Assembly: GCA_029252045.1 (NCBI GenBank)
Contig: JAQXCD010000068.1
Location: 1 to 64,000, forward strand
Direction of reading: 5' to 3'
Source of the DNA: Sulfitobacter sp.
Lineage (GTDB): Bacteria > Pseudomonadota > Alphaproteobacteria > Rhodobacterales > Rhodobacteraceae
DNA length: 64,000 nucleotides
The notes beneath the pieces are model-generated. The model did no database searches. It was not told the DNA's origin and worked only from the letters and a program-made list of their open reading frames with translations. Below, in pieces: positions 1 to 64,000 of this stretch. How positions within the stretch are numbered: the first letter of the stretch is position 1; the number at the start of each line of letters is the position of its first letter. A program made the translations under genes and the position numbers.

Positions 1-1
1 C

Positions 2-106
2 GGCAGGCTCAAAGACTGGAGACGTGTCTCAACCCGCTACGATCGCTGCCCTAAAGTGTTCCTGTCAGCAATCGCTCTCGCCGCAACCGTCATATTCTGG
101 TTATGA
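2..106 (+). mobile_element. 3' end of an IS5-family transposase gene (cut by window edge)
   Basis: Reading from base 2 the frame gives a 34-residue tail, GRLKDWRRVSTRYDRCPKVF followed by a hydrophobic end and a TGA stop at 104-106. The pattern of W-R-R, T-R-Y-D-R-C and a hydrophobic alanine-rich finish is the usual C-terminus of the short IS5-family (IS427-like) DDE transposases. Only the tail lies in the window, so the element's integrity cannot be judged. Its position beside two AT-rich small genes marks a minor accessory patch left of glmS. Confidence 0.75.
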
Positions 107-119
107 GTCCTGACCCTAG
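105..119. repeat. Probable IS right end and target duplication
   Basis: GAGTCCTGACCC overlaps the transposase stop, as in many compact IS5-type elements, and is followed by CTAG, a typical target-site duplication for the IS427 subgroup. The left end lies outside the window, so the match of the inverted repeats cannot be verified. Confidence 0.4.
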
Positions 120-175
120 GCTGCTTGATTGGCCTCATTTCGGAGTAGCGCTGGTATTTTTTCAGCAAAGAACTC

Positions 176-505
176 TTAGCCAAAGTTTTTCAGATTTTCC
201 ATTCGCTTAGCTTCATCAAAACGACAGGGAATTTGGGTCTCAATCACCGCAAGAGTAATTGCGCTATCAAAATGAATTTCGTTGTGAAAACGCACAAAAT
301 ATTCAGCCACTAAAAAATTGCGTATTTCTTTGAACCGTTCAGCCTGAATTGTTTGAAAATCTTTAAACAACTCATCGGGCATTCCATCTTCATTAGCCTG
401 CTGTAGCCGCATGTCCGAGCGTTTTTTCATGAGATCTAAAGCCTCACCTAATTTTGCAAAAACTTTATTTTCTAAATTGATAATTTTTTGATCTTCTAAA
501 TTCAT
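176..505 (-). CDS. Hypothetical AT-rich small protein (109 aa)
   Basis: Not recognised. The ATG at 505 is preceded by GGAG with six bases between, so it is preferred over the ATG at 517. The product is charged and mostly helical, with no signal peptide, no membrane segment and two phenylalanine-rich stretches (NFLVAEYFVRF). Codon use is clearly more AT-rich than glmS next door, and the gene lies beside an IS end, so recent acquisition is likely. No function is proposed. Confidence 0.5.
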   Translation of the reverse strand: MNLEDQKIINLENKVFAKLGEALDLMKKRSDMRLQQANEDGMPDELFKDFQTIQAERFKEIRNFLVAEYFVRFHNEIHFDSAITLAVIETQIPCRFDEAKRMENLKNFG

Positions 506-675
506 TTTCTTCTCCATTATTGATTTTCTATAATTAGAATACCAGCGATGGACGATTAAATTTAGGACAACGGTTGATGCTACGTTTGTCCGATTTCAAG
601 TTAGCTTTGAATGCGGTGATCGGTGTCTCAGTCCTTGGGCTGATCATTATGGTTGCGTTTCAGCAAGGCGTGAAT

Positions 676-954
676 TCACCAATTTACATCATGTTTTTGC
701 GAGATTTTGAGACGCACTATAACCAGACTTTCGACCACATTTAATAAAGTGGATGGAGTGTTTCGAGACAATCTTTTGCGGTACTTCAGGAGGGACATAC
801 TAACGTCCTTTCGGTTATATCTACCGCCAGTCCGACTCTTACGAAATCCATTAAAATTTAGGTAGTCTGATATTTCTTGGTAGGATCGACCGTCTCTGTA
901 TTGATTTTCCATCATCGTTAATCGATTTAATTTTTGAGTGTCCAGTTGGATCAA
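676..954 (-). CDS. Small protein resembling the C-terminal HTH of serine recombinases (92 aa)
   Basis: Residues about 20-60 (YRDGRSYQEISDYLNFNGF, then RKSRTGGRYNRKDV) resemble the helix-turn-helix tail found in resolvase/invertase-type recombinases and related orphan proteins, where a 'which-rule-applies' helix is followed by a repeat-pattern helix. The catalytic domain is absent. The start is uncertain: TTG at 954 and the ATGs at 915 and 912 are in frame, none has a clear ribosome site, and the frame stays open to about 1005. It may be a remnant of a longer recombinase brought in with the neighbouring IS. AT-rich. Confidence 0.35.
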   Translation of the reverse strand: MIQLDTQKLNRLTMMENQYRDGRSYQEISDYLNFNGFRKSRTGGRYNRKDVSMSLLKYRKRLSRNTPSTLLNVVESLVIVRLKISQKHDVNW

Positions 955-1027
955 ACCAAGTTTTTTTGAAGAGATAACTACCGAAAAGTCTACAACAATT
1001 CGATAGCTACCATATATTAATCTAAAA

Positions 1028-2848
<1,821 letters not shown>

Positions 2849-2850
2849 GC

Positions 2851-4203
2851 TCAAATGCTCCGCTGTGATTTGGCCTTTTTGGCCTTTAATATATCTCTAA
2901 GTTTCCGCGCCATGCCCGGCTTTTCCACTTGTGGCGCACGCGCCAGCGCAAGTGCGTCCGCGTCGACATCCGAGGTGATCACCGATCCCGACCCCGTCAT
3001 GGCGCCATTGCCGATGTGGACAGGGGCCACCAGCATTGTGTTGGACCCGATAAAGGCACCTGCGCCGATATGCGTGTGGTGCTTCATAACGCCATCATAG
3101 TTGCAGGTGATCGTGCCTGCACCGATATTCGCCCGCGCGCCCACAAAGGCGTCCCCGATATAGCTCAGGTGGTTCACTTTGGCGCCTTCGGCAATTACGG
3201 CGTTCTTGATCTCGACGAAGTTGCCGACGCGGGTGTTTTCTTCCAGCTCTGCGCCGGGGCGCAGGCGGGCGTATGGCCCTACAACCGCACCGCGCGAGAC
3301 GTGGCAGCCCTCCAGATGGCTGAATGCGCGGATCAGGGCGCCGGATTCAACCGTAACACCGGGGCCGAAGACCACGTTCGGCTCAATCACCGTATCGCGG
3401 CCAATGATGGTGTCACGCGCAAGGTATACCGTTTCGGGCGCTTGCAGCGTCACGCCATCCTCCAGCAGTATCGCGCGGGCGCGGGTCTGGAAGGCGGCCT
3501 CAGCATCGGCCAGTTGCGCGCGGGAATTGACGCCCAGCGTCTCGGCCTCGTCGCAGGTGACGGCGGTGGCGGTCAGGCCACGGGTGCGGGCAAGGCCGAT
3601 GATATCTGTCAGGTAATATTCGCCAGAGGCGTTCTTATTATCCACGGCTGCGATCAGATCGAATAGCAGCGCGGCATTACAGGCGATGACACCGCTATTG
3701 CACAGGGTAATGGCGCGCTCGGCCTCGCTTGCGTCTTTGAACTCGACGATGCGTTCCAGTGTGTCGCCGTGCATAACCAGACGGCCATAGCGGCCCGGAT
3801 CGGCGGCCTCAAACCCCAGAACAACAACATCGACAGTGGCGGCGGCTTCCATCATCCGCTCCAGCGTGTCGGGGGAGACAAAAGGCGTATCCCCATAAAG
3901 AACGATGGCTGTGCCGTCGAAACCTGCAAGCGCCTCTTTGGCCTGATCTACCGCCTGTGCGGTGCCCTGTTGTTCGGCCTGCACCACTACGGTGGCCGTT
4001 TCGTCATAGGCGTGGGCGGCGGCAGTGACTTCGGCTGCGCCGTGCCCTGCGACAACAATTGTATGCTCCGGCTCCAGCATCGCGCCCGCGGCCATGGCGT
4101 GCACCAGCATCGGATCCCCCGCAATGGCGTGCAATACCTTGGGGATTTCCGAGTTCATGCGGGTGCCCATGCCTGCGGCAAGGATGATCAGGCTGGTTTT
4201 CAT
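2851..4203 (-). CDS. glmU: Bifunctional UDP-N-acetylglucosamine pyrophosphorylase / glucosamine-1-phosphate N-acetyltransferase
   Basis: Cytoplasmic enzyme that acetylates glucosamine-1-phosphate and uridylylates the product to UDP-GlcNAc. The 450-residue protein has the N-terminal Rossmann pyrophosphorylase signature LAAGMGTRMNSEIPKVLHA near residue 8, and a C-terminal left-handed beta-helix of hexapeptide repeats from about 250 (VVGPYARLRPGAEL, FVGARANIGAGTITCNYDG, GSNTMLVAPVHIG). It lies directly upstream of glmS, so the two committed steps of UDP-GlcNAc synthesis are in one operon; the intermediate mutase GlmM is not in the window. Divergent from the phosphatase gene to its right across about 140 bases. 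Confidence 0.97.
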   Translation of the reverse strand: MKTSLIILAAGMGTRMNSEIPKVLHAIAGDPMLVHAMAAGAMLEPEHTIVVAGHGAAEVTAAAHAYDETATVVVQAEQQGTAQAVDQAKEALAGFDGTAIVLYGDTPFVSPDTLERMMEAAATVDVVVLGFEAADPGRYGRLVMHGDTLERIVEFKDASEAERAITLCNSGVIACNAALLFDLIAAVDNKNASGEYYLTDIIGLARTRGLTATAVTCDEAETLGVNSRAQLADAEAAFQTRARAILLEDGVTLQAPETVYLARDTIIGRDTVIEPNVVFGPGVTVESGALIRAFSHLEGCHVSRGAVVGPYARLRPGAELEENTRVGNFVEIKNAVIAEGAKVNHLSYIGDAFVGARANIGAGTITCNYDGVMKHHTHIGAGAFIGSNTMLVAPVHIGNGAMTGSGSVITSDVDADALALARAPQVEKPGMARKLRDILKAKKAKSQRSI

Positions 4204-4347
4204 GGTGGTTCCGTTCTGCTCTGCTGTTTTTTACTGTTTAACTGATGCACTGCCCCGCGCAAGGTGGGTCTGGATCACTTCGGGTTGCGGGTTGCAACAA
4301 CTCGGGGTGCGCGGTAGGCGGATTATAGTGCAGGGCAGGAGTTGATG

Positions 4348-5019
4348 ATGAAAACAGTGGTATTTGATCTGGACGGCACGTTGGCTGATACCAGTGGTGA
4401 TTTGATTGCAGCGGCGAATGCCTGTTTCCGCGATATGGATGCTGGTGATCTGCTGGATCCGGCCAAAGATGCGGGAACGGCACTGCGCGGCGGGCGCGCC
4501 ATGCTGCGTCTGGGAATGTCGCGGATGGGGCGCGGCGCGGATGATCCGCTGATAGATGAATACTACGATGCGCTGCTCTACCATTATGCCCGTGACATCG
4601 ACACGCATACCCGCCTGTATGATGGCGCGATGGAGGCTGTGACCGAGCTGAAAAAACGCGGTTATCTGGTGGCGATTTGCACCAACAAGCCCGAAGCACT
4701 GGCGCGCGAGCTGTTGACGCGGTTGGGGGTACTGGATGCGTTTGCTGCAATGTTGGGCGCGGACAGTCTGGATGTGCGCAAGCCCGACCCCGAGCATTTG
4801 CGCGAAACCGTGCGCCGTGCAGGCGGTGATCCGGCGCAATCCGTGCTGGTGGGGGACAGCGATACAGACCGCAATACGTCAAAAGCGGCAGCTGTGCCGT
4901 CGATTTTGGTGACATTTGGCCCGTCGGGGGATGATATGGCTGCACTGGCACCGGAGGCCTTGCTGGAGAAATACAGTGATCTGCCTGATCTGGTCGAGCA
5001 GTTGTTGGGAAAGGCGTAG
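4348..5019 (+). CDS. gph: HAD-superfamily phosphatase, phosphoglycolate phosphatase-like
   Basis: A 223-residue haloacid-dehalogenase hydrolase with motif I DLDGTLADT at the N-terminus (Asp nucleophile), motif II as ICTNKP near residue 110, motif III Lys in KPDPEHL, and motif IV VGDSDTD. The helical cap between motifs I and II fits the Gph/PGPase subgroup, which removes 2-phosphoglycolate. GGAG six bases before ATG 4348 makes this the best start; a second ATG at 4345 and a TTG at 4342 lie directly upstream. It is followed after three bases by an aminotransferase gene, so it could instead act on a sugar phosphate in that pathway. Confidence 0.8.
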   Translation: MKTVVFDLDGTLADTSGDLIAAANACFRDMDAGDLLDPAKDAGTALRGGRAMLRLGMSRMGRGADDPLIDEYYDALLYHYARDIDTHTRLYDGAMEAVTELKKRGYLVAICTNKPEALARELLTRLGVLDAFAAMLGADSLDVRKPDPEHLRETVRRAGGDPAQSVLVGDSDTDRNTSKAAAVPSILVTFGPSGDDMAALAPEALLEKYSDLPDLVEQLLGKA

Positions 5020-5022
5020 ACC

Positions 5023-6219
5023 ATGAGTGACGTGTTCAAAGGCAGTTTCACACAGCAAGAGCCGATCCCCGAAGCGGGGATAGAGGCGGCGGTGGCTGTG
5101 ATGCGCAGCGGCCGCTTGCACCGGTATAACACAGTTGCAGGTGAGACGGCCCAGACGGTTCTGCTGGAGCAGGAGTTTGCCGCCTCTGTCGGGATGAAAT
5201 ACTGCCTTGCGGTGGCGTCTGGTGGTTACGCCATGACAACGGCTCTGCGCGCTGTCGGCGTCAAGTCGGGCGACCGCGTGTTGACCAATGCCTTTACGCT
5301 GGCCCCTGTGCCGGGGGCGATTGCGGCTGTTGGTGGCGTTCCTGTGTTTGTGGGGGTGACGCCTGCGCTGGTGCTGGATCTGGATGATCTGGCGGCCAAG
5401 GCGGACCAAGCCGATGTTCTGCTGCTCAGCCACATGCGGGGCCATATCTGCGACATGGACCGCCTGATGGAGATATGTGATGCAAACGGCATCATCGTGA
5501 TCGAGGATTGCGCCCATACCATGGGGGCGGCGTGGAAGGGCAAGCCTTCGGGAACATGGGGCAAGGTGGGATGTTATTCCTGCCAGACTTACAAGCATAT
5601 GAATTCGGGCGAGGGCGGTTTGTTCGTCACCGACGATGCCGAAGTCGCGGCGCGGGCGATCATGTATTCGGGCAGTTATATGCTTTATACCAGTCACCTC
5701 GCCGGCCCACCCAAAGAGGTGTTCGAAACGATCCGCTTTGAGACGCCCAATATCTCGGGACGGATGGATAACCTGCGCGCGGCCATTCTGCGCCCGCAGC
5801 TGGCAGATCTTGCCACCCAATGCGCCCGCTGGAACGAGCGGTACTTTGCCATCGAGGCGGGTCTGCGTGACACAGCCGGCCTGACCGTGATCGAACGTCC
5901 GGCGGAAGAAACCATTGTCGGCTCCTCCATCCAGTTCTTGCTGGACGGCTGGCAGGGCGCGTCGGTGCAGGAGCTGCTGGCGCGCTGCCTTGCGCGCGGG
6001 GTCGAGTTGAAGTGGTTCGGCAATTCAGAGCCTGTAGGCTTTACCAGCAGATATGACAGCTGGCGTTATGTTGATGCACCCGCCATGCCCGACAGTGATC
6101 GCGTGTTGGCAGGGATCATCGACATGCGCGTGCCGCTGACGTTCAGCCTTGAGGATTGCACGCTGATTGCGCGGATCATCCGCGAGGAAACGGGCCGTGT
6201 TTATCAGGCTGCTCCCTAA
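5023..6219 (+). CDS. DegT/DnrJ/EryC1/StrS-family PLP-dependent aminotransferase
   Basis: A 398-residue fold-type I aminotransferase of the sugar-aminotransferase family. Seen: EFAASVGMKYCLAVASGGYA near the N-terminus, the cofactor-binding IEDCAHTMGA, and CQTYKHMNSGEGG, in which the Lys should form the Schiff base with PLP. Members mostly aminate keto-sugars for LPS, capsule or antibiotic sugars, but others act on small amino polyols. No sugar dehydratase or epimerase is nearby, so the substrate is unknown. Coupled to the phosphatase upstream by a three-base gap. Confidence 0.85.
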   Translation: MSDVFKGSFTQQEPIPEAGIEAAVAVMRSGRLHRYNTVAGETAQTVLLEQEFAASVGMKYCLAVASGGYAMTTALRAVGVKSGDRVLTNAFTLAPVPGAIAAVGGVPVFVGVTPALVLDLDDLAAKADQADVLLLSHMRGHICDMDRLMEICDANGIIVIEDCAHTMGAAWKGKPSGTWGKVGCYSCQTYKHMNSGEGGLFVTDDAEVAARAIMYSGSYMLYTSHLAGPPKEVFETIRFETPNISGRMDNLRAAILRPQLADLATQCARWNERYFAIEAGLRDTAGLTVIERPAEETIVGSSIQFLLDGWQGASVQELLARCLARGVELKWFGNSEPVGFTSRYDSWRYVDAPAMPDSDRVLAGIIDMRVPLTFSLEDCTLIARIIREETGRVYQAAP

Positions 6220-6321
6220 TCCCTGCGTGCCGTAACAGGCAGACCTCTATTCAATTAGCCAAGATAAACGCGCCTGCGCGATGCACCTGATATTGTCTTG
6301 TGGGGGCGGGGCCGCGGGTGC

Positions 6322-6351
6322 TTGACGCATGGGATGACTTCTGCAAGTATT
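6322..6351 (+). promoter_or_regulatory. Proposed sigma-70 promoter of the leucine degradation operon
   Basis: TTGACG at 6322-6327 fits a -35 box. About 17-18 bases on, AAGTAT/AGTATT (6345-6351) could serve as a weak -10. It lies 40-70 bases before the ivd start and overlaps the palindrome at 6348-6367, an arrangement suited to repression. Inferred from sequence only. Confidence 0.4.
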
Positions 6352-6367
6352 GAACAACTGTTCAATA
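6348..6367. promoter_or_regulatory. Perfect 9-bp inverted repeat, likely repressor operator for ivd operon
   Basis: TATTGAACA and TGTTCAATA are exact reverse complements with a two-base centre (AC). The 20-bp size and symmetry are typical of a TetR-family operator. It covers the proposed -10 and lies 24 bases before the ivd ATG. No TetR- or MerR-type regulator gene is in the window, so the binding protein must be encoded elsewhere. Confidence 0.6.
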
Positions 6368-6390
6368 AATTCGGTCACGGGAGAGATTCT

Positions 6391-7554
6391 ATGTTCAACG
6401 CCACAATGCAATTCGACCTGGGTGAAGATGTAGGTGTGCTGCGCGAGACGGTTCACCGCTGGGCGCAAGAGCGTATTCGCCCCATGGCGGGCAAGATCGA
6501 TGCGGACAACCTCTTTCCCGCCGACCTATGGCAGGAAATGGGCAGCCTCGGCTTGCTGGGTATGACCGTAGAAGAGCAATTCGGCGGCACGGGAATGGGA
6601 TACCTTGCGCATACGGTTGCGGTTGAGGAAGTAGCGCGTGCGAGTGCCTCGGTCTCGCTGTCCTACGGGGCGCATAGCAACCTGTGTGTTAACCAGATCA
6701 GCCTGAATGGCACGGCAGAGCAGAAGGCGAAGTATTTGCCGAAATTGTGCTCGGGCGAGCATGTCGGCGCGCTTGCAATGTCGGAAACCTCGGCGGGCTC
6801 GGACGTGGTGTCGATGAAGCTGAGCGCGGAAAAGCGCAATGACCACTACCGCCTGAGCGGTAACAAATACTGGATCACCAACGGCTGTGATGCGGACACG
6901 CTGGTGGTCTATGCCAAGACGGACAAGGACGCGGGCTCCAAAGGGATCACGGCCTTTCTGATCGACAAGGACATGAAGGGTTTCACCACCTCAGCGCATT
7001 TCGACAAGCTGGGCATGCGCGGCTCTAACACGGCCGAGCTGATCTTTGACGATTGCGAAGTGCCGTTCGAGAACGTTTTGGGCGAAGAGGGCAAAGGTGT
7101 GCGTGTCCTGATGTCCGGTCTGGACTATGAGCGTGTTGTATTGGCGGGCATCGGTCTTGGCATCATGGCCGCCTGTCTGGACGAGATCATGCCCTATATG
7201 GCCGAGCGCAAGCAGTTCGGCCAACCTGTGGGCAGCTTCCAGCTGATGCAAGGCAAGATGGCGGATATGTATACGGCTATGAATAGCGCCCGCGCCTATG
7301 TGTACGAAGTGGCTAAGGCCTGTGACCGGGGTGATGTGACCCGTCAGGATGCCGCTGCGTGCTGCCTCTATGCCTCCGAACAGGCAATGGTTCAGGCGCA
7401 TCAGGCGGTGCAGGCGATGGGGGGGGCGGGCTATCTGTCCGATAACCCCGTTGCGCGTATCTTCCGTGATGCCAAGCTGATGGAAATTGGTGCCGGTACA
7501 TCCGAGATCCGCCGCATGCTGGTGGGCCGCGAGATGATGGCGGCAATGTCGTGA
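6391..7554 (+). CDS. ivd: Isovaleryl-CoA dehydrogenase
   Basis: FAD enzyme that oxidises isovaleryl-CoA to 3-methylcrotonyl-CoA in leucine breakdown and passes electrons to ETF. The ATG at 6391 follows a GGGAGAG ribosome site and gives 387 residues, the normal length; the frame is open 93 bases further up but that part carries the operator. Acyl-CoA dehydrogenase signatures are seen: [18 protein letters not shown], the C-terminal [20 protein letters not shown] and [14 protein letters not shown]. The Glu in [11 protein letters not shown] matches the catalytic base position peculiar to isovaleryl-CoA dehydrogenases, which favours ivd over short-chain or glutaryl enzymes. First gene of the leucine operon. 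Confidence 0.95.
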
Positions 7555-7579
7555 GCTTGGCACGCGCGGGAATGATGTG

Positions 7580-9097
7580 ATGCAACAGTTGCCGGGCCTT
7601 GATGGAGAGGGGCGCTGGGACATTCCGGCGCGTCTCAATATGGCGCGGCAGTGTTTGAGCCAACCTGGGGACCGCGTCGCGGTAATTGATCTGACGCAGG
7701 ATCAGCGCCGTGATGTGACCTATGGGCACTTGGCGCAAATGGTGGACGGTCTGGCGCGCGCGCTGGCCCTGCGCGTAGAGGCCGGCGACCGTGTGGGTGT
7801 ATTGCTGAGCCAGTCGCCGTGGTGTGTGGCCTCCCATCTGGCAATCTGGAAAATCGGTGCGATTTCAGTGCCTTTGTTCAAACTCTTCAAGCATGATGCG
7901 CTGGCCGCGCGGGTGTCGGATGCAGGGGCTGGTCTGGTTTTGACAGATGCCGAGGGGGCAGCGCTGCTCGGTGATCTGGCAGAGCCATTGCTGGCGGCGC
8001 AGATGGGCATCGGGGGTGATCCGGTGGCGTTTGCTGATACCGGCCCTGATGATCCCGCCGTGTTGATCTATACCTCCGGCACCACCGGCACGCCGAAGGG
8101 AGCGCTGCATGGTCACCGTATTCTGACAGGCCATTTGCCCGGTGTTGTGACCAGCCATGATTATCTGGGGCAGGCGGGTGATTGCCTTTGGACCCCGGCA
8201 GATTGGGCGTGGATCGGCGGGCTGTTCGATGTGGCCATGCCTGCACTTGCGTTGGGCGTCCCTGTTGTGGCGACGCGGATGGCCAAGTTTGATGTGGTTG
8301 AATGTGCGCGTACTATCGAGACGGGCAAGGTGCGCAATGCCTTCTTTCCGCCCACAGCACTGCGGATGCTCAAGGCGGCGGATGCCCGGATAGACGGGCT
8401 GCGCTCTGTGGCCAGCGGGGGCGAGCCGCTGGGCGCGCAGATGCTGGCGTGGGGCCGCGCGGCGCTGGGCGTGGACATCAACGAGTTTTACGGCCAGACC
8501 GAATGCAACATGGTGGCCAGCAGCTGCGGAGCGCAATATCCGGCACGGGCGGGGTGTATCGGCAAGGCTGTGCAGGGCTTTGACATCGCAGTGCTGGATG
8601 GCGACCAGCCGGCAGAGGGCGAGGGCGATGTGGCCATCCGGCGGGGGGCTGCCCCGATGATGCTGGGGTACTGGCAACGGCCTGAAGAGACAGCTGAAAA
8701 GTTCCGTGGTGACTGGATGCTGACAGGAGATCGCGGTGTCTGGGAGGGCGACTTCCTGCGGTTTGTGGGCCGCGAGGATGATGTGATTACCTCCAGCGGC
8801 TACCGCATTGGCCCTGCGGAGATTGAGGATTGTCTGCTGACCCATCCGAGCGTGGCGACTGTGGGAGTTGTGGGCAAGCCCTGCGCGTTGCGGACCGAGG
8901 TCGTGAAGGCTTATGTGGTGGTGAAGGATGGGGCGGATGTGAGTGCCTTCGAGCTTCAGGATTGGGTTAAGGAACGGCTGGCAAGTTATTCTTACCCAAG
9001 GGAAATTGAGTTTTTAGATGCGCTGCCGATGACGGTGACGGGCAAGGTGATCCGGCGGGAGTTGAAGGCGCGGGCTGTGGCGGAGGATTGCTTGTGA
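7580..9097 (+). CDS. AMP-binding acyl-CoA synthetase
   Basis: A 505-residue member of the adenylate-forming family, making an acyl-CoA from a carboxylic acid, ATP and CoA. P-loop LIYTSGTTGTPKGALHGH lies near residue 160; EFYGQTECN, the TGDRG hinge region and the C-terminal catalytic Lys in TGKVIRREL are present. Its place between ivd and mccB suggests activation of isovalerate or a related branched acid, so that free acid can enter the pathway. ATG 7580 is chosen; an in-frame GTG at 7577 is adjacent. Its TGA overlaps the GTG of the next gene. Confidence 0.88.
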   Translation: MQQLPGLDGEGRWDIPARLNMARQCLSQPGDRVAVIDLTQDQRRDVTYGHLAQMVDGLARALALRVEAGDRVGVLLSQSPWCVASHLAIWKIGAISVPLFKLFKHDALAARVSDAGAGLVLTDAEGAALLGDLAEPLLAAQMGIGGDPVAFADTGPDDPAVLIYTSGTTGTPKGALHGHRILTGHLPGVVTSHDYLGQAGDCLWTPADWAWIGGLFDVAMPALALGVPVVATRMAKFDVVECARTIETGKVRNAFFPPTALRMLKAADARIDGLRSVASGGEPLGAQMLAWGRAALGVDINEFYGQTECNMVASSCGAQYPARAGCIGKAVQGFDIAVLDGDQPAEGEGDVAIRRGAAPMMLGYWQRPEETAEKFRGDWMLTGDRGVWEGDFLRFVGREDDVITSSGYRIGPAEIEDCLLTHPSVATVGVVGKPCALRTEVVKAYVVVKDGADVSAFELQDWVKERLASYSYPREIEFLDALPMTVTGKVIRRELKARAVAEDCL

Positions 9098-9537
9098 ATA
9101 CTCAGCACCGTCAGACTGGCAGTGACAGGTTTGTAGCAAGGTTCCGCTGGATTGCGCCTGCTGCCGTTTGGGTAGGTGAGCTGTTCAAGGGACGCTGTCC
9201 TGATTGTAGAGCGGCCATGAGCTTGTCAAATATCGCTGGAAAGCGGGACAGGTCTGGAGAGACTGCAGAATGTCCTGCATGCCATGCGCAATGGGTCCTC
9301 TCGGATAGTAATTTACGGTTCTACTTGAAGTTCGTCTTTTTGGGCTTCCCGTTGGTGTTTCTGTTTACCGGACTAGCGGGGACTGGGCTCGAACAAATTC
9401 CGTTTTTTCACAAAGAGAACGCGCGGGGGATAAACGACAATTTGCACTTTTGGGCTTTTCCCTTTTTGGGGTTCGCCTTTTTCTCGTCATTCGCGTTTTT
9501 CCTGCGCCTTCTTCCTATAAAGAAAGTAAATTCATGA
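9094..9537 (+). CDS. Zinc-ribbon membrane protein of unknown function (147 aa)
   Basis: Starts at a GTG overlapping the synthetase stop (GTGA), with GGAGG seven bases before. Residues C35/C38 and C60/C63 form two CxxC pairs of a probable zinc ribbon (CPDC, CPAC). Two hydrophobic segments follow (about 75-95 and 118-140), the second ending in basic residues. The layout recalls DUF983-type proteins, but assignment is not certain. It is more AT-rich than its neighbours and ends with ATGA overlap on mccB, so it sits translationally coupled inside the leucine operon without an obvious metabolic role. Confidence 0.65.
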
Positions 9538-11138
9538 AACTGTCCTCCCAAGCACTCCCGTCTTCCGAGGTGTTCAAGGCCAACACAGCCGCGCATCTCG
9601 ACGCGCTGGCGCAGGTTCGCGAGGCTGCTGCAGCCGCAGCTTTCGGCGGGGGCGAGAAATCGCGCGAGCGTCACCTGAGCCGTGGCAAGATGCTTCCGCG
9701 CGAGCGGGTGGCGAATTTGCTGGATGCGGGATCGCCTTTCCTTGAGGTCGGCGCAGTTGCGGCGCACGGGCTGTATGGCGGTGCGGCCCCCTGTGCCGGC
9801 GTGATTGCGGGTGTGGGCACGGTGCAGGGCCACGAGGTGATGGTGATCTGCAATGATGCCACGGTGAAGGGAGGCACATATTACCCGATGACCGTGAAGA
9901 AACACTTAAGAGCGCAGGAAATAGCGGAAGAAAATAATCTGCCCTGTATTTATCTGGTGGATAGCGGTGGTGCGAACCTGCCCAATCAGGATGAGGTGTT
10001 TCCCGACCGTGATCACTTTGGCCGTATCTTTTACAATCAGGCGCGGATGAGTGCGAAGGGTATTCCGCAGATTGCTGTGGTCATGGGGTCGTGCACGGCG
10101 GGCGGGGCTTATGTGCCTGCGATGTCGGATGTGACGATTATTGTGAAAGAACAAGGGACTATCTTCCTTGCGGGGCCGCCCTTGGTAAAGGCGGCGACGG
10201 GGGAGGTTGTCAGTTCGGAAGACCTTGGCGGTGGTGATGTACACACGCGCCTGTCCGGGGTGGCTGATTATCTGGCAGAGGATGATGCCCATGCGCTGGC
10301 ATTGGCACGCCGTGCGGTAGGGTATCTGAACCGCGCCAAGCCAAGCACGGTACAGTGGGAAAGTGTCGAAGAACCCGCCTATGATCCAGACGAGATTCTG
10401 GGTGTGGTTCCAGCCGATTTGCGCACCCCCTACGACATCCGCGAAGTCATTGCCCGCACAGTTGACGGCAGCCGATTTGACGAGTTCAAGCCGCGCTTTG
10501 GCGAGACTTTGGTGACGGGATTTGCCCATGTGAAAGGCTGCCCTGTCGGTATTATCGCCAACAATGGCGTGTTGTTCTCGGAGGCTGCGCAAAAGGGTGC
10601 GCATTTTGTCGAGCTGTGCTCGGCCCGCAATATCCCATTGGTATTCCTGCAAAATATCACCGGATTTATGGTGGGCCGGAAGTACGAGAACGAAGGTATT
10701 GCGCGCCATGGCGCCAAGATGGTGACGGCGGTGGCCTGTACCAATGTGCCGAAAATCACCATGCTGGTGGGCGGCTCCTTCGGGGCGGGCAACTACGGCA
10801 TGGCGGGGCGGGCCTATAGCCCGCGTTTCCTGTGGACATGGCCCAACAGCCGCATCTCGGTCATGGGCGGCGCACAGGCGGCGGGGGTTCTGGCGACTGT
10901 GAAACGCGACGCGATCGAGCGCTCAGGCGGCACTTGGTCCGCCGAGGAAGAGGCCGCGTTTAAACAACCCACCGTGGATATGTTCGAGGAGCAGTCGCAC
11001 CCGCTCTATGCCTCCGCGCGGCTGTGGGATGACGGGATTATTGATCCACGCAAGACGCGTGACACGCTGTTTCTCAGCCTGTCGGCCAGTTTGAATGCAC
11101 CCATAGAGCCGACGAAATTCGGCGTGTTCCGGATGTGA
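9534..11138 (+). CDS. mccB: Methylcrotonoyl-CoA carboxylase, carboxyltransferase (beta) subunit
   Basis: Transfers CO2 from biotin to 3-methylcrotonyl-CoA, giving 3-methylglutaconyl-CoA. The ATG at 9534 overlaps the previous stop (ATGA) and gives 534 residues, the standard length. Seen: [40 protein letters not shown], the oxyanion-loop regions [16 protein letters not shown] and [16 protein letters not shown], and [17 protein letters not shown]. These match methylcrotonyl rather than propionyl carboxylases. It partners with MccA encoded 491 bases downstream; the ASCH gene lies between them, which is unusual for an obligate complex. Confidence 0.95.
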
Positions 11139-11159
11139 TTTCGGCGGGGGTGACATGGG

Positions 11160-11192
11160 TACACCCCCTGTACACCCCCTATACACCCCATG
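11160..11192 (+). repeat. Three tandem 11-bp units TACACCCCCTG
   Basis: TACACCCCCTG, TACACCCCCTA and TACACCCCATG follow each other without gap. The last unit with the next bases also makes an inverted repeat (TACACC, CCAT, GGTGTA; 11182-11197). It lies between mccB and the ASCH gene, just before the latter's ribosome site. Confidence 0.7.
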
Positions 11193-11213
11193 GTGTACGG
11201 TTTGGAGACTGTG

Positions 11214-11630
11214 ATGAAACAGACGTTGCAAGAGATTATTGACACGAACCCCGAGGCGGAAACTTTTCGCTATGGCGACAGTCCAGAGCTATGTGCCGAA
11301 ATTCTGGCGCTGGTGCGAAGTGGGAAAAAAACGGCGACCTGCGATGCAGCGTCTGCATATGGCAAGGGCGGCGATGCCTGGCCCGAAGTGGGGCGGCGTG
11401 ATGTTGCGCTGAACTGGGACGGGACGCCAGCCGTCATGGTGGAAACTGTCGAAGTGAGCACACGGCGGTTTTGTGACATGGACGAGGCGTTTGTCGCGGC
11501 CCAAGGCGAGTTCTGCGATCTGGCGCATTGGCGGGCGGGCTATGAGGCCTATTTTCGCCGTGCCGGTGTGTTTTCCGAAGACATGAAGCTGATGTGTGAA
11601 CGGTTCACCCTGATAGAGGATTACGCGTAA
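11214..11630 (+). CDS. ASCH domain protein
   Basis: A 138-residue protein with the compact ASCH fold features: SPELCAEILALVRSGKKTAT near residue 18, then GDAWPEVGRRDVALNWDGTP and the C-terminal MKLMCERFTLIEDY. ASCH proteins are PUA-like and thought to bind RNA; some relatives hydrolyse N4-acetylcytidine. The ATG at 11214 has GGAG six bases upstream and is preferred over ATG 11190, which lies in the tandem repeat. Its TAA overlaps the mccA ATG (TAATG). Why it separates the two carboxylase subunit genes is unknown. Confidence 0.8.
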   Translation: MKQTLQEIIDTNPEAETFRYGDSPELCAEILALVRSGKKTATCDAASAYGKGGDAWPEVGRRDVALNWDGTPAVMVETVEVSTRRFCDMDEAFVAAQGEFCDLAHWRAGYEAYFRRAGVFSEDMKLMCERFTLIEDYA

Positions 11631-13567
11631 TGTTTGATACAATTCTGATTGCGAACCGCGGCGAGATCGCATGCCGCGTGATGGAAACCGCGCAGGCCAT
11701 GGGCGTGCGCTGTGTGGCGGTTTATTCCGATGCGGACGCTGCGGCCAAACATGTGGCGATGGCGGATGTGGCCGTGCATATCGGCGGCTCGACCCCTGCG
11801 CAAAGCTATCTGCGCGGCGATGTGATCATTCAGGCGGCACTTGATACCGGCGCGCAGGCGATCCACCCGGGGTACGGTTTTCTGAGTGAAAACCCTGATT
11901 TTGTCGATGCGGTTGAGGCGGCAGGTCTGACGTTTATCGGGCCATCCGGTGCTGCGATCCGCGCGATGGGGCTTAAAGATGCGGCCAAGGCGCTGATGGT
12001 TGAAGCGGGTGTGCCTGTGGTGCCCGGCTATCACGGCAAGGACCAGTCCGATGACTTGCTGGCGGCGGAGGCTGGTAAAATCGGCTATCCGGTGTTGATC
12101 AAGGCCGTTGCGGGCGGCGGCGGCAAGGGGATGCGTCTGGTTGAGGGCGCAAAGGGATTTGCAGAGGCATTGGCCTCGGCGCGGTCCGAGGCGCAGACAG
12201 CCTTTGGCAATCCGGACGTTCTGGTCGAGAAGTTTGTGAGCCAACCGCGCCATATCGAGGTGCAGGTCTTTGGCGATGGCAAGACAGCGGTGCATCTGTT
12301 CGAGCGCGACTGCTCGCTGCAACGCCGTCACCAGAAGGTGATCGAGGAAGCGCCAGCCCCCGGCATGACCGCCGCGATGCGCGACGCCATGGGGCAGGCG
12401 GGTGTAAAAGCCGCCGAGGCGATTGGCTACAAAGGGGCGGGTACGGTTGAATTCATCGTTGATGGCTCGGACGGGTTGAAGGCGGACGGGTTCTTTTTCA
12501 TGGAGATGAACACGCGGTTGCAGGTAGAGCATCCGGTGACCGAGGCCATCACGGGCGTTGATCTGGTGGAATGGCAGCTGCGCGTGGCGGCGGGTGAGGA
12601 TTTGCCCAAACGTCAGGACGAGCTATCGATCGACGGCCATGCGTTCGAGGCACGCCTCTATGCCGAGGATGTGCCAAAAGGCTTTCTGCCGGCTACGGGT
12701 ACGCTGACCCATCTGGTGTTTGATCCCGCGTGCCGTGCCGACAGCGGTGTGCGCAGTGGAGATACGATCAGCCCGTTTTACGATCCGATGATTGCCAAAG
12801 TTGTTGTGCACGGACCGACCCGTGACGTGGCGCTGGCACGGTTGCGGCAGGCGCTGGCCAATACCGAGGTGGGCGGCACCGTCACCAACCTTGCGTTTCT
12901 GGGCGCGCTGGCGGGGCATGAGGGCTTCCGGCGGGGCGAGGTCGATACAGGTTTGATCGCCCGCGATATTGAGGCGCTGACTACGCCGCCAGTGATCGCA
13001 CCGCGCCATGTGGCACTGGCAGGGATGGCGGCCCTCGGGCTGCTAGAGACCGGGTCGGAGGCGGGATTCACCCTGTGGGAGCTGCTGATGCAACAGATCA
13101 CGCTGGCGTGGGGCGATGAAGAGCATCTGATCAAGGTCGAAGTGACCGGACCTGATCACCAGCGCTGGCATGTGTTGGGAGGCACGGTTGACGCGCGCCG
13201 GATCGGCGGGCGCTGGCAGCTTGGCGGCCAGCCAGCGGCTTGTGTCGATATCTGCGGTGATACGATCACTGTATTCGACGGCTATGGGCTGGCATTCACA
13301 CGGATCGACCCTTTGCAGCAGGCCGCAGGGGCGCAGGGCGATGGCAACCTGATCGAGGCACCGATGCCAGGTCTGGTGCGCGAGGTCTTTGCCACCGTGG
13401 GGCAGGCCGTGGCCAAGGGCGACAAGCTGGCGGTGCTGGAGGCTATGAAGATGGAGCATAGCCTGCTGGCGGCGCGTGACGGCGTGGTGGCAGAAGTGCT
13501 GGCGCAAGCGGGCGATCAGGTGAAAGCCGGGGCGGCATTGGTCCGGTTGGAGCCTACAGACGCGTGA
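11630..13567 (+). CDS. mccA: Methylcrotonoyl-CoA carboxylase, biotin carboxylase/biotin carrier (alpha) subunit
   Basis: The 645-residue protein carboxylates its own biotin with ATP and bicarbonate, and supplies MccB. Biotin carboxylase N-domain LIANRGEIACRVMETAQAMG, ATP-grasp with AVAGGGGKGMRLV, HIEVQVFGDG and the catalytic EMNTRLQVEHPVTE are followed by a BT linker region and a C-terminal biotinyl domain with EAMKMEH (biotinyl-Lys). The substrate for BirA, encoded at 37471, is therefore present in this window. Followed by a membrane-protein gene through a GTGA overlap. Confidence 0.95.
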   Translation: MFDTILIANRGEIACRVMETAQAMGVRCVAVYSDADAAAKHVAMADVAVHIGGSTPAQSYLRGDVIIQAALDTGAQAIHPGYGFLSENPDFVDAVEAAGLTFIGPSGAAIRAMGLKDAAKALMVEAGVPVVPGYHGKDQSDDLLAAEAGKIGYPVLIKAVAGGGGKGMRLVEGAKGFAEALASARSEAQTAFGNPDVLVEKFVSQPRHIEVQVFGDGKTAVHLFERDCSLQRRHQKVIEEAPAPGMTAAMRDAMGQAGVKAAEAIGYKGAGTVEFIVDGSDGLKADGFFFMEMNTRLQVEHPVTEAITGVDLVEWQLRVAAGEDLPKRQDELSIDGHAFEARLYAEDVPKGFLPATGTLTHLVFDPACRADSGVRSGDTISPFYDPMIAKVVVHGPTRDVALARLRQALANTEVGGTVTNLAFLGALAGHEGFRRGEVDTGLIARDIEALTTPPVIAPRHVALAGMAALGLLETGSEAGFTLWELLMQQITLAWGDEEHLIKVEVTGPDHQRWHVLGGTVDARRIGGRWQLGGQPAACVDICGDTITVFDGYGLAFTRIDPLQQAAGAQGDGNLIEAPMPGLVREVFATVGQAVAKGDKLAVLEAMKMEHSLLAARDGVVAEVLAQAGDQVKAGAALVRLEPTDA

Positions 13568-13917
13568 GGCTTTTTGGTGGTCAGGTTCATGTGCTTGAGA
13601 TCGCGGCGCTAGGCGTTGCCAGCATCTTTGCCTATGCAATCGGGTATAGTTTACCGCTGCTTGCGGGGATATTCCTGATTTTTTGGCCGCTGTTCTTGCT
13701 GCAACTGCTGGCCGAAGGGGTGTTGACCGCTCTGATTGGCGAGCTGGCTGTGGTTTACCGCAAGGCATGCCCACCTAAACCAAAACCTGCCCGGCCTCCC
13801 AAGGCGCCAGCCATGCCGCGAACCGGGCTTGCCCGCTCTCTCTGGTCTGTTCCGTTAGTCATAATGACGGCGGGATATGGCAGACATGTATTCGAGACTG
13901 GACGCTGGTTTTTATGA
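13564..13917 (+). CDS. Small membrane protein, unknown (117 aa)
   Basis: GTG 13564 overlaps the mccA stop. Two adjoining hydrophobic segments (about 10-30 and 31-60) are followed by a proline/lysine-rich stretch (KACPPKPKPARPPKAPAMP) and a short, less hydrophobic tail. No family recognised. Translational coupling to mccA argues that it is expressed, but nothing in the sequence gives a function. Confidence 0.6.
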   Translation: MRLFGGQVHVLEIAALGVASIFAYAIGYSLPLLAGIFLIFWPLFLLQLLAEGVLTALIGELAVVYRKACPPKPKPARPPKAPAMPRTGLARSLWSVPLVIMTAGYGRHVFETGRWFL

Positions 13918-13933
13918 CAACGAGGGATAGACC

Positions 13934-14590
13934 ATGATCACGCTACACCATTGCCCGCAGACACGCTCGATGCGCAGCCTGTGGTTGCTGCACGAGCTTG
14001 GCGTTGAGTTTGACGTGCAAACCTACGCTTTTGATAAATCCCTGCGCGATCCGGCGTATTTGTTGAAAAGCCCCGCAGGCCGTGTGCCCGCACTGGAGAT
14101 CGACGGGGAAGCGTTGTTTGAGACTGGGGCAATTACCGAAGTGCTCTGCGAGCGGTTCTCGCCCGATGGTCTGGGCCGCCCGGCAGGCCACCCCGAGCGG
14201 GTACAATGGCTGATCTGGGTGCATTTCGCGGAAACGATTACCCAGCATTCGGCGGCATTAACCCAGCAGCATGTCGCCCTGCGCGAGGACCATATGCGCA
14301 GCCCGATTGTGATGAAGCTGGAGGCGGCACGGATCGGCAAATGCTACGCGGCGCTGGAGGCGCGGTTGACGGGGCGTGACTATTTGCTGGATGGTGGGTT
14401 TTCAGCGGCGGATGTGTCGGTGGGGCAGGCGGTCTATCTGGCGAGATTCTTTGCCCATCTGGACGCATTCCCCGCTGTGGCGGCGTGGTACAGCCGCATC
14501 ACGGCGCGGGCAGGATTTAAGGCCTCCTTGCCCGGTAAAGACACCTTGTTTAAGGGCACTTTCTTTGCGCCTTGGGAATTGCCCGCCTGA
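13934..14590 (+). CDS. Glutathione S-transferase family protein
   Basis: 218 residues with an N-terminal thioredoxin-like domain (MITLHHCPQTRSMRSLWLLH, then SPAGRVPALEIDGEALFETG, the glutathione-binding segment with the cis-Pro VPAL and the E-T pair) and an all-helical C-terminal domain ending with RDYLLDGGFSAADVSVG and a Trp/Tyr-rich tail. The substrate is unknown. It lies inside the leucine operon; glutathione may serve to detoxify reactive enoyl-CoA-derived compounds, which is speculation. Confidence 0.85.
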   Translation: MITLHHCPQTRSMRSLWLLHELGVEFDVQTYAFDKSLRDPAYLLKSPAGRVPALEIDGEALFETGAITEVLCERFSPDGLGRPAGHPERVQWLIWVHFAETITQHSAALTQQHVALREDHMRSPIVMKLEAARIGKCYAALEARLTGRDYLLDGGFSAADVSVGQAVYLARFFAHLDAFPAVAAWYSRITARAGFKASLPGKDTLFKGTFFAPWELPA

Positions 14591-14663
14591 CGTGCCGGAT
14601 AATGAGTGCAATGATCCGCGTTCCGGTGCAGTCTTGGAGCTATAGTCAATTTGGGAGGATGCT

Positions 14664-15518
14664 ATGACACTTGGACCTTGCGAGATTTTCGAAGTCGGCC
14701 CCCGTGACGGGCTGCAAAACGAGCAACGCGAAATTCCGGTGGCGGAGAAGATCGCGCTTGTGAACAAGCTGAGCGAAGCGGGGTTTAGCCGGATTGAATG
14801 CGCCAGTTTTGTCTCACCCAAATGGGTGCCCCGGATGGCAGGCTCGGCCGAGGTGCTGGCAGGGATAAGCCGCAAGGATGGTGTGCGCTATGCGGCGCTG
14901 ACGCCGAACATGCGTGGCTATACGGATGCGTTGGCGGCAGGGGCGGACGAGATCGCGATTTTTGCCAGTGCCTCCGAGGGGTTTTCGCAAAAGAACATCA
15001 ACGCGTCGATTGCCGAGAGCATCGAACGGTTTGCCCCCATTCTGGAAGAGGCGCGGCATATTGATTTGCCAGTGCGCGGCTATGTGTCGTGTGTTGTGAA
15101 ATGCCCCTACGATGGAGATGTGGCACCCTCCGCAGTGGCGGCGGTGGCGGACAAGTTGTTCTCGATGGGGTGCTACGAGGTGAGCCTTGGCGACACAATC
15201 GGGGCAGGGACACCGGATAGCATTGCACGCATGTTGCTGGCGGTGCGCAATGTGGTGCCCGTGGGCCGGTTGGCCGGTCACTACCATGACACCGGTGGGC
15301 GGGCGATGGCGAATATCGACGCATCCTTGAGCCTTGGCGTGCGGGTGTTTGATGCGGCAGTGGGGGGGCTGGGCGGTTGCCCCTATGCGCCCGGTGCCTC
15401 GGGTAATGTCGCGACAGAAGCTGTGGCCAAACATCTGGCGGCGTTGGGCTATCAGACAGGGCTTGATCTGGATGTGATCGCACAGGCAGCCGATATGGCA
15501 CGCGCGATGCGGGGGTAG
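14664..15518 (+). CDS. mvaB: Hydroxymethylglutaryl-CoA lyase
   Basis: Cleaves HMG-CoA to acetoacetate and acetyl-CoA, the last step of leucine catabolism. A TIM-barrel protein of 284 residues beginning FEVGPRDGLQNEQREIP (metal-binding Asp and catalytic Arg region) with SFVSPKWVPRMAGS, SLGDTIGAGTPDS, AGHYHDTGGRAMANI and the flexible catalytic loop GGCPYAPGASGNVATE containing the essential Cys. GGGAGG precedes the ATG. Ordered after mccAB and before the hydratase. Confidence 0.95.
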   Translation: MTLGPCEIFEVGPRDGLQNEQREIPVAEKIALVNKLSEAGFSRIECASFVSPKWVPRMAGSAEVLAGISRKDGVRYAALTPNMRGYTDALAAGADEIAIFASASEGFSQKNINASIAESIERFAPILEEARHIDLPVRGYVSCVVKCPYDGDVAPSAVAAVADKLFSMGCYEVSLGDTIGAGTPDSIARMLLAVRNVVPVGRLAGHYHDTGGRAMANIDASLSLGVRVFDAAVGGLGGCPYAPGASGNVATEAVAKHLAALGYQTGLDLDVIAQAADMARAMRG

Positions 15519-15562
15519 CGGAATTTTTCAAAATTCCGGCCCAAAATTTTTGGAAAATTTTG
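15519..15562. repeat. Pair of AT-rich palindromes between mvaB and the hydratase gene
   Basis: Two hairpins in tandem: CGGAATTTT/AAAATTCCG with centre TC (15519-15538), and CAAAATTTT/AAAATTTTG with centre TGG (15542-15562). They begin directly after the mvaB stop and end before the next ribosome site. The look is that of a dispersed roseobacter intergenic repeat or an RNA processing site, not of an intrinsic terminator, as the operon continues after 13 bases. Confidence 0.7.
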
Positions 15563-15575
15563 ACGGGGAACGCTG

Positions 15576-16358
15576 ATGTTTCAAACGATAACGGTTGAGG
15601 TGGACGGGCGCGGGGTTGCAACCCTGACGCTGGCGCGCGAGGCGAAACATAACGCACTGTCTGCGCAGATGCTGGCCGAGTTGACGCAGGCGGCGGCTGA
15701 TCTGGCGGCGGATGATGCTGTGCGCGTTGTGATCCTTGCGGCGGCGGGCCGGACGTTTTGCGCAGGCGGTGATCTGGGCTGGATGCAGGAACAGATGGGC
15801 ATGGACGCCGCGACCCGTGCGGCAGAGGCGGGTAAGCTTGCCACCATGCTGGGGGCACTGAACCGTTTGCCGAAACCGTTGATCGGGCGGCTGCACGGCA
15901 ATGCCTTTGGCGGCGGTGTCGGCATGGCGGCGGTTTGCGATGTGGCCATTGGTGTGGACACCATCAAGATGGCGCTGACCGAGACCAAGCTGGGTATTAT
16001 CCCCGCCACCATCGGGCCCTACGTTATTGCCCGCATGGGCGAGGGACGCGCGCGGCGGGTGTTTATGTCGGGCCGTGTGTTTGAGGCACCGGAAGCGGTG
16101 GAGCTGGGCCTGCTGGCGCACGCTGTGCCGGAGGCCGAGCTGGACGCGGCAGTTGAGCGCGAAGTGGTGCCCTATCTGGCCTGCGCACCGGGGGCAGTAG
16201 CGGCGGCCAAAAAGCTGGCGCAGGATCTGGGCGGTGCGGCGACGGAGGACGCGGTAGCGATGTCGATTGCGGCATTGGCTGCCCGCTGGGAGACAGCGGA
16301 AGCCGCCGAGGGGATTGGCGCGTTTTTCGAGAAGCGGAAAGCGGCTTGGGTGGTGTGA
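15576..16358 (+). CDS. liuC: Enoyl-CoA hydratase family, probable methylglutaconyl-CoA hydratase
   Basis: 260-residue crotonase with the CoA-binding REAKHNALSAQML near residue 20, the oxyanion-hole GRTFCAGGDLGWMQEQMG and GNAFGGGVGMAAVCDVAI, and LGIIPATIGPYV. The tryptophan after GGDLG and the gene's place after mvaB fit hydration of 3-methylglutaconyl-CoA to HMG-CoA, completing the pathway with ivd, mccAB and mvaB. General enoyl-CoA hydratase activity is the alternative. Last gene of the run; the next gene is a broken DUF4365 frame. Confidence 0.88.
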   Translation: MFQTITVEVDGRGVATLTLAREAKHNALSAQMLAELTQAAADLAADDAVRVVILAAAGRTFCAGGDLGWMQEQMGMDAATRAAEAGKLATMLGALNRLPKPLIGRLHGNAFGGGVGMAAVCDVAIGVDTIKMALTETKLGIIPATIGPYVIARMGEGRARRVFMSGRVFEAPEAVELGLLAHAVPEAELDAAVEREVVPYLACAPGAVAAAKKLAQDLGGAATEDAVAMSIAALAARWETAEAAEGIGAFFEKRKAAWVV

Positions 16359-16359
16359 T

Positions 16360-17557
16360 ATGTCCGAAACCGAATTTACTGAGCAGCTTGGAGTTGTTGT
16401 CGTAAGAAAGCTTGCCGCTTACAGCGGGTCTAATTTTGCGAGAGCAACATGTTTCGGATCATGGCATTGATGCGCAACTAGAAGTGTTTGATGGTGATAT
16501 TGCCACAGGACGTCTGATTGCGGTGCAGATCAAATCGGGCCCAAGCTATTTCAAATCCCAGTCACATGCAGGCGTTTGGCATAGATTCTCTAACAGGCAC
16601 AAAGACCTCTGGGTGAACCATTCGCTGCCAGTAATTATAGTTCTTTGCGATTTGGATGTAGAAATGTGCACGTTTGTACATGTAACGGATGAGCGCTGTG
16701 TCTCTACGGGCAATGCTTGGAAAATCCATGTGCCCGCTGCCAACTTATTCGGTCCCTCTACAGCTCAGACTTTGATTGACCTAGCCTCACCAGTTGTACC
16801 AGTGAGCGAATATGGCATCATGACAGAGGGTGATTTTAGCCATGGGCTTGCACGCAGGATCAGCCTTGATGTTGTTGTGCATGCTGCTGGGCAGGGTCTC
16901 AGTAGAGCAAGGCTGGGGGCTATTGTGCGGCAGGCTTTGGTTTTCGGTAAGAACATCAAATACGCGAATAGCCCTATTTCCAAGCAAGTTCACAGTGGGC
17001 GCGGCGTCGATATCGTAGTTGGATTGGTGTATTTGCGAGAAGCCGACAGGGATGGAGCGTTTTGGGTTTGTCGGTTCCAGTGGATATCCCCAGATTATGA
17101 AGCGGATCCGATACTTGCTTTCGAAGGGGTAGAGGATGGAAGCGGTCTCATAATTGATTGGAACGGAAGGGCGGAACTAGCGCAGTTTTTCGATTGCCGT
17201 AGGTTAACAAAGTCAGAATATCTTGAGAACCTAGACGTGTTACTTGTTCGTATTGGTCAAGCAATCACGGCAATGGAAAAAATGTTCACTTCGGATGGTG
17301 CGAATGCTGATAATTTGGCAAATATTTGCCGTGATTTTGAAGAAAGTTGGGATAAGTCTTCAACGTCACCTCCCGAATGTGATCGGCTAGACAGGAAGGT
17401 GCAAGAACTATTGGCTACTGTCGGTAACGCTGGTCTGATTTGGGATCAGCGCTCTACTCGCGGGATGGTTTCTACGCGAAATTTCATCCGTCAGTACCTT
17501 GAGCAAAGCATTCGTTTGGTTCAGGCGATTGGTTTGTATCGCGAAGACGTAAATTGA
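16360..17557 (+). pseudogene. DUF4365-domain protein, disrupted by a frameshift
   Basis: The ATG at 16360 opens MSETEFTEQLGVVVVRKLAA, the normal start of a DUF4365 protein, but the reading breaks at GGG 16426-16428. Dropping one G joins SG to LILREQHVSDHGIDAQLEV and IAVQIKSGPSYF, the core of the domain. The spaced Asp, Glu and QxK in this core resemble PD-(D/E)XK nuclease-fold proteins (family inference). The remaining 380 codons are open to 17557. The upstream frame ends at a TGA at 16468. More AT-rich than the flanking operons; a likely acquired gene. Confidence 0.75.
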
Positions 17558-17632
17558 CGGATGTATGTCCGTGGGCAAGCCGCGCTTGGAACTACTGAAA
17601 GTAATTGCACAACCTTTCCGCCCGTCCTCCCG

Positions 17633-17661
17633 TTGACCCCATGCGCCCACAGCGCTAAACC
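17633..17661 (+). promoter_or_regulatory. Proposed nuo operon promoter
   Basis: TTGACC (17633-17638), 17 bases, then TAAACC (17656-17661). The -35 is good, the -10 weak. It lies about 60 bases before the nuoA start in the only sizeable gap (17558-17718) before the operon. No clear operator is visible. Confidence 0.4.
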
Positions 17662-17718
17662 CCATGCAAAGCGTTGTGCGGCGCGTCATGCCCGTACCAT
17701 CCGAGAAAGGAGCCACCC

Positions 17719-18084
17719 TTGGACGATATGCTTCGGGAATACCTGCCGATCCTTATTTTTCTGTTTGTTGCCATAGGTTTGGGGCTTGTCCTTATCCTTG
17801 CGGCTGTGGTGATTGCGGTGCGCAATCCCGACCCTGAAAAGGTGTCGGCCTATGAGTGCGGGTTCAACGCATTTGACGATGCACGCATGAAGTTCGATGT
17901 GCGATTCTACCTTGTGTCGATCCTGTTCATCATTTTTGACCTCGAGATTGCCTTCCTCTTCCCTTGGGCTGTGGCATTTGGCGACATATCGATGGCGGCG
18001 TTCTGGTCTATGATGATCTTCCTTGCGGTGCTGACCGCAGGCTTTGCTTATGAATGGAAGAAAGGGGCGCTCGAATGGCAGTAA
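17719..18084 (+). CDS. nuoA: NADH-quinone oxidoreductase subunit A
   Basis: Small membrane subunit of complex I at the base of the Q-module arm. AAAGGAG lies six bases before TTG 17719, giving [14 protein letters not shown] (121 aa); ATG 17728 would be 15 bases from that site, so the TTG is favoured. Three transmembrane helices and the conserved loop [21 protein letters not shown] with its Cys are present. First gene of the nuo operon; it overlaps nuoB by ten bases. Confidence 0.96.
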
Positions 18085-18605
18085 CGTCTACAGCAACCGC
18101 AGGCATGGACCGCGATGTGGCCACGCAGCAGTTGAACGCCAATCTGGCGGACAAGGGCTTCCTGCTGACCTCCACCGAGGATTTGATCAACTGGGCGCGC
18201 ACCGGCTCGCTGCACTGGATGACCTTTGGTCTGGCCTGCTGTGCGGTCGAGATGATGCATACCTCAATGCCGCGCTATGACCTTGAGCGTTTCGGTACAG
18301 CGCCGCGCGCCTCTCCGCGCCAGTCTGATCTGATGATCGTGGCGGGTACGCTGACCAACAAGATGGCACCCGCGCTGCGCAAGGTTTACGACCAGATGCC
18401 AGAGCCGCGCTATGTGATCTCCATGGGGTCCTGCGCGAACGGCGGCGGCTATTACCACTACAGCTATAGCGTTGTGCGCGGGTGTGACCGGATTGTTCCG
18501 GTGGATATCTATGTGCCAGGTTGCCCTCCGACGGCGGAGGCGCTGCTGTATGGTATCATGCAGCTGCAACGCAAAATGCGCCGGACAGGGACAATTGTAA
18601 GATGA
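18075..18605 (+). CDS. nuoB: NADH-quinone oxidoreductase subunit B
   Basis: Carries cluster N2, the last iron-sulfur centre before ubiquinone. 176 residues from ATG 18075 (AAAGGGG nine bases upstream), with the N2 ligands in [20 protein letters not shown] and [14 protein letters not shown]. Conserved [19 protein letters not shown] is present. Stop overlaps the nuoC start (ATGA). Confidence 0.97.
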
Positions 18606-19213
18606 GCGAAGCACTTACCGAACTTGGTGGCTATATCGAAGCCAAACGCCCCGACTGTGTGTTGGGCTGGGATATTGCGTATGGCGAGCTGAATTTGGAC
18701 GTGACCTTGGCCAATATTGCCGGTCTGGTCGAGTTCCTGAAAGGGGACGCGACGTGCCGCTTTACGTCTTTGGTGGATATCACTGCCGTGGATTACACAG
18801 GCCGTGCCAAGCGGTTCGATGTGGTCTACCACTTCCTGTCGATGTACCAGAACCACCGCATTCGCCTGCGCGTCGCTGTGCGCGAGGAAGACATGGTGCC
18901 GTCGCTGTTGGACATTCACCCCTCAGCCAACTGGTTCGAGCGTGAAGTGTTTGACATGTTCGGCATTCTGTTTAGCGGCCACCCCGATCTGCGCCGCTTG
19001 CTGACGGATTACGGTTTCCGCGGTCACCCGCTGCGCAAGGATTTCCCGACCACGGGCTATACCGAAGTGCGGTACGACGAGGCGGAAAAGCGGGTTGTCT
19101 ATGAGCCTGTTTCGCTTGTTCAGGAATACCGCCAGTTTGATTTCATGTCACCGTGGGAAGGGGCCGAGTATATCCTGCCCGGTGATGAGAAAAAGAGCGA
19201 GGCGGCGAATTGA
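18602..19213 (+). CDS. nuoC: NADH-quinone oxidoreductase subunit C
   Basis: The 30-kDa-type peripheral subunit, 203 residues, separate from NuoD as in other alphaproteobacteria. The family signature [20 protein letters not shown], then [17 protein letters not shown], is intact. Its TGA at 19211 is overlapped by a TTG that opens a 50-codon frame (see next entry). Confidence 0.96.
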
Positions 19214-19362
19214 AGAGTGTTTTGCCTGCATTAAAGGTATCCTTACTTGGAGCACTTGAGGTTCCCGTAAGGCTGGTGCGCCAAAATGCCGAGATGGCAG
19301 CTTTAGCGGCGAGAAGCGGGAGCCATTGCTTTTTTAACGAGACTGAGCAGTGTTTCTCATGA
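19210..19362 (+). CDS. Possible 50-aa micro-protein between nuoC and a membrane-protein gene
   Basis: TTG 19210 overlaps the nuoC stop (TTGA) and the TGA at 19360-19362 overlaps an ATG of the next gene (ATGA), so the frame exactly bridges the two. GAGGCGG precedes the TTG. The product starts [20 protein letters not shown] and continues with a helical stretch [15 protein letters not shown] and two Cys near the end. No family known. The bridging overlaps are the only support; without it the gap would be 136 untranslated bases. Confidence 0.4.
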
Positions 19363-19616
19363 TGTTGATCGTGCTATTGGTGGCAGTAGTACTTGTAATC
19401 GTAGTCGGTGCGATGTTCTCGGCTTGGTATGGATTGGTTATAGGTCTGGGTGTTGGTGTTCTTGTCGTGTTTTTACTCGCTCCGATGCAAGCAGAGATGA
19501 ATAGGGCCAATATGGGGGCTGGTGGTATTGGCGTTGGCATAACAATTGTTGTTGTGATCGCGCTGGTTGGACTGTTATTGGGCGGCATTGGTGCCCTTTT
19601 CGGCCGGCTGTTTTAA
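19359..19616 (+). CDS. Small three-helix membrane protein in the nuo operon (85 aa)
   Basis: Very hydrophobic: about 1-20, 25-43 and 58-84 are membrane segments rich in Val, Leu and Gly, with a short polar loop QAEMNRANMG. GTG 19350 is an alternative start three codons upstream. Its stop contains the nuoD ribosome site (AAGGAG), implying coupling. Not a known complex I subunit; comparable unassigned frames are known in the Paracoccus and Rhodobacter nuo operons. Confidence 0.65.
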   Translation: MMLIVLLVAVVLVIVVGAMFSAWYGLVIGLGVGVLVVFLLAPMQAEMNRANMGAGGIGVGITIVVVIALVGLLLGGIGALFGRLF

Positions 19617-19628
19617 GGAGAATTGATG

Positions 19629-20852
19629 ATGGACGGGACCAAAGGTTTCGAAGACGCCCTGACGGGCGAACAGAAAATCCGCAATTTCAACATCAACTTC
19701 GGCCCGCAGCACCCTGCGGCCCACGGCGTTTTGCGTCTGGTGCTGGAGCTGGACGGCGAGATTGTGGAGCGCTGCGATCCGCACATCGGCCTGCTGCACC
19801 GTGGCACCGAAAAGCTGATGGAGAGCCGCACGTACCTGCAAAACCTGCCGTATTTCGACCGGTTGGATTATGTGGCCCCGATGAACCAAGAGCATGCTTG
19901 GTGTCTGGCGATTGAGCGCCTCACAGGCGTGGAAGTGCCGCGCCGCGCCAGCCTGATCCGTGTGCTTTACTCCGAGATTGGCCGCATCCTGTCGCACCTT
20001 CTTAACGTGACCACTCAGGCGATGGACGTGGGCGCGCTGACGCCGCCGTTGTGGGGCTTTGAAGAGCGTGAAGATCTGATGATCTTCTATGAGCGTGCTT
20101 GCGGTGCGCGTCTGCACGCGGCGTATTTCCGCCCCGGTGGTGTGCATCAGGACCTGCCAGAGGCACTGCTGAACGATATCGAGACCTGGACGCATAAGTT
20201 CCTCAAAGGCTTCATGGTCGACATCGACACGCTGCTGACCGAGAACCGGATTTTCAAACAGCGTAACGTCGATATCGGTGTTGTGACCGAGCAGGATATC
20301 CAGGACTGGGGTTTCTCCGGTGTGATGGTCCGCGGCTCCGGCCTTGCGTGGGATTTGCGCCGCGCACAGCCCTATGAATGCTATGACGAGTTTGAATTCC
20401 AGATCCCTGTCGGCATGAATGGCGATTGCTATGACCGCTATCTGGTCCGCATGGAAGAAATGCGCCAGTCGGCCAGCATCATGTTGCAAGCGATTGAAAA
20501 GCTGCGCGCACCCGAAGGCAAGGGTGATGTTCTGGCCCGTGGCAAGATCACACCGCCGTCGCGCTCGGATATGAAAACCTCGATGGAGAGCCTGATCCAC
20601 CACTTCAAGCTCTATACCGAAGGTTTCCACGTTCCTGCGGGTGAGGTTTACGCCGCTGTTGAGGCGCCCAAGGGCGAGTTCGGCGTGTACCTTGTGGCCG
20701 ACGGGTCCAACAAACCCTACCGCGCCAAACTGCGCGCGCCGGGCTATCTGCACCTGCAGGCGATGGACTATCTGGCCAAAGGTCACCAACTGGCTGACGT
20801 GGCCGCGATCATCGGCACGATGGATATTGTTTTTGGAGAGGTGGACCGGTGA
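19629..20852 (+). CDS. nuoD: NADH-quinone oxidoreductase subunit D
   Basis: 49-kDa-type subunit forming the ubiquinone pocket with NuoB. 407 residues with [46 protein letters not shown] and the C-terminal [28 protein letters not shown] ends eight bases before ATG 19629; ATG 19626 is equally possible. The stop is overlapped by a GTG opening a 26-codon frame. Confidence 0.97.
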
Positions 20853-20929
20853 GCCGGTCTTCCATCTTCATTTTGCCACTTAAATTCCCGCCGGAGGCAT
20901 CTGTCGTCTCCGCAAGTACGAAAGCCTGA
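20849..20929 (+). CDS. Possible 26-aa leader-like frame between nuoD and nuoE
   Basis: GTG 20849 overlaps the nuoD TGA (GTGA), preceded by GGAGAGG inside nuoD. The frame (starting [20 protein letters not shown]) ends at 20929, four bases before the nuoE ATG. The nuoE start itself has little Shine-Dalgarno sequence, so this frame could deliver ribosomes to nuoE. Very short; chance cannot be ruled out. Confidence 0.25.
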
Positions 20930-20933
20930 TCCG

Positions 20934-22103
20934 ATGCTGCGCCGCTTACACGCTGACCAACCCGCTTCCTTTGCTTTCACCCCCGCCAATCAGGCATGGG
21001 CCGAAGCGCAGATAACCAAATACCCTGAAGGCCGTCAGGCTTCGGCGATTATTCCGCTGTTTTGGCGTGCGCAAGAGCAGGAGGGGTGGCTGACCCGTCC
21101 CGCGATTGAGCATATCTCGGAAATGCTGGGCCTTGCGTATATTCGCGGGCTTGAGGTGGCGACGTTCTATTTCATGTTCCAGTTGCAGCCTGTCGGCTCG
21201 GTCGCGCATATTCAGGTGTGCGGCACCACGTCCTGCATGATTTGCGGGGCAGAGGACCTGATCGGAATTTGTAAGGACAAGATTGCCAAGAATGCGCATG
21301 AGTTGTCAGCGGACGGCAAATTCTCGTGGGAAGAAGTCGAGTGCTTGGGGGCGTGCTCCAATGCGCCGATGGCACAGATCGGCAAGGATTATTACGAAGA
21401 CCTGACGGGCGACAAGTTTATCGCGCTGCTGGACGATTTGGCGGCAGGCAAGGTGCCGACCCCCGGTCCGCAGAACGGGCGCTATGCGTCCGAGCCTTTG
21501 GGCGGCCTTACATCGCTGACGGAATATGACAGCGGCAAGACGCAATATAACGCCTCTGCGCAGCTGGCGACGGATATTGGCGATACGGTAAAGCGGATCG
21601 ACGGGACCGAAGTGCCACTGCTGATGCCGTGGCAGGGTAAAGCAGCCAATACCGGCAAGAAGCCTGTAAAGGCGCCTGCTGCAAAAGCACCTGTTGCCAA
21701 GGCCCCTGCGACCAAAGCAAAATCCGTTGCAAAGCCTGTAGCAGGAAAACCTGCCAAGGCTGCTGAAAAAGCGGCACCTGCCAAGGCTGATACGTCGGCG
21801 GGCACAAGTGCCGGCAAGAAACCCCGCACGATGAGCGCGCCGCGCAAATCTGGTGCGGATGACCTCAAAATGATCAAGGGTATTGGTCCGAAACTGGAAG
21901 TCATGGTGAATTCCATGGGTTTTTTCCATTTTGACCAAATCGCAAAATGGGGTCAGGATGAACTGGCATGGGTCGACCAGAACCTCGAAGGGTTCAAAGG
22001 GCGCGCGTCGCGCGACAACTGGGTGGATCAGGCAGCAAAACTTGCACGGGGGGAAGCCACTGAATTCTCCGCGAAAGCAAGCAAAGACGGGCGTTATGAA
22101 TAA
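20934..22103 (+). CDS. nuoE: NADH-quinone oxidoreductase subunit E with C-terminal H3TH-like domain
   Basis: 389 residues, about twice the usual length. Residues 1-235 are the 24-kDa thioredoxin-like subunit with the [2Fe-2S] (N1a) ligands C96, C101, C137 and C141. Residues about 236-305 are an Ala/Lys/Pro-rich linker. Residues about 308-372 ([20 protein letters not shown] ... [15 protein letters not shown] ... [15 protein letters not shown]) form a helix-hairpin-helix domain of the COG3743 'flap-endonuclease-like H3TH' group. The family knowledge is that such domains are grafted onto unrelated proteins in alphaproteobacteria, including ribosomal L21. Its role in complex I is unknown; docking or nucleic-acid contact are both possible. 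Confidence 0.93.
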
Positions 22104-22140
22104 CGTCTGAAACAGTCCATCTGGGGGATAGATTTACGAT

Positions 22141-23112
22141 ATGGCACAAAGTGACAGTAATGCGGAGTGCATGAGCAATTGCTGGAAGATCGCGCTTGGC
22201 GTGGGAATTCTGGCGCTACTCGTGTTTTGGTTTTTGTTTAGTTTCAGCTTTTTCGGCGCGCTTTTGACGGGTGCGCTGATTGGCGTGGTTCTTTGGTTTA
22301 TCCTGCGCTCGACCATGTGCAGTGGTGATGGCGCTACGGCTGAGCCAGCTTCTGGTTCTGCACCTGCGGCGGCAAAGTCGGCTGCTGCTGCTGAGAAATC
22401 ATCGTTTGCAGATGTCCCGGCAGCGCCTTCTACAAGTGCCACCACGTCGGTACCTGCGGCCTCGGCTACTGTCAGCGAAACACGCGCGGCTAATACAACA
22501 CCGTCGGCCGCAATGGCAATGCCTGCGGCTACTGCAACGGCCGAGCCGAAGACTGCCAGCGCACCTGTAGTGGATGCCGCTCCTGCAACGGTAAAGCCTG
22601 CAACGAAAGCAAAGGCCGCACCTACTGCCAAAGCGAAAATAGCAGCTGCCAAACCAAAAGCCGCACCCGCGGCCAAGGCCAAGCCAGCCGCCAAGGCCAA
22701 GCCCGCTGCGAAAACTGAAGCAAAAGCCAAACCAGCTGCCAAAGCCAAGGCAGCAGCACCTGCTGCCAAGCCAGCCAAAGCTGCCGCTGCGGCCAAGCCG
22801 GCGAAAGCTGCCGCTGCGGCCAAACCAGCGAAAGCTGCTGCAACGCCTGCATTGCTGACTGCACCGCGTGCTGAAGGCAAAGACGACCTGAAGCTGATCA
22901 GCGGTGTTGGCCCCAAGCTTGAGCAGACACTGAACGATCTGGGTGTCTACCATTTTGATCAGGTTGCAAAGTTCAAGAAGAAGGACATCGCATGGGTCGA
23001 CGAGCGTCTGCGCTTTAAAGGCCGGATCGAGCGGGATGACTGGATGTCTCAGGCCAAGATTTTGGCCAAAGGCGGCGAGACTGAATTCTCGAAGAAGAAG
23101 AAAAAGACCTAA
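22141..23112 (+). CDS. Membrane-anchored H3TH-domain protein, paralogue of the NuoE tail
   Basis: 323 residues. Two N-terminal membrane helices (about 16-34 and 37-57), then a long linker of Ala/Lys/Pro repeats (about 60-240; units such as AKPAAKAKPAAKA), then DDLKLISGVGPKLEQTLNDL, VYHFDQVAKFKKKDIAWVDE and KGRIERDDWMSQAKILAKGG, closely parallel to the end of NuoE encoded just upstream, and a poly-Lys tip. A domain duplication inside the operon is the simple reading. With the anchor it would be held at the cytoplasmic membrane, where complex I is. Function unknown. Confidence 0.8.
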   Translation: MAQSDSNAECMSNCWKIALGVGILALLVFWFLFSFSFFGALLTGALIGVVLWFILRSTMCSGDGATAEPASGSAPAAAKSAAAAEKSSFADVPAAPSTSATTSVPAASATVSETRAANTTPSAAMAMPAATATAEPKTASAPVVDAAPATVKPATKAKAAPTAKAKIAAAKPKAAPAAKAKPAAKAKPAAKTEAKAKPAAKAKAAAPAAKPAKAAAAAKPAKAAAAAKPAKAAATPALLTAPRAEGKDDLKLISGVGPKLEQTLNDLGVYHFDQVAKFKKKDIAWVDERLRFKGRIERDDWMSQAKILAKGGETEFSKKKKKT

Positions 23113-23127
23113 AGCTGGGGGCCGTTC

Positions 23128-23352
23128 GTGGCGCAACATGACGACAAACTGTCACGCGACGGACGGCGCCTTGCCCTGATAAGTGTGGCGGGCGCGTTTG
23201 CCTTTATTGGCATCGAGGCCGCCGGGACCATCTTTGGATGGTCAAACCAGACAATGGGCCTACTGGAGCTTGGCATCGCTGCCATTTTTCTGTGGGTTTT
23301 TATACAAGCATTCAGAATGTGGCGGCAACGCCAGTCTGAGAAAGACGGATGA
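23128..23352 (+). CDS. Small membrane protein, DUF5337-like (74 aa)
   Basis: GTG 23128 start. Charged N-terminus (AQHDDKLSRDGRRLALIS), two hydrophobic segments (about 17-35 and 43-62), basic/acidic tail FRMWRQRQSEKDG. The size, layout and position before nuoF fit a short family conserved in Rhodobacteraceae nuo operons (recalled as DUF5337, not verified). Ends five bases before nuoF, so it is cotranscribed with complex I genes. Confidence 0.65.
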   Translation: MAQHDDKLSRDGRRLALISVAGAFAFIGIEAAGTIFGWSNQTMGLLELGIAAIFLWVFIQAFRMWRQRQSEKDG

Positions 23353-23357
23353 GCTAA

Positions 23358-24653
23358 ATGTTGCAGGATAAAGACCGGATCTTCACCAATATCTATGGCA
23401 TGCATGACCGTACCCTGAAAGGTGCGCAGGCGCGTGGCCATTGGGATGGCACTGCCGCGATCATCAAAAAGGGCCGCGACTGGATCATTGACGAGATGAA
23501 AGCCTCCGGCCTGCGTGGCCGTGGCGGTGCGGGTTTCCCGACGGGTTTGAAGTGGTCCTTTATGCCCAAGGAATCTGATGGCCGCCCCAGCTATCTGGTG
23601 GTGAACGCCGACGAATCCGAGCCGGGCACCTGCAAAGACCGCGAAATCATGCGCCATGATCCGCATACGCTGATCGAAGGCTGCCTGATCGCGTCTTTCG
23701 CGATGAACGCCAACGCCTGCTATATCTACATCCGTGGCGAGTACATCCGCGAGAAAGAGGCGCTGCAAGCGGCCATTGACGAGGCATATGATGCCGGTCT
23801 GGTGGGCAAGAACGCGTGCAAATCCGGTTGGGATTTCGATATTTACCTGCACCATGGGGCAGGGGCCTATATCTGCGGTGAAGAGACTGCATTGCTCGAA
23901 AGCCTTGAGGGCAAAAAAGGCATGCCGCGTATGAAGCCCCCGTTTCCGGCGGGTGCAGGCCTGTATGGTTGCCCGACAACCGTAAACAATGTGGAATCCA
24001 TTGCTGTTGTGCCCACAATCCTGCGCCGGGGTGGTGCATGGTTTGCGGGCTTTGGCCGGCCCAACAATGCAGGCACCAAGCTGTTTGCGATCTCCGGTCA
24101 CGTCAACAACCCCTGCGTTGTTGAAGAAGCGATGAGCATCACCTTTGAAGAGCTGATCGAGAAGCATTGCGGTGGTATTCGCGGCGGCTGGGACAACCTC
24201 AAGGCAGTCATTCCGGGCGGCTCCTCGGTGCCGATGATCCCCGGTAAAGAAATGCGCAACGCGATCATGGATTTCGACTATCTGCGCGAGCAGCGGTCAG
24301 GTCTGGGTACGGCAGCGGTGATTGTTATGGACCAGAACACAGACGTGATCAAAGCGATCTGGCGTCTGGCGAAGTTCTACAAGCACGAGTCGTGCGGCCA
24401 GTGTACCCCATGCCGTGAAGGTACCGGCTGGATGATGCGCGTCATGGACCGTCTGGTGAAGGGCGATGCCGAGCCGGAAGAAATCGACATGTTGCTGGAT
24501 GTGACCAAGCAAGTCGAAGGCCACACGATCTGTGCGCTGGGGGATGCCGCGGCTTGGCCGATTCAGGGCCTAATCCGTCACTTCCGTGGCGATATTGAAG
24601 AGCGGATCGCCCATAAGCGCGGCAGCAGCGTGCGCACAGTGGCGGCGGAGTAA
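23358..24653 (+). CDS. nuoF: NADH-quinone oxidoreductase subunit F
   Basis: 51-kDa subunit that binds NADH and FMN and holds cluster N3. 431 residues: [20 protein letters not shown] (NADH/FMN glycine-rich site), [35 protein letters not shown], and the N3 ligands in [15 protein letters not shown] with [12 protein letters not shown]. The TAA overlaps the MAPEG gene start (TAATG). Confidence 0.97.
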
Positions 24654-25060
24654 TGGACATGTTCGAAGCATATAGCCATGCGATTGCGGCACTTGCCCTT
24701 TGGGGGATTCTGGTGTCGGTTCTGGGCGCAAATTCAACGCGGGGCCGGACAGCCGAAAACCGCTGCGACTGTGGCAAGCCCAAGCGCAATTATGATGACC
24801 GGTGGTACCGTAGCGAACGGGCGTTTATGAACGCTGTTGAAGGCTCTGGCCCGTTTATCGCTGTGACTGTTGCCGCGATCCTGATCGGCGGCGCGCCTTT
24901 CTGGGTTAACCTTTTTGCATCGTTGTTCATTGTCGCGCGGGTAGGGATGGCGGTTGTACATATCGCAACTGTTAATCAGGCGGCACGGTCGCTTTGCTTT
25001 ATGGTTGGTTTGCTGACGATCCTTGCTCAGGCCATTCTGGTTCTCAAAGCTGCGTTCTGA
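24653..25060 (+). CDS. MAPEG-family membrane protein
   Basis: 135 residues with four likely membrane helices and the motif RSERAFMNAVEGSGPFI, matching the R-x-x-R/N-x-x-E signature of MAPEG proteins (membrane glutathione transferases and eicosanoid enzymes). An unusual loop NRCDCGKPKRNYDDRWY carries two Cys. It is fused to the operon by TAATG overlap with nuoF. Known alphaproteobacterial nuo operons do carry non-complex I genes here; a link to glutathione-dependent peroxide removal is only a guess. Confidence 0.8.
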   Translation: MDMFEAYSHAIAALALWGILVSVLGANSTRGRTAENRCDCGKPKRNYDDRWYRSERAFMNAVEGSGPFIAVTVAAILIGGAPFWVNLFASLFIVARVGMAVVHIATVNQAARSLCFMVGLLTILAQAILVLKAAF

Positions 25061-25065
25061 AGGTC

Positions 25066-25539
25066 GTGCAGCCCGAAGGCCATCCCCTTGCGGAACTGAA
25101 CCTTGGCATCCTTAAACACGATTGGGATGATCCAAGGGTAAAGGGCTTTGTTGACGGGTTGGATTTGGTGAATTCTGTCGCGCAGCGGTCAAGCGGTTTT
25201 GTCTGGACGCTGGACGGCGACGCGATGGACAAGGTCCAGACCGATCCGCAGGGCCCAATGGGGGGCAACCCGCGTATGGCCAGCACGCTTTCGGTCTGGG
25301 AAGATCTGGCCAGCCTTGAACATTTTGTGTGAAACACGGTGCACAAGCGTTTCTATGACCGCCGCGCTGAATGGTATGACGCCGTAGAAAGCCTGCGCTT
25401 TGTGATGTGGTGGGTGCCTGTCGGTCATACCCCTAGCATGGCCGAGGCGATGGAGCGGTTTCACCATCTGGATGCACATGGCGATAGCCCGACTGCGTTT
25501 GGGTGGGACTATGCCAATGCCGCAAACGACGTCAGATAG
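25066..25539 (+). pseudogene. DUF3291-family gene interrupted by an in-frame TGA
   Basis: From GTG 25066 the frame gives AELNLGILKHDWDDPRVKGF, then SVWEDLASLEHFV and a TGA at 25330-25332 (codon 89), and continues in the same frame with NTVHKRFYDRRAEWYDAVES, LRFVMWWVPVGHTPSMAEAM and HHLDAHGDSPTAFGWD. Both halves are parts of one DUF3291 protein; homologues usually have an aromatic residue near this point, so TGG to TGA is the likely change. There is no sign of a selenocysteine element. The gene may be newly dead, read through at low level, or a sequence error. Confidence 0.75.
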
Positions 25540-25548
25540 GGTGGTGTA

Positions 25549-25788
25549 ATGGGGTTCTTCCGAAATATATGGGACGGCTTGCTCAGCTTTGGGGCGTTTT
25601 TGCTGACAGTAGCGGTTTTTGCGGCGCCCGCCTGGGCCAGCTATCTGGCTGTTTCGGGTGGCTTGGTCAGCGCTTGGATTTATATACCGGTTGCTGGAAT
25701 GTTCTATGTGGGGCTGACACTGGCGGCGGCATTTTTGCGCAAGGCGCTGGACGGTGTATCGCCCTTGCGTGACCGCAAACGACGTTGA
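25549..25788 (+). CDS. Small two-helix membrane protein (79 aa)
   Basis: MGFFRNIWDGLLSFGAFLL opens the first hydrophobic segment (about 10-35), a second runs about 40-62, and the tail is basic (SPLRDRKRR), which predicts a cytoplasmic C-terminus. No family recognised. Ten bases after the DUF3291 remnant and in line with the nuo operon. Confidence 0.55.
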   Translation: MGFFRNIWDGLLSFGAFLLTVAVFAAPAWASYLAVSGGLVSAWIYIPVAGMFYVGLTLAAAFLRKALDGVSPLRDRKRR

Positions 25789-25879
25789 GATAAGAAGCGC
25801 TGGCCCTGCTTGCAGATTTGCGCGATAACGGGCCGCAAGATATAGACATAACCGCACGAACGGTGTGGAGGAGACGGTG

Positions 25880-26212
25880 ATGAAGATTTGGACTTCTTTG
25901 GTAGTAGGCGCAGTGCTTGTTGCCGGATGCACGTCTGCCGAAGACCGCATCCTGTTTGACGGGCAATTGTACAACGCCAAGGCGCGCAAGGTTGAGCGGC
26001 AGTTCGATGTTTTCTCTGTGATGGTAAAGCCCGTGTCAAAATCACTTAAGGGCGCGCTGAAAGCCGGGACACATGAGGCGATTGTGTTTTGTGTGAACGC
26101 TTTCGGCAGCTCCGATATTATCTGGACCGCGGGGCCGGATGTGCCGGAAAACCAGCTGAACATTGTTAAAGATGTATTGACGTTGCAGGGCCGCTGCCCC
26201 AACGCAAGATAG
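25880..26212 (+). CDS. Predicted lipoprotein in the nuo operon (110 aa)
   Basis: ATG 25880 follows GGAGGAG by six bases. The start MKIWTSLVVGAVLVAGC ends in a lipobox (VAGC), so signal peptidase II processing and membrane anchoring on the periplasmic side are predicted. The mature part has two further Cys (FCVNAFG and GRCPNAR) that could pair. The region HEAIVFCVNAFGSSDIIW looks like a small beta-sheet domain. No family recognised; a protein secreted by an operon for a cytoplasm-facing enzyme arm is notable. Confidence 0.65.
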   Translation: MKIWTSLVVGAVLVAGCTSAEDRILFDGQLYNAKARKVERQFDVFSVMVKPVSKSLKGALKAGTHEAIVFCVNAFGSSDIIWTAGPDVPENQLNIVKDVLTLQGRCPNAR

Positions 26213-26222
26213 GAAGAAAGCA

Positions 26223-26315
26223 GTGCTTTTCCTGATGGGAGGGGCGCTGTTATTGCATAACATAGGGACCACCCCACAGATGCCGGCAAGGGCAACAGCC
26301 CAGAGCAGCATATGA
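26223..26315 (+). CDS. Possible 30-aa frame bridging two nuo accessory genes
   Basis: GTG 26223, with AGGAAG seven bases upstream, opens MLFLMGGALLLHNIGTTPQM and ends at a TGA that overlaps ATG 26312 (ATGA). The N-terminal half is hydrophobic. Support is limited to the ribosome site and the overlap. Confidence 0.25.
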   Translation: MLFLMGGALLLHNIGTTPQMPARATAQSSI

Positions 26316-26326
26316 GGAAAAGTAAG

Positions 26327-26728
26327 ATGCGCCATTTGATCCTACCTGTGAGTGTTTTTGTTTTGATCGCCGGCGGCATTGCAGCCAAGCAACCGCTGCG
26401 CGAAATCAAAGCGATTGATAATGCGGTATTTGATGTTGCTGTTGCGGACCAGATACGCAAGAAGTGCCCCGATATTGCTCCGCGTCTGGTGCAGGCCTAT
26501 ACGCTCTATCGCTCAACCCGCAAACACGCGCGTGATTTAGGGTATAGTGATGAAGAGATCGAAGCCTACGGCGATTCTGATGCCGAGAAGGCGCGGATGC
26601 GGGCCAAGGGCGAAGCGTATATGCGTGCGAACGGGGTTGTGACCTCGGACCCGCAGAGCTATTGCGCGCTAGGGCGCAAAGAGATTCAAAAATCGAGCCG
26701 TATCGGCTCGTTGCTGAGAGAAAAGTGA
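26327..26728 (+). CDS. DUF5333-like secreted protein (133 aa)
   Basis: ATG 26327 has GAGGAAA upstream and gives [20 protein letters not shown], a signal peptide or single anchor; ATG 26312 would add five residues. Mature part: [60 protein letters not shown]. The two Cys could form a disulphide. It resembles the DUF5333 family of Rhodobacteraceae, found next to nuo genes (recalled, not verified). Four bases before nuoG. Confidence 0.7.
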
Positions 26729-26732
26729 CATC

Positions 26733-28748
26733 ATGAGCGATATTCGCAAGATCATCATCGACGGTAAAGAAGTAGAAGCCGAGGGGGCGATGACGCTCAT
26801 TCAGGCATGTGAGCAAGCAGGCGTTGAAGTGCCGCGTTTCTGCTATCACGAGCGGCTGTCGATCGCAGGTAACTGCCGGATGTGCCTTGTTGAAGTTGTT
26901 GGCGGCCCGCCCAAGCCTGCGGCGTCTTGTGCCATGCAGGTGCGTGATTTGCGCCCCGGTCCCGAAGGCCAGCCGCCCGTGGTGAAAACCAACAGCCCGA
27001 TGGTTAAGAAAGCCCGCGAAGGTGTGATGGAATTCCTGTTGATCAACCACCCGCTGGATTGCCCGATCTGCGACCAGGGCGGCGAGTGTGACTTGCAGGA
27101 TCAGGCAATGGCCTACGGCGTGGATTTCTCGCGCTACCGCGAACCCAAGCGTGCCAGCACCGATCTTGATCTGGGCCCATTGGTCGAGACTCACATGACA
27201 CGCTGTATTTCCTGTACGCGTTGTGTGCGCTTTACCTCTGAGGTGGCAGGCATCACGCAGATGGGCCAGACGGGCCGCGGCGAAGACAGCGAGATAACAT
27301 CTTATCTGGGCGAGACGCTGGACAGCAACTTGCAGGGGAACATCATTGACCTGTGCCCGGTGGGGGCCTTGGTGTCGAAGCCCTACGCCTTTACCGCGCG
27401 CCCTTGGGAATTGTCCAAGACCGAGTCTATTGACGTGATGGATGCCCTTGGCTCCAATATCCGCATTGATACCAAAGGCCGTGAAGTGATGCGCATGCTG
27501 CCGCGCAACCATGACGGCGTGAACGAAGAGTGGATTTCCGACAAGACGCGTTTTGTCTGGGACGGCCTGCGCAAGCAGCGTCTGGACACGCCCTATATCC
27601 GTGAGAACGGCAAGCTGCGCAAAGCCGAATGGCCCGAGGCGCTGGCGGCTGCGGCTGCGGCGATGAAGGGCAAGAAGATCGGCGCGCTGGTTGGTGATCT
27701 GGCTTCGGTTGAGGCTGCATTTGCGCTCAAGCAGATTGTGGACGGGCAGGGTGGTACAATCGAGTGCCGTACAGATGGCGCGAAGCTGCCAGCGGGCAAC
27801 CGGTCGGGTTATGTGGGCACTGCGAAAGTCGAAGACATCGATTCGGCGCAAGCGATTATGCTGATCGGTACGAATCCTGCCGTAGAAGCGCCTGTATTGA
27901 ACGCCCGCATCCGCAAGGCTTGGACCAAAGGCTGCAACATCGGCCTGATGGGGCCAAAGGTCGATCTGACCTATGAATATGCGCATCTGGGCGACGGGCC
28001 AGACGTGATGGCGGACCTGCTGAAGCAGGATCATTCGGAAGTCGCGGACAAGCCGTCAATTGTGATTGTCGGGATGGGTGCTTTGGCCCGCAAGGACGGC
28101 GCAGAAGTTCTGGCTGCTGCGATGGCGCTGGCCGAAAGCACCAAGTCGGGCTTTATGGTTCTGCACACTGCTGCGGGCCGTGTGGGCGCGATGGACATTG
28201 GCGCCACAGCGCAGGGCGGTATCGCCGACGTGCTGACGTCCGATGTGATGTATAACCTTGGTGCGGATGAGGGCGACATTCCTGCCGGTCCGTTTGTGAT
28301 CTATCAGGGCAGCCACGGCGACCGTGGGGCGCACCGTGCGGATATCATTCTGCCTGCTGCGGCCTATCCGGAAGAGGGTGGTTTGTTTGTAAACACCGAA
28401 GGTCGCCCGCAGTTGGCACAGCGTGCGGGATTCGCACCCGGACAGGCCAAGGAAAACTGGGCCATTCTGCGCGCACTCAGCGCCGAGCTGGATTCGGTAC
28501 TGCCGTACGATTCGCTTGCCGGACTGCGTCAGGCGCTTGTGAAGGCGCACCCGCATCTGGGTCAGGTCGACCACGTCGCGGAGAACGACTGGGCCGCCGA
28601 AGCACAAGGTAAAATGACGTCAGCGGCATTTTCTTACGCAATTTCAGATTTTTACCTGACGAACCCGATTGCACGCGCCTCCAGTCTGATGGCCGAGCTG
28701 TCGGCAAATGCGAAGGCGCGCCGTACAGGGGCGCTGGCAGCAGAGTGA
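26733..28748 (+). CDS. nuoG: NADH-quinone oxidoreductase subunit G
   Basis: 75-kDa-type subunit, 671 residues. N-terminal [2Fe-2S] domain with [20 protein letters not shown] (N1b), a C-rich segment [17 protein letters not shown], then [10 protein letters not shown] for a [4Fe-4S] centre, and a long molybdopterin-oxidoreductase-like domain that no longer binds molybdenum, ending [20 protein letters not shown]. The fused N-terminal domain layout is standard. Its TGA overlaps the GTG of the next gene. Confidence 0.97.
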
Positions 28749-29128
28749 AGCAGGCGTGGTTGATTGCAGTGCTGGCGCTGGCCGCCTGCACGCCGCCTAT
28801 CCCGACGGCAGAGGATTTTATCCCTGAATACAGAGGGGTGGAGACGGTTTTGTTAGATGGTGAACTGGCGCAGTTTAATGTTGCGATGACCAAGGCCCGC
28901 GCGTCAGAAAATGTCGCAGCCTATGCGGAATGTGCGGCAGCGCAGTATGCGCTCATTCGCGGGTACGGATTTGCGCGGCATGTACGGACAAATGTGGCAA
29001 TTGAGGGTGGCATTTGGCGAGCCGATGCTGTTTACACGATCTCGCCGAGCCTGCCTAAAGGCTTGAAGACTATTGATGCCGAGGTGGTTGCAGATAACTG
29101 CCGCGACAAGGGCATTCCTACGGTGTGA
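28745..29128 (+). CDS. Predicted lipoprotein between nuoG and nuoH (127 aa)
   Basis: GTG 28745 overlaps the nuoG stop (GTGA). [18 protein letters not shown] ends in a lipobox (LAAC). The mature protein has an acidic N-terminal region and two later Cys (AECAAAQ and DNCRDKG) that may pair. A second lipoprotein gene of the operon, unrelated by eye to the one at 25880. Function unknown. Confidence 0.65.
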
Positions 29129-29134
29129 GGACCT

Positions 29135-30175
29135 ATGGCTGACTTCTTTTTTAACACGACACTGGGGATGATCCTGCTGATTATAGGCCAGATTCTTCTG
29201 GTTGTAGTCCCGTTGCTGGTGGCACTTGCGTTTCTGATGTACGCGGACCGCAAAATCTGGGCCTCTGTCCAGTTGCGCCGTGGCCCGAACGTGGTGGGCA
29301 TTTACGGCCTGCTGCAATCCTTTGCTGATTTCGGCAAATACATCGTCAAAGAGATTGTTGTCCCTGCGGGCGCCGACCGTCCGGTGTTCTTCCTTGCGCC
29401 GATGGTCAGCCTTGTGATGGCTTTGGTTGCCTGGGCTGTGATCCCGTTTAACGACGGCTGGGTGCTGTCGGATATCAACGTAGCGATTCTGTTTGTCTTT
29501 GCGGTGTCTTCGCTCGAGGTTTATGGCGTGATCATGGGCGGCTGGGCATCCAACTCGAAATATCCCTTCCTTGGTTCGTTGCGGTCTGCCGCGCAGATGA
29601 TCTCTTATGAGGTCTCCATCGGTCTGATCATCATCGGTGTCATCATCTCCACAGGGTCGATGAACTTCTCCGGCATCGTCGACGCACAGAAAAGCGACTA
29701 CGGTTTGCTGAGCTGGTACTGGTTGCCACACTTCCCGATGCTGATCCTGTTCTTCATCTCGGCGCTTGCCGAAACCAATCGCCCCCCGTTCGACCTTCCC
29801 GAAGCGGAATCAGAGCTGGTTGCGGGCTATCAGGTTGAATATTCCTCCACACCTTTCCTGCTGTTCATGATTGGTGAGTTGGTTGCCGTGGTTCTGATGT
29901 GCGCGTTGATCTCGCTGATGTTCTTTGGCGGCTGGCTGTCCCCGATCCCCGGCTTGCCGGATGGTATCTTCTGGATGATCGCGAAAATGGGTCTGGTGTT
30001 CTTCTTATTCAGCCTCGTGAAAGCCATCACACCACGCTACCGCTATGACCAGCTGATGCGTCTGGGTTGGAAAGTCTTCCTGCCGTTCTCGCTGTTCTGG
30101 GTGGTGTTTGTGGCCTTTGCGGCAAAGTTCGAATGGTTCTGGGGCATTTATGCCCGCTACACGGTAGGAGGCTGA
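29135..30175 (+). CDS. nuoH: NADH-quinone oxidoreductase subunit H
   Basis: Eight-helix membrane subunit forming the quinone entry channel; 346 residues. Conserved [20 protein letters not shown] near residue 35, [40 protein letters not shown] and [17 protein letters not shown]. Six bases after the lipoprotein gene. Confidence 0.97.
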
Positions 30176-30176
30176 T

Positions 30177-30665
30177 ATGACTGATTATACCCGCCACGCG
30201 AAGTACTTCCTGCTTCAGGATTTCTACCAGGGCATGAAGCTTGGCATTAAGTACATGTTCAAGCCGAAGGCGACGATCAACTATCCGCACGAAAAGGGGC
30301 CACTGTCGCCCCGTTTCCGTGGCGAGCATGCGTTGCGCCGTTATGCGAATGGTGAAGAGCGTTGCATCGCGTGTAAACTGTGTGAGGCTGTCTGCCCCGC
30401 GCAAGCGATCACCATTGATGCCGAGCCACGCGAGGACGGCAGCCGCCGCACCACGCGCTATGACATCGACATGACCAAATGCATTTACTGCGGTTTCTGT
30501 CAGGAAGCCTGCCCTGTGGATGCGATTGTCGAGGGGCCGAACTTCGAATTCTCCACCGAGACCCGCGAAGAGCTGTACTACGACAAGACAAAGCTGCTGG
30601 AAAACGGCGACCGCTGGGAAGCCGAAATTGCCCGTAACCTCGAAATGGATGCACCGTACCGATGA
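30177..30665 (+). CDS. nuoI: NADH-quinone oxidoreductase subunit I
   Basis: 23-kDa-type ferredoxin subunit holding clusters N6a and N6b. 162 residues with [16 protein letters not shown] and [16 protein letters not shown], each followed by the CP signature. Stop overlaps the next start (ATGA). Confidence 0.97.
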
Positions 30666-31087
30666 CCTCCAAGAACCCATGGGAAGATATGATGCGTCAG
30701 GCGCAGGAAATGGCCAAGTCCTTTCCGGCGATGGATGCGTTTTCGCCCAAGGGTTTCGAGGACATGTTGGGAATGATGCCCAAGGACATGATGGAGACGT
30801 TCTTTGGCAACACACATAACCCCAACGGACTGGACGCCAAGACGCGGCTGCTGCTGACGCTGGCGGGTTTGACCATGCAGGGTGCGCAGAACGATGTGGC
30901 CTTGCGCCAGACGGTGCGCCACGCAGTGGAAGCGGGCGCGCATGAGCAACAGATTATCGAGACAATCGGCCAGATGTCCGCATTTGCAGGCATCCCCGCG
31001 ATGCAGCGGGCCATGACATTGGCGCAAGAAGTTTTGGAAAAAGACAAAGCCGGTAAATCGGCCAAGAATCCGGAAGGTGACGCATGA
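30662..31087 (+). CDS. Carboxymuconolactone decarboxylase-like protein without redox Cys (141 aa)
   Basis: Helical protein, Met-rich N-terminal half ([27 protein letters not shown]), then [20 protein letters not shown] and [20 protein letters not shown], the AhpD/CMD helical pattern. There is no Cys at all, so the CxxC-type peroxidase chemistry of AhpD is excluded and a structural or other role is likely. Overlaps nuoI and nuoJ by four bases each. Confidence 0.75.
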
Positions 31088-31686
31088 GCGTTTTTGCATT
31101 TTATCTCTTTGCGGTCAGTGTGATTGCAGGTGGCCTGTTCACGGTCATCAGCCGTAATCCGGTCCACTCGGTGCTGTGGCTGATCCTGTCTTTCCTGTCT
31201 GCTGCGGGCCTGTTTGTGCTGCTCGGCGCTGAATTTGTCGCGATGCTGCTGATCATTGTCTATGTCGGCGCGGTTGCGGTGTTGTTCTTGTTCGTCGTCA
31301 TGATGCTCGACATTGATTTCGCCGAGTTGAAGGCCGAAATGGCCCGTTATATGCCGTTGGCGCTGCTGATTGGTGTTGTGATCCTGATGCAGTTTGTCAT
31401 GGCTTTTGGCGCATGGGACGCAAATGATGCGGCCGAAGGGCTGCGCCAGCAGGTCACCGATGCGAGTGTAACAAACACCGCCGCATTGGGCCTGATCCTC
31501 TATGATGAATATTTCCTGTTGTTCCAGCTGTCGGGTCTGATCCTGCTGGTGGCGATGATCGGTGCAATTGTACTGACGCTGCGCCACCGCGGCGATGTGA
31601 AACGTCAGGACGTGGTGGCGCAAATGATGCGCGATCCGGCCAAGGCGATGGAGCTGCGCGACGTGAAGCCGGGGCAGGGTTTGTGA
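31084..31686 (+). CDS. nuoJ: NADH-quinone oxidoreductase subunit J
   Basis: Membrane subunit of 200 residues with five helices. [20 protein letters not shown] and [20 protein letters not shown] are the conserved helix 1-3 segments. The stop overlaps a possible start of the small frame that follows. Confidence 0.95.
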
Positions 31687-31892
31687 TGAAGACTGGGGTT
31701 CTTTCAATAATGCTTGTTGGTTTTTTGGGTGCCGCGTTCACGACCAACGGGCACGTTATTGATGGGGCTCAGAACATACTGAATGCTGTGCCCTTCCCGC
31801 ATTTGGCTGGAGACGTGGCCTTGTCCTTGATCGAAAGGGACCACAATTGTGGCATCCCCAAGAGTTCACGTTTTGTAATGATGTACTGCTAA
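31686..31892 (+). CDS. Small possibly exported protein between nuoJ and nuoK (68 aa)
   Basis: ATG 31686 shares a base with the nuoJ TGA; GTG 31683 is the alternative. [20 protein letters not shown] resembles a signal peptide, the rest (LIERDHNCGIPKSSRFVMMY) is short and polar with two Cys. AT-rich compared with nuoJ and nuoK. No homology recognised. Confidence 0.4.
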   Translation: MKTGVLSIMLVGFLGAAFTTNGHVIDGAQNILNAVPFPHLAGDVALSLIERDHNCGIPKSSRFVMMYC

Positions 31893-31966
31893 CGACTGCG
31901 GTTGCGAAACCGTAGAACCTTTGAAATACGGCACACCGGAAAGCCGCCGGCGCCAAAAAATACTGT

Positions 31967-31980
31967 CCCCGTAAACGGGG
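31967..31980. promoter_or_regulatory. Hairpin before nuoK
   Basis: CCCCGT and ACGGGG are perfectly paired with a two-base centre. It lies just before the ribosome site of nuoK, in a 105-base spacer that is unusual for this packed operon. It may shield an RNA end after processing. Confidence 0.4.
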
Positions 31981-31997
31981 GGAAACTGAGGGACGAC

Positions 31998-32303
31998 ATG
32001 ATCGGACTTGAATATTACCTGACAGTTGCGGCGACGCTGTTTGTCATTGGCATCTTTGGCCTTTTCCTGAACCGGAAGAACATCATCATTTTGCTGATGA
32101 GCATTGAATTGATGCTGCTGGCCGTGAACATCAATCTGGTCGCATTCTCCAGTTTCCTTGGCGATATGGTGGGGCAGGTGTTTACGCTGTTTGTCCTCAC
32201 GGTTGCTGCTGCCGAAGCGGCGATTGGTCTGGCCATTCTGGTTTGTTTCTTCAGAAACCGCGGCACGATTGCCGTGGAAGACGTCAACGTGATGAAGGGC
32301 TGA
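31998..32303 (+). CDS. nuoK: NADH-quinone oxidoreductase subunit K
   Basis: 101 residues from ATG 31998, the standard size; longer upstream reading is rejected as it lacks homology. Three helices with [20 protein letters not shown], whose Glu is part of the proton path. GAGGGA lies before the start. Confidence 0.96.
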
Positions 32304-32307
32304 GGAC

Positions 32308-34404
32308 ATGGAAATTACGCTCCTCTTTGCACCGCTGGTTTGCTCGCTTTTGTGCGGGTTTGGCTGGAAGGTTATCGGCGAAAACGCAGCTTGCTGGATT
32401 GCGACTGCCGGCTTGTTCCTCTCGGCACTTCTCAGCTGGATTGTGTTTCTGTCTTTTGACGGCACCACGGAAACCATCCAGATCCTGCGTTTCATTGAAT
32501 CCGGCAGCCTGAGCACGGATTGGTCAATCCGTCTGGACCGTCTGACGACCATCATGCTGATCGTCATCACCACGGTTTCCAGCCTCGTGCACCTCTATTC
32601 CTTTGGCTACATGGCCCATGACGATCACTTCGGCGAAGGCGTCAGCTATAAACCGCGCTTCTTTGCCTATCTGTCGTTCTTTACCTTTGCGATGTTGATG
32701 CTGGTCACGTCTGACAACCTTGTGCAGATGTTCTTTGGCTGGGAAGGGGTAGGCGTTGCCTCTTACCTGCTGATTGGTTTTTATTACAAAAAGCCGTCCG
32801 CCAATGCCGCCGCGATCAAGGCCTTTGTGGTCAACCGTGTGGGTGACTTCGGATTTGCTCTGGGTATCTTTGCATTGTTCCTGCTGACCGACAGCATCAA
32901 GTTTGATGATATTTTTGCGGCGGTGCCTGCCTTGGCTGAAACCACTGTCCACTTCTTGTGGAGAGACTGGAACGCGGCGAACCTGATTGCGGTGCTGCTG
33001 TTCATCGGTGCGATGGGTAAATCGGCGCAGCTGTTCTTGCACACATGGTTGCCGGATGCGATGGAAGGCCCGACACCTGTGTCGGCCCTGATCCACGCGG
33101 CGACCATGGTTACGGCGGGTGTTTTCCTTGTCTGCCGCATGTCGCCGCTGATGGAATATGCACCCGAAGCGATGGCGTTTGTCACTGTCTTTGGTGCGAC
33201 AACCGCTTTTGTTGCGGCCACCATCGGTCTGGTCCAGACGGATATCAAACGCGTCATCGCTTATTCCACCATGTCCCAGCTGGGCTATATGTTTGTGGCG
33301 GCGGGCGTCGGCATGTACTCGGCCGCGATGTTCCACCTGCTGACACACGCGTTCTTCAAGGCGATGTTGTTCCTTGGCGCGGGCTCGGTTATCCACGCGA
33401 TGCACCATGAGCAGGACATGAACAACTACGGCGGTTTGCGTAAGAAAATTCCTGTGACCTTCTGGGCCATGATGATTGGTACGCTGGCGATTACCGGTGT
33501 TGGTATCCCGCTGACGCACTTCGGTTTTGCAGGCTTCCTGTCCAAAGACGCGATCATCGAGAGCGCTTGGGGCGGTGGTTCTATGTACGGGTTCTGGATG
33601 TTGGTGATTGCTGCGGCGATGACATCGTTCTACTCGTGGCGCCTGATGTTCCTCACCTTCTATGGCGAGGCGCGTGGCGACAAGCACACACATGAGCACG
33701 CGCATGAGTCCCCGATGGTTATGCTGATCCCGCTAGGGGTTCTGGCAATTGGCGCAATCTTCTCTGGTATGGTGTTCTACAAGAGCTTCTTTGGCTCGGC
33801 TGAATATGTGGGCAAGTTCTATGGCATCCCGACTGCTGAAATGGCAGCTGAAGGTGCGGCCCATGTGGACGGTGCGGAAACCAACCACGGCGATGCAGCC
33901 GAGGGCGAGCATGAGGGCGGCCACCACGGTCCTGTCTTTGTGGGCAAGCCGGGTGAGGGGGCGCTGCACTTTGCGCCGGGCAACACTGTTCTGGAAGATG
34001 CCCATGGCGCGCCCAAGTGGGTGAAGGTCAGTCCCTTTATTGCGATGCTGGGGGGCTTCCTGATGGCGATGTGGTTCTATATCTGGAACCCGACACTGCC
34101 TGCGCGTTTGGCGGCCAACCAGCGGCACTTGTACCAGTTCCTGCTGAACAAATGGTACTTTGACGAAATCTATAAGTTCGTCTTTGTACAACCTGCCAAA
34201 GCCATTGGCCGTTTCCTGTGGAAGCAGGGCGATGGCCGTGTGATTGATGGCGGTCTGAACGGGCTGGCCATGGGGATCATCCCCTTCTTTACGCGCCTCG
34301 CGGGTAAAGCGCAGTCTGGCTATATCTTTACTTATGCCTTCGCCATGGTGATCGGAATTGCGGTTCTGGTGACATGGATGACGATGACCGGAGGGGCGAA
34401 ATAA
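32308..34404 (+). CDS. nuoL: NADH-quinone oxidoreductase subunit L
   Basis: Antiporter-like proton-pumping subunit, 698 residues. Conserved [40 protein letters not shown] with the pump Lys, and [20 protein letters not shown], then the long lateral helix near the C-terminus. A His/Glu-rich insert around residues 525-550 ([20 protein letters not shown]) is in the loop before the lateral helix. Its TAA overlaps the nuoM ATG. Confidence 0.97.
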
Positions 34405-35966
34405 TGGAAAATAACCTGTTGTCCATTGTGACGTTTATGCCTGCGTTTGCGGCATTGATCCTTGCTGTGTTCCTGCGTGGCGAAGACGAAGCCGCACAGC
34501 GCAATGCCAAATGGCTGGCGATGATCACGACCTCAGCAACCTTCTTTATCTCGATCTTTGTGTATCTTGAGTTTGATCCGTCAAACACCGGGTTCCAGAT
34601 GATTGATGAGGCAGAGTGGTTGCTGGGTCTGAACTACCGTCTTGGTGTCGACGGCATCTCGATCCTGTTTGTGATGCTGACCACGTTTATGATGCCGCTG
34701 GTGATTGCCGCGTCATGGGATGTGAAGACCCGTGTCAAAGAATACATGATCGCCTTTCTGATCCTCGAGACGCTGATGATCGGTGTGTTTGTCTCGCTTG
34801 ATCTGATCCTGTTCTATCTGTTCTTTGAGGCAAGCCTGATCCCGATGTTCCTGATCATTGGTATCTGGGGCGGGGCAAACCGGATTTACGCCAGCTTCAA
34901 GTTCTTCCTTTATACCTTCTTCGGCTCGGTGCTGATGCTGGTGGCGATGGTGGCCATGTTTGCGGATGCGGGCACCACCTGTATTGGCGGCTGTGATGTC
35001 AGCCTGCTGACGCATACTTTCGGCTCCGAGACATTCAGCCTGATGGGTGTCCAGATTGTTGGTGGCATGCAGACGCTGATGTTCCTTGCGTTCTTTGCCA
35101 GCTTTGCGGTGAAAATGCCGATGTGGCCTGTGCACACATGGTTGCCTGACGCGCACGTTCAGGCGCCAACAGCCGGTTCTGTGGTTCTGGCGGCGATCCT
35201 GCTCAAGATGGGCGGCTACGGCTTCTTGCGCTTCTCGCTGCCGATGTTCCCGGTGGGCGCAGAAGTGATCGGCCCGATGATTCTGTGGATGTCTGCGATT
35301 GCGATTGTCTACACCTCGCTGGTGGCGTTGGTGCAGGACGATATGAAAAAGCTGATCGCCTACTCCTCGGTGGCCCACATGGGTTTTGTGACGATGGGTA
35401 TTTTCTCGGCCAACCAGCAGGGGCTGGACGGTGCGATCTTCCAGATGATCAGCCACGGCTTTATCTCTGGGGCGCTCTTCCTTACTGTTGGCGTGATCTA
35501 TGACCGCATGCACACGCGCGAGATTGATGCCTACGGTGGCCTTGTGAACCGTATGCCGATCTATGCGCTGCTGTTTATGCTGTTCACCATGGCGAACGTG
35601 GGCCTGCCGGGCACATCGGGTTTTGTGGGCGAATTTCTGACGCTGATGGCGGTGTTCCAGGTCAACACCTGGGTGGCTGCGGTTGCGACCACCGGTGTGA
35701 TCTTCTCGGCGGCCTATGCGCTGTGGCTATACCGCCGCGTGGTGATGGGGGACCTGATCAAGGAAAGCCTGAAAGCGATTACCGATATGAACGCCCGCGA
35801 GAAATGGATTTTCGCGCCATTGGTGGTGATGACACTGCTGCTGGGCGTTTATCCGGCATTGATACTTGATGTCATCGGGCCTTCGGTCTCGGCATTGGTT
35901 GAGCATTATGACACGGCTGTAGCTGCGGGGATGACCGCAGCTGACACAGCCCAAGCCCACAATTGA
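34404..35966 (+). CDS. nuoM: NADH-quinone oxidoreductase subunit M
   Basis: 520-residue antiporter-like subunit starting [13 protein letters not shown] at ATG 34404 (TAATG overlap with nuoL). Key segments: [20 protein letters not shown] (Glu of the proton channel), [20 protein letters not shown] and the Lys-bearing [17 protein letters not shown]. Confidence 0.97.
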
Positions 35967-35976
35967 GGCGTTAGAC

Positions 35977-37416
35977 ATGACGAACGATATCCTACTGATC
36001 CTGCCTGAAATCATTCTGGCGCTTTGCGCCATTGCTGGCCTCATGGCGGGGGCATATGGCGGTCAGGACGCGCTGGCGCGGCCGATCTTGTGGTTTATCT
36101 CTGCCGCACTGGTGGCGATGGCGCTGATCGTTGCGGGAAGCTCCTCCACAACGCTGTCGGGCTTTAACGGCACGTTCGTCAACGACGGTTTTGCGCGCTT
36201 TGCAAAGGTTGTGATCCTGATCTCGGCGGCTTGTGTGCTGGTGATGTCGGAAGGCTATATGAAAACACGCGGGCTGTTGCGGTTTGAATATCCCATCCTT
36301 GTGGCGCTGAGTGTTGTTGGCATGATGGTTATGGTCTCTGCCGGTGATCTGATGGTTCTGTATATGGGCCTCGAGCTGCAATCGCTGGCTCTGTATGTTG
36401 TGGCCTCCTTGCGCCGCGACAGCGCCAAATCGACCGAAGCGGGGCTGAAGTATTTTGTACTGGGCGCGCTCAGCTCAGGTTTGCTGCTGTATGGTGCGTC
36501 GCTGATCTATGGTTATGCGGGCACCACACTGTTCTCGGGCATCATCACAACGGCGCAAGCGGGGCAGATATCTGTCGGTATGTTGTTCGGGATTGTTTTC
36601 CTGATCTCTGGCATGGCGTTCAAAGTATCCGCAGTGCCGTTCCATATGTGGACACCTGACGTTTATGAGGGCTCGCCCACGCCGGTCACGGCGTTCTTTG
36701 CGACAGCACCCAAGGTTGCGGCAATGGCGCTGTTTGCGCGTGTGCTTTATGATGCCTTCGGCAATGCGGTAGGGGACTGGCAGCAGGTGGTGGCGATGCT
36801 GTCCGTGCTTTCGATGTTCCTTGGGGCGGTAGCCGCGATTGGCCAGACCAACATCAAACGCCTGATGGCTTACTCTTCCATCGCACATATGGGCTATGCC
36901 CTGATGGGACTGGCAGCAGGGTCGGCCTTTGGTGTGCAGGCGATGCTGGTTTATATGGCGATTTATGTGACCATGAACGTAGGCGTTTTTGCTTTCATCC
37001 TGCTGATGGAAAAAGATGGCGCGCCGGTTACGGATATTTCGGCGTTGAACATGTATTCCAAGAACCATCCCGGCCGTGCGTTTGCCTTGCTGGTGTTGTT
37101 GTTCAGCCTTGCAGGTGTGCCGCCGTTCCTGGGTTTCTTCGGCAAGTTATATGTTTTGCGCGCTGCCTATGATGGCGGTCTGGCGTGGCTTGCAATTGCT
37201 GGTGTGATCGCCTCGGTGGTTGGTGCCTATTACTATCTCCGGATTGTCTTTTTCATGTACTTTGGTGACGATAAAGTCGATGCGCTGGATGCGAACCGGG
37301 GCGGCATTCTGGGCGGCTTCCTGATTGCGTCCGCGGTGATCATGGTTGTCGGGATCATCAATATGTTCGGGGTCGAAGGTGCTGCAGCATTGGCGGCGGC
37401 GACGCTTGTTAACTAA
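35977..37416 (+). CDS. nuoN: NADH-quinone oxidoreductase subunit N
   Basis: 479-residue antiporter-like subunit, last complex I gene of the operon. [40 protein letters not shown] and [20 protein letters not shown] are intact. A small GC hairpin without T tract (37417-37433) follows the stop, and birA begins soon after, so transcription probably continues. Confidence 0.97.
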
Positions 37417-37433
37417 GCCGCGGTTTACGCGGC
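37417..37433. promoter_or_regulatory. Short GC hairpin after nuoN
   Basis: GCCGCG and CGCGGC pair around GTTTA directly after the nuoN stop. No T run follows, so it is not a normal intrinsic terminator; it could reduce readthrough into birA or protect the nuo message end. Confidence 0.35.
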
Positions 37434-37470
37434 GCGGTTGCGCAGGGGGATATGGAAAAGGGTGCAAGCC

Positions 37471-38205
37471 GTGACCGTTTGGCCTTCAGGGTATGGGCGG
37501 CACGTTTTCGATACGCTTGATTCGACACTATCCGAAGCGGCCCGTATGGCTCCGACCTTGTCGGGGCCTGCGTGGATTCTAGCGGTAGAGCAGACAGCAG
37601 CACGGGGCAGGCGCGGGCGGGCGTGGTCCACGCCGCGCGGGAATTTTGCCGGAACTCTGATTATGCGGCGCACAGGCAGCCCGGCGGATGCGGCCCTGCG
37701 CAGTTTTGTCGCGAGTTTGGCTTTGCGCGAGGCATTTGTTGCCGTGACGGGGCAGGATGATGCCTTTGGGCTAAAGTGGCCGAATGACGTGTTGCTGAAA
37801 GGCGGTAAGGTCGCGGGGATATTGCTGGAGTCTCTGGGCGAGCATCTGGTGATCGGTATTGGTGTGAACCTTGTACATGCGCCAAGGCCCGAGCAGGTAG
37901 AGCAGGGGGCAGTCACACCCGTGAGCCTTCTGGGAGCGACGGGTGTGTCGGTTGCGCCAGAGAGCTTTCTGGACGCATTGGCGGTGGCATTTGCGCGGCT
38001 GGAAAATCAATATGTTACTTACGGTTTTGCCCCTATACGCGCGGCGTGGCTGTCCCATGCCGCCCGCATCGGTGAAGTGGTGACCGCACGGACGATGCGG
38101 GATGAAACTGTTGGTGTCTTTGAAGACGTAGACGCGGCGGGCAACCTTATTCTAGTCACAGCAAAAGGCCGTGTGGCGATCACAGCGGCAGACGTATATT
38201 TCTAA
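37471..38205 (+). CDS. birA: Biotin--[acetyl-CoA-carboxylase] ligase, no DNA-binding domain
   Basis: Attaches biotin to carboxylase carrier domains such as that of MccA in this window. About 244 residues from GTG 37471 (AAAAGGG eight bases upstream; TTG 37438 is an in-frame alternative). Catalytic core motifs: AARGRRGRAWSTPRGNFAGT and LKWPNDVLLKGGKVAGILLE. There is no N-terminal helix-turn-helix, so it is a monofunctional ligase and not a bio-operon repressor. The URF6 gene at the end of the Paracoccus nuo cluster is likewise BirA-like, so this placement is old. Confidence 0.92.
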   Translation: MTVWPSGYGRHVFDTLDSTLSEAARMAPTLSGPAWILAVEQTAARGRRGRAWSTPRGNFAGTLIMRRTGSPADAALRSFVASLALREAFVAVTGQDDAFGLKWPNDVLLKGGKVAGILLESLGEHLVIGIGVNLVHAPRPEQVEQGAVTPVSLLGATGVSVAPESFLDALAVAFARLENQYVTYGFAPIRAAWLSHAARIGEVVTARTMRDETVGVFEDVDAAGNLILVTAKGRVAITAADVYF

Positions 38206-38222
38206 CTCATCGGAGGCATCCC

Positions 38223-38999
38223 ATGCTTTTGGCAATTGATTGCGGCAATACCAATACTGTCTTTTCCATCTGGAACGGGTCCGAGTTTATCGCCACATGG
38301 CGCACGGCAACCGACTGGAAGCGGACTGCGGACCAGTATTACGTCTGGCTCAGCACGTTGATGAAGCTGCGGGGGATCGAAGCGGACATCACGGATGTGA
38401 TTGTTTCCTCTACGGTCCCGCGTGTTGTGTGGAACCTGCGGGTTTTGGCGGATCGCTATTTCAACACACGACCCATTGTGGTGGGTAAGCCCGAGTGCGA
38501 ATTGCCTGTAGATGTTCGGGTAGATGCGGGCACGGCTGTGGGACCGGACCGGTTGGTGAATACGGTTGCGGGGTATGATCTGTTCGGCGGTGATCTGATC
38601 ATTGTTGATTTTGGCACGGCGACGACATTTGATGTCTCTGACAGTGATGGCGCCTATATCGGCGGGGTGATCGCCCCTGGTGTGAACCTGAGCCTTGAGG
38701 CATTGCACAACGCAGCCGCGGCGTTGCCGCATATCGACATCAGCCAACCAAGCCATGTTGTGGGCACCAATACTGTGGCCTGTATGCAATCTGGCGTATT
38801 CTGGGGTTACATTGGCCTCGTCCGTGAGATATGTGCGCGGATAAAGGCGGAGCGCGGGCGCGATATGCGTGTCATCTCCACCGGCGGGCTCGCGCCGCTG
38901 TTCCAGCAGGCCGATGCCCTCTTTGACGAATATCAAGATGATCTGACAATGCACGGCCTGACCGTGATTTATAAATATAACAAGGAATTAACGAAGTAA
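38223..38999 (+). CDS. coaX: Type III pantothenate kinase
   Basis: First step of CoA synthesis. 258 residues of the ASKHA fold: LLAIDCGNTNTVFSIW (phosphate 1 loop), DAGTAVGPDRLVNTVAG, VDFGTATTFDVSDSDGAYIG (phosphate 2) and ISTGGLAPLF (adenosine). Its TAA overlaps the RNase J gene start (TAATG). Confidence 0.95.
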   Translation: MLLAIDCGNTNTVFSIWNGSEFIATWRTATDWKRTADQYYVWLSTLMKLRGIEADITDVIVSSTVPRVVWNLRVLADRYFNTRPIVVGKPECELPVDVRVDAGTAVGPDRLVNTVAGYDLFGGDLIIVDFGTATTFDVSDSDGAYIGGVIAPGVNLSLEALHNAAAALPHIDISQPSHVVGTNTVACMQSGVFWGYIGLVREICARIKAERGRDMRVISTGGLAPLFQQADALFDEYQDDLTMHGLTVIYKYNKELTK

Positions 39000-40666
39000 T
39001 GAGCAGTGAAAGACTGATCTACCTGCCCCTCGGCGGGGCGGGCGAAATTGGCATGAATGCCTATGTATACGGCTACGGTAAGCCGGGCAAAGAGAAGCTG
39101 ATCGTCGTGGATATCGGCGTGGCTTTTCCCGATATGGACACATCTCCGGGTGTGGATTTGATCATTGCCGATATTGACTGGCTGGTGAAGCGCAAGAAAG
39201 ACATCCAGGCGGTGTTTGTGACCCATGCGCATGAAGACCACGTGGGCGGTATCGCGCATACCTATGACCGTTTGCAGGCGCCGATCTATGCGCGCAAGTT
39301 CACGGCCAATATCACCAAGCGCAAGATGTCCGAATACAACCACCCCGATGATGCTGTACGCATCGTAGGGATTTTCCCGCAGCAGGTTGAGGCGGGCCCG
39401 TTCAAGGTGGGCTTCCAGCCGATTTCCCACTCGATCCCTGAAAGCTCGGCGCTGGTGATTGATACGCCTGTTGGGCGCATTGTGCATTCGGGTGACTTCA
39501 AGGTTGACCTGACACCGGGTGTGGGAGAGCCGTTTGATCCGGCAGCCTTTGAGGGGATTGCCAAAGACGGTATCAAGGCGCTGGTTTGTGACAGTACAAA
39601 CGTGTTCAGCCAGCACCCTGGCCGGTCGGAAGCAAGCCTGCCCGAAGCGATCACCGAATTGGTGAAAAGCGCTGAAGGCATGGTTGTGGCGACCACATTC
39701 GCCTCCAACGTGGCCCGCGTGAAAACGCTGGCGGTTGCGGGTGCTGCGGCGGGCCGCTCTATCGTCCTGCTGGGCCGCGCGATGAAGCGTATGGTTGAGG
39801 CATCTGTTGAAACCGGCGTGTTGAAAGACTTCCCTGCGACGATCAGCCCTGAGCAGGCGCGTGATGTACCGCGTGAAAACCTGTTGCTGCTGGTTACAGG
39901 ATCGCAGGGTGAACGCCGTGCGGCGAGCGCGCAATTGGCGCGTGGTAAGTACATGGGGCTGCAAATGCAGGAAGGGGATATGTTCCTCTTCTCGTCCAAG
40001 ACCATTCCGGGCAATGAGCGCGGCGTGATCCGCATCATCAACCAGTTCTCTGAAATGGGTGTGGATGTGGTGGATGACAGCACGGGCAAGTACCATGTGT
40101 CCGGCCACGCCAACCGTCCCGACATCGAGACGCTGCATGATGTGCTCAAGCCACAGGTTGTTATTCCGATGCACGGAGAGCACCGCCACCTGCGCGAGCA
40201 CGTCAAAATTGCCAACGGCAAAGGCTATATGGGCGTTCTGGCCGTTAATGGCATGATGATTGACCTGTCGGGCAACAAACCCAAAGTCGCGGAATATGTC
40301 GAGACTGGCCGCACTTATCTGGATGGTTCCGTTCAGGTTGGCGCGCTGGATGGCGTGGTGCGGAATCGTATCCGTATGGCGTTGAATGGTCACATGACCA
40401 TCACCGTGCTGATGGACGAGCAGGACGAGCCGCTGGGTGATCCGTGGGTTGATACAATGGGCCTGCCGGATATGGGCATCAGCAAGGCTGCTTTGGTAGA
40501 CGTGGTCGAGCAGGATCTGAGCCAGTGGCTGGGTCGGGCAGGGGCGAAAACCCTCCGCGACGACAAAGCGCTGGATGAAGGTCTGCGCAAAATGGCGCGT
40601 CAGTCTGCGCATAACGAGATCGGCAAAAAGCCGGAAGTGACAGTGGTGGTTAGCCGCCTGAGCTGA
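38999..40666 (+). CDS. rnj: Ribonuclease J
   Basis: 555-residue metallo-beta-lactamase/beta-CASP ribonuclease for mRNA turnover and rRNA maturation. Zinc ligands in VTHAHEDHVGG (HxHxDH) near residue 75, HSGDFKVD, and the beta-CASP GEHRHLREH near the middle. The gene pairs with coaX in many alphaproteobacteria. Ends the rightward block that began with birA or the nuo operon, and is followed by a strong terminator. Confidence 0.94.
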   Translation: MSSERLIYLPLGGAGEIGMNAYVYGYGKPGKEKLIVVDIGVAFPDMDTSPGVDLIIADIDWLVKRKKDIQAVFVTHAHEDHVGGIAHTYDRLQAPIYARKFTANITKRKMSEYNHPDDAVRIVGIFPQQVEAGPFKVGFQPISHSIPESSALVIDTPVGRIVHSGDFKVDLTPGVGEPFDPAAFEGIAKDGIKALVCDSTNVFSQHPGRSEASLPEAITELVKSAEGMVVATTFASNVARVKTLAVAGAAAGRSIVLLGRAMKRMVEASVETGVLKDFPATISPEQARDVPRENLLLLVTGSQGERRAASAQLARGKYMGLQMQEGDMFLFSSKTIPGNERGVIRIINQFSEMGVDVVDDSTGKYHVSGHANRPDIETLHDVLKPQVVIPMHGEHRHLREHVKIANGKGYMGVLAVNGMMIDLSGNKPKVAEYVETGRTYLDGSVQVGALDGVVRNRIRMALNGHMTITVLMDEQDEPLGDPWVDTMGLPDMGISKAALVDVVEQDLSQWLGRAGAKTLRDDKALDEGLRKMARQSAHNEIGKKPEVTVVVSRLS

Positions 40667-40693
40667 CCCTGCAATCACCGAGTTGTAGCCAAT

Positions 40694-40726
40694 AAAAAAG
40701 CCCCGCAGGATATGCGGGGCTTTTTT
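40694..40726. terminator. Bidirectional intrinsic terminator between RNase J and the DEAD-box gene
   Basis: GCCCCGCA (40700-40707) pairs with TGCGGGGC (40713-40720) around GGATA. Six A residues precede and six T residues follow, giving a terminator on both strands, which fits the two convergent genes. Confidence 0.92.
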
Positions 40727-40748
40727 GTTTTGGGTTACAGCAGGCAGC

Positions 40749-42416
40749 TTAGTCTTTGGGGCGGTCCGCAAAGCTCAGCTCGATGAACTGGGGGGTGTGA
40801 TCGCCAAGGCCAACAACGCGGTTGTTGTTGCTACCACCACGGTTGTCATCGCGGCGCTCGTTGTTGTTGCGGCTGCTGCCGCCACGCGAACGGCTGGAGG
40901 ATTGGCGGTCATCCTTTGGGGCAACATTTTTTGATGTGTCGGGTCTTTGGGATTCTGCCTTGGGCTCTGGTGGCTTAGGCGTATCAGCTTTCTCCGCTTC
41001 AGCATCTGGTGCCGACATTGCGCGGGAGTTCGCCTTTGGCGGCTCGGTGGTGCGGGCCTTGGCCGTTGGCAAAGCGTCGATCGGTGTCGCTTCTTCCGCA
41101 GGTGCTGATTCTGCTACCGGTGCATCGCTCTTTTTGCGGCTGCGCGAACGCGAGCGTTTGGGCTTATCCGAGGTATCGTCGCTAGTTTGCTCGTCACGGG
41201 GTTGCTGTGGCGCGCGCGGTTTCTTGGTCTCGGCTGCTTTCGGTGTTTCCTCGGCAGGGGCCGCATTGCCCAGCGGATTTTCCATGCGCGGAATTTCTTT
41301 CTGGACCAGACGTTCGACGTCTTCAAAGTTCTTCTCGTCGCGTGTTGTGCAAATCATGATGGCCTTGCCGTCACGTCCTGCGCGGCCTGTACGGCCAATG
41401 CGGTGCACATAGTCCTCGGCATGGCTGGGCACGTCAAAGTTGAAGACGTGGCTTACCGAGGGCACATCAAGGCCGCGTGCGGCCACATCAGAGGCCACAA
41501 GAAAACGCAGATCGCCGGCGCGGAAACCATCGAGTGTCTTGGTGCGCTGGCTTTGGTCCAGATCGCCGTGAATAGGCGCCGCGTCATAACCGTTCTTTTT
41601 CAGAGACTTGGCGACGGCATCCACATCCATCTTGCGGTTGCAGAAGATGATTGCGTTGGTGCATTTGTCGCCCTCGGCGTCAATCAGCATACGCAGCAGG
41701 TTCTGCTTTTCACTGGCTTCGCGGTCTTTGCGCGTCGCTTTGAACATAACCACTCCTTGGGTGATGTTCTCGGAGGTGGTCGCCTGACGGGCCACTTCGA
41801 TGCGGGCAGGGTTGCTGAGGAAGGTGTTGGTGATCCGCTCGATCTCGGGCGCCATAGTGGCAGAGAAGAACAGCGTCTGGCGGGTAAAGGGCGTGAGGCC
41901 AAAGATCCGCTCGATATCGGGGATGAAACCCATGTCCAGCATGCGGTCTGCTTCGTCGACAACCATAACCTTGACGTCTGTCAGGATCAGTTTGCCCCGC
42001 TCGTGGTGGTCCAGCAGGCGGCCGGGTGTCGCGATCAGGACGTCGACGCCCTTGTCGATCAACTTGTCCTGTTCTTTGAACGACACGCCACCGATCAGCA
42101 GCGCTTTGGTCAGCTTGAGGTGTTTGGTGTAGGTGTCGAAGTTTTCGGCAACCTGAGCGGCCAATTCGCGTGTGGGGCACAGCACAAGGCTACGCGGCAT
42201 GCGCGCACGGGCACGGCCACGGGCTAGCATCGTGATCATTGGAAGAACAAAGCTGGCTGTTTTGCCGGTGCCTGTCTGGGCGATGCCCAGAACGTCACGT
42301 CCTTCAAGAGCCGCAGGAATGGCACCCGCCTGAATCGGTGTGGGAGTGTCGTACCCTGCCTCTTCAATGGCTTTAAGTACCTTGGTGTTCAGGTTTAAAT
42401 CGCTAAATTTTGTCAT
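40749..42416 (-). CDS. DEAD-box RNA helicase
   Basis: ATP-dependent RNA helicase of 555 residues. Q motif and PTPIQAGAIPAALEGRDVLG, Walker A AQTGTGKTASFVLPM, PTRELAAQVAENF, DEADRMLDMGFIPDIE, SAT, ARGLDVPSVSHVFNFDVPSH and HRIGRTGRAGRDGKAI. From about residue 390 the chain is a long disordered tail rich in Glu/Lys/Ser and finally Arg/Gly/Asn (RGGSSRNNNERRDDNRGGSN), typical of RNA-binding tails of RhlE-type helicases. No downstream partner within an operon. Confidence 0.93.
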   Translation of the reverse strand: MTKFSDLNLNTKVLKAIEEAGYDTPTPIQAGAIPAALEGRDVLGIAQTGTGKTASFVLPMITMLARGRARARMPRSLVLCPTRELAAQVAENFDTYTKHLKLTKALLIGGVSFKEQDKLIDKGVDVLIATPGRLLDHHERGKLILTDVKVMVVDEADRMLDMGFIPDIERIFGLTPFTRQTLFFSATMAPEIERITNTFLSNPARIEVARQATTSENITQGVVMFKATRKDREASEKQNLLRMLIDAEGDKCTNAIIFCNRKMDVDAVAKSLKKNGYDAAPIHGDLDQSQRTKTLDGFRAGDLRFLVASDVAARGLDVPSVSHVFNFDVPSHAEDYVHRIGRTGRAGRDGKAIMICTTRDEKNFEDVERLVQKEIPRMENPLGNAAPAEETPKAAETKKPRAPQQPRDEQTSDDTSDKPKRSRSRSRKKSDAPVAESAPAEEATPIDALPTAKARTTEPPKANSRAMSAPDAEAEKADTPKPPEPKAESQRPDTSKNVAPKDDRQSSSRSRGGSSRNNNERRDDNRGGSNNNRVVGLGDHTPQFIELSFADRPKD

Positions 42417-42539
42417 GTGTATCCGTTAGTTGCGGACACATCTTGGCCCGCGGCAGCGTGTATACCGGCCGGCATGGCCCAAGGGGCGGATAAAACCGCG
42501 ATATATCAAGACAGCACATAGCAAGTTGCGAGGGTAGCG

Positions 42540-43490
42540 TCAAATATTTGCGAAGTCCGGGAAATGTTTAGCCAAAGCTGTGTCAAATGGGAATGCCGCC
42601 AAACGCAGGTGACCCTGCTGTTCCAGCCGTGCGCGCAGGGCGGGGGTATCGGCGCAGACCTCCTCAAAAAACGCACGCAGGCCCGTTTCCCCTTCTTCTT
42701 CAAGGATCAGGGCGAATAGCTCATGCGTTGTGATGCCGCCGCGCTCGCGTGACCGTGCTGGGCCCAAGTCAGCACGGTACGAGCCGCTGCTGTGCCGGTA
42801 AGTGAAATGGCTGAACCAAATGTCCCAGTCGCTGGCGTGAAAATGCGCCAGATGAAGAGCCGGCAGCTCGGTATCATCAGGGTTGGTGACACCTTCCAGA
42901 AACGCGTTGTGGATGCGGAACTTGATGCCCCTGATTCCGGTGCGGACAAAGATCTTGCCCGCGATATGGCTGAGGAAACCGCCTTTCAGGTGTTGCCCGA
43001 AGGTGGGGTACAGCGCAGACACGGTTTCTTCGCGGCGGCGGCATGCCGGGATAAAGGTCTTGAACGCCGCTTCGGTCTGTGGATCGCCGCCCGCCAACAG
43101 CTCCATCGGCCGCGCGCGGGCGCATTTGATCTGGTCCGGCAGGGTGGCAAGCTGTTCCGAGACAGGGCTGTCAGCGACCAGAAATTCGTCCACGTCCATA
43201 TGCATCAGCCAGTCGACCTCGTGGGCGCGGGCATAGGCACGGGTGGCGTTAAAGGTTTGGCGCGGCTGGTGCATTTCGGGGCGGGTGCCGCTGCGGCGTT
43301 GCCAATAGTCGTCATCGCAGAGCATGACGCGGCACTTGGGGTGGTTGCGCAGGGCCTCTTGCGCCTCAGGGTTGGGCGCGTCGAGGTAGATGTAGATACG
43401 GTGCGCACCCAGATCCAGATGGTAGGCAGCAAAGCGCAGGATCGCGGGCGTCTCCGCCTTGATCGTGGCGATGACACCCCACGTGGCCAT
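42540..43490 (-). CDS. Glycosyltransferase family 2-type protein with DVDEF motif
   Basis: 316 residues from ATG 43490, whose ATGA overlaps the prfC stop. MATWGVIATIKAETPAILRF at the N-terminus and the D-x-D motif DVDEF (D99-F103) belong to the Glyco_tranf_2_4 group of small cytoplasmic glycosyltransferases. The acceptor and sugar are unknown; an exopolysaccharide or surface glycan role is possible. Coupled to prfC with no functional link visible. Confidence 0.78.
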   Translation of the reverse strand: MATWGVIATIKAETPAILRFAAYHLDLGAHRIYIYLDAPNPEAQEALRNHPKCRVMLCDDDYWQRRSGTRPEMHQPRQTFNATRAYARAHEVDWLMHMDVDEFLVADSPVSEQLATLPDQIKCARARPMELLAGGDPQTEAAFKTFIPACRRREETVSALYPTFGQHLKGGFLSHIAGKIFVRTGIRGIKFRIHNAFLEGVTNPDDTELPALHLAHFHASDWDIWFSHFTYRHSSGSYRADLGPARSRERGGITTHELFALILEEEGETGLRAFFEEVCADTPALRARLEQQGHLRLAAFPFDTALAKHFPDFANI

Positions 43491-45109
43491 CAGACCATCA
43501 TTTCCTTGGTCGCAGTCAGCTTTACGTCCGGATAATCGCGATCCACGCGGTCGATGTCCCACTGAAGGCGGGTGAGGTAGACGATATCGCCGTCATGGTC
43601 ATGGGCGATGTGTTGTTTGTTGGTTTCGGTAAATTTGTCGACCGCGGCTTTAGGCCCTGCGACCCAACGCGCCGATGTGAACTGTGACGGCTCGAACCGG
43701 ACGGGCAGGCCGTATTCCAGCTCGATCCGGCTGGCCAGTACTTCGAATTGCAACTGCCCCACAACACCCACCACAAAGCCGGAGCCGATAGAGGGTTTGA
43801 AGACCTTGGCCGCGCCTTCTTCGGCGAATTGCATCAACGCCTTTTCTAGGTGTTTCGACTTCAACGGGTCGCCCGCGCGCACACCTTGCAACAATTCCGG
43901 CGCAAATGACGGGATACCCGTCACGCGGATCGCCTCGCCCTCGGTCAGCGTGTCGCCGATGCGCAGCTGGCCATGGTTCGGGATGCCGATGATGTCGCCG
44001 GCCCATGCTTCTTCCGCCAACTCGCGGTCAGCGGCCAGAAACATCACGGGGCTGGCAATTGTCATTACCTTTTTGGAGCGCACATGCGTCAGCTTCATGC
44101 CGCGCTCAAAATGGCCAGAGGCCAAACGCACAAAGGCGACACGGTCGCGGTGCTTGGGGTCCATATTGGCCTGAACTTTGAACACAAAGCCGGTCACATT
44201 CTTTTCTTCGGGCAGAATTTCACGCGGCTCGGCGCGCTGGATTTGCGGCTCGGGCCCGAACATGGCGATACCGTCCATCAGTTCCTTAACGCCGAAACTG
44301 TTGATGGCAGAGCCAAACCAGATCGGGGTGAGCGAGCCTTCGGCCATCAGCGCGTGATCCAGCGGCGGCATGAGTTCGCGCACCATCTCAAGGTCTTCCT
44401 TGAGTTTCTCCAGCAGATTGGCCGGAACATGCTCGGCCAGTTTCGGGTCGTCCAGACCTTCAATCTTGATGCTCTCGGCGACCTTGTTGCGGTCTGCACG
44501 GTCCATCAGTTCCAAACGGTCACGCAGAATGTCATAGCAGCCGACAAAGTCACGGCCCACACCGATGGGCCAACTGGCGGGGGTTACGTCAATTGCGAGG
44601 TTTTGTTGGATTTCGTCAATAATTTCGAACACATCTCGACTTTCCCGGTCCATCTTGTTGCAAAATGTCAAGATAGGTAGATCGCGCATGCGGCAGACTT
44701 CGAACAGTTTCTGGGTCTGGCTCTCCACACCTTTGGCGCCGTCGATCACCATTACGGCCGCATCTACTGCTGTCAGTGTGCGGTAGGTATCCTCCGAGAA
44801 ATCCGAGTGGCCGGGGGTATCGACCAGATTGAAGCGGTAGTTCTTGTCGCGACCATGATAATCAAACGACATGGCAGATGCGGAGACGGAAATGCCGCGG
44901 TCTTTCTCCATCGCCATAAAATCGGAGCGGGTCCGGCGGGCTTCGCCTTTGGCGCGGACCTGTCCGGCCATTTGGATCGCCCCGCCGAACAACAGGAATT
45001 TTTCTGTCAGGGTTGTCTTGCCGGCGTCAGGGTGGCTGATGATCGCAAAGGTACGACGGCGCGCGATTTCCGGTGGAAGATCGGGGCGATTTGTATTTGT
45101 ATCCAGCAT
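43490..45109 (-). CDS. prfC: Peptide chain release factor 3
   Basis: GTPase that recycles RF1/RF2 after peptide release. 539 residues from ATG 45109, starting RRRTFAIISHPDAGKTTLTE (G1 P-loop). G3 DTPGHSDFSEDTYRTL, then AKGVESQTQKLF, and NKMDRESRD (G4) are present, and the C-terminal elongation-factor-like domain contains QLQFEVLASRIELEYGLPVR. A GTG at 45142 would add 11 residues without better family fit. The downstream glycosyltransferase start overlaps the stop. Confidence 0.95.
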   Translation of the reverse strand: MLDTNTNRPDLPPEIARRRTFAIISHPDAGKTTLTEKFLLFGGAIQMAGQVRAKGEARRTRSDFMAMEKDRGISVSASAMSFDYHGRDKNYRFNLVDTPGHSDFSEDTYRTLTAVDAAVMVIDGAKGVESQTQKLFEVCRMRDLPILTFCNKMDRESRDVFEIIDEIQQNLAIDVTPASWPIGVGRDFVGCYDILRDRLELMDRADRNKVAESIKIEGLDDPKLAEHVPANLLEKLKEDLEMVRELMPPLDHALMAEGSLTPIWFGSAINSFGVKELMDGIAMFGPEPQIQRAEPREILPEEKNVTGFVFKVQANMDPKHRDRVAFVRLASGHFERGMKLTHVRSKKVMTIASPVMFLAADRELAEEAWAGDIIGIPNHGQLRIGDTLTEGEAIRVTGIPSFAPELLQGVRAGDPLKSKHLEKALMQFAEEGAAKVFKPSIGSGFVVGVVGQLQFEVLASRIELEYGLPVRFEPSQFTSARWVAGPKAAVDKFTETNKQHIAHDHDGDIVYLTRLQWDIDRVDRDYPDVKLTATKEMMV

Positions 45110-45212
45110 GTTGTAACGCGTTCCTGATGTATTTCTTGGCACGGATCACGGAGAAGCTGCGCGTGCCGTATTTGGACGGTACACATACCCTACATGCGCG
45201 CCATGGCAAGTC

Positions 45213-46223
45213 TCAGCGGCCAGATGCCTTTTTGAGCAGGGTCGTAGCGTCGGGCCGTCTGAGCAGGCCTTCATTCACATCCAGTCCGGCGTGAGGCAGA
45301 TCGGAATGGCCGGGCACATGCTGGCCGAGGCTCTGTGACAGGTCATATGGCAGGACGGGACGGGTGCGGCTGTCGATCAGCATCGACTCGGCGGCGATGC
45401 CTTCGGCATAGATAATCTGGTGGCTGTCAAACAGCAGCTGGAAGTAATCGACAAACCCGCCTTCTGCGACGGTAACCGTTGTTCCGTTCAGCAAGTGGCG
45501 CGCTTTGACCAATAGCTCTGCGCGGCCTGCGCCCAACTCGTCTGTCCGCTGATAGATAAACAGGCGGTGATCAGGGCTGACCAGCAGGTCCGATGTGTTG
45601 TTCAACGTGCCGGCGGCAATGCGGATCGGGGCGAATTCGCCGACCGCCCGGGTGGTGGATGTGCCGATCCAGCGTAGGGTTTGCACACCATCGTCGCGGG
45701 TCAGGAGGCGGTCGCCGACCACCAGATCCTCCACAGCGCGTTGCGCGCCGGAGGCGGTGGTGATTTGGGTGCCACGGGTAAAGCTGACACAGGCGACCTG
45801 CGCGAATTTATGCAATGCGTTGTCGCGGTCAATACCGACTAGGCGATATTCTACATGCGATCCAAGCGCGCTGAAGGGCAGGAGATAAATCTGGTCAACA
45901 TCGCCTTGCGCGTCCACTTCGACCAACAGCAAGGCATCCGACGTGCTGCCGTTTGGGGACATAAATGTCAGGGAGGAATCCAGATGGATCACGGCGCCCG
46001 GTGTTCCGATTTTGGTATCCAACCCGATACTAAAGCTTGCATCGTCGCGGCCAATCAATGACAGGCGCGCAGGCGCCGCACCAAAGTCCAGCTCGTACAC
46101 GTCATCCAGAATCAGTTCGCTGGAAAATGACAGCAAATCACCCATGTTTGCACCATCCGTCGCTCTGATCTGATCAGCGACATAGACAGGGACGCTTTGC
46201 GAGGAGAGGGAGCCTATTGACAT
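45213..46223 (-). CDS. Hint-domain protein (Hint_2 type)
   Basis: 336 residues. The N-terminal half (about 1-140) is a beta-rich region of unknown kind; the C-terminal half is a Hint domain with FTRGTQITTASGAQRAVEDL, VVGDRLLTRDDGVQTLRWIG and the SPDHRLFIYQ block. In most members FTPGT is preceded directly by Cys; here Ser147 has that place and Cys145 is two residues before, so self-cleavage activity is uncertain. Roseobacters carry many such proteins near exported or calcium-binding proteins; the role is unknown. Confidence 0.8.
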   Translation of the reverse strand: MSIGSLSSQSVPVYVADQIRATDGANMGDLLSFSSELILDDVYELDFGAAPARLSLIGRDDASFSIGLDTKIGTPGAVIHLDSSLTFMSPNGSTSDALLLVEVDAQGDVDQIYLLPFSALGSHVEYRLVGIDRDNALHKFAQVACVSFTRGTQITTASGAQRAVEDLVVGDRLLTRDDGVQTLRWIGTSTTRAVGEFAPIRIAAGTLNNTSDLLVSPDHRLFIYQRTDELGAGRAELLVKARHLLNGTTVTVAEGGFVDYFQLLFDSHQIIYAEGIAAESMLIDSRTRPVLPYDLSQSLGQHVPGHSDLPHAGLDVNEGLLRRPDATTLLKKASGR

Positions 46224-46316
46224 AAAGATGGCCTTTTGGGGAACTCGTTAGAACGTGTTACTTTAGAATTGTGGCAGCTTACGGTCAATCGGGTGGTGTT
46301 TTGCTGGCGTCACTCC

Positions 46317-46352
46317 ATATGCTGGGGTAGAAAAATATGCTGGGGTAGAAAA
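46317..46352 (+). repeat. Perfect tandem duplication of 18 bp before the SDR gene
   Basis: ATATGCTGGGGTAGAAAA occurs twice without gap. It lies about 25 bases before the start of the SDR gene, in the spacer opposite the Hint-domain gene. Confidence 0.85.
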
Positions 46353-46375
46353 GTTAAAACCATTCAGGGAGAGAT

Positions 46376-47158
46376 ATGATGGATCTAGGGATCAAAGGGA
46401 AAAGAGCACTGGTCTGTGCGTCGTCCAAGGGGTTGGGGCTGGGCTGCGCCGAGGCATTGGCAGCGGCGGGTGTCGATCTGGTGATGAACGCGCGCGGTGC
46501 CGATGCGCTCGAAGCCTCGGCGGAGCGGTTGCGTAGCGCTTACGGCGTGAACGTGGTGACGGTGGCGGCTGATGTCGCAACCGAAGAAGGTCAGGCAGCT
46601 GTGATCAAAGCTGCGCAAGGCGTTGATATTCTGGTGAATAACGCCGGCGGACCCCCTCCGGGTATGTGGACGGATTGGGACCGTGAGGATTTTATCAAAG
46701 CACTTGATGCTAACATGCTCGCCCCCATCGCGCTGATCAAAGCGCTGGTGCCTGCGATGATGGACCGCGGCTGGGGTCGTGTTGTGAATATCACGTCGCA
46801 GTCTGTGCGGGCACCTATTGGGGTGCTGGGGCTTAGCAACTCTGCGCGGACGGGTCTGACCGGCTATGTGGCGGGTACCAGCCGTCAGGTTGCAGGCAAA
46901 GGCGTGAACATTAACAACCTGTTGCCGGGCATTCACGCCACCGACCGTGCGGATGCGCTGGATGGCGGTGTTGTGGCGGCCAAGGGTATTACGCTGGACG
47001 AGGCCCGCAAAGAACGCGCGTCGGGCATTCCCGCAGGGCGTTACGGCACACGCGACGAATTCGGTGCGGCCTGTGCCTTCCTGTGCTCGCAGCACGCGGG
47101 TTTCATTGTGGGGCAGTCCATTCTACTCGACGGTGGTGCCACGAATATCACCATGTAA
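46376..47158 (+). CDS. SDR-family oxidoreductase with atypical active site
   Basis: 260 residues. Rossmann nucleotide site GKRALVCASSKGLGLGCAEA near residue 8, DILVNNAGGPPPG, and Ser in NITSQSVRAPIG. Where YxxxK is expected the chain reads GLSNSARTGLTGYV: no Tyr, and Arg rather than Lys. The same replacement occurs in a subgroup of the family, so this is probably an old divergence rather than damage. Substrate unknown. GGGAGAG precedes ATG 46376; ATG 46379 is adjacent. Its TAA overlaps the start of the next frame. Confidence 0.85.
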   Translation: MMDLGIKGKRALVCASSKGLGLGCAEALAAAGVDLVMNARGADALEASAERLRSAYGVNVVTVAADVATEEGQAAVIKAAQGVDILVNNAGGPPPGMWTDWDREDFIKALDANMLAPIALIKALVPAMMDRGWGRVVNITSQSVRAPIGVLGLSNSARTGLTGYVAGTSRQVAGKGVNINNLLPGIHATDRADALDGGVVAAKGITLDEARKERASGIPAGRYGTRDEFGAACAFLCSQHAGFIVGQSILLDGGATNITM

Positions 47159-48291
47159 TGGCAGGGGCTGGAAGCACTAAATTCTCGCTCAAGGACCATC
47201 TGTTTAACACGCAGACGGTGGCGCAGCTGGCGGCAGAATTTGCCGCAGGCGTGCCCGGTTTCGACGCGCAGCGCTTCACCGATGAGGCGCTGTCCGGTTT
47301 CCCCGAGCGGGAACTTTTGGGTCGTATGGAGTGGATGGCCGACTGTCTGGAGGGGCAGTTGGCCGCCGAGTTTCCGGCCATGGCGGGTCAGCTGCTGGCG
47401 GCTTTGCCAGACCGGCTGGACCCAGAGCAATCGGACGATGATTTCGGGCATTTCATCCACGGTGTGCACGGCATTCTTGTGGCCCGTCACGGGTTGGAGC
47501 ATCACCGTGCCCGCGCGATGGAGGTTTTTCACGCCGCAACCCAACGCTTCTCGATGGAGTTCTAGATTCGCGCCTTCCTGAACCGGTGGCCGGACGAGAC
47601 ATTGGCAGAGCTGGCGCCGTGGGCCCGCGACGGTAACTATCATGTGCGCAGGCTGGTCAGCGAGGGCACACGCCCGCGTTTGCCATGTGCGCAGAACGTC
47701 GGGCTCTCGCCTGAGCAGACCTTGCCGCTGTTGGGTTTTTTGCATGCAGATACCGCACGGTTTGTGACGCGGTCCGTCGCCAATCACCTGAATGACCTGA
47801 GTAAAATTGTACCCGATCAAGTGCTTGCACGATTGGCGCGCTGGCAGGCAGAAGGGCGCCAAACCCCGAAAGAGCTGGATTGGATGTCCCGCCATGCGTT
47901 GCGCACACTGGTCAAACAGGGTCATGCGGGCGCAATGGCTGCTTTGGGCTATTGTGCTGATGCAGAGGTCACTGCGCGGATCGCTTTGAAGGAAAGACAG
48001 GTGCCGATTGGTGCTGCGCTACTGTTCGATGTGATCCTCGAAGCCGAACAGGATACGCCCGTTCTGGTGGACTACCGTATCGGATTTGCGAGGCCCTTGG
48101 GCAAGACGGCGGAAAAAGTGTTCAAGCTGAAGATCGCAGAGGTGTGTGGGGGCAAGTCGCTCAAGCTGTCGAAGTCGCATAAGCTTAAAGGGGGCGCCTC
48201 TACGTTTACGCTGCATTCAGGGGCGCATAGCGTAACCGTGCAGGTGAATGGCCGCGATGTGGCGCATGCGGCGTTTGATCTGACCGACTGA
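47158..48291 (+). pseudogene. DNA alkylation repair (AlkC/AlkD-like HEAT) gene, broken by an in-frame TAG
   Basis: ATG 47158 overlaps the SDR stop. The frame starts MAGAGSTKFSLKDHLFNTQT, reads to ATQRFSMEF, hits TAG at 47563-47565 (codon 136), and continues in the same frame with IRAFLNRWPDETLAELAPWA, DGNYHVRRLVSEGTRPRLPC, HVNDL-type repeats and a beta-rich tail. Both parts are one protein of about 377 residues of the HEAT-repeat alkylpurine glycosylase family (COG4335-like). CAG to TAG is a simple explanation. Function lost unless suppressed or a sequence error. Confidence 0.75.
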
Positions 48292-48389
48292 CGGATCATC
48301 ACATTTCTGACAGCGCAGCGCTTTTGGGATGGCCGGGCAGTGGCGCTTGCCTTAGCTCTGGCGCGATATCCCCTGAAGTGAGTTTTTGC

Positions 48390-49745
48390 ATGCAACCCGT
48401 TGTCCTGATTGCCGTCTTCGGCCTGATCATTTTGGCCTCCGTTCTGGCTGCACCGCGCCGCGCCAGCATAGAGGGATTCTTTGGCGGGCAGAGTGCCACA
48501 GGTGCTGCGCCGCATCTTTGGGTTCTGGTGCTCAGTCAGGTGACGACGTGGATATTCGCGCGCAGCCTGATGAATGCTGCGATTCTGGGCTATTATTACG
48601 GGATCATGGGCACGCTGGCTTATGCGGCCTATTACGGGTCTTTCCTGACGGGAGGGTTCATCGTTTCGCGGTTGCGCGACAACGGGGCCACGTCGGTGCA
48701 GGGCTGGCTGGGCGGGCGTTTTGGTACGGTGGGCAACGGCTGCTACAATAGCGTTATCGCGCTGCGCCTGCTGTCGGAGGTGTTTGCCAATCTTGTTGTG
48801 GTCGGCCTGATTTTCAACGCGGTTCTGGAGGGCGGCGGCACAGCGGCCATCTGGGCGGTGGCGGTGCTGGGGCTTGCCTATTCCGCGTGGGGCGGGCTGA
48901 GTGCGGCCTTGCGCACGGATGTTGTACAGATGGTTGTGTTTTTGGTGGTCTTTGGCATCGCCTTCGTGGCGCTGGTGTTCAGCGCGGGCTTTGAACTGGG
49001 CGCTGTCCTGACGGCCCAAGGCACTGCGGGCAGTTATAATGGCTGGATATTGCTGGCCGTAGCCGCCTTGCAGGTGTTCAGCTATCCCGCCCATGATCCG
49101 GTGATGATGGACCGGGGCTTTATCGCCGATCCAGCTACCACACGCGCCTCGTTTTTACATGCTTTCTGGATCAGTACCCTGTGCATCATCGGCTTTGGTT
49201 TCTTCGGAATTCAGGCCGGGCTGACCGGCGCCGAGTATGAGGGCGAGCTGATTGGCACCTGGGCCAAGATGTTTCCGGCTTGGGTTTTCGGTCTGCTTAT
49301 GATCTCGTTGTTGGTCTCCGCGCTCAGCACGCTGGATTCTGCACTGTCCTCGGCGGCGCGGCTGGTGGTGGAGGAGGGTGGTCTGCCCCGTACCCTGATG
49401 GCGGGGCGGCTGGTAATGGTGGTGTTTATGGGGGCAGGCACGCTGCTGACGCTATGGGGTAATGCGACGCTGTTTGATGCGGTGGCGGTCAGTGGCACGG
49501 CGTCGATGTTCCTGACGCCCGTGCTGTTGGTCGGTTTGGTGATGGGGCGGCAGATAGCACTCTGGGCCTATTTGGCAGCCTTTGGCGCTGCTGTTGCGGG
49601 TGCGTTCGTCTATTTTGCGCGCGGCTGGGATGTGGTCACGCCTTGGCTGATGGAGGGCCACAAATACGAGCAGCTTTTGATGATTTGTGTTTGCGTTCTT
49701 GTCGCAGGGTTTGCCGCGGTGCTTGCAGGGACGCGGCCGCGCTGA
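48390..49745 (+). CDS. Sodium:solute symporter family protein
   Basis: 451 residues with about 13 membrane helices; SSS-like features include ARSLMNAAILGYYYGIMGTL, YSAWGGLSAALRTDVVQMVV and MISLLVSALSTLDSALSSAA (helix 8-type Na+ site Ser-rich). Substrate unknown. ATG 48390 is chosen; a GTG at 48378 is possible, and no strong ribosome site decides. Precedes an ABC ATPase gene by 39 bases. Confidence 0.82.
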   Translation: MQPVVLIAVFGLIILASVLAAPRRASIEGFFGGQSATGAAPHLWVLVLSQVTTWIFARSLMNAAILGYYYGIMGTLAYAAYYGSFLTGGFIVSRLRDNGATSVQGWLGGRFGTVGNGCYNSVIALRLLSEVFANLVVVGLIFNAVLEGGGTAAIWAVAVLGLAYSAWGGLSAALRTDVVQMVVFLVVFGIAFVALVFSAGFELGAVLTAQGTAGSYNGWILLAVAALQVFSYPAHDPVMMDRGFIADPATTRASFLHAFWISTLCIIGFGFFGIQAGLTGAEYEGELIGTWAKMFPAWVFGLLMISLLVSALSTLDSALSSAARLVVEEGGLPRTLMAGRLVMVVFMGAGTLLTLWGNATLFDAVAVSGTASMFLTPVLLVGLVMGRQIALWAYLAAFGAAVAGAFVYFARGWDVVTPWLMEGHKYEQLLMICVCVLVAGFAAVLAGTRPR

Positions 49746-49752
49746 TAGCTGC

Positions 49753-49775
49753 TATCCGACAGAAATGATCGGATA
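49753..49775. promoter_or_regulatory. Inverted repeat TATCCGA/TCGGATA before the ABC ATPase gene
   Basis: Seven-base perfect arms with a nine-base spacer, ten bases before the ATG at 49785, covering or following the expected ribosome site. It might be an operator or a translation-controlling hairpin. Confidence 0.4.
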
Positions 49776-49784
49776 AGCCCAGTC

Positions 49785-50870
49785 ATGCAAATCGCGACCC
49801 CACGTTTGGAAATCCGCAACCTGCGCCGCAGCTTTGATGGCCGCGCGGTGGTGGATGATGTCAGCCTGCAAATCATGCCGGGGCAGGTGACCTGCCTGCT
49901 GGGGCCGTCGGGCTGCGGCAAGTCCACAACCTTGCGGATGATCGCAGGTGTGGAAATGCAAGACAGCGGCACCATCCATGTCGATGGCAAGCTGATCTGC
50001 GACACCGTGTTTCGCATCCCCCCTGAGCGGCGCGAGATTGGCCTGATGTTTCAGGACTTTGCCCTGTTTCCGCATCTAAGCGTGGCCGACAATGTTGGTT
50101 ACGGTTTGCGCGGGAACAAGGCCGCTAAACGCGCACGGGTTGAGGAGTTGCTGGAGCGGGTCGATCTCAAACGCTTTATCGATGGCTATCCGCATCAGTT
50201 ATCAGGTGGCGAGCAGCAGCGTGTCGCACTGGCCCGCGCGCTGGCGCCGCGTCCTCGCATTATGCTGATGGACGAGCCGTTCAGCGGTCTTGATAACCGC
50301 CTGCGCGATGGCATCCGCGACGAGACACTGAGCATCCTCAAAGAAGAAGATACCGCCGTGCTGCTGGTCACCCATGAGCCGGACGAGGCGATGCGGATGG
50401 CTGACGAGATTGCGCTGATGCGGGATGGCAGGATTGTCCAGCAGGGCGCGCCCTATAACGTCTACACGCGGCCCGTTGACCGCGCGGCTGTGTCGTTCTT
50501 CTCGGATGCGAATGTGGTGCGGGCTAAGGTGTCGGGCGCGCTGGCGCATACTGCCTTTGGCCGTTTCCTTGCACCCGGTTTCCCCGATGGCACAGAGGTG
50601 GACATTGTTTTCCGTCCTCAACATGTGCGTATTGATTTTGACCGCGCCGGCAAAGGCCCGCTGCCTACTGCCGCCGATGGCACACCTGCGCGTGCAGTGG
50701 TGGAGCGCGCACGTTTCATGGGTAACGAAAGCCTTGTGGAGTTCCGCATGGATCACGACGGCACGATGATCAAAGCAACCGTGCCGAATGTGTTTATGCC
50801 TACGGCGGGCACCGTGATGTGGCTTACAATCCGGCGGGACAAGTGCTTTGTCTTTAGTGCAGAGAAATAG
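49785..50870 (+). CDS. ABC transporter ATP-binding protein (Fe/polyamine/sulfate import type)
   Basis: 361 residues: Walker A LLGPSGCGKSTTLRM near residue 43, Q-loop MFQDFALFPHLS, signature LSGGEQQRVALARALAPRP, Walker B IMLMDEPFSGLD, switch His in LLVTHEPDEAM, and a TOBE-type C-terminal domain (about 240-361). Similar to FbpC/PotA-type importers, but no permease or binding protein is nearby. It is followed by two Lin0512 genes, so either it is an orphan ATPase recruited by permeases elsewhere or its partners are not recognised. Confidence 0.9.
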   Translation: MQIATPRLEIRNLRRSFDGRAVVDDVSLQIMPGQVTCLLGPSGCGKSTTLRMIAGVEMQDSGTIHVDGKLICDTVFRIPPERREIGLMFQDFALFPHLSVADNVGYGLRGNKAAKRARVEELLERVDLKRFIDGYPHQLSGGEQQRVALARALAPRPRIMLMDEPFSGLDNRLRDGIRDETLSILKEEDTAVLLVTHEPDEAMRMADEIALMRDGRIVQQGAPYNVYTRPVDRAAVSFFSDANVVRAKVSGALAHTAFGRFLAPGFPDGTEVDIVFRPQHVRIDFDRAGKGPLPTAADGTPARAVVERARFMGNESLVEFRMDHDGTMIKATVPNVFMPTAGTVMWLTIRRDKCFVFSAEK

Positions 50871-50879
50871 GGGGCGGAC

Positions 50880-51227
50880 ATGCAAAAACTGTTAGTCGAA
50901 TTCGGGATGGGAACCTCGTTGCGGCGGGGCGATTATACGCAAGCGGCAGAGCGGGCGGTGCGCGACGCGTTGTGGCATAACTCGATCAATCTGGCCGAGC
51001 TGTTTGGTTTTGACAAAGCCGATATGCGGATCACGCTGGATGTGGGTGTGCAGCAGCCGGATCAAGTAGATGCAGATGTGTTGCGCGCAGTGTTTCCCTA
51101 CGGCGATGTAACGGTGAGCGTCGTCCGTGGCGGGCTGGACGTGCCGCGCCCCGAAGGGACAGGGAACCCCACAATTATGGCGAATGTTGCCTTGTCCGTA
51201 GGCTTTGACATGGAGAAACGCACATGA
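50880..51227 (+). CDS. Lin0512-family protein, copy 1
   Basis: 115 residues: LLVEFGMGTSLRRGDYTQAA near the N-terminus (the E-x-G-M-G-x-D/S-L motif), then AERAVRDALWHNSINLAELF and VVRGGLDVPRPEGTGNPTIM. The family is a small alpha/beta fold of unknown function. Nine bases from the ATPase gene and overlapping copy 2 by four bases. Confidence 0.8.
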   Translation: MQKLLVEFGMGTSLRRGDYTQAAERAVRDALWHNSINLAELFGFDKADMRITLDVGVQQPDQVDADVLRAVFPYGDVTVSVVRGGLDVPRPEGTGNPTIMANVALSVGFDMEKRT

Positions 51228-51589
51228 GCGAGCAGCGCGTGATCATCGAGATGGGCATGGGCAACGACCTGCACGGAATGGACTATACCAAGGCCGCCAA
51301 ACGCGCGATTGAGGATGCATTCCGCCATTCGTCCTTGCCGCTGTTCGGCGTGCTGGAGCTACCGCATGATGCGATGCGGGTGCAGGTGACGGTTGCTGTG
51401 CAAGAGCCGGACGCGCTGGATATAGAAGCGCTGCGCGCAACCCTGCCACGGGGCCGCGCCGAGGTGCGTGCGGTGCATGGCGGGCTGAATGTGGCCAGCA
51501 ACGGCGAGACAATTGTGATTGCAACGGCCAGCGTCGAGGCGTTCTTGCCGCCGCAAACGGGATGGCAGCTGAAATCTCAGGGCGTGTAA
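51224..51589 (+). CDS. Lin0512-family protein, copy 2
   Basis: 121 residues, paralogue of the gene upstream: IIEMGMGNDLHGMDYTKAAK, RAIEDAFRHSSLPLFGVLEL, VHGGLNVASNGETIVIATAS. The pair probably forms a hetero-oligomer (inference from tandem coupling). Its end overlaps the end of the WYL regulator gene on the other strand by 13 bases. Confidence 0.8.
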   Translation: MSEQRVIIEMGMGNDLHGMDYTKAAKRAIEDAFRHSSLPLFGVLELPHDAMRVQVTVAVQEPDALDIEALRATLPRGRAEVRAVHGGLNVASNGETIVIATASVEAFLPPQTGWQLKSQGV

Positions 51590-52242
51590 TCTGCCAGCGC
51601 TTTGCCGGGCTCGTCGTTAAAGAGCTCGGGGAGTGCTTCGGCCGTGTTGATCAGATCCAGCCGGAAGACCCGGTGTGCGCTGCGCCATTCGCACCATGCG
51701 GTAAGAGTCCAGATCCGGCTCCAGTATTCCAGATGCAGCGGGCGGATGGTGCGTGAGGTTACTGTGCCCTCGCGGGATGTATAGGTGATCCGCAGTTTCT
51801 GCCGCGCCTTTATGGCGGCGCGCAGGGTCGGGATATGCGACAGGCCACGCGCGGAATCGGCAAAGGCCGAAGCCGCGAATTTCCATGCATCCGCCTGTGC
51901 AACAGCGGTTTGTGGCAGTACCGCGTCCAGCTTGTCGGCCAGCGTGTTGGCGGCGGCGCGCATTTGCGGATCGGCAACCTCGGCAGCAATGGCTAGGCCC
52001 AGCTCCAGCGCCTCCAGCTCGGCTGTGGTCAGGGACAGAGGCGGCAGGGTGATGAGGGCAGCCAGTTGGTAGCCGGTGCCGCGTGTCCCCGTTACAGGCA
52101 CGCCAGATGCGGCAAGGCTGTCCATATCGCGGTAGAGCGTTCGGGGAGAAACGCCCGTTTTCTGCGCCAGCGATTGTGCGGTATGGACAGTCCCGTCTCG
52201 CAACAGGGTCAAAATATCAAAGAGACGATCGGATCGGGCCAT
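51577..52242 (-). CDS. WYL-domain transcriptional regulator (YafY type)
   Basis: 221 residues. N-terminal winged helix (VHTAQSLAQKTGVSPRTLYR, then DMDSLAASGVPV), and a C-terminal WYL region around 150-200 (TYTSREGTVTSRTIRPLHLE, then the WTLTAW core). WYL domains bind ligands, often nucleic-acid related. A perfect inverted repeat starts two bases before its ATG, so it likely regulates itself and perhaps the tat genes on the other side. Convergent overlap with the Lin0512 gene. Confidence 0.88.
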   Translation of the reverse strand: MARSDRLFDILTLLRDGTVHTAQSLAQKTGVSPRTLYRDMDSLAASGVPVTGTRGTGYQLAALITLPPLSLTTAELEALELGLAIAAEVADPQMRAAANTLADKLDAVLPQTAVAQADAWKFAASAFADSARGLSHIPTLRAAIKARQKLRITYTSREGTVTSRTIRPLHLEYWSRIWTLTAWCEWRSAHRVFRLDLINTAEALPELFNDEPGKALADYTP

Positions 52243-52243
52243 G

Positions 52244-52267
52244 CAACTGACATAAACCTGTCAGTTG
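52244..52267. promoter_or_regulatory. 9-bp perfect inverted repeat upstream of the WYL regulator
   Basis: CAACTGACA and TGTCAGTTG, six bases apart, immediately upstream of the regulator ATG (52242). A good candidate for the regulator's own operator. Further on, AAACAGGCCTGTTT (52283-52296) is another palindrome, and GGCCTGTTTT(T)GCGCG is repeated (from 52288 and from 52311). Confidence 0.6.
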
Positions 52268-52418
52268 TGTACGGCAAGGCAGAAACAGGCCTGTTTTGCG
52301 CGGAAGAATTGGCCTGTTTTTGCGCGTTTTCCATTTTTGGCCCGCGGTAACTTTGATAGTGAAACCGGTGAAACGGCCCCTTTCGAGGTGGCTCATGTAT
52401 TCTGATAGGAGAAACGAC

Positions 52419-52631
52419 ATGCTTAACAATATTGGTTTGCCAGGCCTGCTGCTGATTGCAGTGGTTGTATTGGTTCTTTTTGGTCGCGGTAAAATCTCGT
52501 CCTTGATGGGTGAAGTCGGCAAAGGCATCACCAGCTTCAAAAAAGGTATCAACGAAGGCGAGAAGCAGCTGAAAGACGAGACAGCGGACGAGATTGCCGA
52601 CGTCAAAGAAGACACCAAGGACAAGGTGTAA
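52419..52631 (+). CDS. tatA: Sec-independent protein translocase subunit TatA
   Basis: 70 residues. ATG 52419 follows TAGGAG with normal spacing. One helix ([20 protein letters not shown]), then an amphipathic helix [18 protein letters not shown] and an acidic tail, the classic TatA layout. Multimers form the twin-arginine pore. First of tatABC; three bases before tatB. Confidence 0.95.
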
Positions 52632-52634
52632 TCC

Positions 52635-53198
52635 ATGTTCGATATTGGCATGTCCGAAATGCTGGTGGTGGGGATTATGGCGTTGATCGTCGTGGGCCCC
52701 AAAGACCTTCCGGTGATGTTTCGCCGCGTGGGCCAGTTTGTGGGCAAGGCCAAAGGCATGGCGCGGGAGTTTTCCAGCGCCATGAATGACGCGGCTGATC
52801 AATCCGGCATGCGGGATGTGTCCAGCGGCCTCAGCAAATCCCTGAAAGCTGCGACCAATCCGATCGGCACTGCCATGGACGGGGTCAAGGATGCGGCCAA
52901 AGGGCTGACAGGCGTCGACCCGAACAGCGAAACGGGCAAGATGTCGGCAGAGCGTGCCGAGAATGTCGCCCGTATTCAGGCCGGCACCGCCCGCGCCGCC
53001 GCCGAGCGCAAAGCACGCGAAGCGTCCGAGGCGATGGCGAAGGCGGAAGAGCTGGAAGTCTCGCTGCAACAGACGCTTGCCAAAAAGGCGCCGGCGCCAG
53101 AGGCTGTTAAACCGGCTGCGAAACCGGCTCCAGCTAAAAAGACCCCAGCGAAAAAGTCGGCTGCCAAGAAAGCAGCCGCGAAGAAAGCAGACACATGA
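52635..53198 (+). CDS. tatB: Sec-independent protein translocase subunit TatB
   Basis: 187 residues: [20 protein letters not shown] with [20 protein letters not shown] is the TatB N-terminus (Glu8 position). A helical coiled region and an Ala/Lys/Pro-rich C-terminal tail ([20 protein letters not shown]) follow. Works with TatC as the receptor for twin-arginine substrates. Overlaps tatC by ATGA. Confidence 0.94.
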
Positions 53199-54118
53199 GC
53201 GCGAGCGATAATGACATTGACGACAGCGCGGCCCCGCTGATCGAGCATCTGGCGGAACTGCGCACGCGGATTATCCGCTCGGTGCTGGCGTTTGTGGTAG
53301 GGATGATCATCTGCTTCTCTTTCGGCAGTCTGATCCTCGACTTCCTGCTGGTGCCGATTGAAAACACAATGCGTGATCTGGGCAACCCAAACCCTGTGAT
53401 GCAGTACACGGCACCGCAGGAATATTTCTTTACCTTGATCCGCATCTCTATGGTGGGCGGTCTGGCGATCAGCTTTCCGGTGATTGCAACGCAGCTGTGG
53501 CGCTTTGTGGCGCCGGGCCTTTACAAGAACGAAAAGAATGCGTTTTTGCCGTTCCTGATTGCGTCTCCTGTGTTGTTCCTGATGGGCGCTGCATTCGCGC
53601 ATTATGTGGTTGTTCCACTGGCGATGCAGTTCTTCCTCGGCTTCTCGGATGCGGCATCCTATCTGTCGGCAATGATTGCCACGGGCGAGGCCAAGACCTC
53701 AGGCATTGATATCGTTTTTAACGGTAAGGTGAATGAAAGCCTTGATATCACACTGAAAATGATCGTGGCTTTTGGTCTGTGTTTCCAGTTGCCTGTGTTG
53801 CTGACTTTGATGGGCAAAGCGGGTTTGGTCACTGCCGAAGGTCTGCGTAACGTGCGCAAATATGCGGTTGTGGGGATTTTGCTGCTTGCCGCTCTGGTGA
53901 CGCCGCCGGATGTTGTGACGCAATTGATCCTTTTTGTGGTGGTTTACGGCCTCTACGAGGTTTCGATCTTCCTTGTGGCCCGTGTGGATGACAAGCGTGA
54001 AAAGCAGCTGCGCGCAGATGGTTTTTACGATGAAGACGAAGATGATTTCGAGGCGATGGCCGACGAAATGGAGCGGGAAGACCCTATTGTTGAAGAGCGC
54101 AAGGACAGCGATCAGTGA
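53195..54118 (+). CDS. tatC: Sec-independent protein translocase subunit TatC
   Basis: 307 residues with six helices: [20 protein letters not shown] and [20 protein letters not shown] are the conserved substrate-binding N-terminal cytoplasmic and first periplasmic parts. A charged C-terminal tail of about 50 residues ([20 protein letters not shown]) is longer than usual. Its TGA overlaps the GTG of the DUF815 gene. Confidence 0.95.
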
Positions 54119-54960
54119 TTGACGACCCGATGGACCGTATTGCACAGGCGCTGGAGCGGATGTCTCCGGCGCCACTTGCTGCTCCTGATTTTGCTGCAGC
54201 TTCGGCTTTTGTCTGGCACACAGGACCGGACCGGCTGGAGCCGGTGGCACGGGTGAGCCGCGTGGATATCTCGCTGCTGGTGGGGGTCGAGCGGACGCGG
54301 GACACTTTGTTGAAGAATACGGCCCAGTTTGCCGCCGGACTTCCTGCAAATAACGCCCTTCTTTGGGGCGCGCGGGGGATGGGAAAATCCAGCCTTGTGA
54401 AGGCCGTGCACGGTGCCTTGCAGGCGGAGTACCCCGAACTGAAGGTGGTTGAGCTACAGCGTGAAGACCTGCCCTCGGTGGGGCGGTTGCTGAACCTGCT
54501 GCGCGGCGCGCCCGAGCGGTTTATCCTGTTCTGCGATGACCTGAGCTTTGGTCATGATGATGCCCACTACAAGTCACTGAAGGCGGTACTGGATGGCGGG
54601 ATCGAGGGGCGGCCGGAGAATGTTGTGCTTTATGCCACGTCGAATCGGCGCCATTTGATGCCCCGCGACATGATCGAGAACGAGCGCGGATCGGCGATCA
54701 ACCCTGCGGAAGCCGTGGAGGAGAAAGTGTCCTTGTCGGACCGGTTTGGGCTGTGGCTGGGCTTTCATGCCTGTGATCAGGACCAGTATCTGGCGATGAT
54801 CCGCGGCTATTGTGATGCGCATGGGGTCGAGATCGGCGATGCGGAATTGCGCGCGGAAGCCATCGAATGGCAGGCTACACGCGGAAGCCGTTCTGGCCGT
54901 GTAGCGTGGCAGTACTTCACGGATCTGGCCGGACGACGTGGCGTAGCTCTGCGCGGGTAG
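54115..54960 (+). CDS. DUF815-family AAA+ ATPase
   Basis: 281 residues from GTG 54115 (GTGA overlap with tatC). Walker A LLWGARGMGKSSLVKAVH near residue 85, Walker B FCDDLSFGHDD, and VVLYATSNRRHLMPRDM, the sensor-1-like signature of this family. Role unknown, probably a DnaA/Lon-like moderate-sized ATPase. Coupling with tatC is seen in alphaproteobacteria but not explained. Confidence 0.88.
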   Translation: MIDDPMDRIAQALERMSPAPLAAPDFAAASAFVWHTGPDRLEPVARVSRVDISLLVGVERTRDTLLKNTAQFAAGLPANNALLWGARGMGKSSLVKAVHGALQAEYPELKVVELQREDLPSVGRLLNLLRGAPERFILFCDDLSFGHDDAHYKSLKAVLDGGIEGRPENVVLYATSNRRHLMPRDMIENERGSAINPAEAVEEKVSLSDRFGLWLGFHACDQDQYLAMIRGYCDAHGVEIGDAELRAEAIEWQATRGSRSGRVAWQYFTDLAGRRGVALRG

Positions 54961-54973
54961 GGGCTCTGCCCCA

Positions 54974-54997
54974 TCCTTGCCCCCGAGGGGGGAAGGA
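54974..54997. terminator. GC hairpin and roseobacter-type intergenic repeat after DUF815
   Basis: TCCTT-G-CCCCC and GGGGG-G-AAGGA pair around GA with one G-G mismatch; a smaller hairpin GGGGC/GCCCC with loop TCT precedes it (54960-54972). It is followed by GGATATACGGCCAAGAAAG. Sits between convergent genes. There is no clear T tract, so the termination role is inferred from strength and place. The composite motif looks like a repeat found throughout Rhodobacteraceae (from memory). Confidence 0.6.
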
Positions 54998-55031
54998 TTC
55001 CCTGGAGGATATACGGCCAAGAAAGATAGGC

Positions 55032-56303
55032 TTAGTTAAGGAACGGATTGGGATCGACGCTGTCGAAGCCTTTGCGGACTTCGAAGTGGAGGAACGCGTT
55101 ATCGCCATCGCGCAGTTTTGCGATGTTTTGGCCGCGCGAGATGGTATCGCCCTGTTTCACAGCCAGATCGGTGACGTTGGCGTAGACTGTGATCAGGTTA
55201 TCGGCGTGGCGGATCAGGACAAACGGAACACCATCCGGGCTTTTTGAAATGCCTGCGACTGTACCTGCGTCAGCTGCTTTTACCGCGGTTCCGGGGGCTG
55301 CTTTGATGTTGATGCCCTCGTTTTTACCTTTTGCGTATTCGCGAATGATTGTGCCGTTCACGGGGCGGACCAATTTGCCTGTGGGGGCGGGCTGGGTCAC
55401 TTTACCGACATCTGCCACCGGTTTTACGGGTTTAGGGGCGACCGCTGCGGTTGTTGCTGCTGCCGGTGCTGCCGGAGCAGTCGGTGCGACGGCGGGCGCT
55501 ACTTTTTCAGCGGGTAGTGGCTTGGTTGCCGAAGGAGGCGTGGGTGTCGCGGAGCCAGCACCGGGCATGGTTGTCGCAGTAGCATTAGCAGTAGCAGTGG
55601 CGGTTTGCGCCGGAGCCGCCTTGGGCGGGTTCTGAGACGGGACAGGGATCAGCAGGAACTGGCCTGCGCGAATTGCAAAATCTGCGCCAAGACCGTTCCA
55701 CTCGGCCAGATCTTTGGCGGGTACGTTATAGAGACGGGCGACGGTAAAGGCGGTCTCGCCGCGCTCGACCTTATGGCGGATCGGTTCTTTGCCGGTCTGT
55801 GCCTGAGGGGCGGTTGCAGCGGGTGCCAAAGCAGTTGTCTGAACGCCGGGCGTAGCGGGGGCACGGTTGATGGCGCCACCTGCAACGGTGGAAATATCGA
55901 CCGGTTTGATAGGCCCAGTGGTGAGCGAGCCGGTTGCGGGGGACGGCTCGGCCACACGGCTGGGCAGGGCGATGATCTCGTCCTTGCGCAGGGACACTTT
56001 GGGATCAATGCCGTTGTATTTGGCGAGTGTCGCGGTATCGAGGCCCACGCGCGCGGCCACATCGGCGAGTGTATCACCACGGCGGGCGACAGCGACCTGA
56101 TAGTTGGGATATGAAATCACGCCGAAATCGTCAGGGATGGGGCGTGTGGCAAGCGGGGCTTGTGCCGCATTGGCTGTGGTGAACCCGCCCCCAAGCCCGC
56201 GCAGATCGAAATCCAGCGGCTGTTGGCATCCTGCAAGTGTCATACAAGCGGCGCCTGCAAGAAGCGAAAGGCGCATGGAGGCGCGCGTGGTTTGAACTGT
56301 CAT
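55032..56303 (-). CDS. nlpD: LysM and degenerate M23-type lipoprotein, NlpD-like
   Basis: 423 residues from ATG 56303 (AAGGA nine bases upstream). Signal MRLSLLAGAACMTLAGC with lipobox LAGC. LysM 1 about 45-95 (AVARRGDTLADVAARVGLDT), LysM 2 about 155-210 (KVERGETAFTVARLYNVPAK), an Ala/Pro-rich linker, then an M23 fold from about 310. The metal motif HxGxD is replaced by N-E-G-I-N and only the LHFEVR His remains, so the protein should not cleave peptidoglycan itself. Like E. coli NlpD and EnvC, it more likely activates amidases. Gene order nlpD-pcm-surE is conserved. Confidence 0.9.
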   Translation of the reverse strand: MTVQTTRASMRLSLLAGAACMTLAGCQQPLDFDLRGLGGGFTTANAAQAPLATRPIPDDFGVISYPNYQVAVARRGDTLADVAARVGLDTATLAKYNGIDPKVSLRKDEIIALPSRVAEPSPATGSLTTGPIKPVDISTVAGGAINRAPATPGVQTTALAPAATAPQAQTGKEPIRHKVERGETAFTVARLYNVPAKDLAEWNGLGADFAIRAGQFLLIPVPSQNPPKAAPAQTATATANATATTMPGAGSATPTPPSATKPLPAEKVAPAVAPTAPAAPAAATTAAVAPKPVKPVADVGKVTQPAPTGKLVRPVNGTIIREYAKGKNEGINIKAAPGTAVKAADAGTVAGISKSPDGVPFVLIRHADNLITVYANVTDLAVKQGDTISRGQNIAKLRDGDNAFLHFEVRKGFDSVDPNPFLN

Positions 56304-56363
56304 CAATGGGGTCCTTGTCACTGCCTATCCCGTGTGCCCGAGATTTGGTATGCTCTTACCACA

Positions 56364-57029
56364 TTATGTGTCTTTGCCCAACCCTTCGAGTAGCGGAACG
56401 AAGCGAACTGCGCGCATTTCGTCATATTCGAGCCCGTCGGCGGTTTTTCGCACACGAATAAGGTGCTGAACGGCGTCTGACTGGCCCACAGGCAGCACCA
56501 TAATGCCTCCGACCTTGAGTTGGGCCAGCAGCGGGCCGGGTGGGTCTTCGGCAGCGGCAGTGACGATGATGCGGTCAAACGGCGCCTGTTCGGGAAGACC
56601 ATAGCTGCCATCGGCGGTGATGGCGGTGATGTTGTTCAGCTCAAGCGCGTCGAATACAGCGCGGGCTTCGTGCACAAGGCGGCGGTGGCGGTCGATTGTG
56701 TAGACCCGGCGCGCAAGTTTGCTGAGGATCGCTGCTTGATATCCGGAGCCTGTGCCGATCTCCAGAACCTTGTCGCGCGGCGTGATTTCCAGCGCTTGGG
56801 TCATCAGGCCCACAACGGAAGGTTGGCTGATGGTCTGGCCGCAGGCAATGGGCAGGGGCATGTCTTCGTAGGCGCGCTCGGCAAACAGGCCGCGAATGAA
56901 AGGGCCACGGTCAATCGCTTCCATAGCACCCAGCACCAGTTTAGCCGTCACGCCTTTGGAGCGCAGCGCATAGAGAAACTGCATCTTGCGTTCGGCGTCC
57001 GAGGGGGTGTCATCTGGGAGGTCGTTCAT
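56364..57029 (-). CDS. pcm: Protein-L-isoaspartate O-methyltransferase
   Basis: Repairs aged proteins by methylating isoaspartyl residues with SAM. 221 residues with [37 protein letters not shown], and the SAM-binding [22 protein letters not shown] 57029 overlaps the surE stop. Pairs with surE and nlpD as in many proteobacteria, where it links to stationary-phase survival. Confidence 0.95.
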
Positions 57030-57811
57030 GTGGCGAGGTCCGAAATTCCTGCAAATGCGTCATGGGCCGTCAGGTCTGCCCGCATAGGGGTGACCGAGAT
57101 ATAGCCCTCGAGGTTCACAGCGGCGTCCGTGCCTACGGCGGGGGGAACCTGCTGGTCACCGCCCGCGATCCACAAGAAGCGCCGCCCGTTGGGGGCGTCA
57201 TGCGGGATGGTAGAGAAGTTCACGCCGGGCCTGCGGCCTTGCGGGGCCAGACGGATACCCTGCACATCGGCGGCGGCCACTGGGGGGAAGTTTACATTCC
57301 AGAACAGACTGTAGCCGTTTGCATCGGCAGGCTGCTGGGCAAGGATGCGGCGGCAGACTTGGGCGCCGTGCTGCACAGCGGCCTCGAACGGGTCCTCCAG
57401 ATCGCGGTTCGCGGGGCCATAGAACTGCGATAGGGCGATGGAGGGAACACCCTGCAACGCGCCCTCGATCGCGGCGCCAATGGTGCCGGAGTAGAGCGTG
57501 TTTTCGGCAGCGTTGTTGCCACGGTTCACCCCTGACAGGATCAGATCGGGGCGCGCGTCTTTCATCGGGTCATATAGCGCGCAGAGCACGCAATCTGCCG
57601 GGCTGCCCTCAATCATATAGCGACGGGGGGCCAGCTCGGTAATCAGGGTGGGTTTGGTATAGTTGATGCAATGGCCGACGCCTGACTGCTCGAACGCTGG
57701 TGCCACGGTCCAGACTTCACCTGCCGGTCCCGCCAGTGTTTTGGCGATGCCTTCCAGCACAATCAGGCCGGGTGCATTGATGCCGTCGTCATTGGTGATC
57801 AGAATACGCAT
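57026..57811 (-). CDS. surE: 5'/3'-nucleotidase SurE
   Basis: 261 residues, starting [20 protein letters not shown], the metal-binding NDD motif. [20 protein letters not shown] and [11 protein letters not shown] are the other conserved blocks. Survival protein phosphatase acting on nucleoside monophosphates. Stop overlaps pcm's start. Confidence 0.96.
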
Positions 57812-57871
57812 TATATTGCCCCTTTACGCCTTGATAGGCGAGGCATGGCAGACGGGCAAGCGAGGGGATGC

Positions 57872-58516
57872 TTATTTATCGAGTAATCCCAGCAGGCGTG
57901 CTGCCTCGGCGTGAATATCGTTAAGGGGGGCACGGTCTTCGCCCGGGAAAAAGCGGGCGCGTGTGGCAGTTGCCATAGGCTTTGGCGTGACGATGTCGAC
58001 GCGCGGCCCGATGCGGACGGTCTCGGCCTGCCAGCTGCGGGCGATAGCGATTTGCGCGGCTTTGGTCGAGCCATAGCTGCCGTAAAATTTCTGACCTGCA
58101 GTCGGATCGTCAAAGAACACAGCACGGCCTGTTTCGCCCAGCAGGGGCGCTACATAGTTGATCAAAGTCGCAGTGGCAGTGATGTTGCCCGCGATGGATT
58201 TCTCAAGGTCTTTTGCATCGATGTGGTGGCTGGGGGTCAGCGGGGCTGCGTGCACGGCAGTGTGCAGCCAGATGTCCAGATGCCCCCACCGGTCATGAAT
58301 GCCACGGCACAGGGTTTGCATCGCACCTGTATCGGTGATGTCCATGGGCGCAAGCGTAGCACTGCCGCCTTTGGCTTTGATACGGTCGTCGAGTTCCTCC
58401 AGTGCGCCGACGGTGCGGCCCACTGCAACGATGTGATAGTCTTGCGCCAGCGCTTCTGCCAGTGCGGTTCCAAGGCCGCGTGAGGCCCCTGTGATCAATG
58501 CGATTTTCTGTGTCAT
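57872..58516 (-). CDS. SDR-family NAD(P)-dependent oxidoreductase
   Basis: 214 residues from ATG 58516, MTQKIALITGASRGLGTALA (TGxxxGxG cofactor site). The Y-G-S-T-K triad (GSYGSTKAAQIAIA) is intact, unlike the SDR at 46376. No upstream ribosome site is strong. Substrate unknown; about 60 bases from surE, same strand. Confidence 0.85.
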   Translation of the reverse strand: MTQKIALITGASRGLGTALAEALAQDYHIVAVGRTVGALEELDDRIKAKGGSATLAPMDITDTGAMQTLCRGIHDRWGHLDIWLHTAVHAAPLTPSHHIDAKDLEKSIAGNITATATLINYVAPLLGETGRAVFFDDPTAGQKFYGSYGSTKAAQIAIARSWQAETVRIGPRVDIVTPKPMATATRARFFPGEDRAPLNDIHAEAARLLGLLDK

Positions 58517-58556
58517 AAAGGGGATATGCGCGGGCGATGGCACGGCGTCAAGGGGC

Positions 58557-58823
58557 CTAACCACGTGGCATTTGCAAGATTTGCTCGGTCCCCATGCGCA
58601 GAAGAACCAGCTTGTCTTCGCCAATGGCGCGTACGGTCCCACCTGCAACGGTATCCCCGACTTTGACTGTTTGCGTTTGCCCTTGGGGCAGGCGGACCAG
58701 TGCGCGCTGCGCTGCGGGTGTGCCAAACACGCCGATCAGGGCTGTGCGCGCGAGCCTGACTTCCTGAGTGGCGAGTTGTCCTACTATTTGTGGAGTTGCT
58801 GTTTGTGTTTCTTGCGTGGCCAT
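58557..58823 (-). CDS. Small conserved-looking protein (88 aa), PilP/GspC-like beta domain
   Basis: N-terminal helical stretch (TPQIVGQLATQEVRLARTAL), then GVFGTPAAQRALVRLPQGQT, TVKVGDTVAGGTVRAIGEDK and LVLLRMGTEQILQMPRG. The second half (R-A-L-V-R-L-P-x-G, V-x-V-G-D, G-x-V-x-A-I-G) is like the beta fold of PilP/GspC homology regions, but without a signal peptide. It may be a cytoplasmic regulator or structural protein. Function unproven. Confidence 0.6.
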   Translation of the reverse strand: MATQETQTATPQIVGQLATQEVRLARTALIGVFGTPAAQRALVRLPQGQTQTVKVGDTVAGGTVRAIGEDKLVLLRMGTEQILQMPRG

Positions 58824-58830
58824 GGTGGCT

Positions 58831-58855
58831 CCTTGTGATGCTGTGTTTCACAAGG
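58831..58855. promoter_or_regulatory. Inverted repeat upstream of the 88-aa protein gene
   Basis: CCTTGTGA and TCACAAGG are perfect eight-base arms nine bases apart. A second palindrome CAAAGCGCTTTG lies at 58864-58875. They lie 8-50 bases before the ATG (58823) on its upstream side, overlapping the start of its ribosome site. Possible operator or leader hairpin. Confidence 0.45.
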
Positions 58856-58940
58856 GGCTTATGCAAAGCGCTTTGAGGGGAGAAGGCCAGTGCACTGCCA
58901 TCGGCTGCTGACCGCCATAGCGTCGGCGAAAGGCAGCTGC

Positions 58941-59333
58941 CTAGGCTTTGCGGTGGTAGGTAAAGGTGAGCCGGGCAAGGTGGTCGATGGCCTGTTCGGG
59001 CAGGGGACTGGTCAGATCCATCCGCAAGCCACGGTTCTTTTCGTACTGAAAGTCAGAGGGATAGATGTCCCGCATTGTTTCGCTGAGGGTGGTTTTACAA
59101 TCGACGAAGAGCGCAATGGTCTGCGGCATTGTGTCCTGCCACATCAGCCGAAGTGTGCTGCCCTGCCGCGCGCGGGTGGGACGCCATGCGGGTTGCCCCC
59201 ATTTCAGGCTCTCGGCCAGGGGGCCAGCGTCAGCATTTTGGGCGGCAGACAGAATGAGTGTACGGATTTCGGCAAAGCGGCTGCGCGCGGCAGGCGGCCA
59301 CTGGGCAACTACGGGGGCAAATGGGTCACTCAT
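58941..59333 (-). CDS. DUF1801 domain protein
   Basis: 130 residues: FAEIRTLILSAAQNADAGPL, ESLKWGQPAWRP and a terminal basic segment fit the DUF1801 (YdhG-like) fold, small soluble proteins of unknown function that resemble iron-carrier-type folds. ATG 59333 is preferred. About 60 bases from the purF stop at 59394. Confidence 0.75.
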   Translation of the reverse strand: MSDPFAPVVAQWPPAARSRFAEIRTLILSAAQNADAGPLAESLKWGQPAWRPTRARQGSTLRLMWQDTMPQTIALFVDCKTTLSETMRDIYPSDFQYEKNRGLRMDLTSPLPEQAIDHLARLTFTYHRKA

Positions 59334-59393
59334 GGTCCCAGTACACCACAGACCTGCTGGCACAAACTGTCAGCAGGTCAGGAATGGCCCGAA

Positions 59394-60902
59394 TTATTCC
59401 GCTGCGGACTGCATGACAAAGCCTTCGTCGACTTTGTCTGAGGGGACCACAGGGTATTCCCCCGAGAAACAGGCGTCGCAATATTGCGGGCAGGATTTAT
59501 TGCGGCCTTTGGCCTCGCCCACAGCGCGATAAAGCCCGTCAAGCGAGATAAACTTGAGGCTGTCGACACCCAAATGCTCGCGCATTTCATCCTCGGACAT
59601 GGTGGCGGCCAGCAGCTTGTCGCGGTCGGGTGTGTCCACACCATAGAAACATGGCCATGCCGTCGGCGGGGAGGCGATGCGGAAGTGGACTTCGGCCGCA
59701 CCCGCATCCAGGATCATCTCCTTGATCTTGCGGCTGGTGGTGCCGCGCACCACGGAATCGTCGACCAGAATGATGCGTTTGCCTTTAACAAGCGCGCGGT
59801 TCACGTTGAGCTTGAGGCGCACACCCATGTTGCGGATGCTCTCTGTCGGCTCGATGAACGTGCGGCCCATGTATTGGTTGCGGATAATACCCATGGCGTA
59901 GGGAATGCCGGATTGCAGGCTGTATCCGATGGCCGCAGGTGTACCGGAATCAGGTACAGGGCAGACCAGATCGGCATCAACCGGGGCTTCTTTTGACAGT
60001 TCGCGGCCAATCGCTTCGCGGGTTTCATAGACGGAGCGGCCACCGAGGATGCTGTCGGGGCGGGAGAAATACACATGCTCGAAAATGCAGAACTTGGAGG
60101 GCTGGCGGCGGAACGGGAAGTGGCTTTGAACGCCGTCATGGTTGATCACAACCATCTCGCCCGGCTCGATCTCGCGAATGAAATCGGCACCGACGATGTC
60201 CAGCGCACATGTCTCGGAGGACAGGGCATAGCCATCGCCCAGTTTGCCCAGCACCAGCGGGCGCACGCCCAGCGGGTCACGCACACCTATCAGTTTGGTG
60301 CGGGTCATGGCCACAACCGAGAACGCACCCTCGACGCGGCGCAGGGCATCTTCCATCCGTTCGGGGATGTTGCGCTGGAGCGAGCGGGCCATCAGGTGGA
60401 TGATGCATTCGGAATCACTGGACGACTGGAAGATCGAGCCGCGCTCGATCAACTCGCGGCGCAGGGCGTTGGCGTTGGTGATGTTCCCGTTGTGCGCAAT
60501 CGCGGCGCCGCCCATGGCGAATTCGCCAAAGAAGGGTTGCACATCGCGGATCGCAGTCTGGCCTTTGGAGCCCGCCGTGGAATAGCGCACATGCCCGATG
60601 CCGATAGGGCCGGGCAGGGTTTCCATGACTTTCTGGCTGGTAAAGTTGTCGCGGACATAGCCAAAGCGGCGGGCAGATTGAAATCCGGCTTCGGCATCAT
60701 GGGTTACGATTCCGCCTGCTTCCTGACCACGGTGCTGCAAGGCATGCAGGCCGAGTGCTACGAAGTTGGCAGCATCTGCGACACCAACAACGCCAAAAAT
60801 TCCGCATTCTTCCTTTAGTTTATCATCATTTCCTGCGTCATGCAGGTAGGACGTATCAAAGGGATGGGCGGGGGGCATTGTCTTGGGCGGGGTATGGGAC
60901 AA
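59394..60902 (-). CDS. purF: Amidophosphoribosyltransferase
   Basis: First committed step of purine synthesis: PRPP plus glutamine to phosphoribosylamine. TTG 60902 has AGGAG seven bases upstream and gives 502 residues; ATG 60878 lacks such a site. A short propeptide (about 32 residues) precedes the N-terminal nucleophile in EECGIFGVVG (Cys33). ALQHRGQEAGGIV, the PRPP loop ILVDDSVVRGTTSRKIKEMI and the metal-related CFYGVDTPDRDKLLAA are intact. cvpA lies upstream as in the E. coli cvpA-purF order. Confidence 0.95.
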   Translation of the reverse strand: MSHTPPKTMPPAHPFDTSYLHDAGNDDKLKEECGIFGVVGVADAANFVALGLHALQHRGQEAGGIVTHDAEAGFQSARRFGYVRDNFTSQKVMETLPGPIGIGHVRYSTAGSKGQTAIRDVQPFFGEFAMGGAAIAHNGNITNANALRRELIERGSIFQSSSDSECIIHLMARSLQRNIPERMEDALRRVEGAFSVVAMTRTKLIGVRDPLGVRPLVLGKLGDGYALSSETCALDIVGADFIREIEPGEMVVINHDGVQSHFPFRRQPSKFCIFEHVYFSRPDSILGGRSVYETREAIGRELSKEAPVDADLVCPVPDSGTPAAIGYSLQSGIPYAMGIIRNQYMGRTFIEPTESIRNMGVRLKLNVNRALVKGKRIILVDDSVVRGTTSRKIKEMILDAGAAEVHFRIASPPTAWPCFYGVDTPDRDKLLAATMSEDEMREHLGVDSLKFISLDGLYRAVGEAKGRNKSCPQYCDACFSGEYPVVPSDKVDEGFVMQSAAE

Positions 60903-61039
60903 GGGAGCGCTCCTGAGGCCTACAAAGGATAGGGGGGTCTTAGTGGACTACGTCTGTAGAGTCACGCAGCGAATGGCGGTTTTTGTCACAAGGGTGAATG
61001 AGGGCAAGAAGCGCCTGTTAAAAGGCCTGTAACAGAAGG

Positions 61040-61072
61040 CCAAAGGGGCACGCGCGCGGCATCCCCCTTTGG
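61040..61072 (-). terminator. Hairpin between cvpA and purF
   Basis: CCAAAGGGG (61040-61048) pairs with CCCCTTTGG (61064-61072) around a 15-base GC-rich loop, directly after the cvpA stop. No T run follows on the minus strand, so it may attenuate rather than fully stop transcription into purF. The 190-base spacer from here to the purF start also holds the likely purF promoter; nothing else is seen in it. Confidence 0.45.
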
Positions 61073-61093
61073 TATTGTCCGGTCGTTCAAAAA

Positions 61094-61651
61094 TTACTGA
61101 GCCGTGCAGCTTGAGACCAGTTGTTCGTATTTGCCCGTGATCCAGCCCAGCGCCTGATCTGGGTCGGAGTTCTGGATGTCGTCGGTGAAGCGCCCGAAGA
61201 CCAGTGACGAGCGGCTGTCGTCTACCATGGTGAATTGCTGGCCGGTGATGATGGTCGAATAGACGAAAAAGCCGATTGCAACCAGCAAAACGCCGCGCGC
61301 CACACCAAAGATAAAGCCGAGCGCCTGATCAAACCCGCCAAGGATGGAGCGTTGTACCAGCGATGAAAACAGCGGTGTGATCAGCGAAACGATGACCAGT
61401 GTGACGGCCAGTACCAGCGTAAACGCACCGATGATCGACAATTCGCAGCTGTCCGCCAGAACGTCACCGACCAGCGGGATTTCGCGAACCAGTGGTTCGA
61501 CCTGAGGTGCAAAGAGGTAGGCGAATACCGCGGCTGCAATCCAGCCCACAATTGCCATCAACTCGCGGACAAACCCGCGGCCATAGGCAAGCAGTGCCGA
61601 CATCACAATGACCAGCGCCACCACGCCGTCAATGATGGTAAAACCTTCCAT
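61094..61651 (-). CDS. cvpA: CvpA family membrane protein
   Basis: 185 residues with four or five membrane helices: GVVALVIVMSALLAYGRGFV, RELMAIVGWIAAAVFAYLFA, LVLAVTLVIVSLITPLFSSL and FIFGVARGVLLVAIGFFVYS. Colicin V production protein in E. coli; actual function unknown. Upstream of purF, downstream of radA. Confidence 0.9.
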   Translation of the reverse strand: MEGFTIIDGVVALVIVMSALLAYGRGFVRELMAIVGWIAAAVFAYLFAPQVEPLVREIPLVGDVLADSCELSIIGAFTLVLAVTLVIVSLITPLFSSLVQRSILGGFDQALGFIFGVARGVLLVAIGFFVYSTIITGQQFTMVDDSRSSLVFGRFTDDIQNSDPDQALGWITGKYEQLVSSCTAQ

Positions 61652-61681
61652 GCTCGTTTCGCCTTTTATCTAGGGGGCGGG

Positions 61682-63049
61682 TTAGCCCGCGCCGAATATT
61701 TCGCCCACAAATGCGGTCAGATCGGTCATTGGACGCAGGGTGATCCCGTCTACCTCTACTGGTTTGCCGCCTTTGGGTGCAATGGCGGAGGTAAAACCAA
61801 GTTTTTGCGCTTCTTTCAACCTGTTTTCCGTCTGTGTTGCAGGGCGCAACGCCCCTGACAGGCTAAGTTCCCCGAATACCACGGTTTCCGCCGGCAAGGC
61901 GGTGTCCTCGCGTGCGCTTAAAAGCGCACAAGCCACAGCCAGATCGGCGGCGGGTTCGGATATTTTCATCCCGCCCGCCACGTTGAGGTAGACATCCAGA
62001 CCCGCAAAAGGAATCCCGCAGCGTGCCTCCAGCACCGCCAAGATCATCGCCAGACGCCCGCCATCCCAACCGACAACGGTACGCCGTGCTTGGGAATGGG
62101 GGGATGGCGCGACCAATGCCTGTATCTCGACCAGCACGGGGCGGGTGCCCTCGATGCCTGCAAATACAACCGATCCGGCGGAAGGCTGCCCGCGTTCGGA
62201 CAAAAACAGCGCAGAGGGGTTGGTGACTTCGGCCAAGCCGCGGCCTGTCATCTCGAATACGCCAATCTCGTCCGCGGGGCCAAAGCGGTTTTTGACCGAG
62301 CGCAGGATGCGGAAGGGGTGACCGCGCTCGCCCTCGAAATAGAGGACCGTATCCACCATATGTTCGACCACACGCGGGCCAGCGATCTGGCCCTCTTTGG
62401 TGACGTGGCCCACCAGTACCACCGAGGTGCCGGTGCGTTTGGCAAAGCTCGTCAGCTCGTGGCTGGCCGCGCGCACCTGAGACACCGATCCCGGCGCGCT
62501 TTCTACGTTGTCGGCCCACATGGTCTGGATCGAATCGATAATCGCCAGTTGCGGGCGTTCCTTGTCCAGCGTGGTGAGGATGTCGCGCAGGTTCGTCTCG
62601 GCACCCAGTTTTACCGATGCGTCCGAGAGGCCAAGCCGTTGGGCGCGCATCCGCACCTGTGCCGATGCTTCCTCGCCCGAGATATAAACGACCTTGAGGC
62701 CCTGATTGGCAAAGGCAGCAGCGGCTTGCAGGAGCAGCGTCGATTTACCGATGCCCGGATCACCGCCCACCAGAATGGCAGAGGCTTCAACCAACCCGCC
62801 GCCCAAAACGCGATCCAGCTCTCCCAGCCCCGACAGGGTGCGCGGGGGCGGGGCTTCTTCGGTCGCCAGATCCATCAGTTGCATTGACGACCCACGGCGC
62901 GCGCCCAGTGATTTGGACGGCGGACCCGCGCTGATGCCCTTATCTTCCTGAATAGAGTTCCATTCGCCGCAATTGTCACAGCGACCCGACCACTTGGGGA
63001 AGGTTGCCGCACATTTGGTGCATGAGAAGTTTTTTACCGGTTTTGCCAT
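61682..63049 (-). CDS. radA: DNA repair protein RadA
   Basis: 455 residues. N-terminal zinc finger CTKCAATFPKWSGRCDNCGE, Walker A GGDPGIGKSTLLLQAAAAF, RadA-specific KNRFG motif (RSVKNRFGPADEIGVFEM), and a C-terminal Lon-protease-like domain (LDVYLNVAGGMKISEPAADL). Branch migration ATPase in recombination. cvpA begins 30 bases downstream. Confidence 0.96.
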   Translation of the reverse strand: MAKPVKNFSCTKCAATFPKWSGRCDNCGEWNSIQEDKGISAGPPSKSLGARRGSSMQLMDLATEEAPPPRTLSGLGELDRVLGGGLVEASAILVGGDPGIGKSTLLLQAAAAFANQGLKVVYISGEEASAQVRMRAQRLGLSDASVKLGAETNLRDILTTLDKERPQLAIIDSIQTMWADNVESAPGSVSQVRAASHELTSFAKRTGTSVVLVGHVTKEGQIAGPRVVEHMVDTVLYFEGERGHPFRILRSVKNRFGPADEIGVFEMTGRGLAEVTNPSALFLSERGQPSAGSVVFAGIEGTRPVLVEIQALVAPSPHSQARRTVVGWDGGRLAMILAVLEARCGIPFAGLDVYLNVAGGMKISEPAADLAVACALLSAREDTALPAETVVFGELSLSGALRPATQTENRLKEAQKLGFTSAIAPKGGKPVEVDGITLRPMTDLTAFVGEIFGAG

Positions 63050-63113
63050 GGCACGTTGATGCAGCCTGCGCGGGGCGGGATCAATGGGAAATAGAACAAA
63101 AAGGGGACATAAG

Positions 63114-63352
63114 TTGAAAAAGCCGGCGCCGCTTTGGCGTTAAGCGGTGGGGCAGTGGCCGAGACATGGATCATCAATCCGACGTCGGACAGTTTTCTGA
63201 ATTTGCGGGAGGGGCCGGCTTCGGACCACGCGATTAAGCGACGCATCTATCCGGGGGATTTTGCTGTGGTGCTGGAGTGGTCGGGGAATTGGACCAGAAT
63301 ACTTACGCGCGACGGCACATTCGACTATGCGCACAGCCGCTGGCTGCGCTAG
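63114..63352 (+). pseudogene. Small secreted SH3-domain protein, probable 1-base deletion in the signal peptide
   Basis: The SH3 body is open: ETWIINPTSDSFLNLREGPA, SDHAIKRRIYPGDFAVVLEW, SGNWTRILTRDGTFDYAHSR. Upstream, AGGGG precedes TTG 63114, which reads MKK and then leaves the frame within the run of five A (63117-63121). One extra A, or a -1 shift there, gives MKKAGAALALSGGAVAE, a compact signal peptide with an AVA cleavage site. Otherwise translation would start inside the domain at TTG 63134 (72 aa, no signal). SH3b domains bind peptidoglycan in such proteins. Confidence 0.5.
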
Positions 63353-63358
63353 CGGTCG

Positions 63359-63985
63359 CTACTCTGCCGCTTTGGGCAGTTCGTACACGCTGTTGTCCAG
63401 GGTGGTGCTGTCCAGTTGCAGGTCTTCGCTTGGCACAGCCGGTTCAAATTGCAGAACGGTTTCGCGGCCAAGCTGTGGCAGGATTTCGTTCATTTCCTTG
63501 GAAAGACGCGCCAGCTGTGCGGCTGCTACGCTTTCTTCCAGCTCGACCTCGTGCAGCCAGTGCTTCATCTCGGTCGAGATGGCCTTGGCCTGATCAAGGC
63601 GGCTATTGAACAGGTTCACCTCTTCTTGACGCTGTTTCAGGAAGTCACGGGCGCGGGCGATTTTATCGTCAGCATAGACTTCGGCCAGCTCGCGGCTGAT
63701 GTGGCTCATCTGTGCTGCGGCTTCCAGCAGGGCGGGCTCCAGCGTGCTGAGATCAGGGTGGTCGCGCAGATAGGCCAGACGTTCGCGCACGGCGTCAAAC
63801 TCCGAGCTCAGCTTGAACGTGCGGCCCCGATCAGCGGCATGCACAGCCCCGTATGCGCGCGCAACATCGTCCATAGAGACGGTAAAACGCCGGTGCGAAT
63901 TCTCAAGCTGCATGATGCGGGCATTCGCGGGCAGGAAAAAGCAGATGCCGGCGGCCAGAACGGTGGCTGCTATCTGGAGGTACAT
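63359..63985 (-). CDS. Coiled-coil protein with N-terminal membrane helix, unknown
   Basis: 208 residues from ATG 63985, but the frame is open to the window edge (64000), so the true start may lie outside. MYLQIAATVLAAGICFFLPA is a membrane anchor, then a long helical region with heptad-like Leu/Ala spacing (SHISRELAEVYADDKIARAR, then LKQRQEEVNLFN and DQAKAISTEMKHWL), and a short polar tail. Similar proteins are common next to DNA-repair genes in Rhodobacteraceae, of unknown function. Its stop lies seven bases from the end of the SH3 gene, convergent. Confidence 0.65.
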   Translation of the reverse strand: MYLQIAATVLAAGICFFLPANARIMQLENSHRRFTVSMDDVARAYGAVHAADRGRTFKLSSEFDAVRERLAYLRDHPDLSTLEPALLEAAAQMSHISRELAEVYADDKIARARDFLKQRQEEVNLFNSRLDQAKAISTEMKHWLHEVELEESVAAAQLARLSKEMNEILPQLGRETVLQFEPAVPSEDLQLDSTTLDNSVYELPKAAE

Positions 63986-64000
63986 GCCAGCATTCTCGAC

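Follow-up and report, generated by a model that had tools for sequence, protein, structure and literature searches.

A probable protein-O gene lies between nuoE and nuoF in Sulfitobacter and encodes a C-terminal domain related to that of NuoE

Why does a membrane protein encoded just after nuoE end in the same domain as NuoE itself? The question arose from a stretch of 64,000 nucleotides of Sulfitobacter sp. (contig JAQXCD010000068.1 of assembly GCA_029252045.1, positions 1 to 64,000; hereafter the window), in which a first-pass annotation had described a linker and an additional domain past the normal end of NuoE, and the same domain in the next gene. It had suggested that the two proteins dock to each other or to RNA or DNA at the membrane, or serve complex I assembly. 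The description itself held up. Both open reading frames (ORFs) lie within the nuo operon, with nuoF downstream (Table 1; we take the ORF with the ESCGQC.PCR motif to be nuoF), and the neighbour encodes, within the first 60 residues, a pair of hydrophobic helices, then an Ala/Lys/Pro-rich repetitive linker, then the domain.

Table 1. Features of the nuoE-nuoF interval, in window coordinates.
Feature	Position	Strand	Match or mark
nuoE, 389 aa, linker and H3TH-type domain at the C-terminus	20934..22103	+	NF009040, approximately full length
Ala/Lys/Pro-rich linker of NuoE	21639..21842 (approximate bounds)	+	net charge +16 by script
H3TH-type domain of NuoE	21855..22076	+	
Protein-O homologue ('membrane anchor'), 323 aa, 37 bases past nuoE	22141..23112	+	
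Two-helix membrane hairpin of the homologue, residues 1-62	22141..22326	+	Cys10, Cys14, Trp15, Cys60
Linker of the homologue, about 180 residues	22327..22872 (approximate bounds)	+	net charge +21 by script
H3TH-type domain of the homologue	22873..23100	+	
DUF5337 protein of 74 aa, past the protein-O gene and before nuoF	23128..23352	+	PF17272, E=7.6e-14
nuoF	23358..24653	+	ESCGQC.PCR motif

The core of NuoE belongs to the 2Fe-2S thioredoxin family (Pfam search, PF01257, E=2.1e-48, residues 24-169), and the protein including its tail matches the NCBIfam model NF009040, 'NADH-quinone oxidoreductase subunit E' (600 bits, cut-off 514), with residues 1-386 aligned to positions 1-399 of 400 in the profile. 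Because this match spans the tail, the long form of NuoE is already covered by a curated model. The NuoE of PDB entry 8qby, presumably that of Paracoccus denitrificans, has 239 aa, and its alignment with the window NuoE stops at residue 234. Within Rhodobacterales the tail proved common: in an order-level sample (n=150, completeness at least 95) that yielded 149 genomes from one family and 72 genera, NuoE was present in all 149 and carried the H3TH tail in 135. Beyond the family, among 115 class-level genomes, 101 of which gave a match, only G222 reached E<=1e-30 besides G000 and G036, a count that weaker tails scored as separate matches escape. One Sinorhizobium plasmid match of the H3TH domain carries the annotation NADH:ubiquinone oxidoreductase.

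The C-terminal domains of NuoE and its neighbour are related, with 54% identity over 81 residues (E=7e-32); we use the labels H3TH and COG3743 for them as a working assumption. Pfam HHH_5 (PF14520) scored 14.8 bits on the NuoE tail, below its cut-off of 27, and was not listed for the neighbour. AlphaFold2 gave a confident model of the NuoE domain (pLDDT 88), and a Foldseek search of the PDB placed RAD51 chains at the top with weak matches (best E=0.5, none at <=0.001), weakly suggesting that the fold would look most like the helix-hairpin-helix domains of these chains. Below cut-off, the domain is also found at the ends of models for L21 (NF008915, NF008916), S2 (NF008966) and the phasin PhaH (NF045508), and in the window genome a third copy ends the organism's own ribosomal protein L21. 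Median likeness between the NuoE and neighbour domains was 0.66 within genomes and 0.65 between genomes, and 0.66 among the NuoE tails of different genomes, while 48 of the 237 NuoE and neighbour domains had their nearest relative in the opposite set. Within-genome pairs were no closer than between-genus pairs (46 of 96 positive), which lends no support to gene conversion between the tails or to their recent duplication and gives no sign of co-evolution. This equal likeness within and between genomes suggests that both tails are under the same constraint, as a common partner would give.

Searched as a whole against PDB sequences, the neighbour protein matched 8yy9_O, 'Reaction center protein O chain' (E=8e-34), and 9wqv_a (8.3e-29). 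Because the domain accounts for most of these scores, we searched the hairpin separately. As a single query the window hairpin matched PDB protein-O weakly (E=0.25-0.32), and Foldseek with the hairpin model (pLDDT 74) put 9lts_A at the top of seven matches, again weakly (E=0.69). A profile of the hairpin family, made of 42 sequences with the window as first row and none titled Dinoroseobacter shibae, matched 8yy9_O (1.3e-10), 9lts_A (9.5e-10) and 9wqv_a (0.041), the next chain being a tetraspanin (0.099). Entries 8yy9, 9lts and 9wqv each include a reaction-centre M chain, and the title of 9lts is that of the D. shibae RC-LH1.

In D. shibae, mass spectrometry and cryo-EM identified protein-O in RC-LH1, where it fills the space separating the reaction centre from the LH1 ring, and its gene is located between nuoE and nuoF (PMC12079452). 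It is reported to have a Cys10-Cys59 disulfide, a periplasmic end that contacts RC-L 266-270, and a flexible C-terminal part that is unseen in the map and resembles the NuoE C-terminus; the available text of the report assigns no function and leaves undecided whether the gene is original or acquired (PMC12079452). Cys10, Trp15 and Cys60 of the window protein stand at the same places as in the D. shibae protein, Cys10 and Cys60 corresponding to the reported disulfide (PMC12079452). The window genome has pufL and pufM, and with them a type 2 reaction centre, and it has PufX (G000:C65:8306-8500). The gene past nuoE combines a homologous hairpin, a homologous C-terminal domain, the nuoE-nuoF location, the Cys pair and a host with a type 2 reaction centre. 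It is probably this organism's protein-O, with an N-terminal hairpin that would insert between RC-L and the LH1 ring. That the window protein sits in RC-LH1 and acts there as a spacer we infer from homology and from the survey of related genomes.

For this survey, nuoE-nuoF stretches were taken from the window genome and 148 others, one ending at a contig edge, and the membrane anchor was defined as an H3TH ORF that lies between these two genes and includes a 19-residue hydrophobic stretch. G152 and G049, whose motif the script missed, were read by hand; G052, cut at a contig edge with 853 bases, was classified by means of another contig and stands outside the hairpin and charge counts; and an initial H3TH search of the 149 genomes served as a source of totals and some coordinates only. 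Genomes with a PF00124 match (64 of 149) were scored as phototrophs. Of the 149 genomes, 106 have the gene for hairpin and H3TH domain in the nuoE-nuoF interval, namely 60 of 64 phototrophs versus 46 of 85 non-phototrophs (Fisher 4e-8, which ignores kinship). A tree-based two-trait test linked the gene to phototrophy (LR 12.5, p=0.014, 4 df), and with the loss rate alone dependent on phototrophy the rates were 0.012 with and 0.203 without it (LR 11.58, p=6.7e-4, 1 df), both tests using a single midpoint-rooted NuoE+NuoF tree without bootstrap replicates. The protein-O gene is therefore lost more slowly in phototrophs. In a separate, tail-selected sample, where PF00124 was checked in 35 of the 79 named loci, the nuoE-nuoF interval includes an H3TH ORF in all 11 phototrophs and in 18 of the 24 others. 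Roseovarius nubinhibens ISM, a non-phototroph by its lack of a PF00124 match, is an example of a genome that has the gene. Retention of the gene by 46 of 85 non-phototrophs implies either a second role or slow loss.

The gene and the NuoE tail occur independently of each other. The neighbour is present in 97 of the 135 genomes with the tail and in 9 of the 14 without it (p=0.55; tree test p=0.55), which speaks against a mutual requirement of the tails and does not support the neighbour as an obligate partner of NuoE; the tails could still dock to each other or to a shared partner. Whether or not protein-O is there, homologues of the DUF5337 protein occur, in total in 105 of the 149 nuoE-nuoF stretches (103 among the 147 that the script classified). 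Non-nuo ORFs of the window's nuo operon also include a DUF5333 gene (26312-26728, PF17267, E=3.8e-38), an 88-aa protein that is hydrophobic by eye and has no Pfam match (19350-19616), a MAPEG protein (24653-25060) and a carboxymuconolactone-decarboxylase-like protein (30662-31087). An extra H3TH ORF without a clear membrane helix was seen between the protein-O gene and nuoF, or directly 3' of the protein-O gene, at L031 5629-6531, at L034 5341-6234 and in the nuo stretches of G048, G051, G079, G085, G118, G160, G161 and G052; some of these ORFs have N-termini that look phasin-like by eye.

The loop of the hairpin would lie at the periplasmic end, given the orientation in the D. shibae report (PMC12079452). 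At loop column 40, which corresponds to Gln38 of D. shibae protein-O, Gln occurs in 26 of 60 phototroph hairpins and in none of the 45 others (42 aligned there). Counted by genus, with mixed genera entered on both sides and ancestry handled through these counts only, it occurs in 13 of 26 phototroph versus 0 of 23 other genera (p=4e-5). Ser at column 37 is found in 26 of 60 phototroph and 2 of 45 other hairpins. The column-40 Gln may make a contact with RC-L. The window loop, SFFGALL, is without Gln. The Gln is anticorrelated with PufX, which is present in 5 of 26 rows with Gln and in 22 of 34 other rows (p=6e-4, kinship not controlled).

PufX scored above cut-off in 31 of the 149 genomes, the window genome included, and all PufX counts refer to these 31 of the 33 genomes with a match. 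The four phototrophs without the gene beside nuoE (G081, G097, G129 and G169) all have PufX; the gene is present in 27 of 31 phototrophs with PufX and in 33 of 33 without it (p=0.05). The photosynthesis cluster of G169 includes a gene for a 205-aa protein made up of a hairpin, an Ala/Pro-rich linker and an H3TH domain, and this gene follows bchY-bchZ-pufL-pufM-pufX-dxs on one strand. The hairpin of the protein matches the family (E=1.1e-6, scaled to the PDB set size) but shows neither the Cys nor the loop signature, and NuoE tails are closer to its H3TH domain than protein-O tails are. No hairpin-plus-H3TH gene was found at E<=0.001 in G081, G097 and G129. H3TH matches elsewhere in G097, G054, G161, G065, G173, G043 and G177 were considered as displaced protein-O and rejected, being single-helix proteins. 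At L264-L270, elsewhere in the genome, the same H3TH domain occurs on a membrane protein with one helix; of the four of these loci whose neighbours were viewed, three adjoin a large ORF that looks OmpA/BON-type by eye and two lie near a pyruvate-kinase-like ORF.

Does protein-O persist in non-phototrophs merely by inertia? Under the most probable of the alternatives, the gene would have been recruited to RC-LH1 when the ancestors were phototrophic, and would be a passive relic that non-phototrophs retain only through their recent loss of photosynthesis and its place in a useful operon. The higher loss rate without phototrophy is what a relic would give. The Cys pair that flanks the hairpin is present in 68 of 105 surveyed hairpins, in 34 of 60 phototrophs and 34 of 45 non-phototrophs, and most of those without it (26 phototroph, 11 other) are partial alignments; the row of G063 was cut at the wrong place. 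Being commoner in non-phototrophs, the pair was rejected as a mark of photosynthesis; in the tail-selected sample it stood at 64 of 70, more uniform in look than in the 149-genome survey. Faster hairpin evolution in non-phototrophs, relative to NuoE/NuoF, was not seen among nearest-neighbour pairs (47 and 32, p=0.84), and over all pairs the hairpin to NuoE-NuoF ratio was higher in phototrophs (7.75 vs 7.09). With the Cys pair kept and hairpins evolving no faster, non-phototrophs seem to retain a working protein, and we regard a passive relic as unlikely. Since 46 of 85 non-phototrophs keep the gene and its hairpin evolves no faster in them, a role of protein-O outside photosynthesis is likely.

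The neighbour might instead be a complex I accessory or assembly subunit that docks NuoE through the shared domains, its presence in RC-LH1 being secondary. This would fit the position of the gene, which 106 of 149 genomes, 46 of them non-phototrophs, have between nuoE and nuoF, and the presence of the domain on both proteins, with a median likeness within genomes (0.66) equal to that of NuoE tails in different genomes (0.66); moreover, the depositors of 9wqv named chain a 'NADH:ubiquinone oxidoreductase 41 kd complex i subunit', although the entry has a reaction-centre M chain. It is at odds with the independence of tail and neighbour in both the plain and the tree-based test and with the lack of any sign of co-evolution in the within-genome pairs. 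Besides 9wqv_a, no chain named as a complex I subunit appears among the five PDB matches of the hairpin profile up to E=10, although the solved species may lack the gene. The PDB relatives of the neighbour are chains of entries with reaction-centre M chains, and we consider the complex I proposal of the first-pass annotation quite improbable for the neighbour. A further possibility, which we hold to be similarly improbable, is that linker and H3TH domain form a common address tag: one partner, or contact from tail to tail, would gather RC-LH1 and complex I, which share a quinone pool, in one membrane patch, and in non-phototrophs the same tag on protein-O would hold another membrane complex. 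Least probable, and in our view very unlikely, is binding of linker and tail to DNA or RNA so as to tether membrane complexes to nucleoid or polysomes, which draws on the helix-hairpin-helix-like fold with its weak RAD51 matches, the positive linkers of the window and the same tail on L21, but which is weakened by mostly acidic domains (median pI 5.3 for the NuoE and 5.5 for the neighbour set) and by linkers whose charge spans -36 to +36, with values below zero for 61 of the 105 neighbours and 36 of the 132 NuoE proteins that were measured, a combination that does not favour a shared nucleic-acid role.

We therefore return to protein-O as a subunit of the photosynthetic core. Its hairpin would insert between the reaction-centre L subunit and the LH1 ring and would most likely serve as a spacer, an assembly element or part of a quinone path, like protein-U of Rhodobacter sphaeroides. 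The protein-O hairpin is similar to protein-U in place and shape, and the sequences are distinct (PMC12079452); protein-U is absent from the five PDB matches of the hairpin profile up to E=10, and no sequence kinship between the two was found. In R. sphaeroides, Trp32-Phe33 of the protein-U loop contact RC-L Trp265-Trp266, and deletion of protein-U lowered the share of RC-LH1 dimers and did not slow phototrophic growth (PMC8564508). Beyond the hairpin, a long flexible cytoplasmic linker would carry the H3TH-type domain at its far end, the same module ending NuoE on complex I and the organism's own L21, and the tail may reach a cytoplasmic partner that the NuoE tail also reaches. Most likely, the module would bind a cytoplasmic partner common to protein-O, NuoE and L21 and be no nucleic-acid anchor, a proposal for which the evidence is the shared constraint on the tails. 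The domain that these proteins share has the look of a cytoplasmic adaptor that different proteins can carry, not of a new complex I component.

A gene for a photosynthetic-core subunit within the complex I operon, encoding a domain shared with NuoE, makes a physical or regulatory link between two electron-transfer systems testable. Our survey adds to the single-species report (PMC12079452) that the gene is widespread in the family, untied to the NuoE tail, seldom lost in phototrophs and once located in the photosynthesis cluster. The same survey points to a role independent of phototrophy, a subject absent from the available text of the protein-O and protein-U reports (PMC12079452, PMC8564508). 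A narrow search of the open-access literature returned no earlier report of the family-wide pattern, the independence from the NuoE tail, the loop signature or the photosynthesis-cluster copy.

How does the pair compare with known systems? The window NuoE fits the whole of the NF009040 / PRK12373 NuoE model, tail included, with no difference seen, whereas the neighbour protein matches its tail portion only (profile 223-397). The tails of L21, S2 and PhaH likewise consist of a linker and the same domain, but are borne by ribosomal or granule proteins; the domain of the organism's own L21 scores lower, with 67 bits, than the two domains of the window, with 157-165. For protein-U of R. sphaeroides, the available text of its report describes no H3TH domain (PMC8564508). 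The closest counterpart is D. shibae protein-O (8yy9, 9lts), with which the window protein has in common the nuoE-nuoF location, a Cys-flanked hairpin, a long linker and a C-terminal domain shared with NuoE (PMC12079452). The D. shibae protein has 239 aa; the window protein has 323, with a longer linker and a loop without a GWSFLQ-like sequence. We would file it under protein-O, a kind described in 2025 from a single species (PMC12079452).
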